Shown here in pieces: positions 1 through 64,000 of a stretch of 64,000 nucleotides of DNA. Source of the DNA: Paraphotobacterium marinum. GTDB lineage: Bacteria > Pseudomonadota > Gammaproteobacteria > Enterobacterales > Vibrionaceae. The DNA is taken from assembly GCF_002216855.1 (NCBI RefSeq), contig NZ_CP022356.1, positions 186,001-250,000 on the forward strand. Reading direction: 5' to 3'. The notes beneath the pieces were generated by a model. It did not search any database. It had not been told where the DNA came from and worked only from the letters and a program-made list of their open reading frames with translations. The first letter of the stretch is position 1; each line of letters starts with the position of its first letter. The translations under genes were made by a program, and so were the position numbers.

Positions 1-110
1 ACAAAGCCACCAATTGATAATGATGTCCCATCTTGATCATAAATAGTAGCACCATGAGATACTGACGTTATTAGACTAGTTAACCCTAATGCAAATAAAA
101 TTTTTTTCAC
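1..110 (-). CDS. Outer-membrane porin-like protein, N-terminal fragment
   Basis: This is the 5' end of a gene that runs off the left edge of the window. Reading leftward from a GTG codon at 110, the first 36 codons give a signal peptide (Lys-Lys, a hydrophobic stretch, then a small-residue cleavage region). The mature start reads ATIYDQDGTSLSIGGF, which resembles the first beta strand of general trimeric porins (T-x-Y-x-x-D-G-x-x-L-x-x-x-G). A strong ribosome site, AGGAGG at 119-124, lies 8 bases before the GTG and supports this non-ATG start. A Fur-box-like site sits just upstream, so the porin is probably iron-regulated. Only the first strand is visible, so the porin family is an inference; another beta-barrel protein is possible. 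Confidence 0.6.
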   Translation of the reverse strand, partial: MKKILFALGLTSLITSVSHGATIYDQDGTSLSIGGF

Positions 111-129
111 TTTTCCTTCCTCCTGACTC

Positions 130-154
130 TTTAATGATTATCATTATCATTATC
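130..154. promoter_or_regulatory. Fur-box-like site upstream of the porin gene
   Basis: The 19 bases at 130-148 match the GATAATGATTATCATTATC Fur consensus at 17 positions, and a further overlapping hexamer continues to 154. On the minus strand it reads as three GATAAT hexamers followed by CATT. It lies 20-44 bases upstream of the porin GTG, where bound Fur would cover the promoter or ribosome site. Binding is inferred from the match. Confidence 0.65.
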
Positions 155-240
155 GTTTTGAGAGATTCATCATACTTAATTTTAAAGTGATAAATATAGG
201 GTCAATACCTGAAATAAACTTAGCTTTTTTGGAATTTGTT

Positions 241-259
241 GATAATAAGTACCATTATC
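241..259. promoter_or_regulatory. Second Fur-box-like site, upstream of the MFS gene
   Basis: GATAATAAGTACCATTATC matches the Fur consensus at about 15 of 19 positions, with both outer GATAAT/ATTATC arms perfect. It lies 67 bases upstream of the MFS start at 326, so the divergent gene may also be iron-repressed. Confidence 0.5.
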
Positions 260-325
260 ACTATTGTTGTGACCTTGTTTAATAAATTTTCGAAATAAAA
301 AAATTAATGAGGTGAGTGTTAAATT

Positions 326-1612
326 ATGAATAACTTAAAAAATACATTTATAGTTAGTACAGCTTTGATGCTAGAGTGGCTTGAATTTGGAATGTATGGA
401 TATGCTGGGGTATATTTATCTAAAACATTTTTTAGTCACTCTACTATTACCCAAGGATATTTTTTTGTTTTTGCTATTTTTGCAATAAGCTACTTTATGC
501 GACCAATAGGTGGTGTGATAATTAGTCACTTTAGTGATAAATATGGCCGATTAAGAGCTATTAAAGGTTGTGTTGCACTTATGAGTATCCCTCTTTTAGT
601 TATTGCCATTCTTCCAGGGTACAATGACTGGGGTTCTATATCATGTTTTGTTTTACTGTTCGCTAGAATGCTTCAGGGTTTTTCGTTAGGGGGGCAAATA
701 ACAGGTGCATTAGTTTTAATATCAGAGAGTGCATTGCCAGAAAATAGATCTTTATTAGTTTCATTCGCTGTTTCAGCTCAACAATTAGGTGTTTGTTTAG
801 CTGGATTTATGATTTCTTTTAGTTCACTCTTTTTTACAGCACATAATTTTCAAAGTTACGGTTGGCGATTGGGATTTATTTTATGTTTTATAACAGCAAT
901 AGTGTCTTATAAGTTATTAAATCAAGCCATTGAATCTATTTATTTTAAAAATATTGAAAACAAAAATAAAATATTGGATTATCCAGTCTTAGGATGCTTA
1001 AAAAAAGATTACTTAGGAATGTTAAGAGTTATTATTTTATTAGCTTTTGCTGGTGTGACCTATTTTATGGTAAGTGTCTATATGATGAACCACTTCATAG
1101 TTATTAATGATATTAAACAAAAGTACACACCTATATCTATTATATTTATGACTACGTTAGCTACTATTCCTGCAATTATTTTACCTCCATTTATCGGGAG
1201 CTTGTGTGACAAAATCGGAAGAAAGCCATTATTATTTTTATCTACTACTTTGATTACGATAGCAATGCCTTTCTTTTTTTATATTTCAAATGAGCACAAT
1301 TTATTATCATTTATTATTAGTACTTCAATAATGTTATCATTAAATGTGATCTTTATGGTTGCTAGTCAAACCTATTTTACGGAAATTTTTCCAACTAAAT
1401 ATCGCCACAGCGCTTTAGCCTTGAGTTGTAATGTAGCACAAGCTTTTTTTGCTGGAATTACGCCAATATTATCTTTTTATTTAAGCAATAGATTTGGAGA
1501 CTTTGCACCAAGTTATTACTTTTATATTATTGCAATGATTACATTTTTAACATGTTTCTTTTTGGTAGAAACTAAAACAGAAAATGCCTTTGAAACAATT
1601 TTAGTTAAATAG
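326..1612 (+). CDS. MFS transporter, metabolite:H+ symporter (ProP/MHS-like) type
   Basis: This is a 428-residue inner-membrane protein with about 12 hydrophobic segments. It carries the MFS loop 2-3 signature near residues 71-77 (DKYGRLR) and its internal repeat CDKIGRKP in the second half. The N-terminal pattern (LEWLEFGMYGY) and the SESALPENR stretch fit the MHS branch, which includes ProP and the MFS proteins of some siderophore loci such as legiobactin and rhizoferrin. The start has a GAGGTGAG ribosome site 9 bases upstream. A Fur-box-like site at 241-259 suggests expression under iron limitation, so import or export of an iron chelate is a reasonable guess. The substrate cannot be read from the sequence. 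Confidence 0.8.
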   Translation: MNNLKNTFIVSTALMLEWLEFGMYGYAGVYLSKTFFSHSTITQGYFFVFAIFAISYFMRPIGGVIISHFSDKYGRLRAIKGCVALMSIPLLVIAILPGYNDWGSISCFVLLFARMLQGFSLGGQITGALVLISESALPENRSLLVSFAVSAQQLGVCLAGFMISFSSLFFTAHNFQSYGWRLGFILCFITAIVSYKLLNQAIESIYFKNIENKNKILDYPVLGCLKKDYLGMLRVIILLAFAGVTYFMVSVYMMNHFIVINDIKQKYTPISIIFMTTLATIPAIILPPFIGSLCDKIGRKPLLFLSTTLITIAMPFFFYISNEHNLLSFIISTSIMLSLNVIFMVASQTYFTEIFPTKYRHSALALSCNVAQAFFAGITPILSFYLSNRFGDFAPSYYFYIIAMITFLTCFFLVETKTENAFETILVK

Positions 1613-1681
1613 ACTATATTTCAAATTGAATGGTATTAGCTTATTAATATATAATGAATCAAACTTTATAAAATTAACGAT

Positions 1682-2242
1682 ATGTTTTTTATGATCTTTT
1701 TTAAAGATATCGTATTGAGAAAAGCAAAAGATAACGAGTTAGATGAACTGTATAACCTTGAAACTCAAAATATAGAATGGACTAAATTTAATGGACCGTA
1801 TTTTGGTTATAAAAAACCTAGCTTAGAAGAATATAATAATAACACTTTTAAAAAGTTGCAGTTAGGTAAAACACATTTAGTTATTGAGTACAACAAAGTA
1901 ATTATAGGGGTTGTTTCTTATTATTGGGAATGTGAAGATACAAGATGGCTTGAAGCAGGTATAGTGATTTATAATAATAATTGTTGGGGAAAGCAATTAG
2001 GCAAAAAAGTAATGATAGCTTGGGTATCCAACTTATTTGAATCGCTTAATAGTATTGAACGAATTGGACTAACCACATGGTCAGGCAATAAAAGAATGAT
2101 GAAATGTGCAGAGTCAATCGGTTTTCAGTTAGAAGGGCGAATTAGAAAAGTTAGATATTATAACGGTGTTTTTTATGACTCTATGAAATATGGAGTTTTA
2201 AGAGAAGAATGGGCTAAATACGAATATAATGTTTTTTTATAA
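1682..2242 (+). CDS. GNAT N-acetyltransferase, RimJ/RimL-like
   Basis: The 186-residue protein has the Acetyltransf_3 layout: beta strand LRKA near residues 12-15, a central VIEYNKVIIGVVSYYW sheet, an acetyl-CoA loop around WGKQLGKKVM, and the late ARKSIGF-like segment CAESIGFQLEGRIR typical of RimJ/RimL relatives. It probably transfers acetyl from acetyl-CoA to an amine on a small molecule or protein N terminus. It follows the MFS gene by 69 bases on the same strand and may share its transcript. No ribosome site is obvious before the ATG at 1682; the Met at residue 4 (1691) is an alternative start. The acceptor is unknown. Confidence 0.75.
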   Translation: MFFMIFFKDIVLRKAKDNELDELYNLETQNIEWTKFNGPYFGYKKPSLEEYNNNTFKKLQLGKTHLVIEYNKVIIGVVSYYWECEDTRWLEAGIVIYNNNCWGKQLGKKVMIAWVSNLFESLNSIERIGLTTWSGNKRMMKCAESIGFQLEGRIRKVRYYNGVFYDSMKYGVLREEWAKYEYNVFL

Positions 2243-2290
2243 ATTAATAATTTTGTAAAAACAAATAGTTTCTTTCTAAAAGGAGGTTTT

Positions 2291-2563
2291 ATGAAAATGA
2301 TGAATAAAATAAAGTTTGCGGTGTTTTCTTTTTTTCTGTTAATGCTAACTGGCTGCTCAAAGTCAGTAGATTATTATATGAAGCATCCAGATGAAGCAAG
2401 AAGCAAAGCCGAAACATGTCGATGGAAACATAATGACTCTTCAGAGTGTGTAAATGCTTTAACCGCAGTAAAAAAACTGGATCAAAAGACATTTAATGAC
2501 TTTTTTGGTGAAATTTTTGACGATGGCGATAAGGATAAAAATAAACAAAAAAATAAAGATTAA
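2291..2563 (+). CDS. EexN-like lipoprotein
   Basis: This is a 90-residue lipoprotein with a lipobox LTGC (Cys at residue 22) after a classic signal peptide. The mature part has the pattern of the EexN entry-exclusion family: SVDYYMKHPDEARSKAETC, then a short spacer and SSECVNA. EexN proteins on IncN-type plasmids block redundant conjugative entry, but many chromosomal homologues have no known role. The tail is a charged Asp/Lys-rich stretch. The start is fixed by AGGAGG five bases upstream. No conjugation genes are nearby, so family membership is supported but an exclusion function is not. Confidence 0.7.
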   Translation: MKMMNKIKFAVFSFFLLMLTGCSKSVDYYMKHPDEARSKAETCRWKHNDSSECVNALTAVKKLDQKTFNDFFGEIFDDGDKDKNKQKNKD

Positions 2564-2720
2564 AATTTCAGACAATGAATTGCACAGACTAATCAAGTTT
2601 TCTTATATTTAGTATTTGTCCTTCTAATATTATCAACATAACTTGCAATCCAGGTGATTGATTTTTTTTACCAAAATTATATTTGTGTGAAGCTTAAAAT
2701 GATATTCCTTTATTAATTAT

Positions 2721-3530
2721 ATGATTGAAAAAATATACACTACAAAAAAATATTTTGACATTGATGATCTTTCAAATATCCCACAATCTAGTGGCGTTTA
2801 TTTATTTTGGAGTAATTCTGCAAATTATCCAAAATATATTGGAAAGAGTATCAATCTCAAAAAAAGAGTAAAACAACACTTTTACCAGTCTAAGAAGAAC
2901 TTGAAAGAAAAAAAAATAACTTCAAATATTTGTGGAATTGAGTGTATCGAAACTGATGGAGAGCTAAGCGCTTTGCTTCTAGAGTCAAAACTTATTAAAG
3001 CATTAAATCCGCTTATGAATCGATTACTAAAAAAGAATAAAGCACTTCACTCCTTTATTCTTAATGAAGATAGTGATATTCAAATTAAAACTTTCTCTCA
3101 TTCTAATGAAGAAAATTTTTTCAATAAGAATCTTTACGGACTTTATAAGTCACCAAAACAAGCTGAAGAACATTTAAGGAAAATAGCTAATAAAGAAAAT
3201 TTATGTTGGAAGTTAACTGGTCTAGAAAAGTGTAAAAATGCATGTTTTAATTTTCAGATAAAAAAGTGTTTAGGGGCTTGTATAGGTAAAGAAAATTCAA
3301 GTGTACATTTTCAACGTTTAAAAAAAGCACTTGAAAACCTTCAAACTGGTGTTTGGCCTAAAAACAAAATAGTTAAAATTAATGAACATCAGACCAAACA
3401 CATTATTATTAATTGGAAGTATTGTGGAACAGAATATAACCAAGTAGATCCAAATAATCTAAAGTTTAATTATGATGAGTTTAAAATTATTTATAGTTAC
3501 TTTGTGAAAAACAAAATCATTTTATTTTAA
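2721..3530 (+). CDS. cho: Cho-like GIY-YIG endonuclease (UvrC N-terminal homologue)
   Basis: The 269-residue protein has the GIY-YIG nuclease fold: GVY at about residues 25-27, YIG at 39-41, conserved basic KKRVKQH, and a Glu in ALLLESKLIK. A UvrC/Cho-type cysteine cluster follows (CWKLTGLEKCKNAC...CLGAC). This is the layout of E. coli Cho (295 residues), which makes the 3' incision during nucleotide excision repair of bulky lesions. It lacks the UvrB-binding UVR motif, the RNase H-like domain and the helix-hairpin-helix domain of UvrC, so it is a separate gene and not a truncated uvrC. No LexA site or ribosome site was recognised. Its 3' end overlaps the convergent hypothetical gene by 14 bases. 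Confidence 0.85.
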   Translation: MIEKIYTTKKYFDIDDLSNIPQSSGVYLFWSNSANYPKYIGKSINLKKRVKQHFYQSKKNLKEKKITSNICGIECIETDGELSALLLESKLIKALNPLMNRLLKKNKALHSFILNEDSDIQIKTFSHSNEENFFNKNLYGLYKSPKQAEEHLRKIANKENLCWKLTGLEKCKNACFNFQIKKCLGACIGKENSSVHFQRLKKALENLQTGVWPKNKIVKINEHQTKHIIINWKYCGTEYNQVDPNNLKFNYDEFKIIYSYFVKNKIILF

Positions 3531-3879
3531 CATATATAGTTGAGCCATCTGGGCAATAAATATGACTCAAACCAAAAGAATAAGTCCCATCATCCTCTTC
3601 AATACTCCAATTTAAAAGAATTTCTTTTTTAAATAAGCTATCAGTTATAAAATCTTTATCATGCACTATAACTTTATTATTTTCACAAATATATTTATCA
3701 TTAGATTCCTTAATATTCACCTTTTCTGGTTCAAGATATTCTAGTACGATTTGCTTTAATGTTAAGTTTGAATTTTGTTGTAATCGTACTTTCTCTACAT
3801 GCTCTAAAATTGGATTCCAGATAGTTTCAAAATTTATGGAGGAGTCGATTTGGCTGTTAAGTTCTGTAAATTTTTTCAT
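3517..3879 (-). CDS. Hypothetical protein
   Basis: I recognise no family. The predicted product is about 120 residues, soluble and acidic. A helical N-terminal half (LEHVEKVRLQQNSNLTLKQIVLEYLE) is followed by a C-terminal half that looks beta-rich (TYSFGLSHIYCPDGSTIYVKIK). I chose the Met at 3879 because the longer version, starting at 3921, adds an AT-rich, low-complexity leader. Neither start has a clear ribosome site. A run of ten T's and nine A's lies upstream (3924-3945). The 3' end overlaps cho. Confidence 0.5.
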   Translation of the reverse strand: MKKFTELNSQIDSSINFETIWNPILEHVEKVRLQQNSNLTLKQIVLEYLEPEKVNIKESNDKYICENNKVIVHDKDFITDSLFKKEILLNWSIEEDDGTYSFGLSHIYCPDGSTIYVKIK

Positions 3880-4072
3880 AAAGTTGTTTTTTTTATAAAT
3901 AATGAATTTAATAATATACAAACTTTTTTTTTTGTGAAAAAAAAATAGAAATAAATAAGACCTAAGATATCTTTTATTTCTTATTTTTGAGACCTGAATA
4001 AATTACTCAAAAAGTTTTTTGAGAAAATTCTACAATAATAAAATTCAAGTAATCATATTTGAGGGTTATGTG

Positions 4073-5590
4073 ATGAGAAAATTGATAATTTTAATATGTA
4101 TGTTATTTTCATCAATTATCGTTTCAGAGGAACAAAAAACTCCCAATTACAATAATTTTATTCCTCCTGAAATCATGACACCAGATGAAGTTAAAACAAG
4201 AATAGGAACGTTAGAATTTTTTGATGGTTTGCCAAGTGAAAATACGGTCAAATTGTTATATGATAATTTGGATTTTATAAGGGGAGTTGATGCTTTCTTA
4301 AATTTCGTTCCAGCCGCTTCGCTCGAATCAGTAAGAGTCGGACATAAAAAATATGGTGTTCAAAACTCAAATCAAGTTGTTATCTTTGAATCATTAATGG
4401 ACTCTAACCCATTATGGTTAACTGGAAATACTGATACCGTTTATGCTTCTACATTTATTGATTTAAGAAAAAATGGTTTAACCGTTATTGAAATACCACC
4501 CGGAATGGGCCCTGGGACTGTTAATGATGCCTATTTTAGGTATATTATAGATATGGGGACTCCTGGACCAGATAAAGGAAAAGGCGGAAAATATTTATTA
4601 GTACCCCCTGATTTTAAAGGTGAAGTACCTAAAGGTTATTATGTTGCAAAAACCTCATCTTACATAAATTGGTTAATATTAAGGGGGTTTTTGAAGGATG
4701 GCTCTACTGATTATTCTGTAAATCTTCTTAAAAATGGTTTGAAAATATATCCTTACTCGACAAAAGATAACCCAGAAAAAATGGAATTCATTGATGTATC
4801 AGGTTTACCTGTTAACACCATTCATGCAAATAACTATATGTTTTTTATGGAATTAAATGACGTTATTCAACGTGAACCAGTGGATTTTATTAGTCCTGAA
4901 CTTCGTGGAATTTTATCAAGTATCGGAATGGAAAAAGGCAAATCATTTTCACCAGATGAACGACTTAAAAATATCTTGACTGACTCTGTCGCTGTGGCCA
5001 ATGGTACAGCCAGATCTCTTGCATTTAGCCCAAGAGAAAAGGATGCCTACATTTATCCTGATCTATATTGGCAAACTGCTTTTGTAGGAAATGATTATAG
5101 ATGGTTAAAAGACAACGGTACTGGAGGTAGATTCTTAGATGCAAGAACTCTTTATTTTTATATCGCTACCGTAAACACGCCAGCAATGCAGGCAAAACTA
5201 CCTGGAGTAGGCTCTCAATATGCTTATTTAGCAGTGGATGAAAGTAAAAACTACTTACATGGTAGTAAAAAATATAAATTAACATTGCCCGCTAATATAC
5301 CTGCTAAAGATTTTTGGTCAATTGTTGTTTATGATCCTCAGACTAGATCTGAATTACAAACTTCACAACCCTTTCCAAGTAAAAATAATAAACGTAATAC
5401 TGATTTAAAATTTAATTCAGATGGAAGTATAGATTTGTTTTTTTCTCCTGAAGCACCAGAGAAAATGAAAAGTAATTGGATACAAACTGTTCCTAATAAA
5501 GGTTGGTTTCTTCTTTTAAGATTATATGGTCCAACCAATGCTTATTTTGATCAGACATGGAAACCTGGTAGTTTAACCTTAATTGAATAA
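4073..5590 (+). CDS. Secreted DUF1254/DUF1214 domain protein
   Basis: The ~505-residue product has a signal peptide (MRKLIILICMLFSSIIVSEE). It then has a DUF1254 domain, including the conserved GNTDTVYASTFIDL stretch and IPPGMGPGTVNDAY, and a C-terminal DUF1214 domain (KYKLTLPANIPAKDFWSIVVYD... ending GWFLLLRLYGP). Proteins of this two-domain type are exported and common in proteobacteria; their biochemical role is not established. The ORF can be extended to a TTG at 4019, but GAGGG at 4061-4065 and the signal peptide support the ATG at 4073. It stands alone, with no obvious operon partner. Confidence 0.85.
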   Translation: MRKLIILICMLFSSIIVSEEQKTPNYNNFIPPEIMTPDEVKTRIGTLEFFDGLPSENTVKLLYDNLDFIRGVDAFLNFVPAASLESVRVGHKKYGVQNSNQVVIFESLMDSNPLWLTGNTDTVYASTFIDLRKNGLTVIEIPPGMGPGTVNDAYFRYIIDMGTPGPDKGKGGKYLLVPPDFKGEVPKGYYVAKTSSYINWLILRGFLKDGSTDYSVNLLKNGLKIYPYSTKDNPEKMEFIDVSGLPVNTIHANNYMFFMELNDVIQREPVDFISPELRGILSSIGMEKGKSFSPDERLKNILTDSVAVANGTARSLAFSPREKDAYIYPDLYWQTAFVGNDYRWLKDNGTGGRFLDARTLYFYIATVNTPAMQAKLPGVGSQYAYLAVDESKNYLHGSKKYKLTLPANIPAKDFWSIVVYDPQTRSELQTSQPFPSKNNKRNTDLKFNSDGSIDLFFSPEAPEKMKSNWIQTVPNKGWFLLLRLYGPTNAYFDQTWKPGSLTLIE

Positions 5591-5692
5591 ATTTCTAAAA
5601 GTTAATGAATGATCATAATTTTTAATGTAAATTTTCATTATAATTAAAATTCATTTATTAACTCTTAATTTTTTTGATTACAGGCCTAACAT

Positions 5693-6384
5693 ATGATTAA
5701 AAGAAAACTTCCTATTTTAATATTAGTCATAGGTCTAATAATTTTTTATTCGTTAGATATCACTCATTATGTATCTATGGAGAACTTTTCAAAACATTAC
5801 AAAACTATACTTTTATGGTCTAACAACCATGTAGGGTATAGTATTTTAATATTTGTTATAACTTACATAGCTGTTGTGTCCTTTTCCATACCAATAGCAA
5901 CACTTTTGACATTAGTTGGTGGTTTTTTGTATGGAATTTATTTAGGGACAATTTTAGTTGTTTTATCCGCAACAATAGGCGGGGTAATAACTTTTATAAG
6001 TTTTCGGTATTCTTTTAATAATAATTCTAACAAAAAAATTTCTGAAGGGCAGATAAATAATTTTCAAAAGGGCTTTCGTAAAAATGCTATTTCCTATCTA
6101 TTATTTTTGAGATTAGTACCTCTTTTCCCTTTTTTTTAGTCAATATAGCTTGTGGTTTAATAAAAATTAAAACCAAAGATTTTATTTTAGGAACTTTTTT
6201 TGGAATAATTCCCGGAACATTTGTATATGTTTGGGTAGGTAGTGGTATAGGTTTTACTTTTATGAAAGGTAGCGACATAAATTATAAAATTATTTTCGAA
6301 CCACAAATATTATTTCCATTATTAGCATTATCAATCTTAGCTTTGATTCCTATCGTATATAAAAAAATTAAAGCTTCTAAATAA
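5693..6384 (+). pseudogene. VTT/TVP38-TMEM64 family membrane protein, frameshifted
   Basis: The first frame (5693-6139) encodes a signal-anchor and the VTT domain core (LTLVGGFLYGIYLGTILVVLSATIGGVITF... RLVPLFPFF), then stops at TAG. Adding one T to the T8 run at 6130-6137 joins it to a second frame that continues as LVNIACGLIKIKTKDFILGTFFGIIPG and ends at 6384, giving about 230 residues, the usual family length. VTT proteins are inner-membrane proteins; some, such as DedA, act in lipid scrambling. The flavoprotein gene starts 19 bases downstream, and VTT proteins often neighbour or are fused to such oxidoreductases. Whether the frameshift is real, programmed or a read error cannot be told here. 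Confidence 0.85.
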
Positions 6385-6403
6385 AATAGGGTACTTTCAA
6401 AAC

Positions 6404-7822
6404 ATGGACAATATAAAAACTGATATTTGTGTGATTGGTGCTGGATCTGGTGGTTTATCTTTTGCAGCAGGTGCTGCTCAAATGGGAGCAAGCGTGGTTC
6501 TTTTTGAAAAGGGAAAAATGGGAGGTGACTGCTTAAATTATGGCTGTGTACCATCTAAGTCTTTAATTGAAAGCTCTAAATATGCATCCATTGCCTATAA
6601 GGCAAAAAGTTTAGGTGTAGAAATTAATAATATTCAATTAGATGTCCAAGATATTATGAGTCATATAAAGAATGTTATTAAAAAAATAGAGCCACATGAT
6701 TCAGTTGAAAGGTTTGAAAACCTAGGCGTTAAAGTTATTCAATCTAAAGCTTCTTTTATTGATTCAAAGTCAGTTCAGGGTGAAAACTGTGTTGTCAGAG
6801 CAAAGTATTTTATTATAGCAACAGGCTCGTCACCTCGAATTATTCCCTTTAATGGATTAAATTTAAATAGGGTGTTAACCAACGAGAATATATTTGACTT
6901 AAATTATATACCGAAGACATTACTGGTTATTGGAGGAGGACCGATAGGCTGCGAGCTTGCACAAGCTTTCGCCTCTTTTGGTACTAACATTATTATTTTA
7001 GAAAATAGTGATAAAATTTTGGGGATGTTAGATAGCTCATCGAGAGACATTCTTTTAGATTCTTGGAAAAACTTACCTATAGATGTTTTCACTTCTGTAA
7101 CAGACATCAATTTTTCTGATAGTAATAGCATTAGAAAAGTTAGTTTTATTACAGAAAAAATAAAAAATGAAATTATTTTTGATGATATTTTAATGGCCAC
7201 GGGTCGAGAGCCGAATCTATCGATTTTAAATCTAGATAATGCAAACATATTCTTTGATTCAAAAGGAATTATAGTAGATTCTTATCAAAGAACGAACCAA
7301 AAGAGGATATTTGCTATAGGTGATTGCGCTTCTAGATTTCAGTTTACACATAATGCAAGTTATCAAGCTAGTGCTTTAATCCAAACGATACTTTTTAAGT
7401 TGCCTAAGAAGGTATCATATAATTATTTTCCTTATTGTATTTACACTAATCCTGAAATAGCACACGTTGGTATTTGTGTTGCTGATGCAAAAAAACAAGG
7501 TTTAACAATTTTATCCTTAGAGTATGAAGGAAATGATCGAGCAATCGCAACAGTAAATGAATTAGGATTGATACAAGTATCAACTGACAAAAGGGGATAT
7601 ATTTATGGCGTCACAATAATAGGCGCAAATGCTGGCGAATTAATTACCCAGTGGACAATATTAATGTCGAATAAAAAAAAATTAAAGCATATGGCCTCAA
7701 CTATTGTACCTTACCCAACTCTAAGTGAATTAAACAAAAGAGTTGCAGGAAGTTTTTATACACCAAAATTATTTTCAAAAAAGGTTCAATCGATAGTAAA
7801 AGCCCTCATGAAAATTTCTTAA
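6404..7822 (+). CDS. FAD-dependent pyridine nucleotide-disulfide oxidoreductase (MerA/Lpd-like)
   Basis: The 472-residue flavoprotein has an N-terminal FAD dinucleotide fold (GAGSGG, residues 12-17), the redox-active pair in GDCLNYGCVPSK (CxxxxC, about residues 45-50), an NAD(P)H fold (GGGPIGCELAQAF) and the second FAD motif FAIGDCA. A dimerisation domain follows, ending in YPTLSELNKRVAG. The position of the catalytic His of dihydrolipoamide dehydrogenase (HxHPTLSE) holds YPTLSE, so this is not a true Lpd. It belongs to the uncharacterised MerA-like group that pairs with VTT membrane proteins, as here. The physiological electron acceptor is unknown. Confidence 0.85.
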   Translation: MDNIKTDICVIGAGSGGLSFAAGAAQMGASVVLFEKGKMGGDCLNYGCVPSKSLIESSKYASIAYKAKSLGVEINNIQLDVQDIMSHIKNVIKKIEPHDSVERFENLGVKVIQSKASFIDSKSVQGENCVVRAKYFIIATGSSPRIIPFNGLNLNRVLTNENIFDLNYIPKTLLVIGGGPIGCELAQAFASFGTNIIILENSDKILGMLDSSSRDILLDSWKNLPIDVFTSVTDINFSDSNSIRKVSFITEKIKNEIIFDDILMATGREPNLSILNLDNANIFFDSKGIIVDSYQRTNQKRIFAIGDCASRFQFTHNASYQASALIQTILFKLPKKVSYNYFPYCIYTNPEIAHVGICVADAKKQGLTILSLEYEGNDRAIATVNELGLIQVSTDKRGYIYGVTIIGANAGELITQWTILMSNKKKLKHMASTIVPYPTLSELNKRVAGSFYTPKLFSKKVQSIVKALMKIS

Positions 7823-7889
7823 GAATAATCCTAATAGTATTTAAGTAATTGCCTCAAGAGTAATTACTTAATTTTAGTAGACTATAGAG

Positions 7890-8783
7890 CTAATTATCAT
7901 TACTAGAAATATATTCTTCAATCTTTTCTTTATAAGTATTTGATACCGGTACTTTTTCATTATTTCTTAAATTTACAAAAAGACGATTTGCTTCTTGAGA
8001 CATTTCTGTTGCGCATTGTACATTAATGATGTGACTTCTATGACAACGAATAAATGGGAACGATAACTGCTTTTGTAAGTTACTTATAGTTTCTCTCATG
8101 GGGTATTCATCTTCTTCAGTATGAATAATAACGTAATTAGCAGCACTTTCGATCCATAGTATTTGGCTTGATTTAATTACATGCTCTTTTTGATCTTTTT
8201 TAATTATGAATGTGTTTTCATCTTGTGGTTGTTCGTTTTTTTCATTGTGATTTTCATCATTACCTGAAACACTTTTAGCTATTTCTATGTGTGTAGCTAG
8301 CTTATCAGATGTGGTATAAATAAAACCTAATATGAAAAATAATTGAATGAAGTTTATATATTCAGCAATAAACCACCAACTTAAACCATTACCGTAAAAT
8401 GTCCTTACGATATACCATTTTATGTTAAAAATTGCAGATGAGATATGGTAGAAATAATATGTAAAAACACTAAAAATTGTCAAAAAGAACAGAAGCTGAA
8501 TTAATAGAGTTGAGATGTTTTTTGTTAAATGTTTTGAGGTATTGTCTTTAAATTTTCTACAACCAAAATTTAGAATGAACAAAGTAAATAGCACGTATAT
8601 TAAAATATAACTAATTGTTAAGGCAATAACTGTTAATGTGTTTTGCGCACCTGCATTTGGGCTCAATAAGTCTTTTGTAATTTGAGTGAAGATAGGCTGC
8701 CAAATCCATATCACTTGGAACATGTGAATGATTAAAGCTGTAAGAATAGGTTTTTTATATATCCATTGTAAAATTTTTTGCAT
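7890..8783 (-). CDS. Membrane-anchored LytTR DNA-binding regulator
   Basis: The 297-residue protein has four predicted membrane helices in the first ~165 residues, a polar Asn/Glu/Gln-rich linker, and a C-terminal LytTR domain (about residues 197-292: ILWIESAANYVIIHTEEDEY, FIRCHRSHIINVQ, VPVSNTYKEKI). LytTR domains bind direct repeats in promoters as dimers. No response-regulator receiver domain is present, so sensing probably happens in the membrane part. It lies 56 bases after ybbP on the same strand and could be co-transcribed with ybbAP. A second protein of the same architecture is encoded at 13737-14690. Confidence 0.85.
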   Translation of the reverse strand: MQKILQWIYKKPILTALIIHMFQVIWIWQPIFTQITKDLLSPNAGAQNTLTVIALTISYILIYVLFTLFILNFGCRKFKDNTSKHLTKNISTLLIQLLFFLTIFSVFTYYFYHISSAIFNIKWYIVRTFYGNGLSWWFIAEYINFIQLFFILGFIYTTSDKLATHIEIAKSVSGNDENHNEKNEQPQDENTFIIKKDQKEHVIKSSQILWIESAANYVIIHTEEDEYPMRETISNLQKQLSFPFIRCHRSHIINVQCATEMSQEANRLFVNLRNNEKVPVSNTYKEKIEEYISSNDN

Positions 8784-8839
8784 AATTTAAATTTAGTCTT
8801 TTAAAATGATGATATTTAATAAAATTATTTGTTTTTTTA

Positions 8840-11236
8840 TTATGAAAAATAATTTGATTTTGTTGTTGTTAAAGAAGTTATTTTTTTGAAATTGATCCCC
8901 AAATTTATAGCAATGGTTATTAGAATAATGAAACAAACATATAATGTTCTGAAATAATTATATTCATAACTTAACAAAAATAAATAGTGAATTAAAAAAT
9001 AATTACAAATTTCTAGAAGAATATTGGTAAAAAAACAGCATAATATCGCAAGATAAAAATATTCAATTAAAATGCTGAATGAATTAAAGTTTTTGGATGA
9101 ACCGATTGTTCTGTATATTTTAAACTCGTATATTTGTTTTTTCACATTTAAATTATTTATAAAAAACATCAGCAGTATAGAGCTTGCAAAACAAAAAGTA
9201 ATCAGTAATTGAATAATACTTATAAATTGTGATGATATATTAAGATAACTTGAAATTATTTTTCTTAAATCAAAAAGAGTTACAGTAGGAAAGTCTCTCA
9301 TAATAGAGTTTAGCGACTCGGATTCAGGAACTCTAAAACTTAGAATAGATGTGTAGTCAATTTGGTTTAATATGTCTTTTGACAGTATAAAATAAAAATT
9401 AGGCCTCATGTTATCCCATTTAACTTTTCTAATATTTGTAACTTGTCCTTTAATAAAATTAGCGCCAATATCAAAAGATATAGTATCTCCGACTTTTATA
9501 TTTAATTTCTCAGCTGTTTTTTCTTCAACTGAAACTGAATTAGCATTTTGCCATTTCCCTTTAATAACTGAATTATCTTTCGGTGGTTTTTGAGTCCATG
9601 TTAAATTAATTTCTCTATCTAAATTTTGGTTTGCTTTGTTAAATATTATATCTTTATTATTAACTTTAATAATTCTTGCTCTAAAAATTGGATATAATTG
9701 GGATGAAGTATAATTTTTATTTTTCAAATTTTCCAAAAATATTCTTTCATCAGAAGGTGATATATTAATTGCAAAAACATTAGGCCTATCCGACTTTTCT
9801 ATAATCTTCCAATCTTGAATGACGACCTTTTGTGTTGTGTTCAGCACAAAAAATAGAGAAAGACAAATTGATATTAATGTTATATAAATGGCATGAGCAG
9901 AGGCATATGACTTTAATCTATACAATGTAATCATTAGCAACCCAGAACGAGAATGATAAATGGAATTTTTTATTAGGAATTTAATTAAAAAAAATAAAAT
10001 AAATATTGTAATTAAAAGACTTAGACTTGAAGCAATTGCAATCTTATAAGTGGTTATGAACTCATAAAGCGTGTAGTAATAAAAAGTTAAAAAAATAAGG
10101 AACAAAAAAGGTATAATTATCCGAAATATTTTGGTTCTAATTTTCAGTAATACTCTTAAATTAAATCCAGTGATTATAGTTGTTAAAAAAAATGAGCCTA
10201 ACAGGGTATATATAACTGCTTGATAGAGATTGTTCGTATCAAAATTGACACCTAAGGCAGAAAGTTTTGATTGAATGAAGATAAAAATAAAATAACAAAC
10301 TAGAGAACTAAATACGATCGCGCTGAATAATATAATGAAAATTTGAGAGCAAATAAGCATAATAATTTTGTTAAGACTAGTGCCGAGAGATTTCAAAATA
10401 TTAATTGTGTTATTTTGTTTTTTGACGAAGTTTGACATTGCAAAAACAATCACAAATAAGGATACGACAACAGCAAAACTTGCAATAAGCAGAGAAAAAC
10501 TTGAGGCTTGATTTAGTATCTCATTTCCTTTTACAGTATCTGTTGAAAGCCATTTTTGGTAGGACTGTAATTTTAATGTATTTTTTAACGCCTTAATATT
10601 TGAATTTGATATCGAAATATAAACAAGGTACTTTACTCGACTTCCAGCTCTTAAATTGCCCGTTTTTAACGCATCATCAAATGAAATAAAAAAAACTGGC
10701 TGTTGTCTAAAAGGATTGTATTCTAAAAAATTATCATTTTTAATTATTCCAGAATATACTCCTTTAAAGTCTCCAATATTTATATCTTTATTTGAAGGTA
10801 TGTTAATTTGATAGCCTGAATTGAGTTGCCATATTGTATTTGGTTCAATCCTATTGATACCTTTATGAATAGATTCAAAAATTAATTTGTTGTTTAGAGG
10901 GAATGTTGGGTCAACTGCTCGAATATTTACTAAGTTAAACTGTCCATTAAACTCTAACATAGTATAAAAAGATATTTCTCTTGCAAAATTAGTCGAATAC
11001 TTCTTAATTTTCTGTAAATCGGTATTAGAAATAGGTCTAGTGGATTCAAGAATAATATCTCCACCAAGAACTTCGATTCCTTTATTTTGTATTACATTGT
11101 TAAAGCTTTTACTCAGAAAAATTAATGAAAAAAATGTTGTCAAAATAATAACCATGGCAAAAAAAATTGAATAAAAGTTATTATGAGATAATTCTTTTAA
11201 AGTCCATTTTAAAAAAAACTTTTGCTTTTCTATCAT
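8840..11236 (-). CDS. ybbP: ABC transporter permease, YbbP family (FtsX-like)
   Basis: The 798-residue membrane protein starts with a transmembrane segment, then a long extracytoplasmic domain, a block of about eight hydrophobic helices between residues 240 and 470, a second periplasmic domain (residues ~485-650) and three terminal helices. This duplicated FtsX-like layout is that of YbbP. With YbbA it forms a MacB-type mechanotransmission ABC system thought to extract hydrophobic compounds from the inner membrane and to work with the periplasmic esterase TesA. It begins two bases after the ybbA stop codon, and both are divergent from tesA exactly as in enterobacteria. The low sequence complexity reflects the AT-rich genome. 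Confidence 0.85.
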   Translation of the reverse strand: MIEKQKFFLKWTLKELSHNNFYSIFFAMVIILTTFFSLIFLSKSFNNVIQNKGIEVLGGDIILESTRPISNTDLQKIKKYSTNFAREISFYTMLEFNGQFNLVNIRAVDPTFPLNNKLIFESIHKGINRIEPNTIWQLNSGYQINIPSNKDINIGDFKGVYSGIIKNDNFLEYNPFRQQPVFFISFDDALKTGNLRAGSRVKYLVYISISNSNIKALKNTLKLQSYQKWLSTDTVKGNEILNQASSFSLLIASFAVVVSLFVIVFAMSNFVKKQNNTINILKSLGTSLNKIIMLICSQIFIILFSAIVFSSLVCYFIFIFIQSKLSALGVNFDTNNLYQAVIYTLLGSFFLTTIITGFNLRVLLKIRTKIFRIIIPFLFLIFLTFYYYTLYEFITTYKIAIASSLSLLITIFILFFLIKFLIKNSIYHSRSGLLMITLYRLKSYASAHAIYITLISICLSLFFVLNTTQKVVIQDWKIIEKSDRPNVFAINISPSDERIFLENLKNKNYTSSQLYPIFRARIIKVNNKDIIFNKANQNLDREINLTWTQKPPKDNSVIKGKWQNANSVSVEEKTAEKLNIKVGDTISFDIGANFIKGQVTNIRKVKWDNMRPNFYFILSKDILNQIDYTSILSFRVPESESLNSIMRDFPTVTLFDLRKIISSYLNISSQFISIIQLLITFCFASSILLMFFINNLNVKKQIYEFKIYRTIGSSKNFNSFSILIEYFYLAILCCFFTNILLEICNYFLIHYLFLLSYEYNYFRTLYVCFIILITIAINLGINFKKITSLTTTKSNYFS

Positions 11237-11238
11237 TA

Positions 11239-11928
11239 TTAAAATCTCAGCTTTAATGTAAACTGATCTAACAGAAATTGTCTCTTACAAAGAGAGGATA
11301 AAGATTTGTCATGAGTTACGATAACTAAGCTCGTGTTATATGTCTCACACATATCGAATAAGAGACGGGTAATGTTTTCACTATTTTTTTTATCTAAATT
11401 TCCTGTTGGCTCATCAGCAAAGATTATCTTGGGTTGATTCATAAAAGATCTTGCTATAGAAAGTCTCTGCTGCTCACCTCCAGAGAGTTGTTTAGGATAA
11501 TGATGTGATCTATGGCTCAATCCAACTTGTTCTAAAGCTTTGAATGCCTGTTTTTTGTAGTTATTAATGTTGTTAATAAATAATGGTACATATAAGTTTT
11601 CTATTGCATTTAAAGTAGGTATTAACAAAAAATCTTGAAAAATAAAACTAAAGAATTTTCTTCTTATTGTGGATAATTTTTTTTCATTGATCGTACTTAT
11701 ATTTTGTCCGAAAATAAATACATCTCCGTCAGTAGGTTTTTCAATTCCAGAAATTATTTTAAGCAAGGTCGTTTTACCAGCTCCTGAGCTACCTTCAATA
11801 GATATGGTATCTCCATCATAAATCTCGAAATTAATGTTCTTAAAAAGTTTTATCTCTTCACTATAATTAAATATATTTTTTGAAATATCATGAGTTTTTA
11901 TGAGACATTGTTTATCCTTTACGGTCAT
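11239..11928 (-). CDS. ybbA: ABC transporter ATP-binding protein YbbA
   Basis: The 229-residue ATPase shows Walker A GSSGAGKTT (residues 46-54), the Q-loop FQDFLLIPTL, the signature LSGGEQQR, Walker B IIFADEP, the D-loop GNLD and the switch His in VIVTHD. These place it in the LolD/MacB-like subfamily, and the coupled ybbP and divergent tesA identify it as YbbA. The first 29 bases of the gene overlap the first 29 bases of tesA head to head, so each promoter must sit inside the other coding region. No internal Met would give a shorter start without losing part of the fold. A GGGA ribosome site lies about 12 bases upstream. Confidence 0.88.
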   Translation of the reverse strand: MTVKDKQCLIKTHDISKNIFNYSEEIKLFKNINFEIYDGDTISIEGSSGAGKTTLLKIISGIEKPTDGDVFIFGQNISTINEKKLSTIRRKFFSFIFQDFLLIPTLNAIENLYVPLFINNINNYKKQAFKALEQVGLSHRSHHYPKQLSGGEQQRLSIARSFMNQPKIIFADEPTGNLDKKNSENITRLLFDMCETYNTSLVIVTHDKSLSSLCKRQFLLDQFTLKLRF

Positions 11929-12514
11929 TTTAATTTTATCCCTGATATTATTTTTATCTTCACACGTATATTCTAGGACATTGTTGATTTTAGGTGATAG
12001 TTTAAGTTCTGGTTATTTGATTTCAGTTGAAAAAAGATGGTCAAATTTACTCCAAGAAAAATTTGATGAAAATAAAATTGATATTCAAATAATTAATGCG
12101 AGTATATCTGGTGCAACTTCTAATGATGTTTTACGTAAATTACCAAACTTAATTAAAAAATATAAACCGAAGTATATTTTGATTGAGATTGGAGGTAATG
12201 ATGGTCTTAGAGGTTATTCACCTGATATAATTAAATCAAACATAAACCAATTAATAGATCTGTCATTAAAATCCAAAGCTTATGTTTTTCTTCAAGCTAT
12301 AAGATTACCAAGAAATTATGGAAAGAAATATATAACAGCTTTTGAAAAAATTTATACAGATTTTAAAAATGTAAAAGGAGTTAAGGTAATTCCTTTTTTC
12401 CCGGAAGCTATTTTTCTTAACCCAGAATTGATGATGAGTGACCAGATACACCCAAATGTAAAGGCTCAACCGCTGATGGCTAATTTTATCTTTAATGAGT
12501 TAAAAAAAATTTGA
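11900..12514 (+). CDS. tesA: Periplasmic SGNH esterase/thioesterase I TesA
   Basis: The 204-residue protein has a signal peptide (residues 1-25) followed by the SGNH hydrolase blocks: GDSLS with nucleophile Ser34 (block I), the block II Gly in ISGATSNDV, GGND (block III, about 100-103), and SDQIHPN carrying the catalytic Asp and His (block V). This is the multifunctional acyl-CoA thioesterase I/lysophospholipase/arylesterase of the periplasm. It is divergent from ybbA, matching the conserved YbbAP-TesA unit. The start has no strong ribosome site, but the signal peptide begins there. A hairpin terminator follows at 12571-12596. Confidence 0.9.
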   Translation: MRHCLSFTVILILSLILFLSSHVYSRTLLILGDSLSSGYLISVEKRWSNLLQEKFDENKIDIQIINASISGATSNDVLRKLPNLIKKYKPKYILIEIGGNDGLRGYSPDIIKSNINQLIDLSLKSKAYVFLQAIRLPRNYGKKYITAFEKIYTDFKNVKGVKVIPFFPEAIFLNPELMMSDQIHPNVKAQPLMANFIFNELKKI

Positions 12515-12570
12515 AATTAAAGAAATACTAACTATATTTAAACTGTGTTTGTATTATTTTTAACTCCTTT

Positions 12571-12596
12571 AGCCCATTATTATAATGGGCGCTTTT
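12571..12596. terminator. Rho-independent terminator between convergent genes
   Basis: GCCCATTAT (12572-12580) pairs perfectly with ATAATGGGC (12582-12590), with T-rich sequence on the plus side and A-rich sequence on the other. It can end tesA transcription from the left and the small gene at 12599-12784 from the right. Confidence 0.8.
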
Positions 12597-12598
12597 AT

Positions 12599-12784
12599 TT
12601 AATAATACCACAATGAATCTGTATGTAATTGTTCATTCTCTATGAGACTTTCAGGATCTACAATGATTTTACTATTATGATAATCAATCATAACTTTATT
12701 TTGACCAACATTAGAATCGATAATTTTTACATTTTCTCCTAAATACTCTACCCAGATTCCACGTTTTGCTTTTGATAGCTTCAT
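12599..12784 (-). CDS. Small hypothetical protein (61 aa)
   Basis: I recognise no family. The start MKLSKAKRGIWVEYLGE is preceded by AGGTG about five bases upstream, so I prefer it to the Met nine codons earlier. The product is a compact, beta-looking protein (VKIIDSNVGQNKVMIDYHNSKIIV) that could be a small SH3-like or OB-like barrel. It ends at the shared terminator with tesA. The good ribosome site and termination support a real gene. Confidence 0.55.
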   Translation of the reverse strand: MKLSKAKRGIWVEYLGENVKIIDSNVGQNKVMIDYHNSKIIVDPESLIENEQLHTDSLWYY

Positions 12785-13003
12785 AGTACACCTATAAAAT
12801 TTAAAATGCATATCTAAGAGTATAGTTTAAATTTGCAGAACATATTAATTAGCAAAAAATTAATTTGCATTGTGATTTTTTTCTGGCAGTTAAAGGGTAA
12901 AAAATTTTGGTGTGATTAAATCCAAAAACATACTATTATAGTAAGAATGTAACACTTAAATAAATGATTTTTATTTAATTTTAATACTCTAAAGGAGATA
13001 TTT

Positions 13004-13566
13004 ATGAAAAAAATGATACGAGCATTTTCTCTATTTACTATTTTTTTTCTTTTATACGGTTGTAGTTCAAGTGGTAACACTTATATGGAAAAAGAGCTGC
13101 GATTGATAAAATGAGCGCAGATGCTGTAAGTAAGCTTTCTGAAAAAAATGCAACAGCATCAAGAGAGATAAAAAATGGATACGGATATGCAGTTTTTAGC
13201 AATTCTAATGTAACAGTTTTATTTGTAGGCGGATCGGGTGGTTATGGGGTACTCCATAATAATCAAAGTGGTGAGAATACCTATATGAAAATGGGTGGTG
13301 CTAATGTTGGTTTAGGTTTAGGAATGAAAAATATAAGAATCGTCTTTACCTTTAAAACCAAAAAAGCATTTGACAACTTCAAAGAAAATGGTTGGTTAGG
13401 AGGTGCCCAGGCTGATGCAACTGCAAAATCCAAACAAAAAGGTGGTGCAAATGATGTTCAGGTCGATACATCAGGAACACACACTTATGTGATGACAAAT
13501 GAGGGTGTGGCACTTCAAGCTTCTATTCAAGGATCTAAATATTGGAAAGATGATTCATTGAATTAA
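13004..13566 (+). pseudogene. SYLF (Ysc84) domain lipoprotein, frameshifted
   Basis: AAAGGAGA and an ATG at 13004 start a lipoprotein signal peptide with lipobox LYGC (MKKMIRAFSLFTIFFLLYGCSS), but this frame stops at TGA (13112-13114). Adding one A to the A5 run at 13089-13093 joins it to the next frame, which reads KRAAIDKMSADAVSKL and continues through a SYLF domain (GYGYAVFSNSNVTVLFVGGSGGYGV... ANVGLGLGMKNIRIVFTFKTKKAFDNF) to 13566. The whole product would be about 187 residues. SYLF/Ysc84 domains bind phosphoinositides in eukaryotes; bacterial lipoproteins of this type are uncharacterised. The body alone is an open frame from an ATG at 13111 but would lack export. Confidence 0.8.
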
Positions 13567-13736
13567 AAATCAACAAGTTGAATACACTACATATACAAAT
13601 TTGTAGTGTATTTAAATTAAATTCAGAAATTTTTATAAAAAAAATCATTGGTATTTATCATAATGGTGTATTTGTTTATTGTGAAAATCTATAATATTGT
13701 AATTTATAATTATAACTTACGTATTAAAAACATAAT

Positions 13737-14690
13737 ATGAATAAAAATTTAAAAATAAAGTTTTCTCTTATTTACTTTTTAACCAGTTTCCTAGTTATCT
13801 GTTTGACATTTTTATTACAACACATTCAACGATTTTTTTGGGTTAGGGAGTTTTCTCAAAATTATGATTTAAATGAATATTTGATACAATTTATAAAATA
13901 TTATACAAACCCATTTGAATTTTTCTTATTTCATAGTGTTTCTTTAATTTGTAGTTTTGTTTTATTGGCAATTGGCATGTGTCTTTTTTTAAGGATATAT
14001 CAAAAAAATGGCTATAAATACTTGTATGTACTGTTAAATATGTTTTTTTTAGTAGCATTGTTAATCATTAATTGGTTATGCGATAAATATTTATTTGTTT
14101 TTTTAATTAAAGGTAATACTTATGTGCAACTTTTCAATGAACTTGTTGAAAACAAATCTATAATTTTTTCATTTGTAACTTACCAAATACTATTTATTAC
14201 TCTTATTAATGATAAAATCACAATTTCTTTTTTGAAAAAAAATAGTACCAAGGGGAAAGATGGCTTATTCATAAAAGATAACGCTTCCAATATGGATAGA
14301 TCAGAAGAGAAACAAATACACTCTGAATCGGTTAGAACTAACGAAGATTTAAAATACGAGGCATATATTGAAGTTGAAAAATTAGATAAAAAATACCTAA
14401 TTCCTACAAACGATGTCTACTTCTTTAAATCTTCTGGTAATTATGTTGAAATATTTACACAAAATGAAAACTTTTTAATCCGTGCTACCTTAAAAAATAC
14501 CTTTAAGTCAATGACAAAAGAATTTGTTTATATTCATAGATCTTGTGTAATAAATACTGCATATATTGATGGGGTAGAGCTTTCATACCTGGGTACTAAT
14601 AAAGTTTGTTATGTGAAATTAAAAAATGGTAATAAGTTGAAGGTTTCAAGATCACACATATCTAGTTTTGAACAATATTTGAATAATTAA
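13737..14690 (+). CDS. Membrane-anchored LytTR DNA-binding regulator (second copy)
   Basis: The 317-residue protein has about four membrane helices (residues ~8-165) and a charged linker. Its C-terminal LytTR domain spans about residues 220-315 (YLIPTNDVYFFKSSGNYVEIFTQNENF, FVYIHRSCVINTAYIDG, KLKVSRSHISSFE). It has the same architecture as the protein at 7890-8783 but is clearly diverged, so this is an old duplication or a family expansion. The ATG follows an AT-rich region with no clear ribosome site. It stands alone; the downstream lipoprotein gene is 124 bases away on the same strand. Targets and signal are unknown. Confidence 0.85.
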   Translation: MNKNLKIKFSLIYFLTSFLVICLTFLLQHIQRFFWVREFSQNYDLNEYLIQFIKYYTNPFEFFLFHSVSLICSFVLLAIGMCLFLRIYQKNGYKYLYVLLNMFFLVALLIINWLCDKYLFVFLIKGNTYVQLFNELVENKSIIFSFVTYQILFITLINDKITISFLKKNSTKGKDGLFIKDNASNMDRSEEKQIHSESVRTNEDLKYEAYIEVEKLDKKYLIPTNDVYFFKSSGNYVEIFTQNENFLIRATLKNTFKSMTKEFVYIHRSCVINTAYIDGVELSYLGTNKVCYVKLKNGNKLKVSRSHISSFEQYLNN

Positions 14691-14814
14691 GTAAGTTTTC
14701 GCAATTATTTAATTTAAATAGTCACAAAAACCTTAGGTAAATAGAATGTATGTATCGGTTTGTTTTCCCAAGATATATTATAAAACTTCGATTTATTAAA
14801 TTGAGGACTATTGA

Positions 14815-15168
14815 ATGAAAAATAAAAGAAAAATAGCGATTGCTATTTGTCTCTTGGGTATTACGTCATGCTCAAATTACGCAGAGCCTGGTATTAAGAT
14901 TAAAAATAGTACTTTATCAGAGGTGAAAAGTGGTTGTTATAAAAATATAATGAAAATGGTCGGACATGATAACCAATTAGAATACTTGAAGGTTATTGAT
15001 GGACATACACAAACAAATTATCCATACCATATTAATTATGTTTATGAATATGCTTTTCTAAACAAAAAAAATAACAATAAACATATAGCGTATTGCGATG
15101 TAAATATTGATCAAAAAGGGAAAATTAAAAATTATCAATTGAATATGGACAATATGTATCCTAACTAA
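14815..15168 (+). CDS. Small lipoprotein, unknown function
   Basis: The 117-residue product has a signal peptide with lipobox ITSC (Cys at residue 19) and an otherwise polar mature domain with two Cys (SGCYKN and AYCDVNI) that could form a disulfide. GAGGA lies nine bases upstream of the ATG. I recognise no family; the segment YEYAFLNKKNNNKHIAYCDVNIDQKGKI looks like beta strands. It ends at the hairpin at 15177-15203. Confidence 0.65.
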   Translation: MKNKRKIAIAICLLGITSCSNYAEPGIKIKNSTLSEVKSGCYKNIMKMVGHDNQLEYLKVIDGHTQTNYPYHINYVYEYAFLNKKNNNKHIAYCDVNIDQKGKIKNYQLNMDNMYPN

Positions 15169-15176
15169 CTTTATAT

Positions 15177-15203
15177 ACAAAGCTACGAAAGTAGTAGCTT
15201 TGT
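15177..15203. terminator. Bidirectional terminator
   Basis: ACAAAGCTAC (15177-15186) pairs perfectly with GTAGCTTTGT (15194-15203) around a seven-base loop. It separates the lipoprotein gene from the convergent LuxR-type gene and contains the stop codon of the latter. Confidence 0.75.
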
Positions 15204-15902
15204 AAAGTTCACATGATTTAATATGAAGGTTTCAGGAATATAAAAATTAAGTTTGTATCTCTCAAAGAGAAATTTCGAAAAATCTTTTTTATTTCCACTG
15301 AAGCATAATTTAATTTTCGTTTTATAAACAACATCATTAACGGTTGTAAAGTTTATACCAAGGTATCTTGCAATTAATTTTGCTGAATAGCCTAATTGGA
15401 TTAAATAAATTATTTCAAATTCACGTTTTGTTAAAGGATAAACTTTATTTACTATTATAAGAGAAGTTTCTCCTAAACATTTATGATCTTTTAATTTAAT
15501 GGATAATAGGTAGGCTAAGTCTATTAGTTGTTTTCGTTCCAAGAAATCCCAACCACTTAACTTAATAAACACCTTATTATCAGGTTGAGTCATCGGCGTT
15601 TTTAAAAATAAAGTAGCCTTAAAATGAGAGGCGTAGTTTTGAACATTAAAAGATACAATATTTGCTTTATCTTTAATAACTAGTTGGTCTTGGAAAAATG
15701 ATGCTTCTGATAAAAATGATGATTCTGATAAAGGAGAAGCGCCACAAGATACTCTATAATCACAATGATTACAAACAGTACTAATCCCCCCAATTAATTC
15801 CATGTAGTTTGTATTTAATGGAATGTAACAAGAGTTAGGGTACTTTATCCCAGAGTAAATTATTGGACTTTTAATAATTGATTTAATAAAACTAGATAAC
15901 AT
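15183..15902 (-). CDS. LuxR-type HTH transcriptional regulator
   Basis: The 239-residue protein has a C-terminal LuxR/FixJ helix-turn-helix (about residues 150-205: LTKREFEIIYLIQLGYSAKLIARYLGINFTTVNDVVYKTKIKL). The N-terminal region contains a close Cys trio (CNHCDYRVSC, residues ~44-53) and may be a PAS-like or ligand-binding domain. I do not recognise an autoinducer-binding domain. The ATG is directly preceded by sixteen T's with no ribosome site, which is unusual and might affect expression. The product would be a soluble DNA-binding protein; its targets are unknown. Confidence 0.8.
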   Translation of the reverse strand: MLSSFIKSIIKSPIIYSGIKYPNSCYIPLNTNYMELIGGISTVCNHCDYRVSCGASPLSESSFLSEASFFQDQLVIKDKANIVSFNVQNYASHFKATLFLKTPMTQPDNKVFIKLSGWDFLERKQLIDLAYLLSIKLKDHKCLGETSLIIVNKVYPLTKREFEIIYLIQLGYSAKLIARYLGINFTTVNDVVYKTKIKLCFSGNKKDFSKFLFERYKLNFYIPETFILNHVNFTKLLLS

Positions 15903-15918
15903 AAAAAAAAAAAAAAAA
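15903..15918. repeat. A16/T16 homopolymer next to a start codon
   Basis: Sixteen A's on the plus strand (T's on the coding strand) directly abut the ATG of the LuxR-type gene. This is the longest homopolymer I saw in the window. It replaces the ribosome-binding position. Confidence 0.85.
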
Positions 15919-16062
15919 TTATAATTGCAGTATACAAAGTATAAATTGTTAATAAAATAAGTTCTTTATTCATAATAAAACAATAATATCAATCAATTGA
16001 ATTTCGTCTTCATACTTTTGATTGGTATATTCCATATGTCACAAAATCCTTTATCCTATCCC

Positions 16063-16157
16063 TATAATATTTGATTTTGAGAAAAATCAAGTACATTGAT
16101 CGTGTTTCCTTCATAAGTTTGTTATGTCCTTTGCCCTAAATTTTTAGGGCTTTTTTT
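16063..16157 (+). ncRNA. Candidate small RNA with intrinsic terminator
   Basis: An orphan terminator (GCCCTAAA at 16133-16140 pairs with TTTAGGGC at 16143-16150, then seven T's) lies more than 200 bases from any gene end on its strand. Upstream are a perfect TATAAT (16063-16068) and a hairpin TTGATTTT/AAAATCAA (16071-16090). No good -35 box is visible, and a start near 16075 would cut into the first hairpin, so the true 5' end may lie further left. No ORF fits. The terminator is solid; the RNA is an inference. Confidence 0.4.
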
Positions 16158-16449
16158 AAAAGATAATCAGCATTTTTATCTTAGATATTAATATTTGTAA
16201 AAAAGTTATGTCTTTTCTTTTATCGTTTGAATATTAGGCAAATATAAAAAGAAAAAATTATGTTTTTAAAAAAATCAATAGATCATTGATAGTGTATATT
16301 ATTGTAATGTTGATGGGGATATGGATACGGATATGCATATATTGCTGTTAAAATGGCTAATTTTGCTCTTTAAGTAATAGTAGCTATGTTGCTTGTTTAG
16401 TTTCTTTAAAAATTAGTTTTGTTTTTTAAATTATGTTTAGAGGAAAAAA

Positions 16450-16574
16450 ATGAAATATAAAGATTTAGTCAAAATAAAAATTAAGTTTAAAAATTAACGT
16501 ATAGGTTAAATAATCAAATAGAAGAATTTTAGAATCAAAAGCTAGAAGCAGGTGAAACGCCAGGAAATAATTAA
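16450..16574 (+). pseudogene. Remnant of a ~40-residue peptide gene
   Basis: AGAGGA is followed by ATG at 16450 and a 15-codon frame MKYKDLVKIKIKFKN that stops. A second frame then reads LTYRLNNQIEEF, a TAG, NQKLEAGETPGNN and TAA at 16572-16574, after which comes a strong hairpin. One frameshift and one CAG-to-TAG change would restore a single short peptide. I recognise no family. Confidence 0.3.
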
Positions 16575-16579
16575 CATGA

Positions 16580-16608
16580 TTATAAGTGGTGTATAACGCC
16601 ACTTATAA
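16580..16608. terminator. Strong hairpin after the peptide remnant
   Basis: TTATAAGTGGTGT (16580-16592) pairs with ACGCCACTTATAA (16596-16608) over 13 base pairs (one G-T) around ATA. There is no T tract after it, so it may be a structured RNA end or a weak terminator. Confidence 0.5.
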
Positions 16609-16985
16609 AAGTATATATATTCTATAACATTATTCGCGTTTTTATATTTTACTTATTTGGTCTTTAGAAAATAAAGAGACAATAAAATTCTTAGTGACTA
16701 ATTATCGATCATTAGAAATCCATAAATGTATTTATAAAACAATAAAATTAATTTTGTTTAATCGTCAGATCTTTTAATAAAAACTTTTAATTTAAAGTAA
16801 TATTATATTGTTTTAATCTTTTATTATATTTAGTTAGCTAAATACTTTTTGTCAGAAAAGCATGTTTTTATATACTTCATGTTGTTAAATTACCATGATA
16901 TCATAATTTTAATTGCAATTTCTTATGATTCTTAAAACCTTAACTTCTTTATAATAGTATTTCCATTTACTAATGAGTCAATATT

Positions 16986-17638
16986 ATGCAAAAAAAAGGG
17001 TTATTTCTAATTAATAGTTTTATTGTATGCGGTCTATTAATTTCGACAGTTACTAAAAGTGAACAATGTAATTTATATGCAAAAAAAAAAATAAGGAGTA
17101 TATTTCATCAATTGCTTTGTGCGAACAATTCCAAAAAAACTCTCAGATATTGGGTAAAGATAGAATTATAAATGCATACTTTTATAATAATAAGCATTCT
17201 CTATTGAAAAAAAGTGCAACTATAATTAAACCCTCTTTAATTAATAAACAAAACATATTAAATCAAGCAATAACACAATGTGGCAGTGTTAGTCTTCCAC
17301 AAGATACCGCTCAAATTATTATAAAAACTTGGTCAACTAATCTTGGTAATGATTATCAGAGGGCTATTATTGACACTAAAACCAATTTTAATGGATTTAC
17401 TGATTTTACTATTGAAAAAAAGTACAGGGCAAGTTTCATGAAAAATGGGGCTTTTATTGGACGTAATCCATCTGCTGCTCATACATCATTCCATTTTAAT
17501 CAATTTGTTGATCCAACAATACCATATGGAGTTATTGGTGGCGCAATAACTTTGGTAAGTATTTCTGATAAATATAGCTCGGGTTTAAAAACATCACAGA
17601 GTAATATAAAAAAACACTTAGAGCTAAAAATTAATTAG
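16986..17638 (+). pseudogene. Secreted protein of unknown family, frameshifted at A11
   Basis: The ATG at 16986 begins a signal peptide (MQKKGLFLINSFIVCGLLIS) and the frame reaches QCNLYAKKK, but stops at 17171. Adding one A to the A11 run at 17081-17091 moves into the frame that reads NKEYISSIALCEQFQKNSQILGKD and continues to 17638, giving about 217 residues. The C-terminal part contains NPSAAHTSFHFNQFVDPTIPYGVIGGAITLVSIS, which I do not recognise. Because the run is 11 A's long, slippage could restore the frame in some cells. The outer-membrane barrel gene follows on the same strand. Confidence 0.65.
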
Positions 17639-17701
17639 TCCTTCCCAGAATTATATCAAATAAAGAAATTTTTATGTTTGATTCCGCTCATAACAAAAAC
17701 T

Positions 17702-17722
17702 AGGGTTAATTGGAATCAACCC
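17702..17722 (+). terminator. Weak terminator-like hairpin
   Basis: GGGTTAATT pairs with AATCAACCC with one mismatch around a two-base loop, followed by an AT-rich stretch. It lies 64 bases after the frameshifted secreted-protein gene. Confidence 0.35.
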
Positions 17723-17828
17723 TTATAAAACATTGATTATTATCAACTTTATAATACTATTTCAAAGGCAAATTTTAAGATTTGCCCTACTTAAATAGAA
17801 TAAATTTAATTAATCATAAGGAATTAAA

Positions 17829-18500
17829 ATGAATAGTAAAAAAATCCTATTAGCGTCTCTAATATTAATGTCGTGTGCCTCAGCGAATGCTTTGCCACAA
17901 TCAGGACCTTATTTGGGGGTAACTGCTGGTTATGGATTTTCAAACAGTAAATCTGATGGCTCTTCTGATTATCAACAAGATAAGAATAAAATAGATAATT
18001 CAGGTGGATTTGCTTCGGGAATATTTGCTGGATACAACATTCAGGTTGTTGATGGTTTTTATATTGCTCCAGAAGTTCAGTATTTAAATATAAATTCAAA
18101 AACCTCTTATTCTTACAAAAGCTACGGTGTAAAAAATTCCTTATCATATGGAAGCACCAACGCGGTGATTTTTGATGCAAAATTACAGATGTATGTTACA
18201 GATAACTTTTCAATTTATGGAAAATTCGGTGCAGCATTGACACGAAGCTCTTATCAGACAACCCAGAAGGACGATTATAATTGGAATGAAAATCATAACT
18301 ATAATGAAAGCAAAACCAACTTTTATTATGCCTTAGGGGCTTCATATTCATTAACGGACCAATGGGCTTTAAATCTTGAGTATGATCATATCAATGGAAT
18401 CAAAAAACCTCTTACAGAAGAAGACCAAAATAGAGCAGTTCATGGCGGCGCCACTTTAGAGTCCCAAGCTGTATTATTAGGTTTACAGTATACTTTTTAA
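17829..18500 (+). CDS. Outer-membrane beta-barrel protein (OmpA/opacity-like)
   Basis: The 223-residue protein has a signal peptide ending near ANA (residues 18-20). The mature part starts GPYLGVTAGYGFSNSK and shows alternating amphipathic strands separated by polar loops, ending LLGLQYTF with the C-terminal Phe recognised by the BAM complex. This fits an 8-stranded barrel of the OmpA N-terminal/Opa-like type without a peptidoglycan-binding domain. Loop segments rich in Asn, Asp, Tyr and Lys (for example DDYNWNENHNYNESK) would be surface exposed. AAGGA lies upstream of the ATG and a strong terminator follows, so it is its own transcript. Confidence 0.85.
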   Translation: MNSKKILLASLILMSCASANALPQSGPYLGVTAGYGFSNSKSDGSSDYQQDKNKIDNSGGFASGIFAGYNIQVVDGFYIAPEVQYLNINSKTSYSYKSYGVKNSLSYGSTNAVIFDAKLQMYVTDNFSIYGKFGAALTRSSYQTTQKDDYNWNENHNYNESKTNFYYALGASYSLTDQWALNLEYDHINGIKKPLTEEDQNRAVHGGATLESQAVLLGLQYTF

Positions 18501-18513
18501 CGTAAAATCATCT

Positions 18514-18544
18514 GGGGATTAACTTTGTTAGTCCCGCTTTTTTT
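18514..18544 (+). terminator. Rho-independent terminator of the barrel gene
   Basis: GGGATTAAC (18515-18523) pairs with GTTAGTCCC (18527-18535, one G-T pair) around TTT, followed by GC and seven T's. Confidence 0.85.
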
Positions 18545-18729
18545 GTATTAAAGAATAACTATAAATTTGCATTTTTGTAACTTAGAGTAAAACAACATGT
18601 TTTGCAAAAATATTTAAGTTTTTAGATTACGATTAGTTTTAGATGAATTGAATGCATTTAAAAATAACTAAAACATGAAATTCAATTCCAAAATTACCTT
18701 TTACTTTTTCAAATATTGGTCATAAGATA

Positions 18730-21700
18730 ATGTTTAAATTAAAAACAATAATTATTTTGTTGTATATTTCCCTCCTAACAGCATGTGGTGGAAGTGACGG
18801 TGGATCTGACAATACTCCCCCTAAACCATCACCTCAAAAGGTGCATTTTACAATTAAATCTAAAATTGATACGCCACCTAATATTAGAGTTGGAAAGTCT
18901 GTGCATTATTCACTTGATGTTAAAAAAAACGTTGAAAATAATTTTTTAAATTTAGAGAAATATTCTAATAAAAGCGTCAATAATTCATCAATAGCTATAA
19001 CCAATATAAAATTGTTTGATTCAAATAACCCCACAAACATTTATAATTTGAAAAATTATATTAGTCCCGAGAATGGTGACGAGGATAATGAGTGTGTTCA
19101 ACTGGATGGTCAAGATTTGAAGTTTACACAAATTGCAGATGGATGTAGCTTAGATTTAAATATCCCATCTACAGATCGTCACTCTCAATCGATAAAATCC
19201 ATTGAAATAAGTTTTAGTAATAATACGACATTGATATATAAACTTAACTCATTTAATTCTAGATATCACTTTCACAGCTCACTAGGATTTATTAAAATTA
19301 ATGGAATAAACCCTAGATTTAATAACATAGATATTTTGAGTACGAGTCAAGATGTTAAAAATGTATTATTAAAAAATTTAAGTAAAGTTTCATTATATAA
19401 TTTAAGCATAGATCAAATAGATACTTTTAATAATAAACAAATCTTACCACATTTTAGTTATAAAATTCCCAAAATTACCTCTAATCAAGAATTAAAACTT
19501 CATCTAAAAGAGGGTGATTATAAGGTTGATGCTGACAATTTAAATGAACCTATTTTCATTCACGTATTACCTAAACAAACATTAAGACAAAAAAACAACC
19601 AACACATATATTCAGGCTTAAAAAGAAATATTAAATTAGCGCAAACCAGTTACCCTGAAATCGTCATTGATTCAACAAAGCTTGATAAAAATGGAAGTCA
19701 ACTTACATTAACCATCAAAAATATTGGTGCAGGGCCATGGAATCAGCCGAAAGGAAAAATAAATTTTAAGGAATTTAAAAGTGCTGGGTGGGGATTAGAT
19801 TCAGATAGTTGTATGGATTTACAAACTCTAGCACCAGAGCAGAAATGTAGCATAACTTTTAACCATGATGCAAGTAAAAAACTGGAAAGTCAACTCATTC
19901 ATTTACCCGTTAATTATAATAATGAAAAAGAACCTGGTTTTATGTTAAGTGCTTATGTTGGTTATATAAAAAATCTTGTTACATCAGTAACCAAAGTGAA
20001 TGATAATCAATTTAAAATAACAGTGGCAAAAAATACGAAACCAAATAATGGCGACTTTCAATGTCTTCCTGAGGGGAATAATACTTTCAATTGCACTAAT
20101 AAATCAAAAGATACCTTGACACCCACAATATCAGTCAATGATGAAAAGTTGCAATTTTATGCACATGTAAACAAGTACTTTTCCATAGGTCACAATATTT
20201 ACCAGCTCAGCTCTGGAAAGCAATTTTTAACTTCAAAGTTAATCTATCACGCTGATAGTGATATTGTCAAAAGAACTTTAATCTTGGATCAATATGATTC
20301 TCTTTACTTTGTGACAAAATCGAGCCCAAATATCGTCCAATATGTAAATCCTCAAAAAAATATCACTTATTCAATTAAGGCAAAAAATGGCGGTTATTAT
20401 AAGGAAGCTTTGTTTGATAACCAAAATAAAATTTTGATCTTTAGGACGCAAGATGGGGTTATAGAGCTCTATAAAGTTAAAAAAGATCAAGTCAATCTTG
20501 ATTCTATTGGTGAAATTAAAGTCCCTGTTGGATATAAATTTGTTGGGATGAGTTTAAATAATGATACATTACTCATGACGTATCATTATTTAGATGACTA
20601 TGCTCATTCTTATTATGAAAAACTTTTTTTGAACGATCCTAACACTTTCTATAAGTCAGTTGAGCCGAAATCTATAAATGCATATGTAGTTTCACCGTTA
20701 ATCATAAATTTAAAAACACAAATTATTGGAATTACTTATAATCAAGGCCAAAACGCGAACATTATTCAATTTAATGAAGATAAAAAAACCATTGATACCG
20801 TTAAAATTCCAAAAGCAGAAGTTTCAGATACAAGCTTTTTACATGGTATATCTAATCCCACTAAAAATGGCTCTATTTTATTTATAAATAACACATTAAC
20901 GCCGGAACTTAAAAAATTTACGATAATGAAGTTTGATACTAACAATAATCAATTCAATAATTTGTCGTCTGATTCTAGTTATCCATATTTGATGAATATA
21001 GATATTCTAAAAAAATTAATTTATTTCGTAAGTATTCCAGAAGATTCTAAAACCCAATTTAGTAAACCTAAAATATTTTTAAATAGAGCAGAATTCACCA
21101 ATAATTCAGAATTGGTTAATGACTTTTCTGTATACACATTTCAAAATTATCCAAGCAATTTAACGTTTCATAAAACATTAGACTTTATGTTTCAAGGAAC
21201 GTGGTGTAATGTCATATTACCAGATTTAATTACTGCCAAAGTAAAGGATTCTATTAAAATTATTCCCAAAGTAATATGCCCACATTCAAATTACACTACC
21301 AAGGATTTTACATTTAAATGGCTAGATGCTGGCACAGGCGCTCACACTGAAGCAAATTTGGACTACATCGTTCCATCTTATGACCCAGCTGATAATCCAC
21401 ATCAATTGATTCTTCAAGTGACACCTATAAATCGTGCTAATATTAAACCTTTACAAATGACATTTAGTACCTTTATTAAGGTAGAGGCACCTGAAAACAA
21501 AACAACTTTATTTGTGTCACCAACGACAACAACAATATCTTCAGATTCAGAGCCCAAGGATTCTGTGGTTTTTACAGTTCGTTCCAATGTTCCAATTGAT
21601 AAGGATAACTTAATTTTCACACCTCTTGATTCTAATTTTAAAGATTTTGGGATTACAGCAATCAGTGATAAAGATCAGTTCGATAACATTTATGTGACAG

Positions 21701-24700
21701 TCCATATTCCAAATGATAAGAAGGCATCATACCAAGGTAACTTTAGTTTAAGAGGAATTCCAAATAGCAAAACCACTGTTACTGTTAATAGAATTTCAGA
21801 AAATACAAAATTAAGTGTTGGTTACCCTGAGAAAAGTATCACCAAGGATATTAATCAAGTGACCTTTCATCTTTCTTCTAATATCCCGATATCATCTGAT
21901 AATCTTGACTTTAAATCAGCTGATGGTTTGGAGGTCGTGACATATAAAAATGAGGGTCAGAATAACGTCTTTGCTACCGTAAAAGCACCAAACGGTATTA
22001 AAACATACACGGGTTCATTTAGCGTGAAAGCTCATTCTCAGACTTCGCAAGCCGTTAAAGTGACTCGTCTTGATGCATCATCGAGTCTAGAGGTGATTCA
22101 TCCAAATAGAACTATTGGTAAAGAAGAGGGTGATGGAACGGGTGTAACGGAAGTTCAGTTTCAAGTAACGTCAAATGTTCCCGTATCTGCAAACATTGAT
22201 TTCCAACCGGAGAATGGCTTAACCTTTGTTCGTTGGACAAATTCCTCGAGTGATTCGACTAAGGGTACGTATACAGCGACGGCTATTGTATCGGTTCCAC
22301 CTGGCACTACAGCTCCAAATCAACCGTACACGGGTTCATTTAGCGTGAAAGCGCATTCTCAGACTTCGCAAGCCGTTCAAGTGACTCGTCTTGATGAAAC
22401 ATCGAGTCTAAAGGTGATTAATCCATCTAGAACTATTGGTCAAGCAGAGGGTGATGGAACGCAAGTTCAGTTTCAAGTAACGTCAAATGTTCCCGTACCT
22501 GCAAACATTGATTTCAAACCGGAGAATGGCTTAACCTTTGTTAGTTGGATAAAGGCCTCGAGTGATAAGGGTACGTATACAGCGACGGCTATTGTATCGG
22601 TTCCAGCTACCGCTACAGATAAACCGTACACGGGTTCATTTAGCGTGAAAGCGCATCCTCAGACTTCGAGAGCCGTTCAAGTGACTCGTCTTGATGTACC
22701 AGCGACTCTAGAGGTGAGTCAGCCAAATAGAACTATTGGTCAAGCAGAGGGTGATGGAACGCAAGTTCAGTTTCAAGTAACGTCAAATGTTCCCGTACCT
22801 GCAAACATTGATTTCAAACCGGAGAATGGCTTAACCTTTGTTCGTTGGATAAAGGCCTCGAGTGATAAGGGTACGTATACAGCGACGGCTATTGTATCGG
22901 TTCCAGCTACCGCTACAGATAAACCGTACACGGGTTCATTTATCGTGAAAGCGCATCCTCAGACTTCGAGAGCCGTTCAAGTGACTCGTCTTGATGTACC
23001 AGTGACTCTAGAGGTGAGTCAGCCAAATAGAACTATTGGTCAAGCAGAGGGTGATGGAACGCAAGTTCAGTTTCAAGTAACGTCAAATGTTCCCGTACCT
23101 GCAAACATTGATTTCAAACCGGAGAATGGCTTAACCTTTGTTAGTTGGATAAAGGCCTCGAGTGATAAGGGTACGTATACAGCGACGGCTATTGTATCGG
23201 TTCCAGCTACCGCTACAGATAAACCGTACACGGGTTCATTTATCGTGAAAGCGCATCCTCAGACTTCGAGAGCCGTTCAAGTGACTCGTCTTGATGTACC
23301 AGCGACTCTAGAGGTGAGTCAGCCAAATAGAACTATTGGTCAAGCAGAGGGTGATGGAACGCAAGTTCAGTTTCAAGTAACGTCAAATGTTCCCGTATCT
23401 GCAAACATTGATTTCCAACCGGAGAATGGCTTAACCTTTGTTCGTTGGATAAAGGCCTCGAGTGATAAGGGTACGTATACAGCGACGGCTATTGTATCGG
23501 TTCCAGCTACCGCTACAGATAAACCGTACACGGGTTCATTTATCGTGAAAGCGCATCCTCAGACTTCGAGAGCCGTTCAAGTGACTCGTCTTGATGTACC
23601 AGCGACTCTTGAGGTGAGTCAGCCAAATAGAACTATTGGTCAAGCAGAGGGTGATGGAACGCAAGTTCAGTTTCAAGTAACGTCAAATGTTCCCGTATCT
23701 GCAAACATTGATTTCCAACCGGAGAATGGCTTAACCTTTGTTCGTTGGATAAAGGCCTCGAGTGATAAGGGTACGTATACAGCGACGGCTATTGTATCGG
23801 TTCCAGCTACCGCTACAGATAAACCGTACACGGGTTCATTTATCGTGAAAGCGCATCCTCAGACTTCGAGAGCCGTTCAAGTGACTCGTCTTGATGTACC
23901 AGCGACTCTAGAGGTGAGTCAGCCAAATAGAACTATTGGTCAAGCAGAGGGTGATGGAACGCAAGTTCAGTTTCAAGTAACGTCAAATGTTCCCGTACCT
24001 GCAAACATTGATTTCAAACCGGAGAATGGCTTAACCTTTGTTCGTTGGATAAAGGCCTCGAGTGATAAGGGTACGTATACAGCGACGGCTATTGTATCGG
24101 TTCCAGCTACCGCTACAGATAAACCGTACACGGGTTCATTTATCGTGAAAGCGCATCCTCAGACTTCGAGAGCCGTTCAAGTGACTCGTCTTGATGCATC
24201 ATCGAGTCTAGAGGTGATTCATCCAAATAGAACTATTGGTAAAGAAGAGGGTGATGGAACGGGTGTAACGGAAGTTCAGTTTCAAGTAACGTCAAATGTT
24301 CCCGTATCTGCAAACATTGATTTCCAACCGGAGAATGGCTTAACCTTTGTTCGTTGGACAAATTCCTCGAGTGATTCGACTAAGGGTACGTATACAGCGA
24401 CGGCTATTGTATCGGTTCCACCTGGCACTACAGCTCCAAATCAACCGTACACGGGTTCATTTAGCGTGAAAGCGCATTCTCAGACTTCGCAAGCCGTTCA
24501 AGTGACTCGTCTTGATGAAACATCGAGTCTAAAGGTGATTAATCCATCTAGAACTATTGGTCAAGCAGAGGGTGATGGAACGCAAGTTCAGTTTCAAGTA
24601 ACGTCAAATGTTCCCGTACCTGCAAACATTGATTTCAAACCGGAGAATGGCTTAACCTTTGTTAGTTGGATAAAGGCCTCGAGTGATAAGGGTACGTATA

Positions 24701-27700
24701 CAGCGACGGCTATTGTATCGGTTCCAGCTACCGCTACAGATAAACCGTACACGGGTTCATTTAGCGTGAAAGCGCATCCTCAGACTTCGAGAGCCGTTCA
24801 AGTGACTCGTCTTGATGTACCAGCGACTCTAGAGGTGAGTCAGCCAAATAGAACTATTGGTCAAGCAGAGGGTGATGGAACGCAAGTTCAGTTTCAAGTA
24901 ACGTCAAATGTTCCCGTACCTGCAAACATTGATTTCAAACCGGAGAATGGCTTAACCTTTGTTCGTTGGATAAAGGCCTCGAGTGATAAGGGTACGTATA
25001 CAGCGACGGCTATTGTATCGGTTCCAGCTACCGCTACAGATAAACCGTACACGGGTTCATTTATCGTGAAAGCGCATCCTCAGACTTCGAGAGCCGTTCA
25101 AGTGACTCGTCTTGATGTACCAGTGACTCTAGAGGTGAGTCAGCCAAATAGAACTATTGGTCAAGCAGAGGGTGATGGAACGCAAGTTCAGTTTCAAGTA
25201 ACGTCAAATGTTCCCGTACCTGCAAACATTGATTTCAAACCGGAGAATGGCTTAACCTTTGTTAGTTGGATAAAGGCCTCGAGTGATAAGGGTACGTATA
25301 CAGCGACGGCTATTGTATCGGTTCCAGCTACCGCTACAGATAAACCGTACACGGGTTCATTTATCGTGAAAGCGCATCCTCAGACTTCGAGAGCCGTTCA
25401 AGTGACTCGTCTTGATGTACCAGCGACTCTAGAGGTGAGTCAGCCAAATAGAACTATTGGTCAAGCAGAGGGTGATGGAACGCAAGTTCAGTTTCAAGTA
25501 ACGTCAAATGTTCCCGTATCTGCAAACATTGATTTCCAACCGGAGAATGGCTTAACCTTTGTTCGTTGGATAAAGGCCTCGAGTGATAAGGGTACGTATA
25601 CAGCGACGGCTATTGTATCGGTTCCAGCTACCGCTACAGATAAACCGTACACGGGTTCATTTATCGTGAAAGCGCATCCTCAGACTTCGAGAGCCGTTCA
25701 AGTGACTCGTCTTGATGTACCAGCGACTCTTGAGGTGAGTCAGCCAAATAGAACTATTGGTCAAGCAGAGGGTGATGGAACGCAAGTTCAGTTTCAAGTA
25801 ACGTCAAATGTTCCCGTATCTGCAAACATTGATTTCCAACCGGAGAATGGCTTAACCTTTGTTCGTTGGATAAAGGCCTCGAGTGATAAGGGTACGTATA
25901 CAGCGACGGCTATTGTATCGGTTCCAGCTACCGCTACAGATAAACCGTACACGGGTTCATTTATCGTGAAAGCGCATCCTCAGACTTCGAGAGCCGTTCA
26001 AGTGACTCGTCTTGATGTACCAGCGACTCTAGAGGTGAGTCAGCCAAATAGAACTATTGGTCAAGCAGAGGGTGATGGAACGCAAGTTCAGTTTCAAGTA
26101 ACGTCAAATGTTCCCGTACCTGCAAACATTGATTTCAAACCGGAGAATGGCTTAACCTTTGTTCGTTGGATAAAGGCCTCGAGTGATAAGGGTACGTATA
26201 CAGCGACGGCTATTGTATCGGTTCCAGCTACCGCTACAGATAAACCGTACACGGGTTCATTTATCGTGAAAGCGCATCCTCAGACTTCGAGAGCCGTTCA
26301 AGTGACTCGTCTTGATGTACCAGCGACTCTAGAGGTGAGTCAGCCAAATAGAACTATTGGTCAAGCAGAGGGTGATGGAACGCAAGTTCAGTTTCAAGTA
26401 ACGTCAAATGTTCCCGTACCTGCAAACATTGATTTCAAACCGGAGAATGGCTTAACCTTTGTTCGTTGGATAAAGGCCTCGAGTGATAAGGGTACGTATA
26501 CAGCGACGGCTATTGTATCGGTTCCAGCTACCGCTACAGATAAACCGTACACGGGTTCATTTATCGTGAAAGCGCATCCTCAGACTTCGAGAGCCGTTCA
26601 AGTGACTCGTCTTGATGTACCAGCGACTCTAGAGGTGAGTCAGCCAAATAGAACTATTGGTCAAGCAGAGGGTGATGGAACGCAAGTTCAGTTTCAAGTA
26701 ACGTCAAATGTTCCCGTATCTGCAAACATTGATTTCCAACCGGAGAATGGCTTAACCTTTGTTCGTTGGACAAATTCCTCGAGTGATTCGACTAAGGGTA
26801 CGTATACAGCGACGGCTATTGTATCGGTTCCACCTGGCACTACAGCTCCAAATCAACCGTACACGGGTTCATTTAGCGTGAAAGCGCATTCTCAGACTTC
26901 GCAAGCCGTTCAAGTGACTCGTCTTGATGATATAAATTTGTCAGTTGATAAAGAATATGATTCGTGGAGAAATATTCAAGGTTTAGTTAAGGCTAGCGAG
27001 TCACCTACTAATATTCTTAAAAGCACCTACAAATCGCAAGATTTATTTACAGTTGTAAGTACACAAGCTATCAAGAATTGGGTTTGGACATTCGTACCTG
27101 ATAAGGATACAACTGAGTGGGCTAGGAAGTTTTCTGATAATATAAAAGTGTTCAACGACGACACTTCAACAAATTTCACAATTCGCTATGTGGAGAACAC
27201 ATCTATAACTCCACCTCGAGCAGGAGCCTTTATAGAAGGACACTTAGTGGCTAAACAAGGTGATGCTGTCCAATATACTAGCAATCTTAAACTGAATATT
27301 TCTTTTGAAGGAGGCGCTATTACTATCTGGACTCCAAAAGAATTGGGTTGGCCAATAATAGTAGAACCGAATGATGCACATTTTGCAAATGGTTTGTTTA
27401 TTGATAGATATAATCAAACTACTATCAATGAGACGAAAGATCCTTTGCATCTAATACCACCGACATCTGATAACCTAAAAGATAAGAATATTTTTCACTT
27501 AAGGCCTTTTAAAGATAAAACAGGAGAATTTAATTATCTAATGAGAGTAACAGGGGATAAATGTCTTTATACTGAGAGAAATAATATATATGATTGGGAT
27601 TGTAGTAAACACCCAGATCCTAATGCTGGTTATGATCCAAATGTAGATTTTCTTGCTTTTCAAATTTTTCGGGAACCATCTCCAGATTCGCCATTTACAA

Positions 27701-28908
27701 ATATTGGAGCATGGCGACCACAACATTTGGACGGACAAGTAACGTATGGGTGGTACTTTGTAAATAAGCGCAATTATTCTGATACTGATGTTGATAAAAT
27801 TAGTTTTTTGAAGTTACCTAGAGAAGGCAAAAATTCATTTCACCAGGATATTAGATATGCACAATCCAAAAGAATTTCACTTGAAATGTCAGAGGATATT
27901 AATAGGTCGACATCGCCCACCTCAATACAAAAACAATTAATGGATTTACCATTATTTTATGTCGTGGATTCTGAAACTGAAAATTATTTATCTTCAGTCA
28001 CTTTGAATTCTACGCGAATTACACCGTTTGCAACTAATTATAAGAAGGATGATGGGCTTCGTGATGCTAATTTTTATGATCAGAATAAAAACTTAAAATA
28101 TCCAACACTAGATAATAATATGTACGATTTACGTAATACTGGTGTATATTATGGTTATTACATCCCAGCAATAGTAGCTGAGGATGATGATTCCGACAAT
28201 TTTCTTAAAGATATTTTCAAGAGACCAAGTAATATTAATCTCGTAATATTCAACAGACCATATTCTGTAAGGTTTGATATTAGCCTTAGAAACCGGAAAA
28301 TGACTACGCCTGATGATTGGAAGCAAGACGAGGATATGTTGTATGTGAAGACCCCAGCGGATGGTGAGGGCCAGCGTATCTGGGACAACGACAAGAATAG
28401 GGAAATAGGTATAAATACGGTTATTGATAATCCTTTTGAATCGGCGCCAGAATGTACAAGGTATTACTGGGGTCAAGGGAACCGAGACAGAAATTATAAC
28501 AGTCAATGTTATAAAGTATTGATGACGTATCACTTAACAACAAAAGATACATATGACTCAAGAACTCCTTTTAACGGAAGTATACACTTTGGATTTTGGC
28601 CTAGTATATATCTGTCGCAGACTTATTATGAAGATGTGCAACAGGTAAAATTTATGGCCACACCGCCAATGGCTTACGAATTTGATGCAAGCAAATTAGC
28701 CACAGATAACTACGCTTGTACGACAACCTTTACAGCTCCATTTTGTGTTGATAGTAATTGGAATCCGCTAAAAAAAGAGTTTGGTACGACGCAAAGGTTG
28801 ACCTACCTTGAGCCAAACCCTATAACTGGTAGGCCTTTTGGAGCACAACAACTTTATGATATTACCTCTACAATTTCTATTGTAGATGAAGGTAAGAAAA
28901 ATTATTAG
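18730..28908 (+). CDS. Giant repeat lipoprotein (3392 aa), putative surface adhesin
   Basis: The product starts with a lipoprotein signal peptide whose lipobox is LTAC (Cys at residue 19), followed by a Gly/Ser/Asp/Pro linker. Residues ~30-920 are non-repetitive and beta-rich; the part around 480-830 looks like a propeller-type repeat domain (segments such as LILDQYDSLYFVTK and GISNPTKNGSILFI). Residues ~920-2734 hold eighteen Ig-like beta-sandwich units of about 100 residues. Two are divergent and sixteen nearly identical, each with VQFQVTSNVPV, NIDF.PENGLTFV and YTGSF.VKAH.QTS.AVQVTRLD. Residues 2735-3392 are a unique, Trp/Tyr/Asp-rich C-terminal domain with paired Cys. It was probably exported and lipidated, acting as a long stalk that displays a domain. 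Transport and ligand are unknown, and no secretion partner is adjacent. The start lacks a strong ribosome site. Confidence 0.85.
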   Translation: MFKLKTIIILLYISLLTACGGSDGGSDNTPPKPSPQKVHFTIKSKIDTPPNIRVGKSVHYSLDVKKNVENNFLNLEKYSNKSVNNSSIAITNIKLFDSNNPTNIYNLKNYISPENGDEDNECVQLDGQDLKFTQIADGCSLDLNIPSTDRHSQSIKSIEISFSNNTTLIYKLNSFNSRYHFHSSLGFIKINGINPRFNNIDILSTSQDVKNVLLKNLSKVSLYNLSIDQIDTFNNKQILPHFSYKIPKITSNQELKLHLKEGDYKVDADNLNEPIFIHVLPKQTLRQKNNQHIYSGLKRNIKLAQTSYPEIVIDSTKLDKNGSQLTLTIKNIGAGPWNQPKGKINFKEFKSAGWGLDSDSCMDLQTLAPEQKCSITFNHDASKKLESQLIHLPVNYNNEKEPGFMLSAYVGYIKNLVTSVTKVNDNQFKITVAKNTKPNNGDFQCLPEGNNTFNCTNKSKDTLTPTISVNDEKLQFYAHVNKYFSIGHNIYQLSSGKQFLTSKLIYHADSDIVKRTLILDQYDSLYFVTKSSPNIVQYVNPQKNITYSIKAKNGGYYKEALFDNQNKILIFRTQDGVIELYKVKKDQVNLDSIGEIKVPVGYKFVGMSLNNDTLLMTYHYLDDYAHSYYEKLFLNDPNTFYKSVEPKSINAYVVSPLIINLKTQIIGITYNQGQNANIIQFNEDKKTIDTVKIPKAEVSDTSFLHGISNPTKNGSILFINNTLTPELKKFTIMKFDTNNNQFNNLSSDSSYPYLMNIDILKKLIYFVSIPEDSKTQFSKPKIFLNRAEFTNNSELVNDFSVYTFQNYPSNLTFHKTLDFMFQGTWCNVILPDLITAKVKDSIKIIPKVICPHSNYTTKDFTFKWLDAGTGAHTEANLDYIVPSYDPADNPHQLILQVTPINRANIKPLQMTFSTFIKVEAPENKTTLFVSPTTTTISSDSEPKDSVVFTVRSNVPIDKDNLIFTPLDSNFKDFGITAISDKDQFDNIYVTVHIPNDKKASYQGNFSLRGIPNSKTTVTVNRISENTKLSVGYPEKSITKDINQVTFHLSSNIPISSDNLDFKSADGLEVVTYKNEGQNNVFATVKAPNGIKTYTGSFSVKAHSQTSQAVKVTRLDASSSLEVIHPNRTIGKEEGDGTGVTEVQFQVTSNVPVSANIDFQPENGLTFVRWTNSSSDSTKGTYTATAIVSVPPGTTAPNQPYTGSFSVKAHSQTSQAVQVTRLDETSSLKVINPSRTIGQAEGDGTQVQFQVTSNVPVPANIDFKPENGLTFVSWIKASSDKGTYTATAIVSVPATATDKPYTGSFSVKAHPQTSRAVQVTRLDVPATLEVSQPNRTIGQAEGDGTQVQFQVTSNVPVPANIDFKPENGLTFVRWIKASSDKGTYTATAIVSVPATATDKPYTGSFIVKAHPQTSRAVQVTRLDVPVTLEVSQPNRTIGQAEGDGTQVQFQVTSNVPVPANIDFKPENGLTFVSWIKASSDKGTYTATAIVSVPATATDKPYTGSFIVKAHPQTSRAVQVTRLDVPATLEVSQPNRTIGQAEGDGTQVQFQVTSNVPVSANIDFQPENGLTFVRWIKASSDKGTYTATAIVSVPATATDKPYTGSFIVKAHPQTSRAVQVTRLDVPATLEVSQPNRTIGQAEGDGTQVQFQVTSNVPVSANIDFQPENGLTFVRWIKASSDKGTYTATAIVSVPATATDKPYTGSFIVKAHPQTSRAVQVTRLDVPATLEVSQPNRTIGQAEGDGTQVQFQVTSNVPVPANIDFKPENGLTFVRWIKASSDKGTYTATAIVSVPATATDKPYTGSFIVKAHPQTSRAVQVTRLDASSSLEVIHPNRTIGKEEGDGTGVTEVQFQVTSNVPVSANIDFQPENGLTFVRWTNSSSDSTKGTYTATAIVSVPPGTTAPNQPYTGSFSVKAHSQTSQAVQVTRLDETSSLKVINPSRTIGQAEGDGTQVQFQVTSNVPVPANIDFKPENGLTFVSWIKASSDKGTYTATAIVSVPATATDKPYTGSFSVKAHPQTSRAVQVTRLDVPATLEVSQPNRTIGQAEGDGTQVQFQVTSNVPVPANIDFKPENGLTFVRWIKASSDKGTYTATAIVSVPATATDKPYTGSFIVKAHPQTSRAVQVTRLDVPVTLEVSQPNRTIGQAEGDGTQVQFQVTSNVPVPANIDFKPENGLTFVSWIKASSDKGTYTATAIVSVPATATDKPYTGSFIVKAHPQTSRAVQVTRLDVPATLEVSQPNRTIGQAEGDGTQVQFQVTSNVPVSANIDFQPENGLTFVRWIKASSDKGTYTATAIVSVPATATDKPYTGSFIVKAHPQTSRAVQVTRLDVPATLEVSQPNRTIGQAEGDGTQVQFQVTSNVPVSANIDFQPENGLTFVRWIKASSDKGTYTATAIVSVPATATDKPYTGSFIVKAHPQTSRAVQVTRLDVPATLEVSQPNRTIGQAEGDGTQVQFQVTSNVPVPANIDFKPENGLTFVRWIKASSDKGTYTATAIVSVPATATDKPYTGSFIVKAHPQTSRAVQVTRLDVPATLEVSQPNRTIGQAEGDGTQVQFQVTSNVPVPANIDFKPENGLTFVRWIKASSDKGTYTATAIVSVPATATDKPYTGSFIVKAHPQTSRAVQVTRLDVPATLEVSQPNRTIGQAEGDGTQVQFQVTSNVPVSANIDFQPENGLTFVRWTNSSSDSTKGTYTATAIVSVPPGTTAPNQPYTGSFSVKAHSQTSQAVQVTRLDDINLSVDKEYDSWRNIQGLVKASESPTNILKSTYKSQDLFTVVSTQAIKNWVWTFVPDKDTTEWARKFSDNIKVFNDDTSTNFTIRYVENTSITPPRAGAFIEGHLVAKQGDAVQYTSNLKLNISFEGGAITIWTPKELGWPIIVEPNDAHFANGLFIDRYNQTTINETKDPLHLIPPTSDNLKDKNIFHLRPFKDKTGEFNYLMRVTGDKCLYTERNNIYDWDCSKHPDPNAGYDPNVDFLAFQIFREPSPDSPFTNIGAWRPQHLDGQVTYGWYFVNKRNYSDTDVDKISFLKLPREGKNSFHQDIRYAQSKRISLEMSEDINRSTSPTSIQKQLMDLPLFYVVDSETENYLSSVTLNSTRITPFATNYKKDDGLRDANFYDQNKNLKYPTLDNNMYDLRNTGVYYGYYIPAIVAEDDDSDNFLKDIFKRPSNINLVIFNRPYSVRFDISLRNRKMTTPDDWKQDEDMLYVKTPADGEGQRIWDNDKNREIGINTVIDNPFESAPECTRYYWGQGNRDRNYNSQCYKVLMTYHLTTKDTYDSRTPFNGSIHFGFWPSIYLSQTYYEDVQQVKFMATPPMAYEFDASKLATDNYACTTTFTAPFCVDSNWNPLKKEFGTTQRLTYLEPNPITGRPFGAQQLYDITSTISIVDEGKKNY
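22071..26312 (+). repeat. 2121-bp block of seven units present twice in tandem
   Basis: The block 22071-24191 (one 321-bp and six 300-bp units) recurs at 24192-26312 with the same order of unit variants. A silent A-to-T change at 23610 in the sixth unit reappears at 25731, exactly 2121 bases on. This shows that seven units were duplicated together, more recently than the individual units arose. Confidence 0.85.
22071..26932 (+). repeat. Sixteen near-identical tandem 300/321-bp repeats
   Basis: Inside the giant lipoprotein gene, units of 300 bp (type with WIKASSDKG and PATATDKPYTG) and 321 bp (type with WTNSSSDSTKG and PPGTTAPNQPYTG) follow each other in frame. Units differ by a handful of switches: PVPAN/PVSAN, DFKP/DFQP, VRW/VSW, SFSV/SFIV, and LDVP/LDET/LDAS at the junction. 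GC content counted on two sample lines is 43-47%, against about 30% around it. The last unit begins as one type and ends as the other, a sign of recombination. Copy number could be misassembled. Confidence 0.9.
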
Positions 28909-29466
28909 GTGATTACTGAAAGATTCTGTTGAGATATCAAATAAAAATACTGTTCATATTATCTATCTAATATAATTTAGATTTTATTAGATAGATGTTT
29001 TTTAATATTATTAATCATTATGAACTAATCATGGAAACTCAACCTATATTGAATTAATAAAAATATAATGAATTACAAAACCATAAAACAAGAATTAATA
29101 TAAGATAAAATTACATTTAATTTGGAATAAAACTTCATCATGAGTGGAATATTTTATTTTAAATAATTAATAACTATTTTTTCTTCACAAAGTTGCGTTT
29201 TAAATAATGCTAAGATTTTTTGGATTTTATTCAGTTTATTTAAAAAAAATTTGAAGATAGATATCATAATAATATAAATTCTTTCAGTTAAAATAGTTTT
29301 TTATGATAGCTAATTGACTTAAAGACAGAAGCTTCTGATAGAACTTATCAGAAACAAGTTTTGAATTGATTTAAACGACTGCTAATAAAAATTGAGTTAA
29401 TCGCAAAAAATATTTTAAATATATCTATTTTTATTATTTTTACTATATAAAACAAGGAATAAAATT
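28909..29466. other. Intergenic region after the giant gene
   Basis: Apart from the hairpin at 28961-29004 I see no gene. The sequence is AT-rich with stops in all frames. The promoter of the small gene at 29467 should lie at its right end; no convincing -35/-10 pair stood out. Confidence 0.5.
28961..29004 (+). terminator. Terminator of the giant lipoprotein gene
   Basis: ATCTATCTAAT (28961-28971) pairs perfectly with ATTAGATAGAT (28986-28996) around a 14-base loop and is followed by GTTTTTTAAT. Confidence 0.7.
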
Positions 29467-29784
29467 ATGACCGATCTCATGACACTGGAACATTTTGGTA
29501 TTTCAATACCATTTGAAGGGCAAGTCTTAAATAATAGAGCATCAGTTTTTATAGAAAACAACGATTTTGAATCACTTAGATCTTTTTTGTTTGCTTGTAA
29601 AAATACCTCAGATATTATGAAGAACAATCAATCTTATATAAAACTATCACACTTCATAAACGATATAGAGTCTTTTTTAATGATAATTGAAAGCAAGGTA
29701 TTGTTAGAAAATAAAATTAAATACTATGAGTATTATAAAGAGTCTGAAAGGGAATACTCAGTCCTTAATTCAGTAGTTTTATAG
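29467..29784 (+). CDS. Small hypothetical protein (105 aa)
   Basis: I recognise no family. The product is soluble and mostly helical, with a leading segment MTLEHFGISIPFEGQ and a C-terminal helix rich in Glu, Tyr and Lys (KIKYYEYYKESEREY). AAGGA lies upstream of the ATG. It stands alone between two long intergenic regions. The ribosome site and length argue for a real gene; function cannot be inferred. Confidence 0.55.
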   Translation: MTDLMTLEHFGISIPFEGQVLNNRASVFIENNDFESLRSFLFACKNTSDIMKNNQSYIKLSHFINDIESFLMIIESKVLLENKIKYYEYYKESEREYSVLNSVVL

Positions 29785-29991
29785 TTTTACAAAATATCCC
29801 AACCAACTTTCACGCTAAGGTAATGATTAAATATGATACTAATTGAATAATGAGGTTAAAAAATATAAATGACTTATTAATTTAATGCAAGTTAATTATA
29901 TTTATTTGCTCATTACTTAAATAGTTATAAAAGTAAACCATTACCTTTAGCCATATTTTTTTATTTTAGATTATCGAAAATTAAGGATAGT

Positions 29992-30903
29992 ATGTATATG
30001 GTCAAAAAAATTCATTTGTTTATAGGTGCATTAATTACAGTAATGTGGGGTGCAAATTTTTCAATAATAGAGATGGGGTTAAGAGATTTAAATTCCTTTT
30101 CACTTACCTTACTAAGATTTTTGTTTACAGCTATCCCTTTAATTTTTTTTATACCTAGACCTAAAGAGGTATCTATATTTTGGATTGCTTTGTATGGTGT
30201 GATTTTTGGTACTGGGTTATGGTGGCTTGTTAATTTTGCAATGTATAAGGGACTATCTCCTGGTTTATCGTCATTAATTCTTCAGTTCAGTGCGTTTTTC
30301 ACGATTATTATGAGTAATTTTTTTTTTAAAGAAAGAATTTCATTACAAAATTGGATTGGGATGGGTGTATCCTTTGTAGGTTTGATGATGATTATTCACT
30401 TTTCTAATCTAAGCTCTACAAAAATAGGTATTGAATTAACCATTTTAGCTGCTGTTTCATGGGCTGTTTGTAATTTGATTATCAAAAAAACACAACCCCA
30501 AAATGTAATAGGTTTTATAGTCTGGTCTAGCCTTTTTGCTGTTCCTGCGTTGTTAACGGTGTCTATTATTGTAAATGGTGGTGAAGAATTATATCAGATA
30601 CCCAAGAATTTAACTTTTAATGCTTGTATATCAGTACTTTTCCAATCATTCATCACAACAATTTTGGGTTATTCAATATGGAATAAACTTATGAAAACTT
30701 ATCCTGCATCAGATGTGGCTCCTCTCTCATTATTAGTGCCAATTTCAGGAATACTAACATCATATGTTTTCTTTGACGAAACTTTAAGTAATTGTCAATT
30801 TATATCCATGGGTATTGTAATAATTGGCCTATTTATTTTTATGCTCTCAGGTAAAACTTTTGTAGGATTATTTTTTTCAAAAATAAAACCCTGTAACAAA
30901 TAA
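29992..30903 (+). CDS. eamA: EamA-type drug/metabolite transporter
   Basis: The 303-residue inner-membrane protein has ten hydrophobic segments forming two EamA repeats (about residues 5-135 and 150-290). Many stretches resemble E. coli EamA, the O-acetylserine/cysteine exporter: VMWGANFSIIEMGL, GLSSLILQFSAFFTII, AAVSWAVCNLIIKK, and the C-terminal SDVAPLSLLVPISGI. That suggests export of a cysteine-pathway metabolite, but DMT substrates are hard to predict. An AAGGA site precedes the ATG at 29992; Met3 is a possible alternative start. It is monocistronic as far as the window shows. Confidence 0.8.
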   Translation: MYMVKKIHLFIGALITVMWGANFSIIEMGLRDLNSFSLTLLRFLFTAIPLIFFIPRPKEVSIFWIALYGVIFGTGLWWLVNFAMYKGLSPGLSSLILQFSAFFTIIMSNFFFKERISLQNWIGMGVSFVGLMMIIHFSNLSSTKIGIELTILAAVSWAVCNLIIKKTQPQNVIGFIVWSSLFAVPALLTVSIIVNGGEELYQIPKNLTFNACISVLFQSFITTILGYSIWNKLMKTYPASDVAPLSLLVPISGILTSYVFFDETLSNCQFISMGIVIIGLFIFMLSGKTFVGLFFSKIKPCNK

Positions 30904-31157
30904 AAATCATCAACGTATTTATACAATCTATGGACTACAACGCGTTTTTATATATTTGAATTCAACAGAAGTGCGAATGAATAATTATTATATCGAATCG
31001 CATGCAAATATAAACATCATAAATATTAACAAACTATTCAATTCGACCCTTAACAAATATTAGAATGAATATATATGAAATATGACTATCATTATTAATT
31101 CTCAACTATTAACATTATGGAGGTTATTATCGAATAACAAAATGAGAAAAATCATAA

Positions 31158-32528
31158 ATGACAAAGATTGAAGCTTCAAAAAAATTATTATCTATGGCAT
31201 TACCTATAAGTGGTACCAGAGTAGTACAGACTATGTCTTTATTTACAGTCACTTTCTATATGTCTCGATTTGGTCATGATGCATTAGCCGCAAGCTTTTT
31301 GATAGCAACAATTCGATTAACATTAGTTGGATTATTGATTACACCGCTTATGGCTGTTGGTCTTATTGCTAGTAGGTTTTACTCAAAAAAAAACATAAAC
31401 GAATTAAAAAGTTTAATACATCAAGGGTGGGCTGTTGGGATTTTTCTTGCATCTATTCTTATTTTATTATCTTCATATTTGAAAGAAATGCTTATCTATT
31501 TTAATCAGCCCTTAGCAACCATACCTTTGGTAATGACTTATTTTAAATATTTTATTTACGCCTTACCACTTTTCGCCCTAAGTTATGTAAACCAACATTA
31601 TTGTTTAGCTTTTAAAAAACAAAAAGAAGTATTTTGGGCTACTCTTGTAATTGCCATTTTTAGTCTAACTATTCATTACCTGTTAATGTTTGGTATTGGA
31701 GATAAACCAGGCCTAGGAATTGAGGGAGCTGGGATTGCTACTATCTATAGCGGATTGTTCGCATTTATTATGACATTGCTTATTATACCTAATTTTAAAA
31801 TTAAGCAATTAATCCGATTTCAACTTTCAAGTTTAAAATTTGTGAAATTGATTATTACAATTGGATTTCCTTTATTATTTAAATCTTTAAGCGATTTGCT
31901 TTTATTAATTTGTTCGGGTTTAATGATTGGTTTATTCGGTGAAAAGTATATGGCAGCCAGTCAGATTTCTAATGAATATTGGTTTTTACTTACATTTTCA
32001 TTATGGGGTTTTAGTGAGGGTGGAACATTTTTAATTGGACATGCTATCGGTGAAAAAAAGAATAAAAATATCATCCAATTGATTCACACTTCCTTAATTT
32101 TAAGTTTACTTTTAGCCATCATATTTGGCCTATTCGTGCTAATTTTTCACAACTCATTGATTCATTTGTTTTTACAAAATGAGGTTTCTAGAGATACGGT
32201 TTCAATTTATGATATCCAGTCTATGACAGAAATATCTTACACTTTAATTCTCATTGCTTTATTGAGAACAGTTGTTTTTGTTCCAAAGTTTATATTCTCT
32301 GGTGTGTTAGGTGTATTTTATGATACAAAGTTTTTAACGAAGTATAGCGTTATGTTTACTTGGTTATTAACCGCTCCATTATGTTTTTGGTTTGGTTTTA
32401 CCTTAGATTATCAGGCATCAGGGATCACTTTAGCTCCTATTTTCAGTGATGTAATTATAATGTTGATTTTAAGAAATCGAGCACGAATACACGTAAATAA
32501 TTTAAACAAGCAAGTAGTCGATACATAG
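31158..32528 (+). CDS. MATE family efflux transporter
   Basis: The 456-residue protein has twelve hydrophobic segments in two pseudo-symmetric halves, typical of MATE multidrug/Na+ or H+ antiporters (440-460 residues). Features include the N-terminal ALPISGTRVVQTMSLFTVTFYMSR, which is the MatE start pattern, and the second-half equivalent FPLLFKSLSDLLLLICSGLMIGLFGEKYMAASQISNE. It should export organic cations or other drugs across the inner membrane. No strong ribosome site was seen. A small gene follows 25 bases later and is probably co-transcribed. Confidence 0.85.
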   Translation: MTKIEASKKLLSMALPISGTRVVQTMSLFTVTFYMSRFGHDALAASFLIATIRLTLVGLLITPLMAVGLIASRFYSKKNINELKSLIHQGWAVGIFLASILILLSSYLKEMLIYFNQPLATIPLVMTYFKYFIYALPLFALSYVNQHYCLAFKKQKEVFWATLVIAIFSLTIHYLLMFGIGDKPGLGIEGAGIATIYSGLFAFIMTLLIIPNFKIKQLIRFQLSSLKFVKLIITIGFPLLFKSLSDLLLLICSGLMIGLFGEKYMAASQISNEYWFLLTFSLWGFSEGGTFLIGHAIGEKKNKNIIQLIHTSLILSLLLAIIFGLFVLIFHNSLIHLFLQNEVSRDTVSIYDIQSMTEISYTLILIALLRTVVFVPKFIFSGVLGVFYDTKFLTKYSVMFTWLLTAPLCFWFGFTLDYQASGITLAPIFSDVIIMLILRNRARIHVNNLNKQVVDT

Positions 32529-32553
32529 TGATAAATAATTTGGAGGCTGTATT

Positions 32554-32799
32554 ATGGACTATATAAATATTCCTGAATTTTGTTTAGAAACAAAATATGA
32601 ACATGGAGATATGGTATTGTATAAAAATAATGATAAAGTGGAGATCTATGTTTGTAATATTAGTCAAATTTATAGCGAAGTATTTTTCCCTATAATTTTG
32701 GGGATACCACACATAGAGATTGACTATATATCTCATGAAGTTCCATCCAAAAGCAAATTTTGGAAACTGCGTAGTACTGTTTATTCCTCTAATAAATAG
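32554..32799 (+). CDS. Small hypothetical protein downstream of the MATE gene
   Basis: The 81-residue product has an excellent GGAGG site ten bases before its ATG and starts 25 bases after the MATE stop codon, so it is probably translated from the same mRNA. It is soluble, with likely beta strands (DMVLYKNNDKVEIYVCNI). I recognise no family. It resembles the small beta proteins elsewhere in the window only in general character. Confidence 0.55.
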   Translation: MDYINIPEFCLETKYEHGDMVLYKNNDKVEIYVCNISQIYSEVFFPIILGIPHIEIDYISHEVPSKSKFWKLRSTVYSSNK

Positions 32800-32890
32800 T
32801 GACCCATACTATTTTTTTATTATTAATGCTTTATTTTAATTATTTTTTAGGTATTGTGATATTTTTTATTAATTATAATTAGGATTTGTT

Positions 32891-34357
32891 TTGATTATTA
32901 GTATAGTGTTCTGCACTTATATCTCAATTATTTTCTTTATTGGAATTGTTTCATACTTTTATACTCAAAATCTTAAGGACTATATGTTGGGCGGCCGATC
33001 TTTAAGTGGCCCAATTGCAGCACTGGGCGCCGGTGCTTCAGATATGAGTTCTTGGCTTTTACTTGCTCTTCCAGGTGCAGTCTTTGTTAATGGATTAAAT
33101 GAAATTTGGTTACCTATAGGTTTGGTTTTAGGTGCTTACTTAAACTGGAAAGTTGTAGCCAAACGCTTAAGAATTTATACCGAAATAGCTAAAGACTCAA
33201 TAACTATTCCTGCATTTCTTGATAATAGATTTGAAGATAGTACAGGCATGTTAAGGCTTTTAACGGCTGCCGTTATCTTAATTTTTTTTACATTTTATAC
33301 TGCATCAGGTTTTGTTGCGGGTGGTCTTTTGTTTAGTTCTACATTTAATGTGAATTACGAGTATGGAATGTATATCACGGCTATTGTCGTATTAGTTTAC
33401 ACATCTATAGGTGGTTTTTTAGCAATTTCATGGATTGATTTTTTTCAAGGTTGTCTCATGTTTGTTGCCTTATTAGTGGTACCAGCAGTTATTTTTAATA
33501 ATCTTGAAGGATACTCACACATTATTAATGGAATAGATACTAAGTCACCAGAATTACTCAATCCATTTTATAACATTAGCATAGCAAGTACATTATCTTT
33601 ACTTGCATGGGGTCTAGGATACTTTGGACAACCACATATTTTAGTACGCTTTATGGCAACAAAAAATGAAAAGGTTATTCCCCAAGCCAGAATAATTTGT
33701 ATGAGCTGGATGTCATTAGCATTAGTTGGGGCTGTTTTGACGGGTATTTTTTCTATAGTGTTTTTTCAGGGAACATTAATTAAAAGCCCGGAAACAATCT
33801 TTATCATTCTTTCAAAAACTCTATTTAACCCTTGGATAGGTGGCATCTTATTGGCTGCAGTTTTATCAGCGACTATGAGCACAGCGTCTGCTCAACTTTT
33901 AGCATCATCGAGTGCAGTTGTTGAAGATTTTTACCATAAATTTTTAAGAAAAAATGCTGGCTCAAAAGAACTCCTGATCACTAGTAGAATTATTGTAACC
34001 TTAATAACTATAGTTGCTGTTTTCATGGCACATGATCCAAAAAGTTCTATTCTTAATCTTGTGGGACATGCCTGGGCTGGCTTAGGAGCTTCTTTTGGTC
34101 CTATTATCATCATTTCGTTATTCTGGAGAAACGTGAATTGGTATGGAGCATTATCAGGTATTATAGTCGGGGCCCTTGTTGTGATTATATGGCCAATGAT
34201 GAAATCGTTTAGTCCGATTTTTGAAGTGTATGAACTTCTACCTGGTTTTGTGTTATCATTTTTAGCTATTGTCATTTTTTCAAAAGTCTTCAAAGATAAA
34301 AATTCTGAAAAATCACGAAGTTGTTTAATACCTTTGAAAAAAAGCTTTAACAAATAA
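32891..34357 (+). CDS. putP: Sodium/proline symporter family protein
   Basis: The 488-residue protein belongs to the solute:sodium symporter family. The N-terminal half carries DYMLGGRSLSGPIAALGAGASDMSSWLLLALPGAVF, where the conserved Asp and Ser-rich stretch is the Na+/proline site region of PutP, and further on GGFLAISWIDFFQG and the sodium motif ATMSTASAQLLASSS. It imports L-proline with Na+. The start is a TTG at 32891 with AGGA six bases upstream; no ATG precedes the first membrane helix. No putA proline dehydrogenase gene is nearby. Confidence 0.88.
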   Translation: MIISIVFCTYISIIFFIGIVSYFYTQNLKDYMLGGRSLSGPIAALGAGASDMSSWLLLALPGAVFVNGLNEIWLPIGLVLGAYLNWKVVAKRLRIYTEIAKDSITIPAFLDNRFEDSTGMLRLLTAAVILIFFTFYTASGFVAGGLLFSSTFNVNYEYGMYITAIVVLVYTSIGGFLAISWIDFFQGCLMFVALLVVPAVIFNNLEGYSHIINGIDTKSPELLNPFYNISIASTLSLLAWGLGYFGQPHILVRFMATKNEKVIPQARIICMSWMSLALVGAVLTGIFSIVFFQGTLIKSPETIFIILSKTLFNPWIGGILLAAVLSATMSTASAQLLASSSAVVEDFYHKFLRKNAGSKELLITSRIIVTLITIVAVFMAHDPKSSILNLVGHAWAGLGASFGPIIIISLFWRNVNWYGALSGIIVGALVVIIWPMMKSFSPIFEVYELLPGFVLSFLAIVIFSKVFKDKNSEKSRSCLIPLKKSFNK

Positions 34358-34415
34358 TAAATTTTAGATGTATTGCCTTCAAAGCAAACATTTAAATCAA
34401 AGAGGAAGTGAATTT

Positions 34416-34868
34416 ATGATTAATTGGAAACTTTACAAGTTTAACGATTTATCGAACCAGAGTTTATATCAATTATTAAAGTTGAGAGTTGATGTTTTTG
34501 TTGTAGAGCAAAACTGTCCTTATTCTGATTTAGATAATTATGATCTACAAGAAGATGTATATCATCTTCTTGGCTTTCAAGATGAAGATTTGGTTGCCTA
34601 CTCACGTCTTCTTGGGCCTGGCTTAAAATTTAATGGAGCTTGTTTTGGAAGAGTAGTTGTCAAAAAAGAAAAAAGAGGGACAGGAATTAGTGATGAACTT
34701 ATTTTAAATTCAATAAAATTCTGTCATTCACTTTGGCCTCAAACGAACATTGAAATTCAAGCTCAAGAATACTTATTGAACTTTTACCAAAAATTTAAAT
34801 TTGTCACGACCTCAAATGTTTATTTAGAAGATAATATCCCGCATGTAGATATGCAACTGAAAAGTTAG
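34416..34868 (+). CDS. elaA: ElaA-like GNAT acetyltransferase
   Basis: The 150-residue enzyme matches the ElaA group: the start MINWKLYKFNDLSNQSLYQLLKLRVDVFVVEQ, PYSDLDNYDLQEDVYHLLG, a CoA-binding stretch RVVVKKEKRGTGISDEL and the ending GFVTTSxxYLED-like FVTTSNVYLEDNIPHVDM. ElaA is a GNAT of unknown acceptor. AGAGGA about nine bases upstream supports the Met at 34416; an in-frame ATG at 34368 would add sixteen unlikely residues. It begins 58 bases after putP and may be co-transcribed with it. Confidence 0.85.
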   Translation: MINWKLYKFNDLSNQSLYQLLKLRVDVFVVEQNCPYSDLDNYDLQEDVYHLLGFQDEDLVAYSRLLGPGLKFNGACFGRVVVKKEKRGTGISDELILNSIKFCHSLWPQTNIEIQAQEYLLNFYQKFKFVTTSNVYLEDNIPHVDMQLKS

Positions 34869-34933
34869 TTGGGGTATTAAATCCTCCCAAATTAATTCAT
34901 GAAAAATTTATCAGAAAACTCAAAACATACTCA

Positions 34934-36139
34934 TTAACTCGTTCCGTGTATTTTTAGGTAATTTTTATTTTTGAGTTTTGCAAGATATAGAATAACTTCT
35001 AGACATACTGCAGATATAATGATAACCCATAAAAGGTTTATTAATGATATAATTTTATTTTGACTTGTAATCTGGTTTATCCAATAAGACCATAAAGTTG
35101 AAATAAGTGAAAATGAAGCAGTATAAATTGCCGCTGCTGTGCCAAAGTTTTTTTTAATTACAGTCATCCCCCCAAAAGTTGATATGGGAACTAAAACACC
35201 TGAGGCAAAAGTTATAAAGGAAAGGGCTAATAATAATGAGTGTTGTGTATGAATTTCTGTTAACCCCCCCAAAGCAAACAAGAACATTATTATAAAAAGA
35301 ATCTTGATGCCTAAAATATTAAATCGCGGTTTAATAACTTTAGATACACAATTACCAAAGATATACAAAATGCCAGTAAAAAAAACCACAAGACTATATT
35401 CTTTTACTGTGTAAAAAAATTGATTAATAAAAATATGTGGTCCTAAAAGAGCAAATAATCCAAGTATAATGGATGTATATAGTCCAACTAAAATAGCGTT
35501 AATCAGAAATATCTTTTTATTTATACAGTAGTTGATATTTAAAATAATCTGTTTGAATGAAAATTTCACAGCATTGTTTTCGTCTTTTTTTTCTTCGATA
35601 TTGGTGATGGTAAGAGCTAGAAGCAATAATTCTAGAGCTAACATCAAGACATACAAACACCTCCAATTTATAATAGAAAAAAAGCTTATAAATTGATTAG
35701 CTAGCATTGGACCAAGCATTATTAATAAAGAAAAAGTACTATAAATTTTAAATAGCTGTTTGGAGTCAATAAAATAATGATTAGCAAACGATCTTGATAC
35801 AACAGAATAGGAGCCACTGCCAAAGCTCAGAAGACAAATTCCCATTACAAATATTGGATAACTTGTACTAATTGAACAGAGTAATAGACCTAAAATTGAT
35901 AAACATTGAGAGGTTAATAAAACTTTTCTTCTTCCCCAAAAATCAGAAGCTGTTCCAAGTAATAAAGAGGATAATGAAAATAAAAGATACATTAAAGAAA
36001 GAGATGTGGCTGCTTTTGAGTTTGTAATATCAAAAGTTAAAGCTATTTTGGAAACAATAGGGCTTGTAATAGATAATGTAAAGTATGCCATTAAAAACAT
36101 GAGGTACAATGTTACAATAACTTTTGTGCTTTCCTTCAT
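34934..36139 (-). CDS. MFS transporter, Bcr/CflA-like
   Basis: The ~401-residue protein has twelve membrane segments and the DHA1 signature between helices 2 and 3 (GTASDFWGRRKVLL, residues ~60-73). The N-terminal part MAYFTLSITSPIVSKIALTFD fits drug efflux transporters of the Bcr/CflA type. I start it at the Met at 36139, which has GGTGAG seven bases upstream; the ORF extends ten codons further. The divergent, broken LysR gene at 36603 could once have regulated it, as is common for MFS genes. Its substrate is unknown. Confidence 0.8.
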   Translation of the reverse strand: MKESTKVIVTLYLMFLMAYFTLSITSPIVSKIALTFDITNSKAATSLSLMYLLFSLSSLLLGTASDFWGRRKVLLTSQCLSILGLLLCSISTSYPIFVMGICLLSFGSGSYSVVSRSFANHYFIDSKQLFKIYSTFSLLIMLGPMLANQFISFFSIINWRCLYVLMLALELLLLALTITNIEEKKDENNAVKFSFKQIILNINYCINKKIFLINAILVGLYTSIILGLFALLGPHIFINQFFYTVKEYSLVVFFTGILYIFGNCVSKVIKPRFNILGIKILFIIMFLFALGGLTEIHTQHSLLLALSFITFASGVLVPISTFGGMTVIKKNFGTAAAIYTASFSLISTLWSYWINQITSQNKIISLINLLWVIIISAVCLEVILYLAKLKNKNYLKIHGTS

Positions 36140-36602
36140 ATAATACTCACCAAATGATTTGTGGAACAATCATAATTCCTAAGGAAAGAAATATAAATTA
36201 ATAAAAATTCATGGTTTTAATTAAAAAAAGTTATCGACTTAAAAATAGATTTAATAAGTAAAATGATATAGTATATCAAAAAAAATTTATGATATGGGCT
36301 ATTTGAATATTCTTACTGAGTATTGTTAAAATATCTAGATGATGAATAATAGTTTTAATGAACATAAGTTCTTGCATTGCTTATAAGTTTTTAATGGTAT
36401 TTTTATCCCAAAATTAATTTTTGTCCCTAAAAAGGGTCTACTGACAACAAATCAACTAAATGTTTTTAATTTTGTAGAATAGATAAACAATTGATTAGAT
36501 AATATCAGTGGGTTTAAAGTTATTTAATTATTCTAATATTATAAATTTATTAAGTGAATTTTGAAATTTATAATATCAAAAAAAACAATAGGTTAGATTA
36601 AA
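36140..36602. other. Divergent intergenic region between MFS and LysR remnant
   Basis: About 460 bases with no ORF above ~15 codons. It should hold both promoters and any LysR binding site, but no T-N11-A palindrome stood out clearly in this AT-rich sequence. Confidence 0.4.
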
Positions 36603-37506
36603 ATGATGAGAGGTCTCTCGATTAAACAGCTGTATGTATTTAAGGCGGTTGCTGAAACTCTAAATTTTCATAAGGCAGCAGAAAGTCTTTATATTACTCA
36701 ACCGGCTGTCACGAAACACATCAAATTAATTGAAAGCTTTTTAGAAGTTCAATTGTTCACAAAGGTAGGAAAAAAAATTTTTTAACTGACACTGGTCGTA
36801 TTTTATTTAATGAAACGAATAAGTTTTTAGATAACTATGAAAAATTTAACCAAACTATAGATCAGAAAGTATTAGATAATAAAACTATTTCTATTGCGGT
36901 GATTCCTGCCTTACAAGATTTAATTGTCGATACTATGATAGACTTTGTTAAAAAAAGACCTGAGATTGAAATTAAGTTAGATGTTATTCCTAATTACGAG
37001 ATGTTAAAGGTCATGCAACAACATGAGCATGACGTATACTTAACCGTTGATATTCCTTTAAATCTTCATTTTAAAAAAATCACCTATTTTCTTCGCCTAT
37101 ATATCTTATGAGTAGTTTTGCTCACCCTCTTGCAAACAAAAAACAACTCCAGTTAAATGATCTGAGTGATGAGGTGTTTATTGAAATTGATACTTTAACT
37201 CACTTTAAAGAGGAAATGGAAGCTTTTAAAAGAAAGTATCAAATGAATACCAAAAAAAATAACAGGATAAAAATTAAAGGAAGAGAAGCACTCTTTAAAG
37301 CTGTTTCAGCTAATTTAGGAGTATCACTTTTACCTTGGTTTATAGTTAGGGATTATGTTTTAGAAAATAAGATGAAAATCTTAAATATTGAAAAAAACAC
37401 TTTTACAGCAAATTACTCTTATTATTTAAATGAAATAGATCATCAAAAAGAATATGTGATAAACTTTTTGGAAATGATAAGTTTAAATGCAGCCACTTTA
37501 AATTAA
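36603..37506 (+). pseudogene. LysR-family regulator with two frameshifts
   Basis: Three consecutive frames together encode one LysR protein of about 300 residues. The first has the full helix-turn-helix (LSIKQLYVFKAVAETLNFHKAAESLYITQPAVTKHIKLIE) and stops just after VGKKIF. One extra base in the A8T6 stretch at 36770-36783 continues it as LTDTGRILFNE. The second frame covers the start of the effector domain (IPALQDLIVDTMIDF). One extra T at 37087-37090 leads into the third, which reads SSPIYLMSSFAHPLANKK and ends with ANLGVSLLPWFIVRDYV. Both breaks are single-base losses in A/T runs. If real, the regulator is inactive. Confidence 0.85.
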
Positions 37507-37535
37507 AATCTTCCAGCAAATAACTTACTGGAAGA
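37505..37535 (-). terminator. Terminator of mglB
   Basis: TCTTCCAG (37509-37516) pairs with CTGGAAGA (37528-37535). On the minus strand the hairpin is followed by TTTTAATT. It also separates mglB from the convergent LysR remnant. Confidence 0.65.
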
Positions 37536-37550
37536 CTATTATTGTAATGT

Positions 37551-38543
37551 TTAATTTTTTGCAATATATTGACTTAAGTTATCGTCACTAACACCGACAT
37601 ATGGCACATAAATTACTTTGTCTTGAATTGTGTAACCTAAATTATCGTCTGCTGCCTTATCATTTGCAAGGTTTGTAGCTAATTTTAAAACAGCTTTTGC
37701 TTGATTCTTATCATCATTTAAGACTGTTCCATACATTTTACCATCTTGCATATATTTAAAAGTCTGTTTCATACCATCAATACCAAAGACAGGAATATTT
37801 TTATGATTTTGTTTTAGAGAGGTTACAGCTCCCCACGCCATTGCATCATTATTTGATATAACAACTTCTATTTGATCTGCATCAGGACCTGCTAACCAAG
37901 CATCCATTTTATCTTTAGCTTTTGCAGTTGACCAGTCAGCTGTATCCAAATGTAATTGTTTCGTCTTGTATCCTTTTTTATGTAATTCATCAATTACAAA
38001 CTTTGTTCTTGCTTCAGCATCTGGATGTCCCATCTCGCCTTTAATGAGAACATAATTAATTACACCATTTTTATCTTTATCCCAACTTGGATGTTTTTTC
38101 CAAGCATCAGCAATTACGTCTCCTTGCATAATACCAGATTGTTTGGCATCTGCGCCAACGTAGTATGCCTTGTCATAACTATCTAAAGCTGCTTGAGATG
38201 GTTTTTTGTTGAAAAAGACAACCGGCACATTATTTTGTTTGGCTTTTCGTATGATAGTTTTCGCTGCTTTAGGATCAACTAAATTGATAGCTAAAACATC
38301 AACTCCTCTTGCTAATAGAGTTTGCACTTGGTCAAGTTGTTTACCTTGATCATTTTGAGAATCAGTTAAAATTAGTTTGGTATCACCTTGAAGTTTTGCA
38401 TCTGCTGTAAGATCATTTCGAAATTTATTCATGAAGTTATCTTTATAATCATAAATTGTCACACCAATAGTAGTGGCAAGTGTTGAGGTTGAAATCAGAC
38501 CAGCACATAGTCCAGCAATCACAGTCATTTTTTTTAATTTCAT
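37551..38543 (-). CDS. mglB: Galactose/glucose-binding periplasmic protein MglB
   Basis: The 330-residue protein has a signal peptide ending LATT and follows E. coli MglB along its whole length: IGVTIYDYKDNFMNKFR, LLARGVDVLAINLVDP, a Ca2+-site loop DKDKNGVINY, KGEMGHPDAEARTKFV, DKMDAWLAGPDADQIEVVISNNDAMAWGAV and PYVGVSDDNL. It captures D-galactose or D-glucose in the periplasm and delivers it to the MglAC transporter or a chemoreceptor. Neither mglA nor mglC is in the window: downstream is a terminator and upstream a divergent permease. An AAAACGTTTT palindrome upstream suggests a LacI/GalR-family repressor. Confidence 0.92.
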   Translation of the reverse strand: MKLKKMTVIAGLCAGLISTSTLATTIGVTIYDYKDNFMNKFRNDLTADAKLQGDTKLILTDSQNDQGKQLDQVQTLLARGVDVLAINLVDPKAAKTIIRKAKQNNVPVVFFNKKPSQAALDSYDKAYYVGADAKQSGIMQGDVIADAWKKHPSWDKDKNGVINYVLIKGEMGHPDAEARTKFVIDELHKKGYKTKQLHLDTADWSTAKAKDKMDAWLAGPDADQIEVVISNNDAMAWGAVTSLKQNHKNIPVFGIDGMKQTFKYMQDGKMYGTVLNDDKNQAKAVLKLATNLANDKAADDNLGYTIQDKVIYVPYVGVSDDNLSQYIAKN

Positions 38544-38578
38544 TCTTAAGTTCCCATGTTTGTATTTGTAAATTTATA

Positions 38579-38594
38579 TTTAAAACGTTTTGCA
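38579..38594. promoter_or_regulatory. LacI/GalR-family operator-like palindrome
   Basis: The perfect 10-bp palindrome AAAACGTTTT (38582-38591), with a further TGCA/TTAA flank, lies about 40 bases upstream of mglB. The central CG and A/T arms match the general operator form of GalR/GalS/PurR-type repressors (AANCGNTT core). In E. coli, GalS and GalR control mgl. Confidence 0.6.
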
Positions 38595-38782
38595 TTATAA
38601 GGTTTAAAAAAAAATAAAATGTGAAATAAGTCTTATAAAAAAAAGTAACATATAAAATTAACTAAAAGCTTTCACAAAGTGTGAACTTGAACATGCTTTA
38701 TTATAAATAGATTAATTTTAATGGTTATTAGTATAAATTTAAATTTTAATAAAATCGTAAATTTCAATTTAATGTTAAATTT

Positions 38783-38811
38783 TTGATCTTTTAGTCATTA
38801 TTTTATATAAT
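38783..38811 (+). promoter_or_regulatory. Sigma-70-type promoter for the APC permease
   Basis: TTGATC (38783-38788) and TATAAT (38806-38811) are separated by 17 bases, a near-ideal sigma-70 promoter. Transcription would begin near 38818, leaving an mRNA leader of about 260 bases before the permease. Confidence 0.6.
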
Positions 38812-38817
38812 GCTCCC

Positions 38818-39080
38818 GCATTAGTTTTTTTAAACTAATTAATTGCATTAATATAAAAGTAATTTTACAAAAAGTTTATTAAAATTTTCTGCTTTTTATT
38901 TGGAGAAAATTAATTTTATTTTGTAGCTCTGTACTTTTATTCAAACTAGCTCACATTTATTATGTTTAAACTCATATAGGATGGCTAGCGATAATCTTAA
39001 GGTTATTGATTTCTCTGCTGAAGAAAAAAATATTATAAAAATTCTTTGGTAATAATATTTAACGAAAATGGAACAAACAC
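38818..39080 (+). promoter_or_regulatory. Long structured leader of the APC permease mRNA
   Basis: The ~260-base leader begins with a hairpin (ATTAGTTT at 38820-38827 pairs with AAACTAAT at 38832-38839). It contains a 23-codon ORF starting at 38981 (MASDNLKVIDFSAEEKNIIKILW). No known riboswitch was recognised. The small ORF has AGG directly before its ATG, which is too close for a normal ribosome site. Confidence 0.3.
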
Positions 39081-40568
39081 ATGAAAAATAAAAAAATTTC
39101 TATGGTCAGTGCTATTGCCTTGAGTGCAACATGCATGATTGGATCAGGTTGGTTGTTTAGTGCACAAAAAGCAGCACAACAAGCAGGAAATTATGCTTTT
39201 CTTGCATGGATTCTAGCGGCTGTAATGGTTTTAGCTGTAGGTATGTGCCTTTGTAAAGTAGTCGAAATTTATCCTGTAAGAGGTGCTACCACACGTTCAA
39301 GTGCATTATCTCATAATCATATTTTTGGAATGCCTTTTGCCTTTGCAAACTGGTTTGGAATTATGGTAACAGTTGCAACTGAAGCACAGGCAACAACGCA
39401 ATATTTATCAGATATTTTCAAAAACTCTCCTTTAATGGGTGATGATGGTTTAACTCTATATGGTAAGTGTTTTGCTTTATTTATCTTAGCAGTATATTTA
39501 TTCATTAATTTTTATGGAATAAAGCTTCTAGCTAAAGTGAATAATATTGTGATGGCTTTAAAAATTTTCACACCTCTTTTTGCTATCGTTGTATTGTTAA
39601 TTGTTCATTTTGATAAAACAAACTTTTCGTTGGCTTCAAATAGCATGTTTCATGCTACTTCAGCAATCGGAGCGATTGTTGGTGCTGGTTTGATTTATTC
39701 ATTTAACGGATTTCAAACAGTAGTTGCATTTGCAAGTGAAGTAGAAAACCCTAAAAAGAATGTACCAAAATCTATCATATACTCAATAGGTATTGTTTTA
39801 GTGGTTTATATGTTGCTACAACTTTCTTTCATGGGAGCTGTTCCAAAAGATTCACTTCAAAGTGGCTGGGCTGCATTAAACTTCCATTCTCCTCTACTGG
39901 ATTTAGCCTTATTATTAGGGATAAACTTTTTAGCTATGTTATTACTGGCAGATAGTGTAGTAAGTCCATCTGGAACGGGTTATACCTATTTAGGTGCTGC
40001 TTCAAGAATGATGTATGCTATGGCTAAAGAAGGGCAGATGCCTGGTTGGATTGCTAAACTTTGTCCGGTTTATAACTTTTCAAAACGTTCAATGGTTATT
40101 AACTTTCTTTTAGCTGCAGTATTTTTGTTAAATGCAAAAAGTTGGGCATCATTGATGGTTATTGTGACAGGTTATCATATCATCGGATATATGGCAGCAC
40201 CAGTAAGTATGACAGCTCTTAAACCAAAAACCTTCGTGTTTGGTATTGTTGTTTTCACATTGTTAGGTCTTTTAATGACGACGATTCCAGGCGCAGATCT
40301 GCTAAAAATGAATGGTACAATTACATTATTAATGGCAATTTATTTTGCAATTCAGGTTAAGAAAAAAGAGAATATAAAACAAATCTTAATGTTTACTATT
40401 CCGTTTTTAGTTTACCTTTGGTTATTGTTGGCTTTCCAACCATACTGGTATGTAACGGTTGTTTTGTCTGTTGTGTTTTTCTCTTATGTTACACACCAGA
40501 AATATGTTCAAGCTGCTCGTGGAATTGCTGAAGAATATGTTGATGATGAAGAAGTACTGACTCATTAA
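39081..40568 (+). CDS. APC-family amino acid permease
   Basis: The 495-residue inner-membrane protein has twelve predicted helices. The APC helix-1 motif region reads ISMVSAIALSATCMIGSGWLFSAQKAAQQAG, where the unwound GSG binds the amino-acid backbone, and helix 6 has AIVGAGLIYSFNGFQTVVAFASEVENPKKNVPKSI. It is a member of the amino acid-polyamine-organocation superfamily, of the antiporter or proton-symporter type. The substrate cannot be set from the sequence. A strong promoter and a 260-base leader precede it, and a terminator follows. It is divergent from mglB. Confidence 0.85.
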   Translation: MKNKKISMVSAIALSATCMIGSGWLFSAQKAAQQAGNYAFLAWILAAVMVLAVGMCLCKVVEIYPVRGATTRSSALSHNHIFGMPFAFANWFGIMVTVATEAQATTQYLSDIFKNSPLMGDDGLTLYGKCFALFILAVYLFINFYGIKLLAKVNNIVMALKIFTPLFAIVVLLIVHFDKTNFSLASNSMFHATSAIGAIVGAGLIYSFNGFQTVVAFASEVENPKKNVPKSIIYSIGIVLVVYMLLQLSFMGAVPKDSLQSGWAALNFHSPLLDLALLLGINFLAMLLLADSVVSPSGTGYTYLGAASRMMYAMAKEGQMPGWIAKLCPVYNFSKRSMVINFLLAAVFLLNAKSWASLMVIVTGYHIIGYMAAPVSMTALKPKTFVFGIVVFTLLGLLMTTIPGADLLKMNGTITLLMAIYFAIQVKKKENIKQILMFTIPFLVYLWLLLAFQPYWYVTVVLSVVFFSYVTHQKYVQAARGIAEEYVDDEEVLTH

Positions 40569-40617
40569 TAAAAATATAAATGTAATATAATAATAAAAAG
40601 CATATATAATATTAGTT

Positions 40618-40647
40618 AGCCGGAGAAATCCGGCTTTATTTTTTTTT
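40618..40647. terminator. Bidirectional rho-independent terminator
   Basis: AGCCGGA (40618-40624) pairs with TCCGGCT (40629-40635) around a GAAA tetraloop and is followed by TTATTTTTTTTTT. It ends the APC gene and abuts the convergent small gene. Confidence 0.9.
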
Positions 40648-40897
40648 ATCTTTGTTTATACTGAGTTGGACAATATGCTCTTACAACTTTGTCGCTTCTT
40701 AGCATGGCATGTTTTGTTTTTCTACTTGAAACCCTTTTTCTCCATAACTTAAAGCTTGAGCCTTTGAGCTTTTTTCTCATAAATTCAATAACTTCTTTTT
40801 CAGATAAGTTATATTGTAGTTGAATAGCCTCGAATGGAGTGCGATCTTCCCAAGCCATCTCTATAATTCTTGATTCGTCACTAGATGTAAATTTCAT
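40646..40897 (-). CDS. TIGR03643/DUF2805 family small protein
   Basis: The 83-residue protein matches the TIGR03643 family: SRIIEMAWEDRTPFEAIQLQYNLSEKEVIEFMRKKLKGSSFKLWRKRVSSRKTKH. It has an HTH-like helical core and a basic C terminus. The family is widespread in marine and aquatic proteobacteria and Bacteroidetes, with no assigned role. The basic charge and helix-turn-helix look suggest nucleic acid binding, which is inference. It is a single-gene unit ending at the shared terminator. Confidence 0.8.
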   Translation of the reverse strand: MKFTSSDESRIIEMAWEDRTPFEAIQLQYNLSEKEVIEFMRKKLKGSSFKLWRKRVSSRKTKHAMLRSDKVVRAYCPTQYKQR

Positions 40898-40976
40898 TAA
40901 TTTAAAAAAATAAAAAAGTTATACTATACTTATATCACAGTAATTATAAAAAGGTTAATTTTTTATAAAAAATAAC

Positions 40977-41008
40977 TTGACCTTAGAGTTAACTCCAATG
41001 TTTATACT
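40977..41008 (+). promoter_or_regulatory. MerR/ZntR-type metal-responsive promoter
   Basis: TTGACC (40977-40982) and TATACT (41003-41008) are separated by 20 bases. The spacer centres on the perfect palindrome GAGTTAACTC (40986-40995). A too-long spacer with a central dyad is the hallmark of promoters activated by MerR-family regulators such as ZntR, whose operator core GGAGTCGACTCC it resembles. Downstream, CTCTCC (41007-41012) can pair with GGAGAG (41026-41031), which covers the ribosome site. Confidence 0.75.
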
Positions 41009-41038
41009 CTCCATAGTATATTTAAGGAGAGAATTTCT

Positions 41039-43192
41039 ATGATTAGTAATACATATAATCATATTGTAAAAAAAGATCAGAAAAATCAAACAAAAGAAAA
41101 AACTGAAAATACTTTTAAATGGACAATAAAAGGTATGGATTGTCCAGCTTGCGCTAAAAATATTGAAAAACAAATAAATAAGATTCAAGGTGTACAATTT
41201 ACTCAAGTGTCATTTCCACTCGAACAAATTACTGTTCATTTCAATAATCAATGTGAGCCATCAGTAATCAAAAAAGAACTTAACAAAAAAGGTTATGAAG
41301 TTTTTGAGGTTGGACAATTATTTGAAAAAAAACAAACTAATAATTTAATTTATGATTTTATAAGAAAAAATACTCTACTAATCTTTTTAATGATAGGTAT
41401 GTTAGCCTGTTATGGCATTGAAAGTATAAATCAATCTTTGTCTCAATATCTTTTTATAATCTTTACTTCAATTGGATTAACACCACTTCTTAAAAAATCA
41501 TATTTTCTATTTAAAGCTAAAGTTTTTTTTTCAATAGAGACCTTAATGATAATTGCTGCGATAGGAGCCTTGTTTATTAACCATTCCCATGAGGCATTGA
41601 TGGTTATTATGTTATATTTCTTTGGAGAAAAGCTAGAAACTTTCGCAAGTTCAAAAGCAAGACAAGGAATACAGTCTCTTGTGTCTCTGATACCATCTAA
41701 AGTGACCAAGATTGTAGAAGGAAATAGAGTTGTTATTAATGTTAGTGACTTAAGGTTTGGAGATATTATCGAAGTTCATGCCGGTGATCGTCTACCTGCA
41801 GATGGAGTTTTATTAGTTGGTTATGGTTTAATGGATGAAAGTTCGATGACAGGAGAATCACTGCCAGTTGAAAAAAATAAGGGTGATAGTTTAATAGCTG
41901 GGAGTATAGTTGTAGATCATACCATAACTTTAAAAGTTAATTCAGAAAAAGGTAATAATAGTGTCGATAAAATTATTAATTTAATTGATAAAGCGGAGCA
42001 AGAAAAGGCACCAGTTGAAAGGATGATCCAACAGTTTAGTCGATTTTATACACCATCAATAATTTTAATTGCTTTTTTAATGATGTTACTACTACCGGTA
42101 TTATTTAGTGTGCCATGGAGTGAAGCAATATATCGTTGTTTAGCCTTACTTTTAATTTCTTGTCCATGCGCACTTATTATTTCAACGCCAGCTGCTATTA
42201 CATCATCTTTATTTAATGCCAGTAAAAGAGGTGTTTTGATAAAAAATGGTTTAGCAATTGAAAAGTTTGCCAAAATTAACTCTATTGCATTTGATAAAAC
42301 AGGAACTTTAACTTTGGGCAAATATAAGTTATTAGACATAAAAATTTTAAATAATTATACGAAAGGTAAAGTTTTATCAATAGCCAAAAGTTTGGAGGAT
42401 GGATACAGGCATCCAATTGCTTATGCATTTAAGCATATTAATGATGGTGAATTAATATCTGTAACTTCTAAAAAAGCTTTAGTTGGCTTGGGTGTAGAGG
42501 GTTTTATTCAAAATAATAAATACCAACTTTTATCACCAAATAAAATGAAGCAAAAATTACCATCTGAAATGAAAGAATTAATTAATAGTTTAGAGTCAGC
42601 CTGTAAAACAATAATTATAATGATGAAGAATACTCAAGAACCTATTGCCATATTTATTTTAGAAGATAGTCTAAAACCAGAAGCAAAAGAAGTTATTAAT
42701 GACCTTAAAAAGATGAAACTGGATTTGCTAATGCTCACAGGAGATAACCAGATATCTGCGGATAATGTTGCCAAAAAACTCTCAATTAACTATGAATCAA
42801 ATTTGTATCCAGATCAAAAAGTTAAATTTATAAAACAAAAGTCTGAAAAAGAAAATGTAATGTTTATAGGTGATGGAATCAATGATGCACCAGCAATGAA
42901 ATATGCATTTTCAAGTATAGCTATGGGACAAGGTTCAGATGTTGCGCTGGAGGTAGCGGAGGCTTCAATTGTTCACGGCAGATTAAATGAAATACCTTTT
43001 GCCATAAAGTTAGCAAAAGCGACTAGATTAAATATTATTCAGAATATAAGTTTTGCATTACTTTTAAAAGGAATATTTTTTACTACCAGCTTAATGGGCA
43101 TTTCTGGTTTGTGGTTAGCTGTGATTGCAGATACTGGGGCAACTGTATTGGTAACCTTAAATGCATTAAGGCTTTTAAATATAAAAAATTAA
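41039..43192 (+). CDS. zntA: Heavy-metal exporting P1B-type ATPase (ZntA/CadA-like)
   Basis: The 717-residue pump has an N-terminal heavy-metal-associated domain (GMDCPAC, Cys35 and Cys38). It also has the actuator motif TGES (~residue 272), the metal-site CPC (Cys375-Pro-Cys377), the phosphorylation site DKTGTLT (Asp419), the ATP-binding His-Pro (YRHP, ~457) and GDGINDAP (~611). The CPC motif, the single HMA domain and the final-helix Asp in AVIADTGATVLV point to Zn2+/Cd2+/Pb2+ export (P1B-2). A MerR-type promoter immediately upstream supports metal induction. The regulator is not in the window. Confidence 0.92.
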   Translation: MISNTYNHIVKKDQKNQTKEKTENTFKWTIKGMDCPACAKNIEKQINKIQGVQFTQVSFPLEQITVHFNNQCEPSVIKKELNKKGYEVFEVGQLFEKKQTNNLIYDFIRKNTLLIFLMIGMLACYGIESINQSLSQYLFIIFTSIGLTPLLKKSYFLFKAKVFFSIETLMIIAAIGALFINHSHEALMVIMLYFFGEKLETFASSKARQGIQSLVSLIPSKVTKIVEGNRVVINVSDLRFGDIIEVHAGDRLPADGVLLVGYGLMDESSMTGESLPVEKNKGDSLIAGSIVVDHTITLKVNSEKGNNSVDKIINLIDKAEQEKAPVERMIQQFSRFYTPSIILIAFLMMLLLPVLFSVPWSEAIYRCLALLLISCPCALIISTPAAITSSLFNASKRGVLIKNGLAIEKFAKINSIAFDKTGTLTLGKYKLLDIKILNNYTKGKVLSIAKSLEDGYRHPIAYAFKHINDGELISVTSKKALVGLGVEGFIQNNKYQLLSPNKMKQKLPSEMKELINSLESACKTIIIMMKNTQEPIAIFILEDSLKPEAKEVINDLKKMKLDLLMLTGDNQISADNVAKKLSINYESNLYPDQKVKFIKQKSEKENVMFIGDGINDAPAMKYAFSSIAMGQGSDVALEVAEASIVHGRLNEIPFAIKLAKATRLNIIQNISFALLLKGIFFTTSLMGISGLWLAVIADTGATVLVTLNALRLLNIKN

Positions 43193-43207
43193 ATGATTAA
43201 AAAAAGA

Positions 43208-43408
43208 CTAATTCAAAACATGGTACTCAGCAAGTATATCATCTTCTGTATGCCAGTATGTATTTGAATGTTTGGTGCCTTCACTATAAATAATGGTGAT
43301 TTCATACAGTAATTCGTCATTGGTGTCTTTTTTAATTTTAGTGACAGATACTTTATTAAGTCGATCCGCTTTAAATTTAGATTTAAGTTTTGTGCCAACC
43401 GTAATCAT
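43208..43408 (-). CDS. Small hypothetical protein (66 aa)
   Basis: I recognise no family. The product is a small basic, beta-looking protein (MITVGTKLKSKFKADRLNKVSVTKIKK... ITIIYSEGTKHSNTYWHTEDDILAEY). Its ATG has no strong ribosome site. It ends 15 bases from the convergent ATPase gene. It resembles in size and character the 61-residue protein at 12599-12784, but I see no clear sequence match. An overlapping frame is less likely. Confidence 0.5.
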   Translation of the reverse strand: MITVGTKLKSKFKADRLNKVSVTKIKKDTNDELLYEITIIYSEGTKHSNTYWHTEDDILAEYHVLN

Positions 43409-43421
43409 AATTATTTTTCAT

Positions 43422-43458
43422 AAAATAAAGAATTATAAATAGAATAATTCTTTATTTT
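43422..43458 (-). terminator. Terminator-like hairpin after the Bcr-like gene
   Basis: A 15-base-pair perfect stem (43422-43436 with 43444-43458) around a seven-base loop. It lies 16 bases after the stop codon of the MFS gene and upstream of the small gene at 43208-43408. Confidence 0.7.
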
Positions 43459-43473
43459 ATTTTTTCAACTATT

Positions 43474-44655
43474 TTATGATAAATGTTTAGATTTTAAATT
43501 ATAAAAAATGATGATTATGATTAACGAGATGATACAAAGTTGTTGAAGATTTATTGCTTTCATTAAGTCGATACCATAAAACATACTAGATACAAAAGTT
43601 GCTAAACCTGCCATTGAAAACGAAAACAGTCGGCTAAGGGCATTTGCTGTGCCAAAAGATTCTTTTACAGCACTAATTGCATTGGAGGCACAAATCGTTC
43701 CAATAGGAGATAAACTACCACAAATTAATGTGATTGAAAGTGAAAATGCATATATGTTTACAACATAATGAGAAAAAGAGAATGCAAGAATATTTCCACA
43801 TAAAGCAACTGTTAAACATGTGATAATAATGTTTGATGCTTTATAACGGTCTACAATTTTTTTTAATATTTGTTGAGCAATTAAACTTACAAAGATATTT
43901 AATGCAAAGAAAAAAGAATATTCAAACTGACTTAAATGAAAGAAACTGATTAACAAAACTGATGAGTTTCCGATAAAAACAAAATATGAAGCAAATGACA
44001 GACCTGGAATAATAGATAGTAAAACAAATTTTTTATTCTTTAAATGAACTGTATATAATTTAAGATCAATAATTTTATTTTGTGTTTTTTGTTTAATACT
44101 TTCTTTAAGTTGTAATGTTATGATTAAAAGTAGAGCACCATAACACAATAAAAAAACAAAGATGGACTCCCAAATTTTAAAATAATGCATCATCGCGCTT
44201 CCAATAATTGGAGCTAATAGCGGAGCACCCATCATAATTGAATTGATTGTAGCCATTTTTTTGGTAAGCTCTTTACCCTGATAATAATCTCTAATTATCG
44301 CCATTGCAATAATGCCCGTGGAAGAACCACTTAATCCTTGAATCAATCTTAAAAATTTAAAAATTAAAAAATTATTAGTTAATAGACATAAGCTGGTGGC
44401 AATAATAAATGTCAATACACCAATGGTTAGTATCTTTTTACGCCCATATCGATCAGATAAAGAACCCCATATAAATACACCTATTCCATAACCAATAAAA
44501 TAGGCTGTAATTGAAATAGGTAATAAAGAAACAGAAACATTCATGCTCAAAGCAATGTTACCAAAAGACGGCATGTAGGTATCTATAGCAAAAGGAGGGA
44601 GTGCAATTAACAGCGCAATCGCGTAGACAAAAACTATATTTTTATTATCAATCAT
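43474..44655 (-). CDS. Bcr/CflA-family multidrug efflux MFS transporter
   Basis: The 393-residue protein has twelve membrane segments and the DHA1 motif WGSLSDRYGRKKIL (~residues 62-75). The first helix holds the Bcr/CflA-typical ALLIALPPFAIDTYMPSFGNIA, and GSSTGIIAMAIIRDYYQG follows further on. It is most likely a proton-driven exporter of drugs or sulfonamide-like compounds. It ends at a strong hairpin. The ATG is used with a weak GAACC-type upstream region. No regulator is adjacent. Confidence 0.85.
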   Translation of the reverse strand: MIDNKNIVFVYAIALLIALPPFAIDTYMPSFGNIALSMNVSVSLLPISITAYFIGYGIGVFIWGSLSDRYGRKKILTIGVLTFIIATSLCLLTNNFLIFKFLRLIQGLSGSSTGIIAMAIIRDYYQGKELTKKMATINSIMMGAPLLAPIIGSAMMHYFKIWESIFVFLLCYGALLLIITLQLKESIKQKTQNKIIDLKLYTVHLKNKKFVLLSIIPGLSFASYFVFIGNSSVLLISFFHLSQFEYSFFFALNIFVSLIAQQILKKIVDRYKASNIIITCLTVALCGNILAFSFSHYVVNIYAFSLSITLICGSLSPIGTICASNAISAVKESFGTANALSRLFSFSMAGLATFVSSMFYGIDLMKAINLQQLCIISLIIIIIFYNLKSKHLS

Positions 44656-44816
44656 GGTTCTTGGAGGTTCATTTAAAGTAGTTTATGTGAAAAAATTTAG
44701 TTTATATTTAAATTTTACTTATAACTTTTTATATAAAAAATTATTACGATATTACTTGTAAAACTCAAGTTAAGCAAGGTTATTTCATTCAATATAAGCC
44801 CAAAAAATTACATTAT

Positions 44817-45209
44817 TTATTTAAAAACTATGAGTTTAATGAGTTTAAAGTTTATAACTGTGACAACAATAGTTGTCAAAATGTTTGCAATAAGTTCATT
44901 TATGGAAAAAATTGAAACCCATGTATACATTAAAGCTAGTGAAATAAATAATGTAATTGAATAAATACTGGAATATTTCAATAAACTAATAAATTTTGGT
45001 TTATTATGAAAAACAAAAAAACAATTGAAAAGATACCCTTGAACGACACCATATATAAATGCTATGGCATTACTTACAAGATAGTTGACTTTAAAATGAA
45101 TCAGCAACCAAAATAAAAGAAAACATATAACAGTATTTGAGCCACCACTAAATAAGTATTTAATAGTAACCTTGTGACGAAGGATAATGTTTTTAATTAA
45201 AATGGACAT
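44817..45209 (-). CDS. GtrA-like flippase family protein
   Basis: The 130-residue protein has four membrane helices and the GtrA pattern: FSGGSNTVICFLLFWLLIHF, NYLVSNAIAFIYGVVQGYLFNCFFVF and a final IANILTTIVVTVINFKLIKLIVF. GtrA-type proteins are thought to flip lipid-linked sugars in O-antigen glucosylation or teichoic/arabinogalactan glycosylation. The partner GtrB-type glycosyltransferase is not in the window. An unassigned membrane protein gene and a decayed membrane gene lie upstream on the same strand and may be parts of the same surface-glycosylation locus. Confidence 0.8.
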   Translation of the reverse strand: MSILIKNIILRHKVTIKYLFSGGSNTVICFLLFWLLIHFKVNYLVSNAIAFIYGVVQGYLFNCFFVFHNKPKFISLLKYSSIYSITLFISLALMYTWVSIFSINELIANILTTIVVTVINFKLIKLIVFK

Positions 45210-45298
45210 AGCACTGTTATTTGTAAAATTAAAGTGGTTATAATAACTAAAACAATTGTTTTGTAAAGTCTATTATTTGGTTGCTTTAGAGTATAAAT

Positions 45299-45973
45299 TT
45301 AGTTTTTTTGTTTTCTATATGCGATTTTTAAAATAAAAATCAATAAAAATATACACAAAACAATAATAAAATTGAATTGTTGAAACAAATTTGAAAGCTG
45401 GGTTTGATTGTCAAAAAAACCAAATTTTTTAATTAATAAAAAATCTGTATTTGTTACAATGATAGTCATAATTTTAGAGGTTAGTAAAATGATTGCAATT
45501 GTTAGTCCCTTAATTTGAGAAAAACCATATAATTTGTTATTTGCGAAAATATTGACATAAAATTTAGAGATAAACAATAATATCATATTTAGTATTAGGT
45601 AATAAACAGGGCTTATATTTGTAAATCCTAATAAATTAAGAATTAGATATAATGCAAAAGTGACTAGAGAAAGATTAAGTATCCAGGGATAATAGTTTTT
45701 TATTTTTACATCTATGATTCCAAAAAATAATAGCCCCAAAATAGCAATATAAACACTAAAAATATTTATTGTTTGTTGCAATGAGATAAATTGCAGGGTC
45801 AGAAAAACCAGAATATAGAAACCAAACTTTTTATTTTTAAATTGAAAAAAAATGAGTCTCAAGGATGATAAGTTTTTAATTTTAATTTTTTCAACTTTAG
45901 ACCTATTGTTATAGATAATGCACCAAATCATAAGAAATACTAAAAAAATATTTAATATCGTAAACTGAAACAT
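45299..45973 (-). CDS. Integral membrane protein, unknown family
   Basis: The 224-residue protein is almost entirely hydrophobic, with about seven predicted helices and a short cytoplasmic basic loop (NNRSKVEKIKIKNLSS). It has no motif that I recognise; polytopic glycosyltransferases (GT-C) and O-antigen polymerases have this look but are longer. It is 89 bases upstream of the GtrA-like gene on the same strand, and the decayed membrane gene lies upstream of it. It could itself be a shortened piece of a larger protein. Confidence 0.6.
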   Translation of the reverse strand: MFQFTILNIFLVFLMIWCIIYNNRSKVEKIKIKNLSSLRLIFFQFKNKKFGFYILVFLTLQFISLQQTINIFSVYIAILGLLFFGIIDVKIKNYYPWILNLSLVTFALYLILNLLGFTNISPVYYLILNMILLFISKFYVNIFANNKLYGFSQIKGLTIAIILLTSKIMTIIVTNTDFLLIKKFGFFDNQTQLSNLFQQFNFIIVLCIFLLIFILKIAYRKQKN

Positions 45974-46037
45974 TAAATTTTCTTCGGGGAAGTATTTTAA
46001 AAATTTAAGTTTGAAAATGTTATGTTAAAGTTTAAGA

Positions 46038-46427
46038 TTAAACTTGGTAAAAGATAAAAATGATGATTGTAAGAGAAATTAAAAGTCCCTTAAGATATGC
46101 TCTTGATGCATGATAAAGACTAGTGACAAGAAGAATATATTTTAATAGAGAAAATGTGTAAATTATAATTAATGAATGCTCGTAAATACTTTCCGTAGCT
46201 AGAAATAGAATTGAAAGAGCTATGGATAAGATAATCGCAAATGTTATGAGTGAATAAGTTCTTAATTTGTCAATCCATAAACCTACCGGTATTAAAAATA
46301 ATATGTAACTTATTAGGTCATAATACTTTATAAAAATATTATGAAAAAAATGTGTTGAATTGTTTGAATATGATAGTCAAAAACACCTATTTGACTATAA
46401 AAAAATTAATAAATAAAAGAAACACAT
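46038..46427 (-). pseudogene. Decayed membrane protein gene
   Basis: On the minus strand a stop-to-stop frame of about 105 codons encodes hydrophobic helices (YDLISYILFLIPVGLWIDKLRTYSLITFAIILSIALSILF... LLKYILLVTSLYHASRAYLKGLL) but has no start codon. Its 5' part appears to lie in other frames: VFLTIIFKQFNTFFF joins it across a T7 run, and an ATG-initiated MCFFYLLIFL piece begins at 46427. At least two frame breaks and one stop separate these pieces. It is probably the remnant of a membrane gene of the GtrA-like locus. Confidence 0.5.
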
Positions 46428-46723
46428 AAAAACACAATGTAAAAATAGTTATGTACGTAGAGTGTGTATATTGATTTGTATTCATGTTTACTTAAAATAA
46501 AATAAAATAAAACTTAACTTTTATATCATATAGCATCTTTTGTTCACATTTGTTTTTTTATGTAAAATTATATTTAATAACTGTTTGATAGCCTTCAATC
46601 TTTAAATAAATATAACTTTGAATTAAGTTTGATAACTATTATATAATTTTTAATTTACATTTACTTAGTTGATTAAGAAATGTTATAAAAGATGATAATA
46701 ATTAAAAAAAGGATCATTTTAAT

Positions 46724-47494
46724 ATGAATATTGTTTTTGATTTGGATGGTACGATTATATCGAATGGACAAAAACTAGACTCATTTAGAGAAAATGAAAT
46801 CAAAAAATTGTCAAAACAACATGAAATTATCTTTGCATCTGGTCGACCAATTAGAGATATGTTGCCTGTTTTACCTGAATCTTTTCATCAATTCAAAATG
46901 GTTGGTTGCAATGGTGCACAGACATATGTAGACCAGAAGATAAATTGTGACTTTATACCAAGCATTGTTGTTTTTGAGCTTGTTGAGTTTTTAATCTCCA
47001 AAAAGACTCCTTTTGTACTGGATGGTGAGTGGGATTATTTTTTATCTGATGACTTTCATCCCTTTCATGATTATCTGAGAGAATTATCAGACAATATTGT
47101 TAGCTTTTCAGAAATACTAAAAAGGGGAATTACTAAGATCTTAATTCTAGATAAAAAAATTATGACAGATCCCTTATACAATCAAATTATCAATAGTGAG
47201 AAACTGACACAAACAAAATATAATGAAGGTTTTTTTGATGTTGCTGCATTTAATACCAATAAGCGAGAGGGCATTAAAAAATTAGGCTTAAGTCTAATGG
47301 ACTCAATATGTGTAGGGAATGATTTTAATGATTTTGAAATGTTAAGTGCTGCTGAGTACTCAATTTTTGTTGGCTCACCAACTTCTTTTAATAAAGCAAC
47401 ATATTATTGTCAAATGTCTGATGTTTTTGAGGTAATAAACGACATTATCGAAAGCATTGAACTTGAAAACATCTCTCACTTAAGGAGTAATTGA
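46724..47494 (+). CDS. HAD-superfamily Cof-type sugar phosphatase
   Basis: The 256-residue enzyme has HAD motif I FDLDGT (residues 4-9, nucleophile Asp5), motif II Ser in FASGRP, a Cof-type (C2B) cap, a motif III Lys around NKREG, and motif IV GNDFNDFEM. It belongs to the YbiV/Cof group, which hydrolyses phosphosugars, flavin or pyridoxal phosphates. AAGGA lies about ten bases upstream. It ends near a hairpin shared with the convergent DyP gene. The physiological substrate cannot be fixed from the sequence. Confidence 0.85.
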   Translation: MNIVFDLDGTIISNGQKLDSFRENEIKKLSKQHEIIFASGRPIRDMLPVLPESFHQFKMVGCNGAQTYVDQKINCDFIPSIVVFELVEFLISKKTPFVLDGEWDYFLSDDFHPFHDYLRELSDNIVSFSEILKRGITKILILDKKIMTDPLYNQIINSEKLTQTKYNEGFFDVAAFNTNKREGIKKLGLSLMDSICVGNDFNDFEMLSAAEYSIFVGSPTSFNKATYYCQMSDVFEVINDIIESIELENISHLRSN

Positions 47495-47508
47495 GTTTTG
47501 ATATCTCT

Positions 47509-47530
47509 CTAGTTATTAAAAAATAACTAG
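47509..47530. terminator. Hairpin between convergent genes
   Basis: CTAGTTATT (47509-47517) pairs perfectly with AATAACTAG (47522-47530) around AAAA. It could end both the HAD gene and the DyP gene; the flanking T tracts are weak. Confidence 0.5.
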
Positions 47531-47547
47531 AAAGTTGAAGTGTTTTA

Positions 47548-48456
47548 TTACTTGAGAATATTTAGTTTTCCATTTACTAAAGGTGGACACCATAAATATT
47601 TAGTGGAAACGATTTGACTCATTTTGAATGTCGCGTCAATAATACCATCCTCTCCGCCTGTCATTCTATTAAATTGGGCTGTAAAAGGGTATAAACTATT
47701 TGCAAAACATGTAAACATTAATCCCCCAGTTAAATTATCACTGATCCAAGGCATAGATCTTCTCCACATGTGTGCATCTAGTGAGAAACTATCTTGATCA
47801 GTTCTCGCTACATGTGAGTCTATTGGTTTGTGTTCAAACTCAATACTGTCTGCTTCTGTTCTGCCAATTATATCTTCTTTTTCTTTTGTGGATGCATTTT
47901 TAATAAAATCTAAATCATGTTGCCACTTTTGCACAACCCAATAACTCCCTTTATTTAATAATGAATCTTCATTTTTTATATATGCAATTGTCTCAATATC
48001 TTCTTTGGGGTTTTCTGTACCATCCCAGAAGCCATCCAAGCCTCTTGTTTCAGTTTTATTCTCTTCTTTTTTAGGATGATACAAATTTCCTAAAGTGACT
48101 TCAAAATCTTTTGCATAAGACTCAAGTTTTTCTTTTAAGAAATGACCTCTTTTAATAACATCGCCTAAAAATTTATCTTTTATCCATAAAAATACATCTC
48201 TATTTTCATCATGAAAATTAATGTTATGTGGATTGTCATAGGTAGGAATTTCAAGAAGTGTAGGATCATAGTTTTTTGTTTGTTTTAAAAGATCAAAGCC
48301 AAAACCAATAATAATATTACCGGTAGACAATTCATCATTTAAAATATCAAGTACATGTTTAAAATAGATGAATTCTTTTAAATTAAATTCTAAATAAACT
48401 CCACTTTGAGTAACGTCATCCATAATTGTTTTTTGAAATGTAACTTCTGTATTCAT
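47548..48456 (-). CDS. yfeX: DyP-type heme peroxidase, YfeX-like
   Basis: The 302-residue protein has the DyP-family marks: GFDGxxDGTENP in the form GLDGFWDGTENP (catalytic Asp, ~residue 150), the proximal heme His in DSHVARTD (~209), a distal Arg and the ending GLMFTCFANSLYPFTAQFNRM. There is no Tat or Sec signal, so it is cytoplasmic. YfeX-type enzymes oxidise porphyrinogens and other substrates with H2O2. Its own promoter would face fumC upstream. The length equals E. coli YfeX (299). Confidence 0.88.
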   Translation of the reverse strand: MNTEVTFQKTIMDDVTQSGVYLEFNLKEFIYFKHVLDILNDELSTGNIIIGFGFDLLKQTKNYDPTLLEIPTYDNPHNINFHDENRDVFLWIKDKFLGDVIKRGHFLKEKLESYAKDFEVTLGNLYHPKKEENKTETRGLDGFWDGTENPKEDIETIAYIKNEDSLLNKGSYWVVQKWQHDLDFIKNASTKEKEDIIGRTEADSIEFEHKPIDSHVARTDQDSFSLDAHMWRRSMPWISDNLTGGLMFTCFANSLYPFTAQFNRMTGGEDGIIDATFKMSQIVSTKYLWCPPLVNGKLNILK

Positions 48457-48530
48457 TTATTTTACCTTTCTCATTTACTACACTAATAAAGTATAAGCCA
48501 ACCCTTATTAGTATAGTTTTGATTAAAAAT

Positions 48531-49937
48531 TTAAGCTCTTCCACCTTTAGCCATTTTATATGGATCAATTGCACTTTTGAACTCATCATTTGTTAAAAAT
48601 TTGAAATGATTGTTTGCATCTTCAAGTGTTAAATCATTATCATTGGCATAGTGTGCCATTGTGGATGCCTTATCATAGCCAATTAAAGGACTTAAAGCTG
48701 TAACTAACATCAATGACTCATGTAAATACTGATCGATTTTCTTTTTATTTGGTTGGGTTCCGTCAAGTAAAAACTTGGTAAAGTTTATGCAGCTATCCGA
48801 TAGAGGTCTTATTGACTGCATAATATTAAAAATGATCATAGTTTTGTATACATTCATTTCAAGATAACCAGCAGCACCAGCAATACTAACTGCCGAATCA
48901 TAACCCATTACCTGAGCTGATACCATTGCCATAGCTTCACATTGTGTAGGGTTTACCTTCCCAGGCATTATGGAAGAGCCTGGTTCATTGGATGGAATAA
49001 TTAATTCATGAAATCCAGCTCTAGGACCACAACTTAATAATCTTATATCATTGGAAACCTTGAATAAAGATACAGCTAAACCTTTGATAGCACTCATCAT
49101 AGCAACTAGAGCATCATGAGAACCCTGAACTGCAAATTTATTAGGAGCTGATATAAATGGTAAGTTTGTAAGGGTTGCAATATTTTGGGCGGCTTTTTCA
49201 GCAAATCCTTCAGGGGCATTTAGTCCTGTTCCGACTGCGGTGCCTCCAATTGCAAGCTCATAAACATCCTTTAGGGCGAATTCAATTCTTTCGATATCCT
49301 TTCTTAAAATTTCAGCATATCCCGAAAACTCTTGTCCTAAAGTTAGAGGTACTGCATCTTGCATATGTGTTCTACCAATCTTAACAATATTATCCCAATC
49401 TTTTGCTTTTTTAGACAAAGACTGCTGCATTACTTTTATAGCGGGTATAAGTTTTTGATTCACTTCGACTGCAGTTGCAATATACATGGCCGTTGGGAAT
49501 GTATCATTTGATGATTGTGACATGTTGACATCATCATTTGGATGAATAGGTTTTTTACTTCCAAGAACACCTCCAGCCATTTCAATAGCCAAATTTGAAA
49601 TAACTTCATTAACATTCATGTTTGATTGAGTTCCACTGCCTGTCATCCAGACATGCAAGGGAAACTGATTATTAAACTCACCGGCTATAATTTTGTCAGC
49701 AGCTTTATTAATAAGCAATTTCTTATCATCAGATAATATTCCCAATTCATTATTTGCATTTGCAGCTGCCTTTTTTAAAATACCCATGGCCTTAATTACT
49801 TCATGTGGAATAATATCTTCGCCAATGGAAAAGTGTAATAAAGATCTTTGTGTTTGTGCGCCCCAATAATTTTTGTTATTAACTTGGATGGACCCCATAC
49901 TATCGGTTTCAGTTCTTGTTTCAATATTGTTATTCAT
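48531..49937 (-). CDS. fumC: Class II fumarate hydratase
   Basis: The 468-residue enzyme has the fumarase/aspartase superfamily signature [17 protein letters not shown] (~residues 320-336) together with [15 protein letters not shown] and [10 protein letters not shown]. It belongs to the oxygen-stable, iron-free class II, which interconverts fumarate and L-malate in the TCA cycle. The 468 length is standard. The ribosome site is AGGAG upstream of its ATG (49937). The RhaT-like gene starts on the same strand 1.1 kb upstream, so the two may be one operon. Fumarate also arises from ArgH in this window, but the genes are far apart. Confidence 0.93.
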
Positions 49938-49982
49938 TTAATTTCTCCTAATTCAATATATAATTATTTTTTCAGTTATAAT

Positions 49983-51032
49983 TTAAAGTGTTGCTAAAAA
50001 ACTAGCGATATTCGCTGAAATAAAAATAATAATCGCAGCTATGACAAGCAGATAGCTTGTTTTCGGTGTGTCTTTCCATTCATCTCTAATCCATTCCCAT
50101 ATATTACTAACCAAAATAATACAAGTTAAGAAAGTAGCTCCCGTTATAGCAGAAGCATTGCCAGCAAAATTATCGGAACCTTGTAATAATATTAATGCAA
50201 TAAAGAATAAAGCACCCATTAAGATGGTTATACATATATTTTTAAACTTAATTCTTGCCGTAATTTTATTATCAGTAGATGCAGTTGAGAGATTTTTAGT
50301 GAAAAATTGCTTCTTACAAAAATAAATTAAAAAAGGAAAAAACATACCAAAAGCAAGAATTAAAGATGGTATTACTGCCATTGAAAATTGAGTATAAAAC
50401 TCTTGTTGGGTAAGTGATTTTATTATAAGAGGCGAACCAATACTAAATCCTTGAATTTCAACAAAAGAACCAATAGCAGCTATGAATGCAAATAAAACCC
50501 CTATTATAAAGTCCCCTTTTTTATGAGTAGTAAGGCCTGAGCTTTTTACTCTTTTAGATAGAAAAAATTTGTGTTTTATTAAATTTCCTTTGATTGCCAA
50601 GATTAATGCAATGATGTAAAGAACAATACTCAATGATTGATATAAAACAAACGTATAGTGAGATGATTGGGTCGTGTTGAAAAGAGCAAAAAAGTTTACC
50701 AATACATTTGCAAAACCAACATTTATGATGAAGGCAACACCAGATCCAATTTTAGGTATACTTTTTAAAAAGAATATAAAACTTAAGCCATAAATGAACC
50801 CAGATAATAAAACAACTAAGATACTTGATACTTTTGTACTCAAAAACAGTTGGAGTAAATTGGCACCACTAATTAAAGAAAGAAAAATAGGTATAAATAA
50901 CAGACCCCAAAAACTCCATAACAACCATGTTTTGGAATCCGACATTCCCTTTAAGTAATGTTTTGGACTATTAAATGAGCCGTTACAGATACCACCTAAA
51001 ATAGCAAATAAAATAGCTAAACTAATATTCAT
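49983..51032 (-). CDS. RhaT-like sugar transporter (DMT superfamily)
   Basis: The 349-residue protein has ten hydrophobic segments and resembles RhaT/GRP sugar:H+ symporters: FAILGGICNGSFNSPKHYLKG at the N terminus (RhaT has GGLCNGSFxxPMKxx), FIYGLSFIFFLKSIPKIGSGVAFIINVG, and NASAITGATFLTCIILVSNIWEWIRDEW. It probably imports a hexose or deoxyhexose. It ends 45 bases before fumC, suggesting a shared transcript. No rhamnose catabolic genes are in the window. Confidence 0.75.
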   Translation of the reverse strand: MNISLAILFAILGGICNGSFNSPKHYLKGMSDSKTWLLWSFWGLLFIPIFLSLISGANLLQLFLSTKVSSILVVLLSGFIYGLSFIFFLKSIPKIGSGVAFIINVGFANVLVNFFALFNTTQSSHYTFVLYQSLSIVLYIIALILAIKGNLIKHKFFLSKRVKSSGLTTHKKGDFIIGVLFAFIAAIGSFVEIQGFSIGSPLIIKSLTQQEFYTQFSMAVIPSLILAFGMFFPFLIYFCKKQFFTKNLSTASTDNKITARIKFKNICITILMGALFFIALILLQGSDNFAGNASAITGATFLTCIILVSNIWEWIRDEWKDTPKTSYLLVIAAIIIFISANIASFLATL

Positions 51033-51525
51033 TTAAATTACCTTTTGTTTAAATTAACTCAAAAAAAAGCAAATATTAATAAAAATAATTTATGAGTTTA
51101 AGGTCTGTTTAGGACTAATGAGAGCCGGTTAGAGACAAAAAGATTTTTTAAAAAAAATTATCGTCTTACTTAAAATATTGATATTTAATACTTTTATTTG
51201 TATTTTATGTATTTTATGTGTTTTATGTTCTTATTTGGTGTTTATTCATAAAATAAATTAATAACTTTTATTTATGTTGCTGAGATTTTTATTTCACTAA
51301 TATTATTCTTTATTTAAATAGTCCCTCTTTTAAAAAATCATCCCTATTTTGGACAATACGTCACACATTTAGTAAATCTGTCCAATACTGTTTGAAAAAA
51401 AAATGAACTTCTATAATTTGGGCTAAGTTTTTTATAGTTTATTAATTAGAATAAATTATAAAATGTACAACAGATAAAACATTAGTATAAATAAAAATAA
51501 AATTATAATAAGTAAAGAGACAAAA
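51033..51525. other. Intergenic region with short tandem repeats
   Basis: About 490 AT-rich bases between divergent genes. It holds three copies of a 9-bp tandem repeat (TATTTTATG, TATTTTATG, TGTTTTATG; 51201-51227) and an inverted pair GGACA/TGTCC near 51353-51386, which may be regulator sites. No convincing promoter was found. Confidence 0.5.
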
Positions 51526-51666
51526 ATGAAAAAAATTAATCAATCGTATAACTACAACTTAGTTCATAATTTACAGGTTTCTCTATCTAAAGAGCAAATA
51601 AAATCTATGAATAATACAAAAAGTATTGCTCAAAAGGATACGCATGTAACTCAACTTTATTACTAA
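51526..51666 (+). CDS. Possible 46-residue peptide
   Basis: An ATG at 51526 opens a frame of 46 codons (MKKINQSYNYNLVHNLQVSLSKEQIK... THVTQLYY) ending at 51666. It sits 85 bases before the first GlxA-type regulator, on the same strand. An AGAGAC site lies nearby, which is weak. The composition is polar and protein-like (few rare AT-only codon runs), with no Cys. I recognise no peptide family. Co-transcription with the regulator is possible. Confidence 0.4.
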   Translation: MKKINQSYNYNLVHNLQVSLSKEQIKSMNNTKSIAQKDTHVTQLYY

Positions 51667-51751
51667 AGTATTTACATTATTTGCAAGTTCCACATCATAA
51701 GTTTAAAAAAATTGATTTATGATTTTTAAGAAATTAAAAAGAGAAACTACA

Positions 51752-52702
51752 ATGTCTAAAGAACTTTTAACAGTATATATTTTATGCTTGCCTGATACGC
51801 AATTATTAAATGTTGCGGGTCCTGTGCATGCCTTTTCTGAGTGTAATAAATTTTTTGACGAAGACCGCGTAAAATTAAGATTTTTGAGTACGACAACAAA
51901 TTCAAAAAGTGATCAGGGATTAACCTTTTCTAATTTAGAGCCCTTACCTGAAAAGATTGCTTCTAATTCAATTTTAATTGTACCGGGCGTTTATAATTCA
52001 AGAACTACAGTTAGTTTTAATGAAGTATCAAAATGGATAAAAGATTTTAATCACCAATTTAAAAAAATTGTATCCATAGGTACAGGATCTTTTTATCTAG
52101 CAAAAGCTGGATTATTACATAATAAAGAATGCACCACTCATCATCTATGTTTAGATTGTCTAGAAAGCTTTTGTCCTTCTGCAAAAATACATAAAAACAA
52201 ACTCTTTGTTGAAGATGATAAAATTATTACTTCGGCTGGATTTTCATCGGGCTTAGATGTAACTCTTGATTTAATAGAGAAAATGTTTGGAACAGATTGT
52301 TATTATCAAGTTGCAAAAATTTTAGTAATTTATTTAAAGCGCTCAGGTGACGAAGATCAAGTAAGTGAGTGGCTTAAAAATAGGAATCATAAAAATAGGT
52401 ATATACATAAAATACAAAATCTAATAATAAAAGATCCGAGTTATGATTGGACAGCTGATGAATTATCTAATCGAGTTGGAATGAGTAAGAGAAATATGAG
52501 TAGGGTTTTTAAGGATAATACTGGATGCACGATCCAAGAATATCATTATGGCCTTCGTATAGAAGTTGCAAAAAAACTGTTAATAAATAATAAATATTCA
52601 GTTGAAAGAGTGGCCGAGGAATCAGGATTTAATCATGTCAAAACTTTTCGAAGAGCATGGAAAAATATAGTTGGCGATATTCCATCGAATTATATGATGT
52701 AA
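51752..52702 (+). CDS. GlxA-family AraC-type regulator (first of two)
   Basis: The ~316-residue protein joins an N-terminal DJ-1/PfpI (ThiJ-like) domain (TVYILCLPDTQLLNVAGPVHAFSECN... STGLTFSNLEPLP) to a C-terminal AraC-type double helix-turn-helix (YDWTADELSNRVGMSKRNMSRVFKDNTGC... YSVERVAEESGFNHVKTFRRAWK). At the nucleophile elbow, where the family usually has Cys, this protein has Gly (SIGTGSFYL; codon at 52079-52081), so the DJ-1 domain is unlikely to be catalytic. I start it at 51752, which has a GAGAAA site, and not at the Met eleven codons earlier. The paralogue follows 122 bases later. Confidence 0.85.
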   Translation: MSKELLTVYILCLPDTQLLNVAGPVHAFSECNKFFDEDRVKLRFLSTTTNSKSDQGLTFSNLEPLPEKIASNSILIVPGVYNSRTTVSFNEVSKWIKDFNHQFKKIVSIGTGSFYLAKAGLLHNKECTTHHLCLDCLESFCPSAKIHKNKLFVEDDKIITSAGFSSGLDVTLDLIEKMFGTDCYYQVAKILVIYLKRSGDEDQVSEWLKNRNHKNRYIHKIQNLIIKDPSYDWTADELSNRVGMSKRNMSRVFKDNTGCTIQEYHYGLRIEVAKKLLINNKYSVERVAEESGFNHVKTFRRAWKNIVGDIPSNYMM

Positions 52703-52824
52703 AGGTTCATATAAGTTACAATTTCTGAATAAAAATTTCTTAAATCACTTGATAATTACATTATATAAATATATGTATACTTCTTAGTGATTTTGGAAAT
52801 TAAATTAGAGATGAAAAATCAAGT

Positions 52825-53793
52825 ATGTCTTCTAAAAAAACAAAAACAATTCCGATTTATATTTTGTGTTTACCTGGCTTGCAAATATTGGATATTGCGG
52901 GACCTATCCAAGCATTATCGGCATGTAATAAGGAAGAAAATCTTATCGATGATACTAAAAACGTTGAGTTAATTTATATTAGCACTTTATGTGAAATAAA
53001 AAGTAACCAAGAATTATTTTTATCTAACTTAAAACCCTTACCTAGTTTTATCAAAGATTCTGGAGTATTAATAGTTCCTGGAGTTTCAAATGTTGTCGAA
53101 AGTGAATCTTTTGATTTCGTTTCTAAATGGATTAAAGAAAATGCGAGTAATTTTAAGAAAATAGTATCCGTCTGTACAGGTGCTTTTTATTTAGGAAAAG
53201 CTGGTTTGCTTAATGGTAAAAGTTGTACGACACACCATAATAAAATTAAAACATTAGAAAACTACTACCCCTTAGCTAATGTCTATTCAGATAGAATTTT
53301 TATTGAGGATGATAATATTATTACATCAGCAGGTATTGCAGCTGGCATAGATGTGACTCTACATTTAATAGAAAGCATATTTGGATATAAATGTGCAGTT
53401 AATGTTGCAAATGATTTAGTTGTTTATATGAGACGCACCTCAAATGATAGACAGCTAAGTGAATGGTTTAAGTATCGTAATCATATTAACCCGCAGATAC
53501 ATAAAGTACAAAATTTAATCATGGATAATCCTGCTTATGATTGGACAGCTGATGAACTTGGAAATAAAATAGGGATGAGCCCCAGAAACTTAAATCGAGT
53601 ATTTAAAAACAAAACAGGTAATACGATACAAGAATACCATTATTCATTGAGAATTGAACTTGCAAAACGTTTTTTAGAAATGGAAAGATATTCAATAGAA
53701 ATAATTTCTGACAAAGTAGGGTTTAAAAGCGTGAAAACATTTCGTCGTACCTGGAAAAAAATAATGAAAGATTTACCATCTAATTACAATTAA
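52825..53793 (+). CDS. GlxA-family AraC-type regulator (second of two)
   Basis: The 322-residue protein shares the DJ-1/PfpI plus AraC architecture and much sequence with the gene before it (for example ILCLPGLQILDIAGPIQALSACN and AYDWTADELGNKIGMSPRNLNRVFKNKTGN), so the pair is a tandem duplication that has diverged. Unlike its neighbour it keeps the elbow Cys (SVCTGAFYLGKAGLL; codon at 53173-53175). It may sense a small aldehyde, amide or other metabolite, as GlxA-type regulators of choline or carnitine use do; this is inference. No catabolic gene is next to it. Confidence 0.85.
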   Translation: MSSKKTKTIPIYILCLPGLQILDIAGPIQALSACNKEENLIDDTKNVELIYISTLCEIKSNQELFLSNLKPLPSFIKDSGVLIVPGVSNVVESESFDFVSKWIKENASNFKKIVSVCTGAFYLGKAGLLNGKSCTTHHNKIKTLENYYPLANVYSDRIFIEDDNIITSAGIAAGIDVTLHLIESIFGYKCAVNVANDLVVYMRRTSNDRQLSEWFKYRNHINPQIHKVQNLIMDNPAYDWTADELGNKIGMSPRNLNRVFKNKTGNTIQEYHYSLRIELAKRFLEMERYSIEIISDKVGFKSVKTFRRTWKKIMKDLPSNYN

Positions 53794-54014
53794 TTGGCTG
53801 TAGTGTAATAATATTGAATCCCAATCTTGAAGTGTTTTTGTTATGAAAATTTTATTTGATACATGTATAAATCACTCTATCGCTTAACTCTTATATAGTT
53901 TTAACGAGAAAGAGTTATTAACCTGTATCAACAAATATATCTACTTTATAGCACACTTAAAGACTTATTAACTTTTGCCAGGATAGTTCTGTTCCAATTT
54001 TAGGAGCTTAAAAG

Positions 54015-54593
54015 TTAAATAAATTTAATCTGATGTAAAATAGATTCAGCATCATCATTACAAAAAATCTCAAATTGCAATTTAGGATTATCAGTATGAA
54101 ACAACTTCAGTTTAAGTGATTTTACAACTAACTCAATTTCTTGAGTATTACTTAATCTTGCAAAAATTTGATATGTATTTGTATTTAAGTTATATTTTTC
54201 GATAAGAATTTTAGCAAAATTCTTATCAAAATAGGTAAGATAATTTATTTTCATATCATGTCGGATTAATGAGGATATTATATTAGATTGTATTTTCGAC
54301 ATAGAAGTTTGTAAAATTGATTTATATCTAAAATGTTCAATACAAAAGTTCGTCAAGTCGTCAATTCTAATATAGTCTAAGTCAAATTTTTGAGATTGTA
54401 TAATGTCTTCAAAAGTTTTGTTTAATGTTTGACTTTTTAGGATTAAATTAATGATTCTCTGTGTCTCAATTTGAGTACAATTAAAGCCATAATGCTCAAA
54501 AGAAGAATAGATTGAAAAAGCAATAGCTTCATCAACTTTATTAAAAAAATCACTTATATTTATGGCAACACAGTTATTATTTTTACAGGACAT
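54015..54593 (-). CDS. Hypothetical protein (192 aa)
   Basis: I recognise no family. The product is soluble, with an N-terminal CKNNNC motif and mostly helical segments (FNKVDEAIAFSIYSSFEHYGFN, FEDIIQSQKFDLDYIRIDDLTNFCIEHF) and a C-terminal part that looks alpha/beta (YQIFARLSNTQEIELVVKSLKLKLFH). Four Cys are present. It stands between the GlxA pair and the dehydrogenase genes with no clear operon partner. A strong hairpin separates it from the dehydrogenase gene upstream. Confidence 0.6.
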   Translation of the reverse strand: MSCKNNNCVAINISDFFNKVDEAIAFSIYSSFEHYGFNCTQIETQRIINLILKSQTLNKTFEDIIQSQKFDLDYIRIDDLTNFCIEHFRYKSILQTSMSKIQSNIISSLIRHDMKINYLTYFDKNFAKILIEKYNLNTNTYQIFARLSNTQEIELVVKSLKLKLFHTDNPKLQFEIFCNDDAESILHQIKFI

Positions 54594-54646
54594 AATATCG
54601 AATTCTAAAAAATGATTTGGATACTTTATAAGAAACTTAGACTTTA

Positions 54647-54678
54647 ATAAAGAGACTTTTTTAAAAGTCTCTTTATTT
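54647..54678. terminator. Terminator-like hairpin downstream of the PQQ dehydrogenase
   Basis: AATAAAGAGACTTTT (54647-54661) pairs perfectly with AAAAGTCTCTTTATT (54664-54678): 15 base pairs with a two-base loop. It lies just after the dehydrogenase stop codon. Confidence 0.7.
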
Positions 54679-54686
54679 AATTTGAG

Positions 54687-56600
54687 TTAATCTTCTAATG
54701 CAAAGGCTACAACCTGATCACTTACACCTGTACCAGTAAGTATTGCATTCCCACCTGCAGTAAAGACCACATATTGTTTATTCTTATAACTGAAAATTGC
54801 AGGGTTTGATACTGCAGGAACATCGACTCTTGCTTTCCAAACAACATTTCCATTTTTTAAGTCAATGGCTCGAACATAACTATCCATAGATCCACCAATA
54901 AAAATCAAACCTGAAGCTGTGATGGCTGGAGCACCAATTGTAATTGACCCCCACTTTTCTGGTAAATAAAAGCCCATATATTGGATTGCTCCAAAGGGTT
55001 TTCTCCATAAAAGTTTACCAGTTGACATGTTATACGCAGATAGTTCTCCAAAAGGTGGTTTCCAACAGGGCATGCCAAAAGGATTCATGAAAAATGACAA
55101 CTGAACTCCATAGGGTGCTCCTTCTTGTGGGAAGAATCCTCCAGCAGCCTCGCTACCACTTGATTTAGTTAATTTATTATATTCTTCACGGGGAATCAGT
55201 TTTTGGATTTGGACAGTATTAGAGTTATTTGCCACGAAAATTTGATTTTCAGGATCAAATGCTCCACCTCCCCATTCGACTCCACCACCAGTTCCTGGGA
55301 AGGCTATAGAGCCTTCAAAACTTGGTGGAGTAAACCGTCCATCATACCTTAGAGTTTTAAATTTCTTTGAGCAATACCCTAAACTGACAATATCGGCTAG
55401 TTCCCAAACACCTGGAAACTTGTCATTTGTTGGCTTAGGTACAGATACAAATGGCTGTGTTTTGGACGCTTTTTCTCCAGGTACTGTACTAGGGGGGACC
55501 TCAAGTTCTTCAATAGGGTATACTGGTTTACCTGTGTAACGGTTTAGTACATACATAAAGCCTTGTTTTGTAGTTTGTACGAGAGCTGGGATTGTTTTGT
55601 TGTCTTTTTTTAAATCAATTAAGGTAGGAGCAGCGTTTGTATCATAGTCCCATAAATCATGATGAACTAATTGATAACTCCAAATTAATTCACCTGTTTT
55701 AATATCAAGTGCCGCAACGGAGGTTCCAAGTGGTAATGACTCTAGTCGGTCTCCGCCGTAAAAATTTGGGCTAGGGGAACTAATTGGCGCATATAAAATA
55801 CCTTTTTCAGGGTCAACAGACATGCTAGCCCAAACATTGGCCGTACCAGTATGCTTTGTTCCAGGTGGAATTGCAAAAAATTCCCATAGCTTTTCGCCAG
55901 TTTGACTATCTATCGCAAAAATCGTCCCAAGAGGTGCTTCTTGATAGGCCCAATCTTTACCCGCCCAGCCAATCACTAAAATATTTTTGTATACAGTAGG
56001 GGGTTGTAATAATGATAGTGGATATTTTAATGGAAGATTGTACCAGTCATTTATGTCCAGGACGCCTTCATTCGCAAAACCTTCACATTTTTTTCCAGTG
56101 TCAGCGTCCACAGCAAATAATTTTGCTTTCATAGTCCCTAAATAAACAATTTTTTGGCATGGAGTATCTTTTTTTATATTTTCAGATTCCCAATAGGCTA
56201 CCCCACGACTTTTCATTTCAGGTTGAGTTAGAGCTTCAAGCTGTTCCTCGGAATCGAAAATCCATTTTACCTTACCGGTATCCGGCTCAAGGGCAAAAAT
56301 TCTATAAAATGGAGTACCTAAATAAAGAGTATCATTAGCAAATATAGGTGTTGCTGACCAAGCTGACATTGGTACAGTTTTGCCATTTCTTATTAAAGTT
56401 CCATCTGATACATCTCCGGTTCTAACAGACCATGCTTCTTTGAGATTACTGACATTTTCAGGATTAATTTGTTTTAAAGGTGAATACTTAGTAGCTTCTA
56501 AATCACCATTAAATGTATCCCATTGATTATCAGAATTTGCAAAAGCATTGAAACCAACTAGCAAAACTGCATACAAAATGTGTTTTAAATAAAAAGTCAT
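54687..56600 (-). CDS. PQQ-dependent dehydrogenase, catalytic subunit (SldA/Gcd-like)
   Basis: The 637-residue periplasmic enzyme has a signal peptide (to about residue 22) and an eight-bladed PQQ propeller: blades with WNTFNGDLEATKYSPLKQIN, YLGTPFYRIFALEPDTGKVKW and FAVDADTGKKC, active-site region VHHDLWDYDTNAAPTLIDL, GGGVEWGGGAFDPENQ, and IGAPAITASGLIFIGGSMDSYVRAID. It oxidises glucose or a polyol at the outer face of the inner membrane and passes electrons to ubiquinone. It lacks the N-terminal membrane domain of GcdA; that part is a separate gene immediately upstream. PQQ synthesis genes are not in the window. Confidence 0.87.
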   Translation of the reverse strand: MTFYLKHILYAVLLVGFNAFANSDNQWDTFNGDLEATKYSPLKQINPENVSNLKEAWSVRTGDVSDGTLIRNGKTVPMSAWSATPIFANDTLYLGTPFYRIFALEPDTGKVKWIFDSEEQLEALTQPEMKSRGVAYWESENIKKDTPCQKIVYLGTMKAKLFAVDADTGKKCEGFANEGVLDINDWYNLPLKYPLSLLQPPTVYKNILVIGWAGKDWAYQEAPLGTIFAIDSQTGEKLWEFFAIPPGTKHTGTANVWASMSVDPEKGILYAPISSPSPNFYGGDRLESLPLGTSVAALDIKTGELIWSYQLVHHDLWDYDTNAAPTLIDLKKDNKTIPALVQTTKQGFMYVLNRYTGKPVYPIEELEVPPSTVPGEKASKTQPFVSVPKPTNDKFPGVWELADIVSLGYCSKKFKTLRYDGRFTPPSFEGSIAFPGTGGGVEWGGGAFDPENQIFVANNSNTVQIQKLIPREEYNKLTKSSGSEAAGGFFPQEGAPYGVQLSFFMNPFGMPCWKPPFGELSAYNMSTGKLLWRKPFGAIQYMGFYLPEKWGSITIGAPAITASGLIFIGGSMDSYVRAIDLKNGNVVWKARVDVPAVSNPAIFSYKNKQYVVFTAGGNAILTGTGVSDQVVAFALED

Positions 56601-56615
56601 AAAATTACCCTAAAT

Positions 56616-56927
56616 TCATTTTGAGGTTATAAATAACAAAAATGATATAACTAAAAGTATCAACGAAATCCAACTGTGAAGTAAAAACAGAGCAAATAAA
56701 CTACCCAAAAATATTAAAATTACGATAAATTTAATTAATTTAATAAAACTATGAAGGGATCTAAGTACGAAAATTAAAATAAATAAAAAGACTGTAGTAA
56801 CTATTACTAAAAGTGCTCCTAGAGTATAGGTTATAGGACCGTAAGGAATGAAATAATCATATAAAGTTGATATAAATGTTAAAAAGAGCAGCACCAGTGT
56901 AAAAGTATATGTTGATTTTTTAGCCAT
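56616..56927 (-). CDS. Small membrane subunit of the PQQ dehydrogenase (SldB-like)
   Basis: The ~103-residue protein has four predicted membrane helices (YTFTLVLLFLTFISTLYDYF, ITYTLGALLVIVTTVFLFILIFVL, FIKLIKFIVILIFLGSLFALFLL and a terminal helix). It ends 15 bases before the catalytic gene on the same strand. In Gluconobacter the hydrophobic SldB is encoded just before SldA and anchors it to the membrane and quinone pool. The start is uncertain: a TTG at 56942 adds five residues. Confidence 0.7.
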   Translation of the reverse strand: MAKKSTYTFTLVLLFLTFISTLYDYFIPYGPITYTLGALLVIVTTVFLFILIFVLRSLHSFIKLIKFIVILIFLGSLFALFLLHSWISLILLVISFLLFITSK

Positions 56928-57020
56928 TTCATTAACTATCAAGTTTATTTTTAAGTATTATAAGTATTACCTAGTTTTAAAAACTTGCAAATTTACTTCT
57001 TACTCTATGAAAGTGAACAA

Positions 57021-58169
57021 TTAATAACATATTTGATAGATCATTTTTTCTAAAATATTCAGTGTTGGTTTTATCATTGCCATGTCTAAAAATTCATTGG
57101 CTTGATGGGCCTGTTCTATAGAGCCAGGACCCATGACAATCGTTTCACATCCTAAAGTTGCAAGAAATGGAGCTTCGGTACAATAATTTACTGATTGAGA
57201 CTTATTTCCCGATAATTTTTCAGATAATAAAACTAGCTCTGAATCTGCGTGACCTGTAAAAGCAGGAATAGGTTCATGTAAGTTTATTACTCTAACACTA
57301 TTTGGATATTGGTTATTAATAGGCTTTATAGCATTAAATATCAAACACTCTAATTCTTTGATAGAAAGCCCAGGTATAGGTCGAATATCCATATGTAACT
57401 CACAACAGCCACAAATTCTATTTGCATTGTCACCACCATGAATATGTCCAAAATTTAAAGTAGGCTGTGGCACACAAAAGTGAGGATTATTGTACTTTTC
57501 AGCTAAATCCATTTTTAATTGAATTAAATTTGCTATCACTTTGTGCATAACTTCTATAGCATTTAAACCTTTTCCTGGTTCTGAGCTGTGTCCTGATTTC
57601 CCAATTACTTTTAGGGCTACAGAGAGGTGTCCTTTATGCATGTAGATTGGTTTCATGTTTGTCGGTTCACCAATAATGCAGAATTTTGGTTTTAAGTTGG
57701 AATCTTTTGCAATTTCGCGTGCACCAGCCATTGTTGTTTCTTCATCGGCAGTTGCTAAAATAATTAATGGTTGTTTTTGTGATTTATTTTCTTGATCAAT
57801 TTTATTTATTGATTGGATAATAAAGGCAAAAAAACCTTTCATATCAATACTACCTAGCCCAAAAAGTTTATTATCTTTTTCAATTAATTTAAAAGGGTCA
57901 GTTGACCATAAATGTTCATCATATGAGACCGTGTCTGTATGTCCGGCAAGCATTAGCCCTCCCGAGCCAGATCCTCTTTTAGCGATTAGATTGTATTTAT
58001 CCTTTTCAGTTTTCAAGGGATTAATCTGGCAGTCAAAACCTAAATCATTTAGCCAATTTGCAAGTAAATTAACAATACTTAAATTAGATTGATTAATTTG
58101 ACCTGTTAAACCACTTATCGATGGAGTGGAAATAAGATTTTTATACATTTCCAGAAAGTTTTTTTTCAT
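57021..58169 (-). CDS. argE: Acetylornithine deacetylase
   Basis: The 382-residue M20-family metallohydrolase has LAGHTDTVSYDEH (metal ligands His77 and catalytic Asp79), GLGSIDMKGFFAF (bridging Asp, ~111), ATADEETT (general-base Glu and metal Glu, ~143-144), the dimerisation domain, and a late metal His in SIEQAHQANEF. It hydrolyses N-acetylornithine to ornithine, the linear route of arginine synthesis. It is divergent from argC across a 96-base promoter region holding tandem ARG boxes, which is the classic gammaproteobacterial argE/argC layout. Confidence 0.93.
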   Translation of the reverse strand: MKKNFLEMYKNLISTPSISGLTGQINQSNLSIVNLLANWLNDLGFDCQINPLKTEKDKYNLIAKRGSGSGGLMLAGHTDTVSYDEHLWSTDPFKLIEKDNKLFGLGSIDMKGFFAFIIQSINKIDQENKSQKQPLIILATADEETTMAGAREIAKDSNLKPKFCIIGEPTNMKPIYMHKGHLSVALKVIGKSGHSSEPGKGLNAIEVMHKVIANLIQLKMDLAEKYNNPHFCVPQPTLNFGHIHGGDNANRICGCCELHMDIRPIPGLSIKELECLIFNAIKPINNQYPNSVRVINLHEPIPAFTGHADSELVLLSEKLSGNKSQSVNYCTEAPFLATLGCETIVMGPGSIEQAHQANEFLDMAMIKPTLNILEKMIYQICY

Positions 58170-58174
58170 AATCG

Positions 58175-58213
58175 ATTGAATAAATAATTAAATATATTGC
58201 ATAAAAATATAAA
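58175..58213. promoter_or_regulatory. Tandem ARG boxes for ArgR between argE and argC
   Basis: Two ARG-box-like half-site pairs occur: TGAAT-AAAT-AATTA (58177-58190) and TGCAT-AAAA-ATATA (58198-58211). They start exactly 21 bases apart, the spacing of 18-bp ARG boxes with a 3-bp gap that the ArgR hexamer binds. Each second half is imperfect against ATTCA/ATNNA, so binding is probable and not proven. It would repress both divergent promoters in arginine. Confidence 0.6.
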
Positions 58214-58265
58214 ACAATTTATATTGCAGATCAATAGAAATTATTATTAAAATGAATGAGGTACT

Positions 58266-59273
58266 ATGAAAAAAGTCGCAATTATTGGGGCCAGTGGTTA
58301 TAGTGGAATAGAGTTAACAAAATTAATCAAACAACATCCATATCTGGAGATAAGTGGGCTTTTTGTATCTGAGACTAGCACAGACAAATATAAGAACATT
58401 AATGAACTTTACCCTGAAGTTATTGGGACTATTGATTACATATTAAAACCACTGATAGCTCATGAATTTGATTTTATAAATGATAATTGTGATTATGTAT
58501 GTTTATGCACAGATCATTTTGTTAGTCTAAATCTTGCAAAAAAGTTTTTATCAATGGACAAAGTAGTCGTTGATTTGTCAGGTGCTTTTCGATTAGAAAA
58601 TAAAGAGTATTATGAAAAATATTATGGTTTTATGCATAATCATTCAGATTTACTTGACTTTGCCGATTATGGTTTAGCCGAGTGGAATAAAAACTCTATT
58701 TCTTCATCAAAATTAATTGCAGTCCCTGGTTGTTATCCTACTGCTGCTTTGATGGCATTAAAACCTTTAAAAAAGTGTGGCCTAATTGAAGAAAACAATA
58801 AAATAATTGTGAATGCAGTATCGGGTATTTCTGGCGCTGGGAGAAAAGCAACCTTGAACAATAGTTTTTGCGAAGTTTCTTTAAAGCCATATGGATTGTT
58901 CACTCACAGACATACACCAGAAATCAATCAATATTTAGGTATAGATGTTTTATTTACACCTCATGTTGGAAATTTTAAGAGAGGTATTCTAGAAACGATT
59001 TATGTTGAATTAAATGAATGGGTAACCACTGAACAAATTGAGGATTCATTTAAATATTATCAAAATATGCATTTGGTTAGAGTATTAAATAAAAGATTAC
59101 CAACAATAGATGGCGTTGTTGGAACGCCTTTTGTTGATATTGGTTGGGAATCTCAGGGAAATCAATTGATTATTGTGGTTGCAATTGATAACTTGCTTAA
59201 GGGAGCCGCATCTCAAGCTGTTCAATGCATGAATTTAAATTGTGGTCTACCAAGTGAACATGGATTGCTTTAA
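58266..59273 (+). CDS. argC: N-acetyl-gamma-glutamyl-phosphate reductase
   Basis: The 335-residue enzyme has the NADPH motif GASGYSGIELTKLI (residues 8-21) and the catalytic Cys156 in VPGCYPTA, with LSGAFRLE and the later HRHTPEI stretch carrying the acid/base His. It reduces N-acetyl-glutamyl phosphate to the semialdehyde, the third step of arginine synthesis. It is first in the argCBFGH(A) operon, with its promoter region between it and argE. argB starts 15 bases after it. Confidence 0.95.
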   Translation: MKKVAIIGASGYSGIELTKLIKQHPYLEISGLFVSETSTDKYKNINELYPEVIGTIDYILKPLIAHEFDFINDNCDYVCLCTDHFVSLNLAKKFLSMDKVVVDLSGAFRLENKEYYEKYYGFMHNHSDLLDFADYGLAEWNKNSISSSKLIAVPGCYPTAALMALKPLKKCGLIEENNKIIVNAVSGISGAGRKATLNNSFCEVSLKPYGLFTHRHTPEINQYLGIDVLFTPHVGNFKRGILETIYVELNEWVTTEQIEDSFKYYQNMHLVRVLNKRLPTIDGVVGTPFVDIGWESQGNQLIIVVAIDNLLKGAASQAVQCMNLNCGLPSEHGLL

Positions 59274-59288
59274 AAGGATTTTAAAATA

Positions 59289-60077
59289 ATGGAAGACAAT
59301 GATACTCAAAAACCAATCATTATTAAAATTGGTGGTTCAATACTTAAAAACCCTAATGCTTTAGACTCGTTATTTTCATTTATAAATAAAAACAAACAAT
59401 TTAATTGGCTAATTGTTCATGGTGGAGGTAATGTCGTTGATAGTTGGCTTAATAAAATGGGATATATTTCAAAAAAGCATGACGGTTTGAGAATAAGCTC
59501 TAAAGAAGAAATGCCAATAATAGTTGGAGCTTTGGCTGGATATGCCAATAAAAAAATCATGAAAAGTGCTATTAAGTTTGATCTTAGACCAATTGGTTTA
59601 TCTTTATTTGAAGCAGGCATTAATGTTAAACAAAAAAATGACGCTTTAAAACAAACTGGTTTTTGTGACAGCACCAGTGAACCTTTACTTTTAACACATT
59701 TAACCACATCAGGATATATCCCAATTATTTGTTCCATTGGCTTTTCCCAAATGGGTGAATGGTTTAATGTCAATGCCGATGAAGCTGCTACTGCAATTGC
59801 TAAATCGACAAATGGAAAAATAGTCTTTCTTACAGATGTATCTGGAGTTTTAGATCAACACCAAACACTGATTCAAAAATTAAATGAAGATAAAATTAAT
59901 GATCTCGTCAACAAAGAGATTATAAAAGATGGGATGACTGTTAAAGTTAAAGAAGCTTTAAAGGCATCTAAAGTGCTGAAAGATGGAGTTTATATTACAG
60001 GTTGGCAGATACTAAAAAATGCTGATTTATCGTTTAGTGATATGAATCAATTGGGAACATTAGTATCGGAATTTTAG
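59289..60077 (+). CDS. argB: Acetylglutamate kinase
   Basis: The 262-residue amino-acid kinase has IIIKIGGSIL (Lys8-type phosphate-binding residue) and VHGGGNVVDSWL (glycine loop), NVNADEAATAIA and KDGMTVKVKEALKA near the C terminus. It phosphorylates N-acetylglutamate, the second step. The short length and E. coli-like sequence fit the arginine-insensitive class, with control exerted earlier, at N-acetylglutamate synthase. It is 7 bases before argF, indicating translational coupling. Confidence 0.94.
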   Translation: MEDNDTQKPIIIKIGGSILKNPNALDSLFSFINKNKQFNWLIVHGGGNVVDSWLNKMGYISKKHDGLRISSKEEMPIIVGALAGYANKKIMKSAIKFDLRPIGLSLFEAGINVKQKNDALKQTGFCDSTSEPLLLTHLTTSGYIPIICSIGFSQMGEWFNVNADEAATAIAKSTNGKIVFLTDVSGVLDQHQTLIQKLNEDKINDLVNKEIIKDGMTVKVKEALKASKVLKDGVYITGWQILKNADLSFSDMNQLGTLVSEF

Positions 60078-60084
60078 GTGAAAA

Positions 60085-60996
60085 ATGAAACATTTTATAA
60101 CGGGTTTAGAACTAACAAAAAATGAAGTAAGAAATATATTTGATTTAATTGAAGATATAAAAACAAACCCTATTCTGTATAGTCAATCTCTTAAAGGCAA
60201 GTCAATTGTTACCTTATATGAAAAAGAAAGCTTAAGAACTCGCTTGTCATTTGATATAGGTATAAACAAACTTGGGGGACATGCAGTATATCTTGATAAT
60301 CAAAATGGAGTGATAGGCAAAAGAGAATCAGTTAAAGACTTTGCATTAAATATATCGACCTGGGCTGATTGTATTGTAGCTCGTGTGAATCAAAATGATA
60401 CTTTAGTGACGTTATCAGAACATTCTTCAGTACCGGTTATTAATAGTTTATGTAATTTATACCACCCTTGCCAAGCATTAGCAGATTTTATGACACTCAA
60501 AGAAACCTTTGGTAGATTAGATGGATTAAAGCTTACTTATTTAGGCGAAGGGAATAATGTTTCTCATTCGCTTATGCTTTTGAGTGCAATGTTTGGCGTG
60601 AATTTCTATGCAATTACACCAAAAAACAAAGAACCTAATAAAACGGTTTTTGAAAAATCAAAAGATTTAGCTTCAAAACATAATTCTTCTATTCAATTAT
60701 CAAATGATATTTTGGACAGTAAAGATAGTGATGTACTGTATTCAGATTCTTGGGTTTCAATGGGTGATAATACAACTTTGGAGGATGCCAAAACACTGTA
60801 TCAAAGTTATCAAGTAAATCAAAAATTAGTTAACTTTTCAAAAGCGAGTGCGGTTCTTCATTGTCAACCAGCCCATAGAGGCTATGAAATTACTTCTGAG
60901 GTTATCGATGGAAACAAATCAAAAGTCTTGCAGCAAGCTAAAAATAGATTATATGCACAAAATGCACTCTTACTTAAATTAATTGGAAAAATTTAA
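60085..60996 (+). CDS. argF: Ornithine carbamoyltransferase
   Basis: The 303-residue enzyme has SLRTRLSFD (carbamoyl-phosphate site, the S-x-R-T-R motif, ~residues 50-58), YHPCQALADFMT (~126-137) and the ornithine site HCQPAHRG (~263-270). The Gln in HCQPAHR replaces the Leu of the usual HCLP motif; this is known in the Shewanella-type ornithine transcarbamylases and gives no reason to doubt the function. It makes citrulline from ornithine and carbamoyl phosphate. carAB is not in the window. It ends 25 bases before argG. Confidence 0.92.
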   Translation: MKHFITGLELTKNEVRNIFDLIEDIKTNPILYSQSLKGKSIVTLYEKESLRTRLSFDIGINKLGGHAVYLDNQNGVIGKRESVKDFALNISTWADCIVARVNQNDTLVTLSEHSSVPVINSLCNLYHPCQALADFMTLKETFGRLDGLKLTYLGEGNNVSHSLMLLSAMFGVNFYAITPKNKEPNKTVFEKSKDLASKHNSSIQLSNDILDSKDSDVLYSDSWVSMGDNTTLEDAKTLYQSYQVNQKLVNFSKASAVLHCQPAHRGYEITSEVIDGNKSKVLQQAKNRLYAQNALLLKLIGKI

Positions 60997-61021
60997 ATAA
61001 AAATGAATTAGGAAAATAAAC

Positions 61022-62242
61022 ATGAGAATCGAACGTAAAAAAGTTAAAAAAATAGTTTTAGCTTATTCAGGTGGTTTAGATACTTCAGCAATTATTCCTT
61101 GGTTAAAGGAAAATTACGATGCACAGGTAATTGCATTTGTTGCAGATGTAGGTCAAGGTACAAGCGAACTAGAGGGCATTGAAAAAAAAGCTTTAAACTC
61201 AGGAGCCTCAGAATGTTTTATCGCTGATTTAAAAGAGGATATGGTTAAAAACTATATTTATCCCACATTAAAAACAGGAGCTATTTACGAAGGAAACTAT
61301 TTACTAGGAACTTCAATGGCAAGACCTATCATAGCAAAGGCTCAAGTTGAGCTTGCAAAAAACATTGGTGCAGACGCATTAGCACATGGTTGTACAGGAA
61401 AGGGTAATGATCAAGTTAGGTTTGAGAGCTGTTATGCAGCTTTGGCACCAAACATGCAAGTGATAGCGCCATGGAGAGAGTGGCATTTATCATCAAGAGA
61501 ATCTTTATTAAGTTTTTTATCAGAAAGAAAAATACCTTGCTCAGCTTCTCTAAAAAAAATTTACAGTAGGGATGCTAATGTTTGGCATGTTTCTCATGAA
61601 GGTGGTGAATTAGAAGATCCTTGGAATGAGCCATCAAATGATGTATGGATGTGGACTAACTCTTTAGAAAATGCTCCTGATAAATCTGAATTGGTTCATC
61701 TTAGTTTAAGTAAAGGTGAGATTATTGCTATTAATAATCAGTCCTTTTCCCCTTATGAAGCTTTAATCTTTTTAAATAAAATTGCAGCAAAACACGGTAT
61801 AGGTAGGGTTGATATTGTAGAAAATAGGTTAGTAGGCATGAAATCAAGAGGTTGTTATGAAACACCAGGTGGTACTCTCATGGTGAAAGCATTACAAGCA
61901 CTCGATGAATTGGTTCTGGACAAGAAGTCAAGAAAGTGGAAAGAGACTATAGCGACCGAATTTGCCCAGCTTATATATGATGGCTGCTGGTTTACGCCAA
62001 TGACAGCTTCTCTTTTGGCTGCGGCAAATGTTCTTTCTGAAAAAGTAACTGGCGAGGTTGTGTTAAAACTTTATAAAGGTAACGTTATTGCAATTCAGAA
62101 AAAATCACCATTTAGTCTTTACAATGAAGATTTTGCAACTTTTGGTGAAGATGAAGTCTACAACCAAAGTCATGCAGAAGGTTTTATTCGTTTATTTTCT
62201 TTACCGAGCAGGATCTCGGCCTTAAATGAAAATAACGATTAG
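61022..62242 (+). CDS. argG: Argininosuccinate synthase
   Basis: The 406-residue enzyme has the ATP pyrophosphatase P-loop [15 protein letters not shown] (residues 14-28), the [11 protein letters not shown] stretch (~115-125) and the substrate region [22 protein letters not shown]. It joins citrulline and aspartate with ATP. Its length and sequence match the short type 1 ArgG of bacteria such as Vibrio. It is in the argCBFGH operon; the ArgH reading frame begins 40 bases later. Confidence 0.95.
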
Positions 62243-62282
62243 ATTATATTTAAACAAATTTTGATATTGATTAGGTGGAAAT

Positions 62283-64000
62283 ATGGCTTTATGGGGCGGA
62301 CGTTTTAAAGATGTTCCTGATTTAGAATTTAAAAAATTTAATGACTCTTTAATATTTGATTATAAATTAGCTGAGCAAGATCTGACTAGCTCTATTGCTT
62401 GGGCTGGTGCATTGCATGAAATTGGTATTTTAGAACATCAAGAATATCACGAAATTGTTAAAGCTTTGGCTGAATTAATTGTTGAAGCTAATGATAATGA
62501 GGATAAGATTAAATTCAACTCTTCTGAAGATATCCATTCATATATCGAACAAAGACTCATCGAGAAAGTTGGCGATATAGGTAAAAAGTTACATACGGGA
62601 AGAAGTAGAAATGATCAAGTGGCGACTGACTTTAAGCTTTGGTGTAAGCAAGCATCCCAGTCTATTCTTGCATCTTTAAAAGATTTAAAAAAAGATTTTG
62701 TATGTTTGGCCAAAAAAGAGCTAGGTACAGTTATTCCAGGCTATACTCATCTTCAACGTGCACAACCAATTTTATTTAGTCATTGGTGTATGGCTTATTA
62801 TGAAATGATTAACAGAGATGAGCTTCGTTTGGAAGATGCTATCAAGCGTTTAGATTATTGTCCACTAGGATCGGGTGCTTTAGCAGGAACTGCGTATCCA
62901 ATTGATAGAGAATCGTTAGCTCATCATTTGGGCTTCAGTGGTGCAACTTCTAATAGCCTTGATTCTGTATCAGATAGGGACTACGTTGTTGAGTTACTCA
63001 GTTGTGCATCATTAAGTATGATTCATTTATCAAGGTTTGCAGAAGATTTAATTTTTTATAACTCTGGTGAAGCTGGATTTATAGAGCTAGATGATTCTTT
63101 TTCATCAGGTTCTTCATTGATGCCGCAGAAAAAAAACCCTGATGCTCTTGAATTAATTCGTGGGAAAACTGGCAGAGTTTTTGGTTCGCAAATAGCCTTG
63201 ATGACAACACTTAAATCACTTCCTTTGGCATATAATAAAGATTTACAAGAAGATAAAGAAGGTTTGTTCGATGCATTTCCCACTTGGTTAGCTTCAATTA
63301 AGATGGCGTCAAATTGTATTAAAACGCTTAAAGTTAATAGTTTTCAAATGAAAAAAGCCGCTATGGGTGGGTATTCTAATGCAACAGAAGTTGCTGATTA
63401 TCTGGTCAAAAAAGGTATACCTTTTCGTGATGGTCATCATATTGTTGGTCAGTTAGTACAATATGCTTTGAAACAAAATAAATCATTGGAGGATTTAAAT
63501 ATAAATGAATTTAAATCAATTTGTAATTTAATTGAACAAGATGTATATGAGTGTTTAACAATAGAAGCTTGCATTAATAACAGAATGGCGCTGGGTGGAA
63601 CAGCTACTGAACAAGTAAAATTTGCGATAAAGCAAGCTGAAAAAAAGACTTTATTTGAAGTTAGAGACGCTCGATTGGATGATGTTGAAGGGATATATCA
63701 ATTAATTGAGTATTGGGCTTTAGTTGGTGAAAACTTACCAAGATCAAAAAAAGATATGATACATTCCATAAATGAATTTGTGGTATCTGAACAAAATAAT
63801 AAAATTACAGGGTGTGCATCTTTATATATTTATGATACAGGTTTAGCTGAAATTAGATCAGTTGGGACTAGCTTAGATAATACGCACAAAGGACAGGGTT
63901 CGGCACTTATAAAACATATTTTGATTAGAGCAAAAAAACTAGCCTTAAAAAGGGTAATAGTTTTAACTCGTGTTCCAGTTTTTTTTGAAAAGCAAGGGTT
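62283..64000 (+). CDS. argH: Argininosuccinate lyase fused to N-acetylglutamate synthase domain (3' truncated by window)
   Basis: The frame opens at ATG 62283 (AGGTGG upstream) and runs past the window edge. Residues 1 to ~455 are argininosuccinate lyase: [21 protein letters not shown], and the superfamily signature [12 protein letters not shown] (~277-288). From ~456 a GNAT domain begins ([16 protein letters not shown]... [23 protein letters not shown]). That is the acetyltransferase domain also found at the C terminus of ArgA. ArgH(A) fusions are known in Vibrio, Moritella and relatives, where one protein makes both the first and the last step. The end of the GNAT domain lies beyond 64000. 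Confidence 0.93.

Follow-up and report, generated by a model that had tools for sequence, protein, structure and literature searches.

The window analyzed here, a stretch of 64,000 nucleotides from Chr II of the marine bacterium Paraphotobacterium marinum NSCS20N07D (C2:186001-250000), contains a giant gene on the forward strand at positions 18730-28908. In the window sequence, it forms a single intact frame that starts with ATG, has no internal stop, and encodes 3392 amino acids, with a computed mature mass of 372 kDa. The P. marinum genome totals 2,593,992 bp in three contigs, of which C2 (Chr II) accounts for 1,161,949 bp. It was the smallest complete Vibrionaceae genome as reported in 2017, and the published assembly was made from PacBio reads with HGAP, the longest read being 40,999 bases (PMC5649133, available sections). 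In its main text, the genome paper (PMC5649133) does not use the words adhesin, repeat, lipoprotein, giant, or RTX. The features of the locus, in window coordinates, are as follows:

18515..18535, forward strand: hairpin resembling an intrinsic terminator, located between the giant gene and the barrel gene that precedes it (two such sites found in a 1.2-kb region, 0.4 expected)
18730..18786, forward strand: predicted signal peptide with lipobox, Cys19 being the lipid-modified residue (from the sequence)
18784..18807, forward strand: CGGSDGGS (P1'-P8'), Gly/Ser/Asp-rich and resembling the sorting motif of T2SS lipoproteins (from the sequence and the published motif)
18787..21495, forward strand: orphan N-region, residues 20-922 (about 900 aa), with no credible relative
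21496..22071, forward strand: a pair of diverged stalk units covering residues 923-1022 and 1023-1114 (from unit comparison)
22058..24196, forward strand: first of two exact 2139-bp copies of a block of seven units, set 2121 bp apart (from DNA identity)
22072..26925, forward strand: array of 16 Ig-like stalk units, near-identical to one another and covering residues 1115-2732 (from repeat finding, identity, and a structural model)
24179..26317, forward strand: copy 2 of the exact 2139-bp duplication (from DNA identity)
26926..28905, forward strand: orphan C-terminal region, residues 2733-3392 (660 aa), the presumed head, with no credible relative

The gene directly upstream (17829-18500) encodes an OmpA/AcfA-like small β-barrel. 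The terminator-like hairpin between the two genes suggests that they are probably separate transcription units; this argues against an operon, and as no support for a pairing was found, the barrel was set aside as a partner of the giant protein. Because acfA and acfD are neighbors in V. cholerae, we also considered a metalloprotease lipoprotein of the AcfD/SslE kind, an idea that was dropped when no protease family was matched. Further upstream, TTG is the sole start available to the ORF at 17117-17638, which, as judged by eye, comes after a signal-peptide-like reading in another frame, with a long run of A in between; the interval 16987-17638 is possibly another split gene, in addition to the gspD described below, or an assembly indel.

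The giant gene is dominated by its repeats. Tandem Repeats Finder reports an array at 21999-26929 with a period of 300, 16.3 copies, 95% matches, and a score of 8669, against scores of 52-71 for the other five arrays in the window. Setting the unit boundaries at VTRL divides residues 923-2732 into 18 tandem units, and the unit alignment agrees with an earlier note on this DNA, which had described 16 near-identical and two divergent units of about 100 residues. Unit 0 has 100 residues, unit 1 has 92, and units 2-17 have 100, 104, or 107; units 0 and 1 are 29% and 49% identical, respectively, to unit 2. Among the thirteen units of 100 residues, DNA identity is 95.0-100% (mean 98.3%). Unit 2, with 107 residues, shares 78-81% protein identity with units 3-6 and 91% with unit 17. 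When each exact DNA type is given a letter, the order of units spells ABCDEFGHECDEFGHEEI, in which the seven-unit string CDEFGHE occurs twice; at the DNA level, 22058-24196 and 24179-26317 are exact copies of 2139 bp that lie 2121 bp apart. Unit 17 is a hybrid, with its first 157 bp equal to unit 6 and its last 242 bp equal to unit 2. The thirteen 100-residue units vary at 13 codons, 12 of these changes altering the amino acid and one being silent. The divergent units differ from unit 2 at far more codons, with 63 non-synonymous and 15 synonymous differences for unit 0, and 46 and 17 for unit 1. Given the exact seven-unit copy and the 95-100% DNA identity of the thirteen units, the length of the stalk appears to have changed recently, and the duplication supports the suggestion in the earlier note that this length is set by repeat number. 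Taken together, the unit types, the block copy, the hybrid unit 17, and the codon differences point to an array in which units have lately been amplified and have exchanged sequence, the starting point being the older and more diverged units at its N-terminal edge.

The array also differs in composition from the rest of the gene. Its GC content is 46.2% (34.5% at third positions), compared with 29.3% (22.6%) in the N-region and 35.4% (27.1%) in the C-region. After correction for amino acid content, using the codon usage of 34 other genes in the window, third-position GC was still high in the five near-identical units tested (z 3.1-3.7) and likewise in the C-region (z 3.3). The GC content of the array makes an outside origin of the stalk unit possible. 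Threonine accounts for 13.0% of the array and cysteine is absent from it; an excess of threonine also marked the fibrillar adhesins in a published training set (PMC9210967, as far as its available text goes).

AlphaFold2 was run on residues 2429-3392, using an alignment built from five further stretches of the array, each three units long. Units 15-17 were modeled as separate all-β domains with eight strands each, at ten-residue pLDDT means of 60-87, and thus the repeated folded domains that the earlier note had proposed checking by structure prediction were predicted for these units. A Foldseek search with the model of the three units and the C-region returned a ciliary protein in its top row. 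The rows shown also include 6xi1 (tandem extender units of an Aeromonas RTX adhesin) and 8beg (Ig-like domains of PrgB), which together with the eight strands per unit bear out the earlier description of Ig-like β units, as well as S-layer proteins, cadherins, the glycan-binding protein SGBP-B (6e57), and other multi-domain Ig-like chains. The TM-scores of the rows shown are low (at most 0.15 by query length), because two thirds of the query was unmodeled and the chains are multi-domain. A second structure comparison (VIA) gave Z scores of at most 8.7, mostly to antibody chains and in the generic range, and only supports a generic Ig-like arrangement. Comparison of eight units with Pfam produced weak matches to BACON (best E 0.0052, in two of the eight), He_PIG (E 0.029) and Big_13 (E 0.075) in one unit each, and the unrelated GTP1_OBG (E 0.011), which appeared in as many units as BACON. 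No named Pfam family matched the unit over its curated cut-off, in line with the earlier note, which had recognized none, and the match of SIRP Ig domains to the unit profile (best E 0.023) was set aside as weak. The model therefore supports an Ig-like β-sandwich for the stalk unit, with no closer family backed. The flanking regions gave unusable models: ten-residue pLDDT means in the C-region were about 19-48, mostly in the twenties, and the N-region with unit 0 (residues 20-1022), predicted by AlphaFold from one sequence, had a mean pLDDT of 33.7.

Both flanking regions had been called unique in the earlier note, and our searches found no credible relative of either. The C-region is indeed rich in aromatic residues, with 2.1% Trp and 5.9% Tyr versus 0.4% and 4.7% in the N-region; it ends at residue 3392 as had been proposed, while its start is placed here at residue 2733 instead of 2735. 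Among 61 relatives, a set in which this genome is the sole representative of the genus Paraphotobacterium, the C-region occurs only in its own genome, and the N-region searched together with the first two units matched two genomes, the second match covering the signal-peptide part only. For the family, the class, and the phylum, the genomes searched were a sample of those in each group. In the family sample of 296 genomes, the C-region matched two (its own and one chance match), the N-region alone matched one, and the unit alignment matched two, the second being weak and generic. In the class sample of 369 genomes, the C-region was confined to its own genome and the N-region alone matched two, the second judged a chance match; across the phylum, the unit alignment matched one of 239 genomes. 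Pattern-led scans of genome contigs with the C-region and the unit alignment, and of viral contigs with the C-region, gave no match. No relatives were found on plasmids, or in phages with the C-region as query, and Rfam had no match in 17600-30100. Neither the N-region nor the C-region matched a Pfam family over its cut-off, whether catalytic, carbohydrate-binding, or adhesive.

Several candidate relatives were rejected in these searches, the protein names given here being our readings of the loci. Inspection of the loci showed that a PpiD-like match to the C-region (G132, E 0.0053) and a Rieske/reductase-like match to the N-region (G366, E 6.4e-5) were chance or generic. A match in G005 to the N-region query (E 2.5e-4) was confined to the signal-peptide part, and an MshQ-like frame in G095 (E 4.7e-4) was a weak Ig-like match; both were set aside. 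The same was done with matches to GTP1_OBG, SSRP1 PH, DUF3276, Frey, and rimK, which were weak or under cut-off, and with a weak likeness of the C-region to phototropin (E 0.0043 over 58 residues).

At the N terminus, the signal peptide carries the lipobox MFKLKTIIILLYISLLTAC (LLTAC) with its cysteine at residue 19, as the earlier note had read it. Lipoproteins exported by the T2SS have a stretch rich in Gly/Ser or Asn/Asp at P2'-P8' after the lipobox (PMC12802150), and the CGGSDGGS of the giant protein fits this motif. All seven residues after the cysteine are G, S, D, or N, against three of seven in each of two other lipoprotein-like starts in the window, which make a very small control under a crude rule. 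A T2SS cluster is present on Chr I (1,426,504 bp); this stretch has 23 ORFs of 80 aa or more, and among the 8 that were scanned, GspC, GspE, GspF, GspG, and GspL exceeded their Pfam cut-offs and a match to GspN was weak (21.3 bits against a cut-off of 29.6). The gspD gene is split into two overlapping frames (L037:7070-9042; G000:C1:683069-685041), each over Pfam cut-offs and neither reaching the cut-off of TIGR02517. The T2SS could therefore be dead, unless the split is an assembly indel error; given that the break lies near a run of A and that the assembly is PacBio-only, such an error and a real loss are both possible. We also considered a Slam partner for the giant protein. PF04575 (SlipAM/Slam) has two matches over cut-off in the genome, of 46.9 and 40.1 bits and far from the giant gene, but the same two proteins fit DUF2860 barrels far better (184.8 and 195.4 bits), and the idea was dropped. 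That these DUF2860 barrels (L038:7691-8686 and L039:7739-8764) pass the PF04575 cut-off implies that a PF04575 match alone need not mean Slam.

The tag after the lipobox recurs elsewhere on the same chromosome. The degenerate pattern L-[ST]-[AG]-C-G-G-x has 10 matches genome-wide, every one of them on Chr II, which makes up 45% of the genome; the reversed control has none. One place is the giant gene's own (window 18775-18794). Seven of the other nine (loci L050-L056) are open frames that are 266-874 aa long and begin like signal peptides, TTG being the start codon of one; the remaining two are a spurious 34-aa frame and a place without an in-frame start. Six of the seven frames were compared with Pfam and none had a match over cut-off. 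The CGG-tagged proteins resemble the giant protein in the lipobox and linker only. A 314-aa lipoprotein at L050 had appeared to be a relative (26% over 222 residues with composition correction off), which was not upheld: with the default correction only the lipobox and linker (residues 17-48) aligned at E <0.02, and phmmer found no match. Two of the tagged frames (874 and 838 aa) are related to each other, at 26% over 514 residues, and L051 contains an additional lipoprotein-like frame of 367 aa with CGSGSSGS. Judging from these shared starts, the giant protein may be one member of a set of surface-tagged orphan lipoproteins.

We favor, with moderate confidence, the view that the giant protein is a lipid-anchored, periscope-type surface stalk with an InvL-like topology, presenting a C-terminal head that probably binds. 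The lipobox suggests that the protein would be exported by Sec, cleaved by signal peptidase II, and acylated at Cys19. By analogy with InvL and PulA, the Gly/Ser/Asp stretch would then lead to delivery by the T2SS and GspN to the external surface of the outer membrane. The N-region would lie near the membrane and the 18 Ig-like units would form a rod of very roughly 65 to 80 nm, at about 3.5 to 4.5 nm per 100-residue unit. We infer both the surface exposure of the protein and the role of the C-region as a presented, functional head, which would sit at the distal end and most likely bind a particle, a glycan, or another cell; as the head has no detected relative and the protein no adhesive domain of a known kind, "binding" is a guess. 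Recombination between the near-identical units, among which a duplication is observed, could alter unit number and hence the reach of the head. A point against this view is that the T2SS exports folded substrates, and a folded rod longer than the width of the periplasm would therefore have to pass end-first. A fuller version of this proposal describes a Gram-negative lipid-anchored periscope of 372 kDa, its rod several times the width of the periplasm, that is exported by the T2SS through its Gly/Ser/Asp tag, is the largest of the CGG-tagged orphan set of Chr II, and is threaded end-first through the secretin; we advance this combination only tentatively and regard it as doubtful.

A similar layout could serve feeding in place of attachment, if the giant protein were a surface-tethered enzyme or nutrient binder whose stalk is a spacer holding out a hydrolase or a glycan-binding head. 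BACON, weakly matched by two of the eight units, is a spacer domain of glycan-binding lipoproteins, and SGBP-B (6e57) is among the proteins listed by Foldseek. Many of the listed T2SS lipoproteins are, moreover, enzymes (PMC12802150 Table 1). However, no catalytic or carbohydrate-binding family emerged over cut-off in the N- or C-region, and the near-identical repeats with their fresh block copy would suggest that length itself has been selected for, something that is not required of a simple spacer; we judge this explanation to be a serious but unlikely one.

Outer-membrane lipoproteins can also face the periplasm, and the giant protein might be a structural or stress-related tether running along or across that compartment. 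The split gspD could mean that there is no T2SS export, and the outward orientation of the protein is itself deduced. Eighteen folded units would, however, exceed the width of the periplasm several-fold, the sorting motif resembles that of surface lipoproteins (PMC12802150), and arrays of near-identical repeats that vary in length are characteristic of surface proteins (PMC8201768, in its available part), which together make a periplasmic tether improbable. We consider it highly improbable that the array arose by neutral or recent amplification and has a length without function, or that its copy number is a product of assembly. The exact 2139-bp duplication, the difference in GC (46%) and third-position GC between the array and the rest of the gene, and the PacBio/HGAP assembly, in which the split gspD may mean some indel errors, could each be read in this way, but the frame remains open through 18 units and both unique ends, and, with reads as long as 40,999 bases, an array of 5.4 kb could be covered in one piece.

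If the proposal of a lipid-anchored surface stalk is correct, the giant protein would be a candidate attachment or feeding device for the small-genome P. marinum, and would make testable the question of how a secretion system for folded proteins copes with a lipid-anchored rod that the periplasm is too short to hold. In Vibrionaceae and Aeromonas, giant RTX adhesins are secreted by the type I route and form very long rods with repeated Ig-like extender domains. The giant protein would resemble them in its very long rod of repeated Ig-like units, with 6xi1 among the top Foldseek rows, but has a lipobox in place of an N-terminal retention module, and the whole protein gave no Pfam match to RTX calcium-binding repeats at E values up to 10. 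It shares with fibrillar adhesins, as described in the available sections of PMC9210967, its great length (3392 aa), its 18 repeat units, and an anchor, here a lipobox that would face outward; the listed feature for which no match over a Pfam cut-off emerged in the N- or C-region is a known adhesive domain.

Two published designs come closer. Periscope Proteins, including SasG, Rib, Sgo_0707, and others, use highly identical folded repeats to build variable-length stalks, and are recognized by tandem repeats of more than 50 residues with at least 80% identity (PMC8201768 and its methods, available parts). By pairwise identity, the thirteen 100-residue units, at 95-100% in DNA, lie within this range and unit 2 is borderline. 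As in those proteins, an anchor and a unique terminal region flank a long tandem array of domains, here predicted to fold, with near-identical DNA and signs of recombination-driven length change. The three characterized examples come from Gram-positive bacteria and carry their ligand domain at the N terminus and a wall anchor at the C terminus (PMC8201768, available parts), whereas the giant protein has a predicted N-terminal lipid anchor, a presumed C-terminal head, and a unit without a Pfam family over cut-off. InvL of Acinetobacter baumannii is 492 aa long; it has a lectin-like head and three Ig-like domains, the latter predicted, and needs the T2SS (PMC9245377, in the text available). In architecture, the giant protein matches it with a predicted N-terminal lipid anchor, a Gly-rich motif after the cysteine, Ig-like domains, and a presumed C-terminal head; unlike InvL, the giant protein has 3392 aa, 18 tandem units, an extra N-region of about 900 aa, and no recognizable lectin. 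In the available literature on Vibrionaceae lipoprotein stalks, we found nothing closer than PMC8201768, PMC9245377, PMC9210967, and PMC12802150. The suggestion in the earlier note of an undescribed system was thus overstated, since Periscope stalks (PMC8201768) and a T2SS-exported, lipid-anchored Ig stalk in InvL (PMC9245377) have been published, at least as their available text presents them. Judged by sequence comparison, the general design of a variable stalk on a lipid anchor is known, while the parts are seen in no other genome examined; the giant protein would join the variable-length periscope stalk with the T2SS-delivered surface lipoprotein, and would do so from orphan parts.
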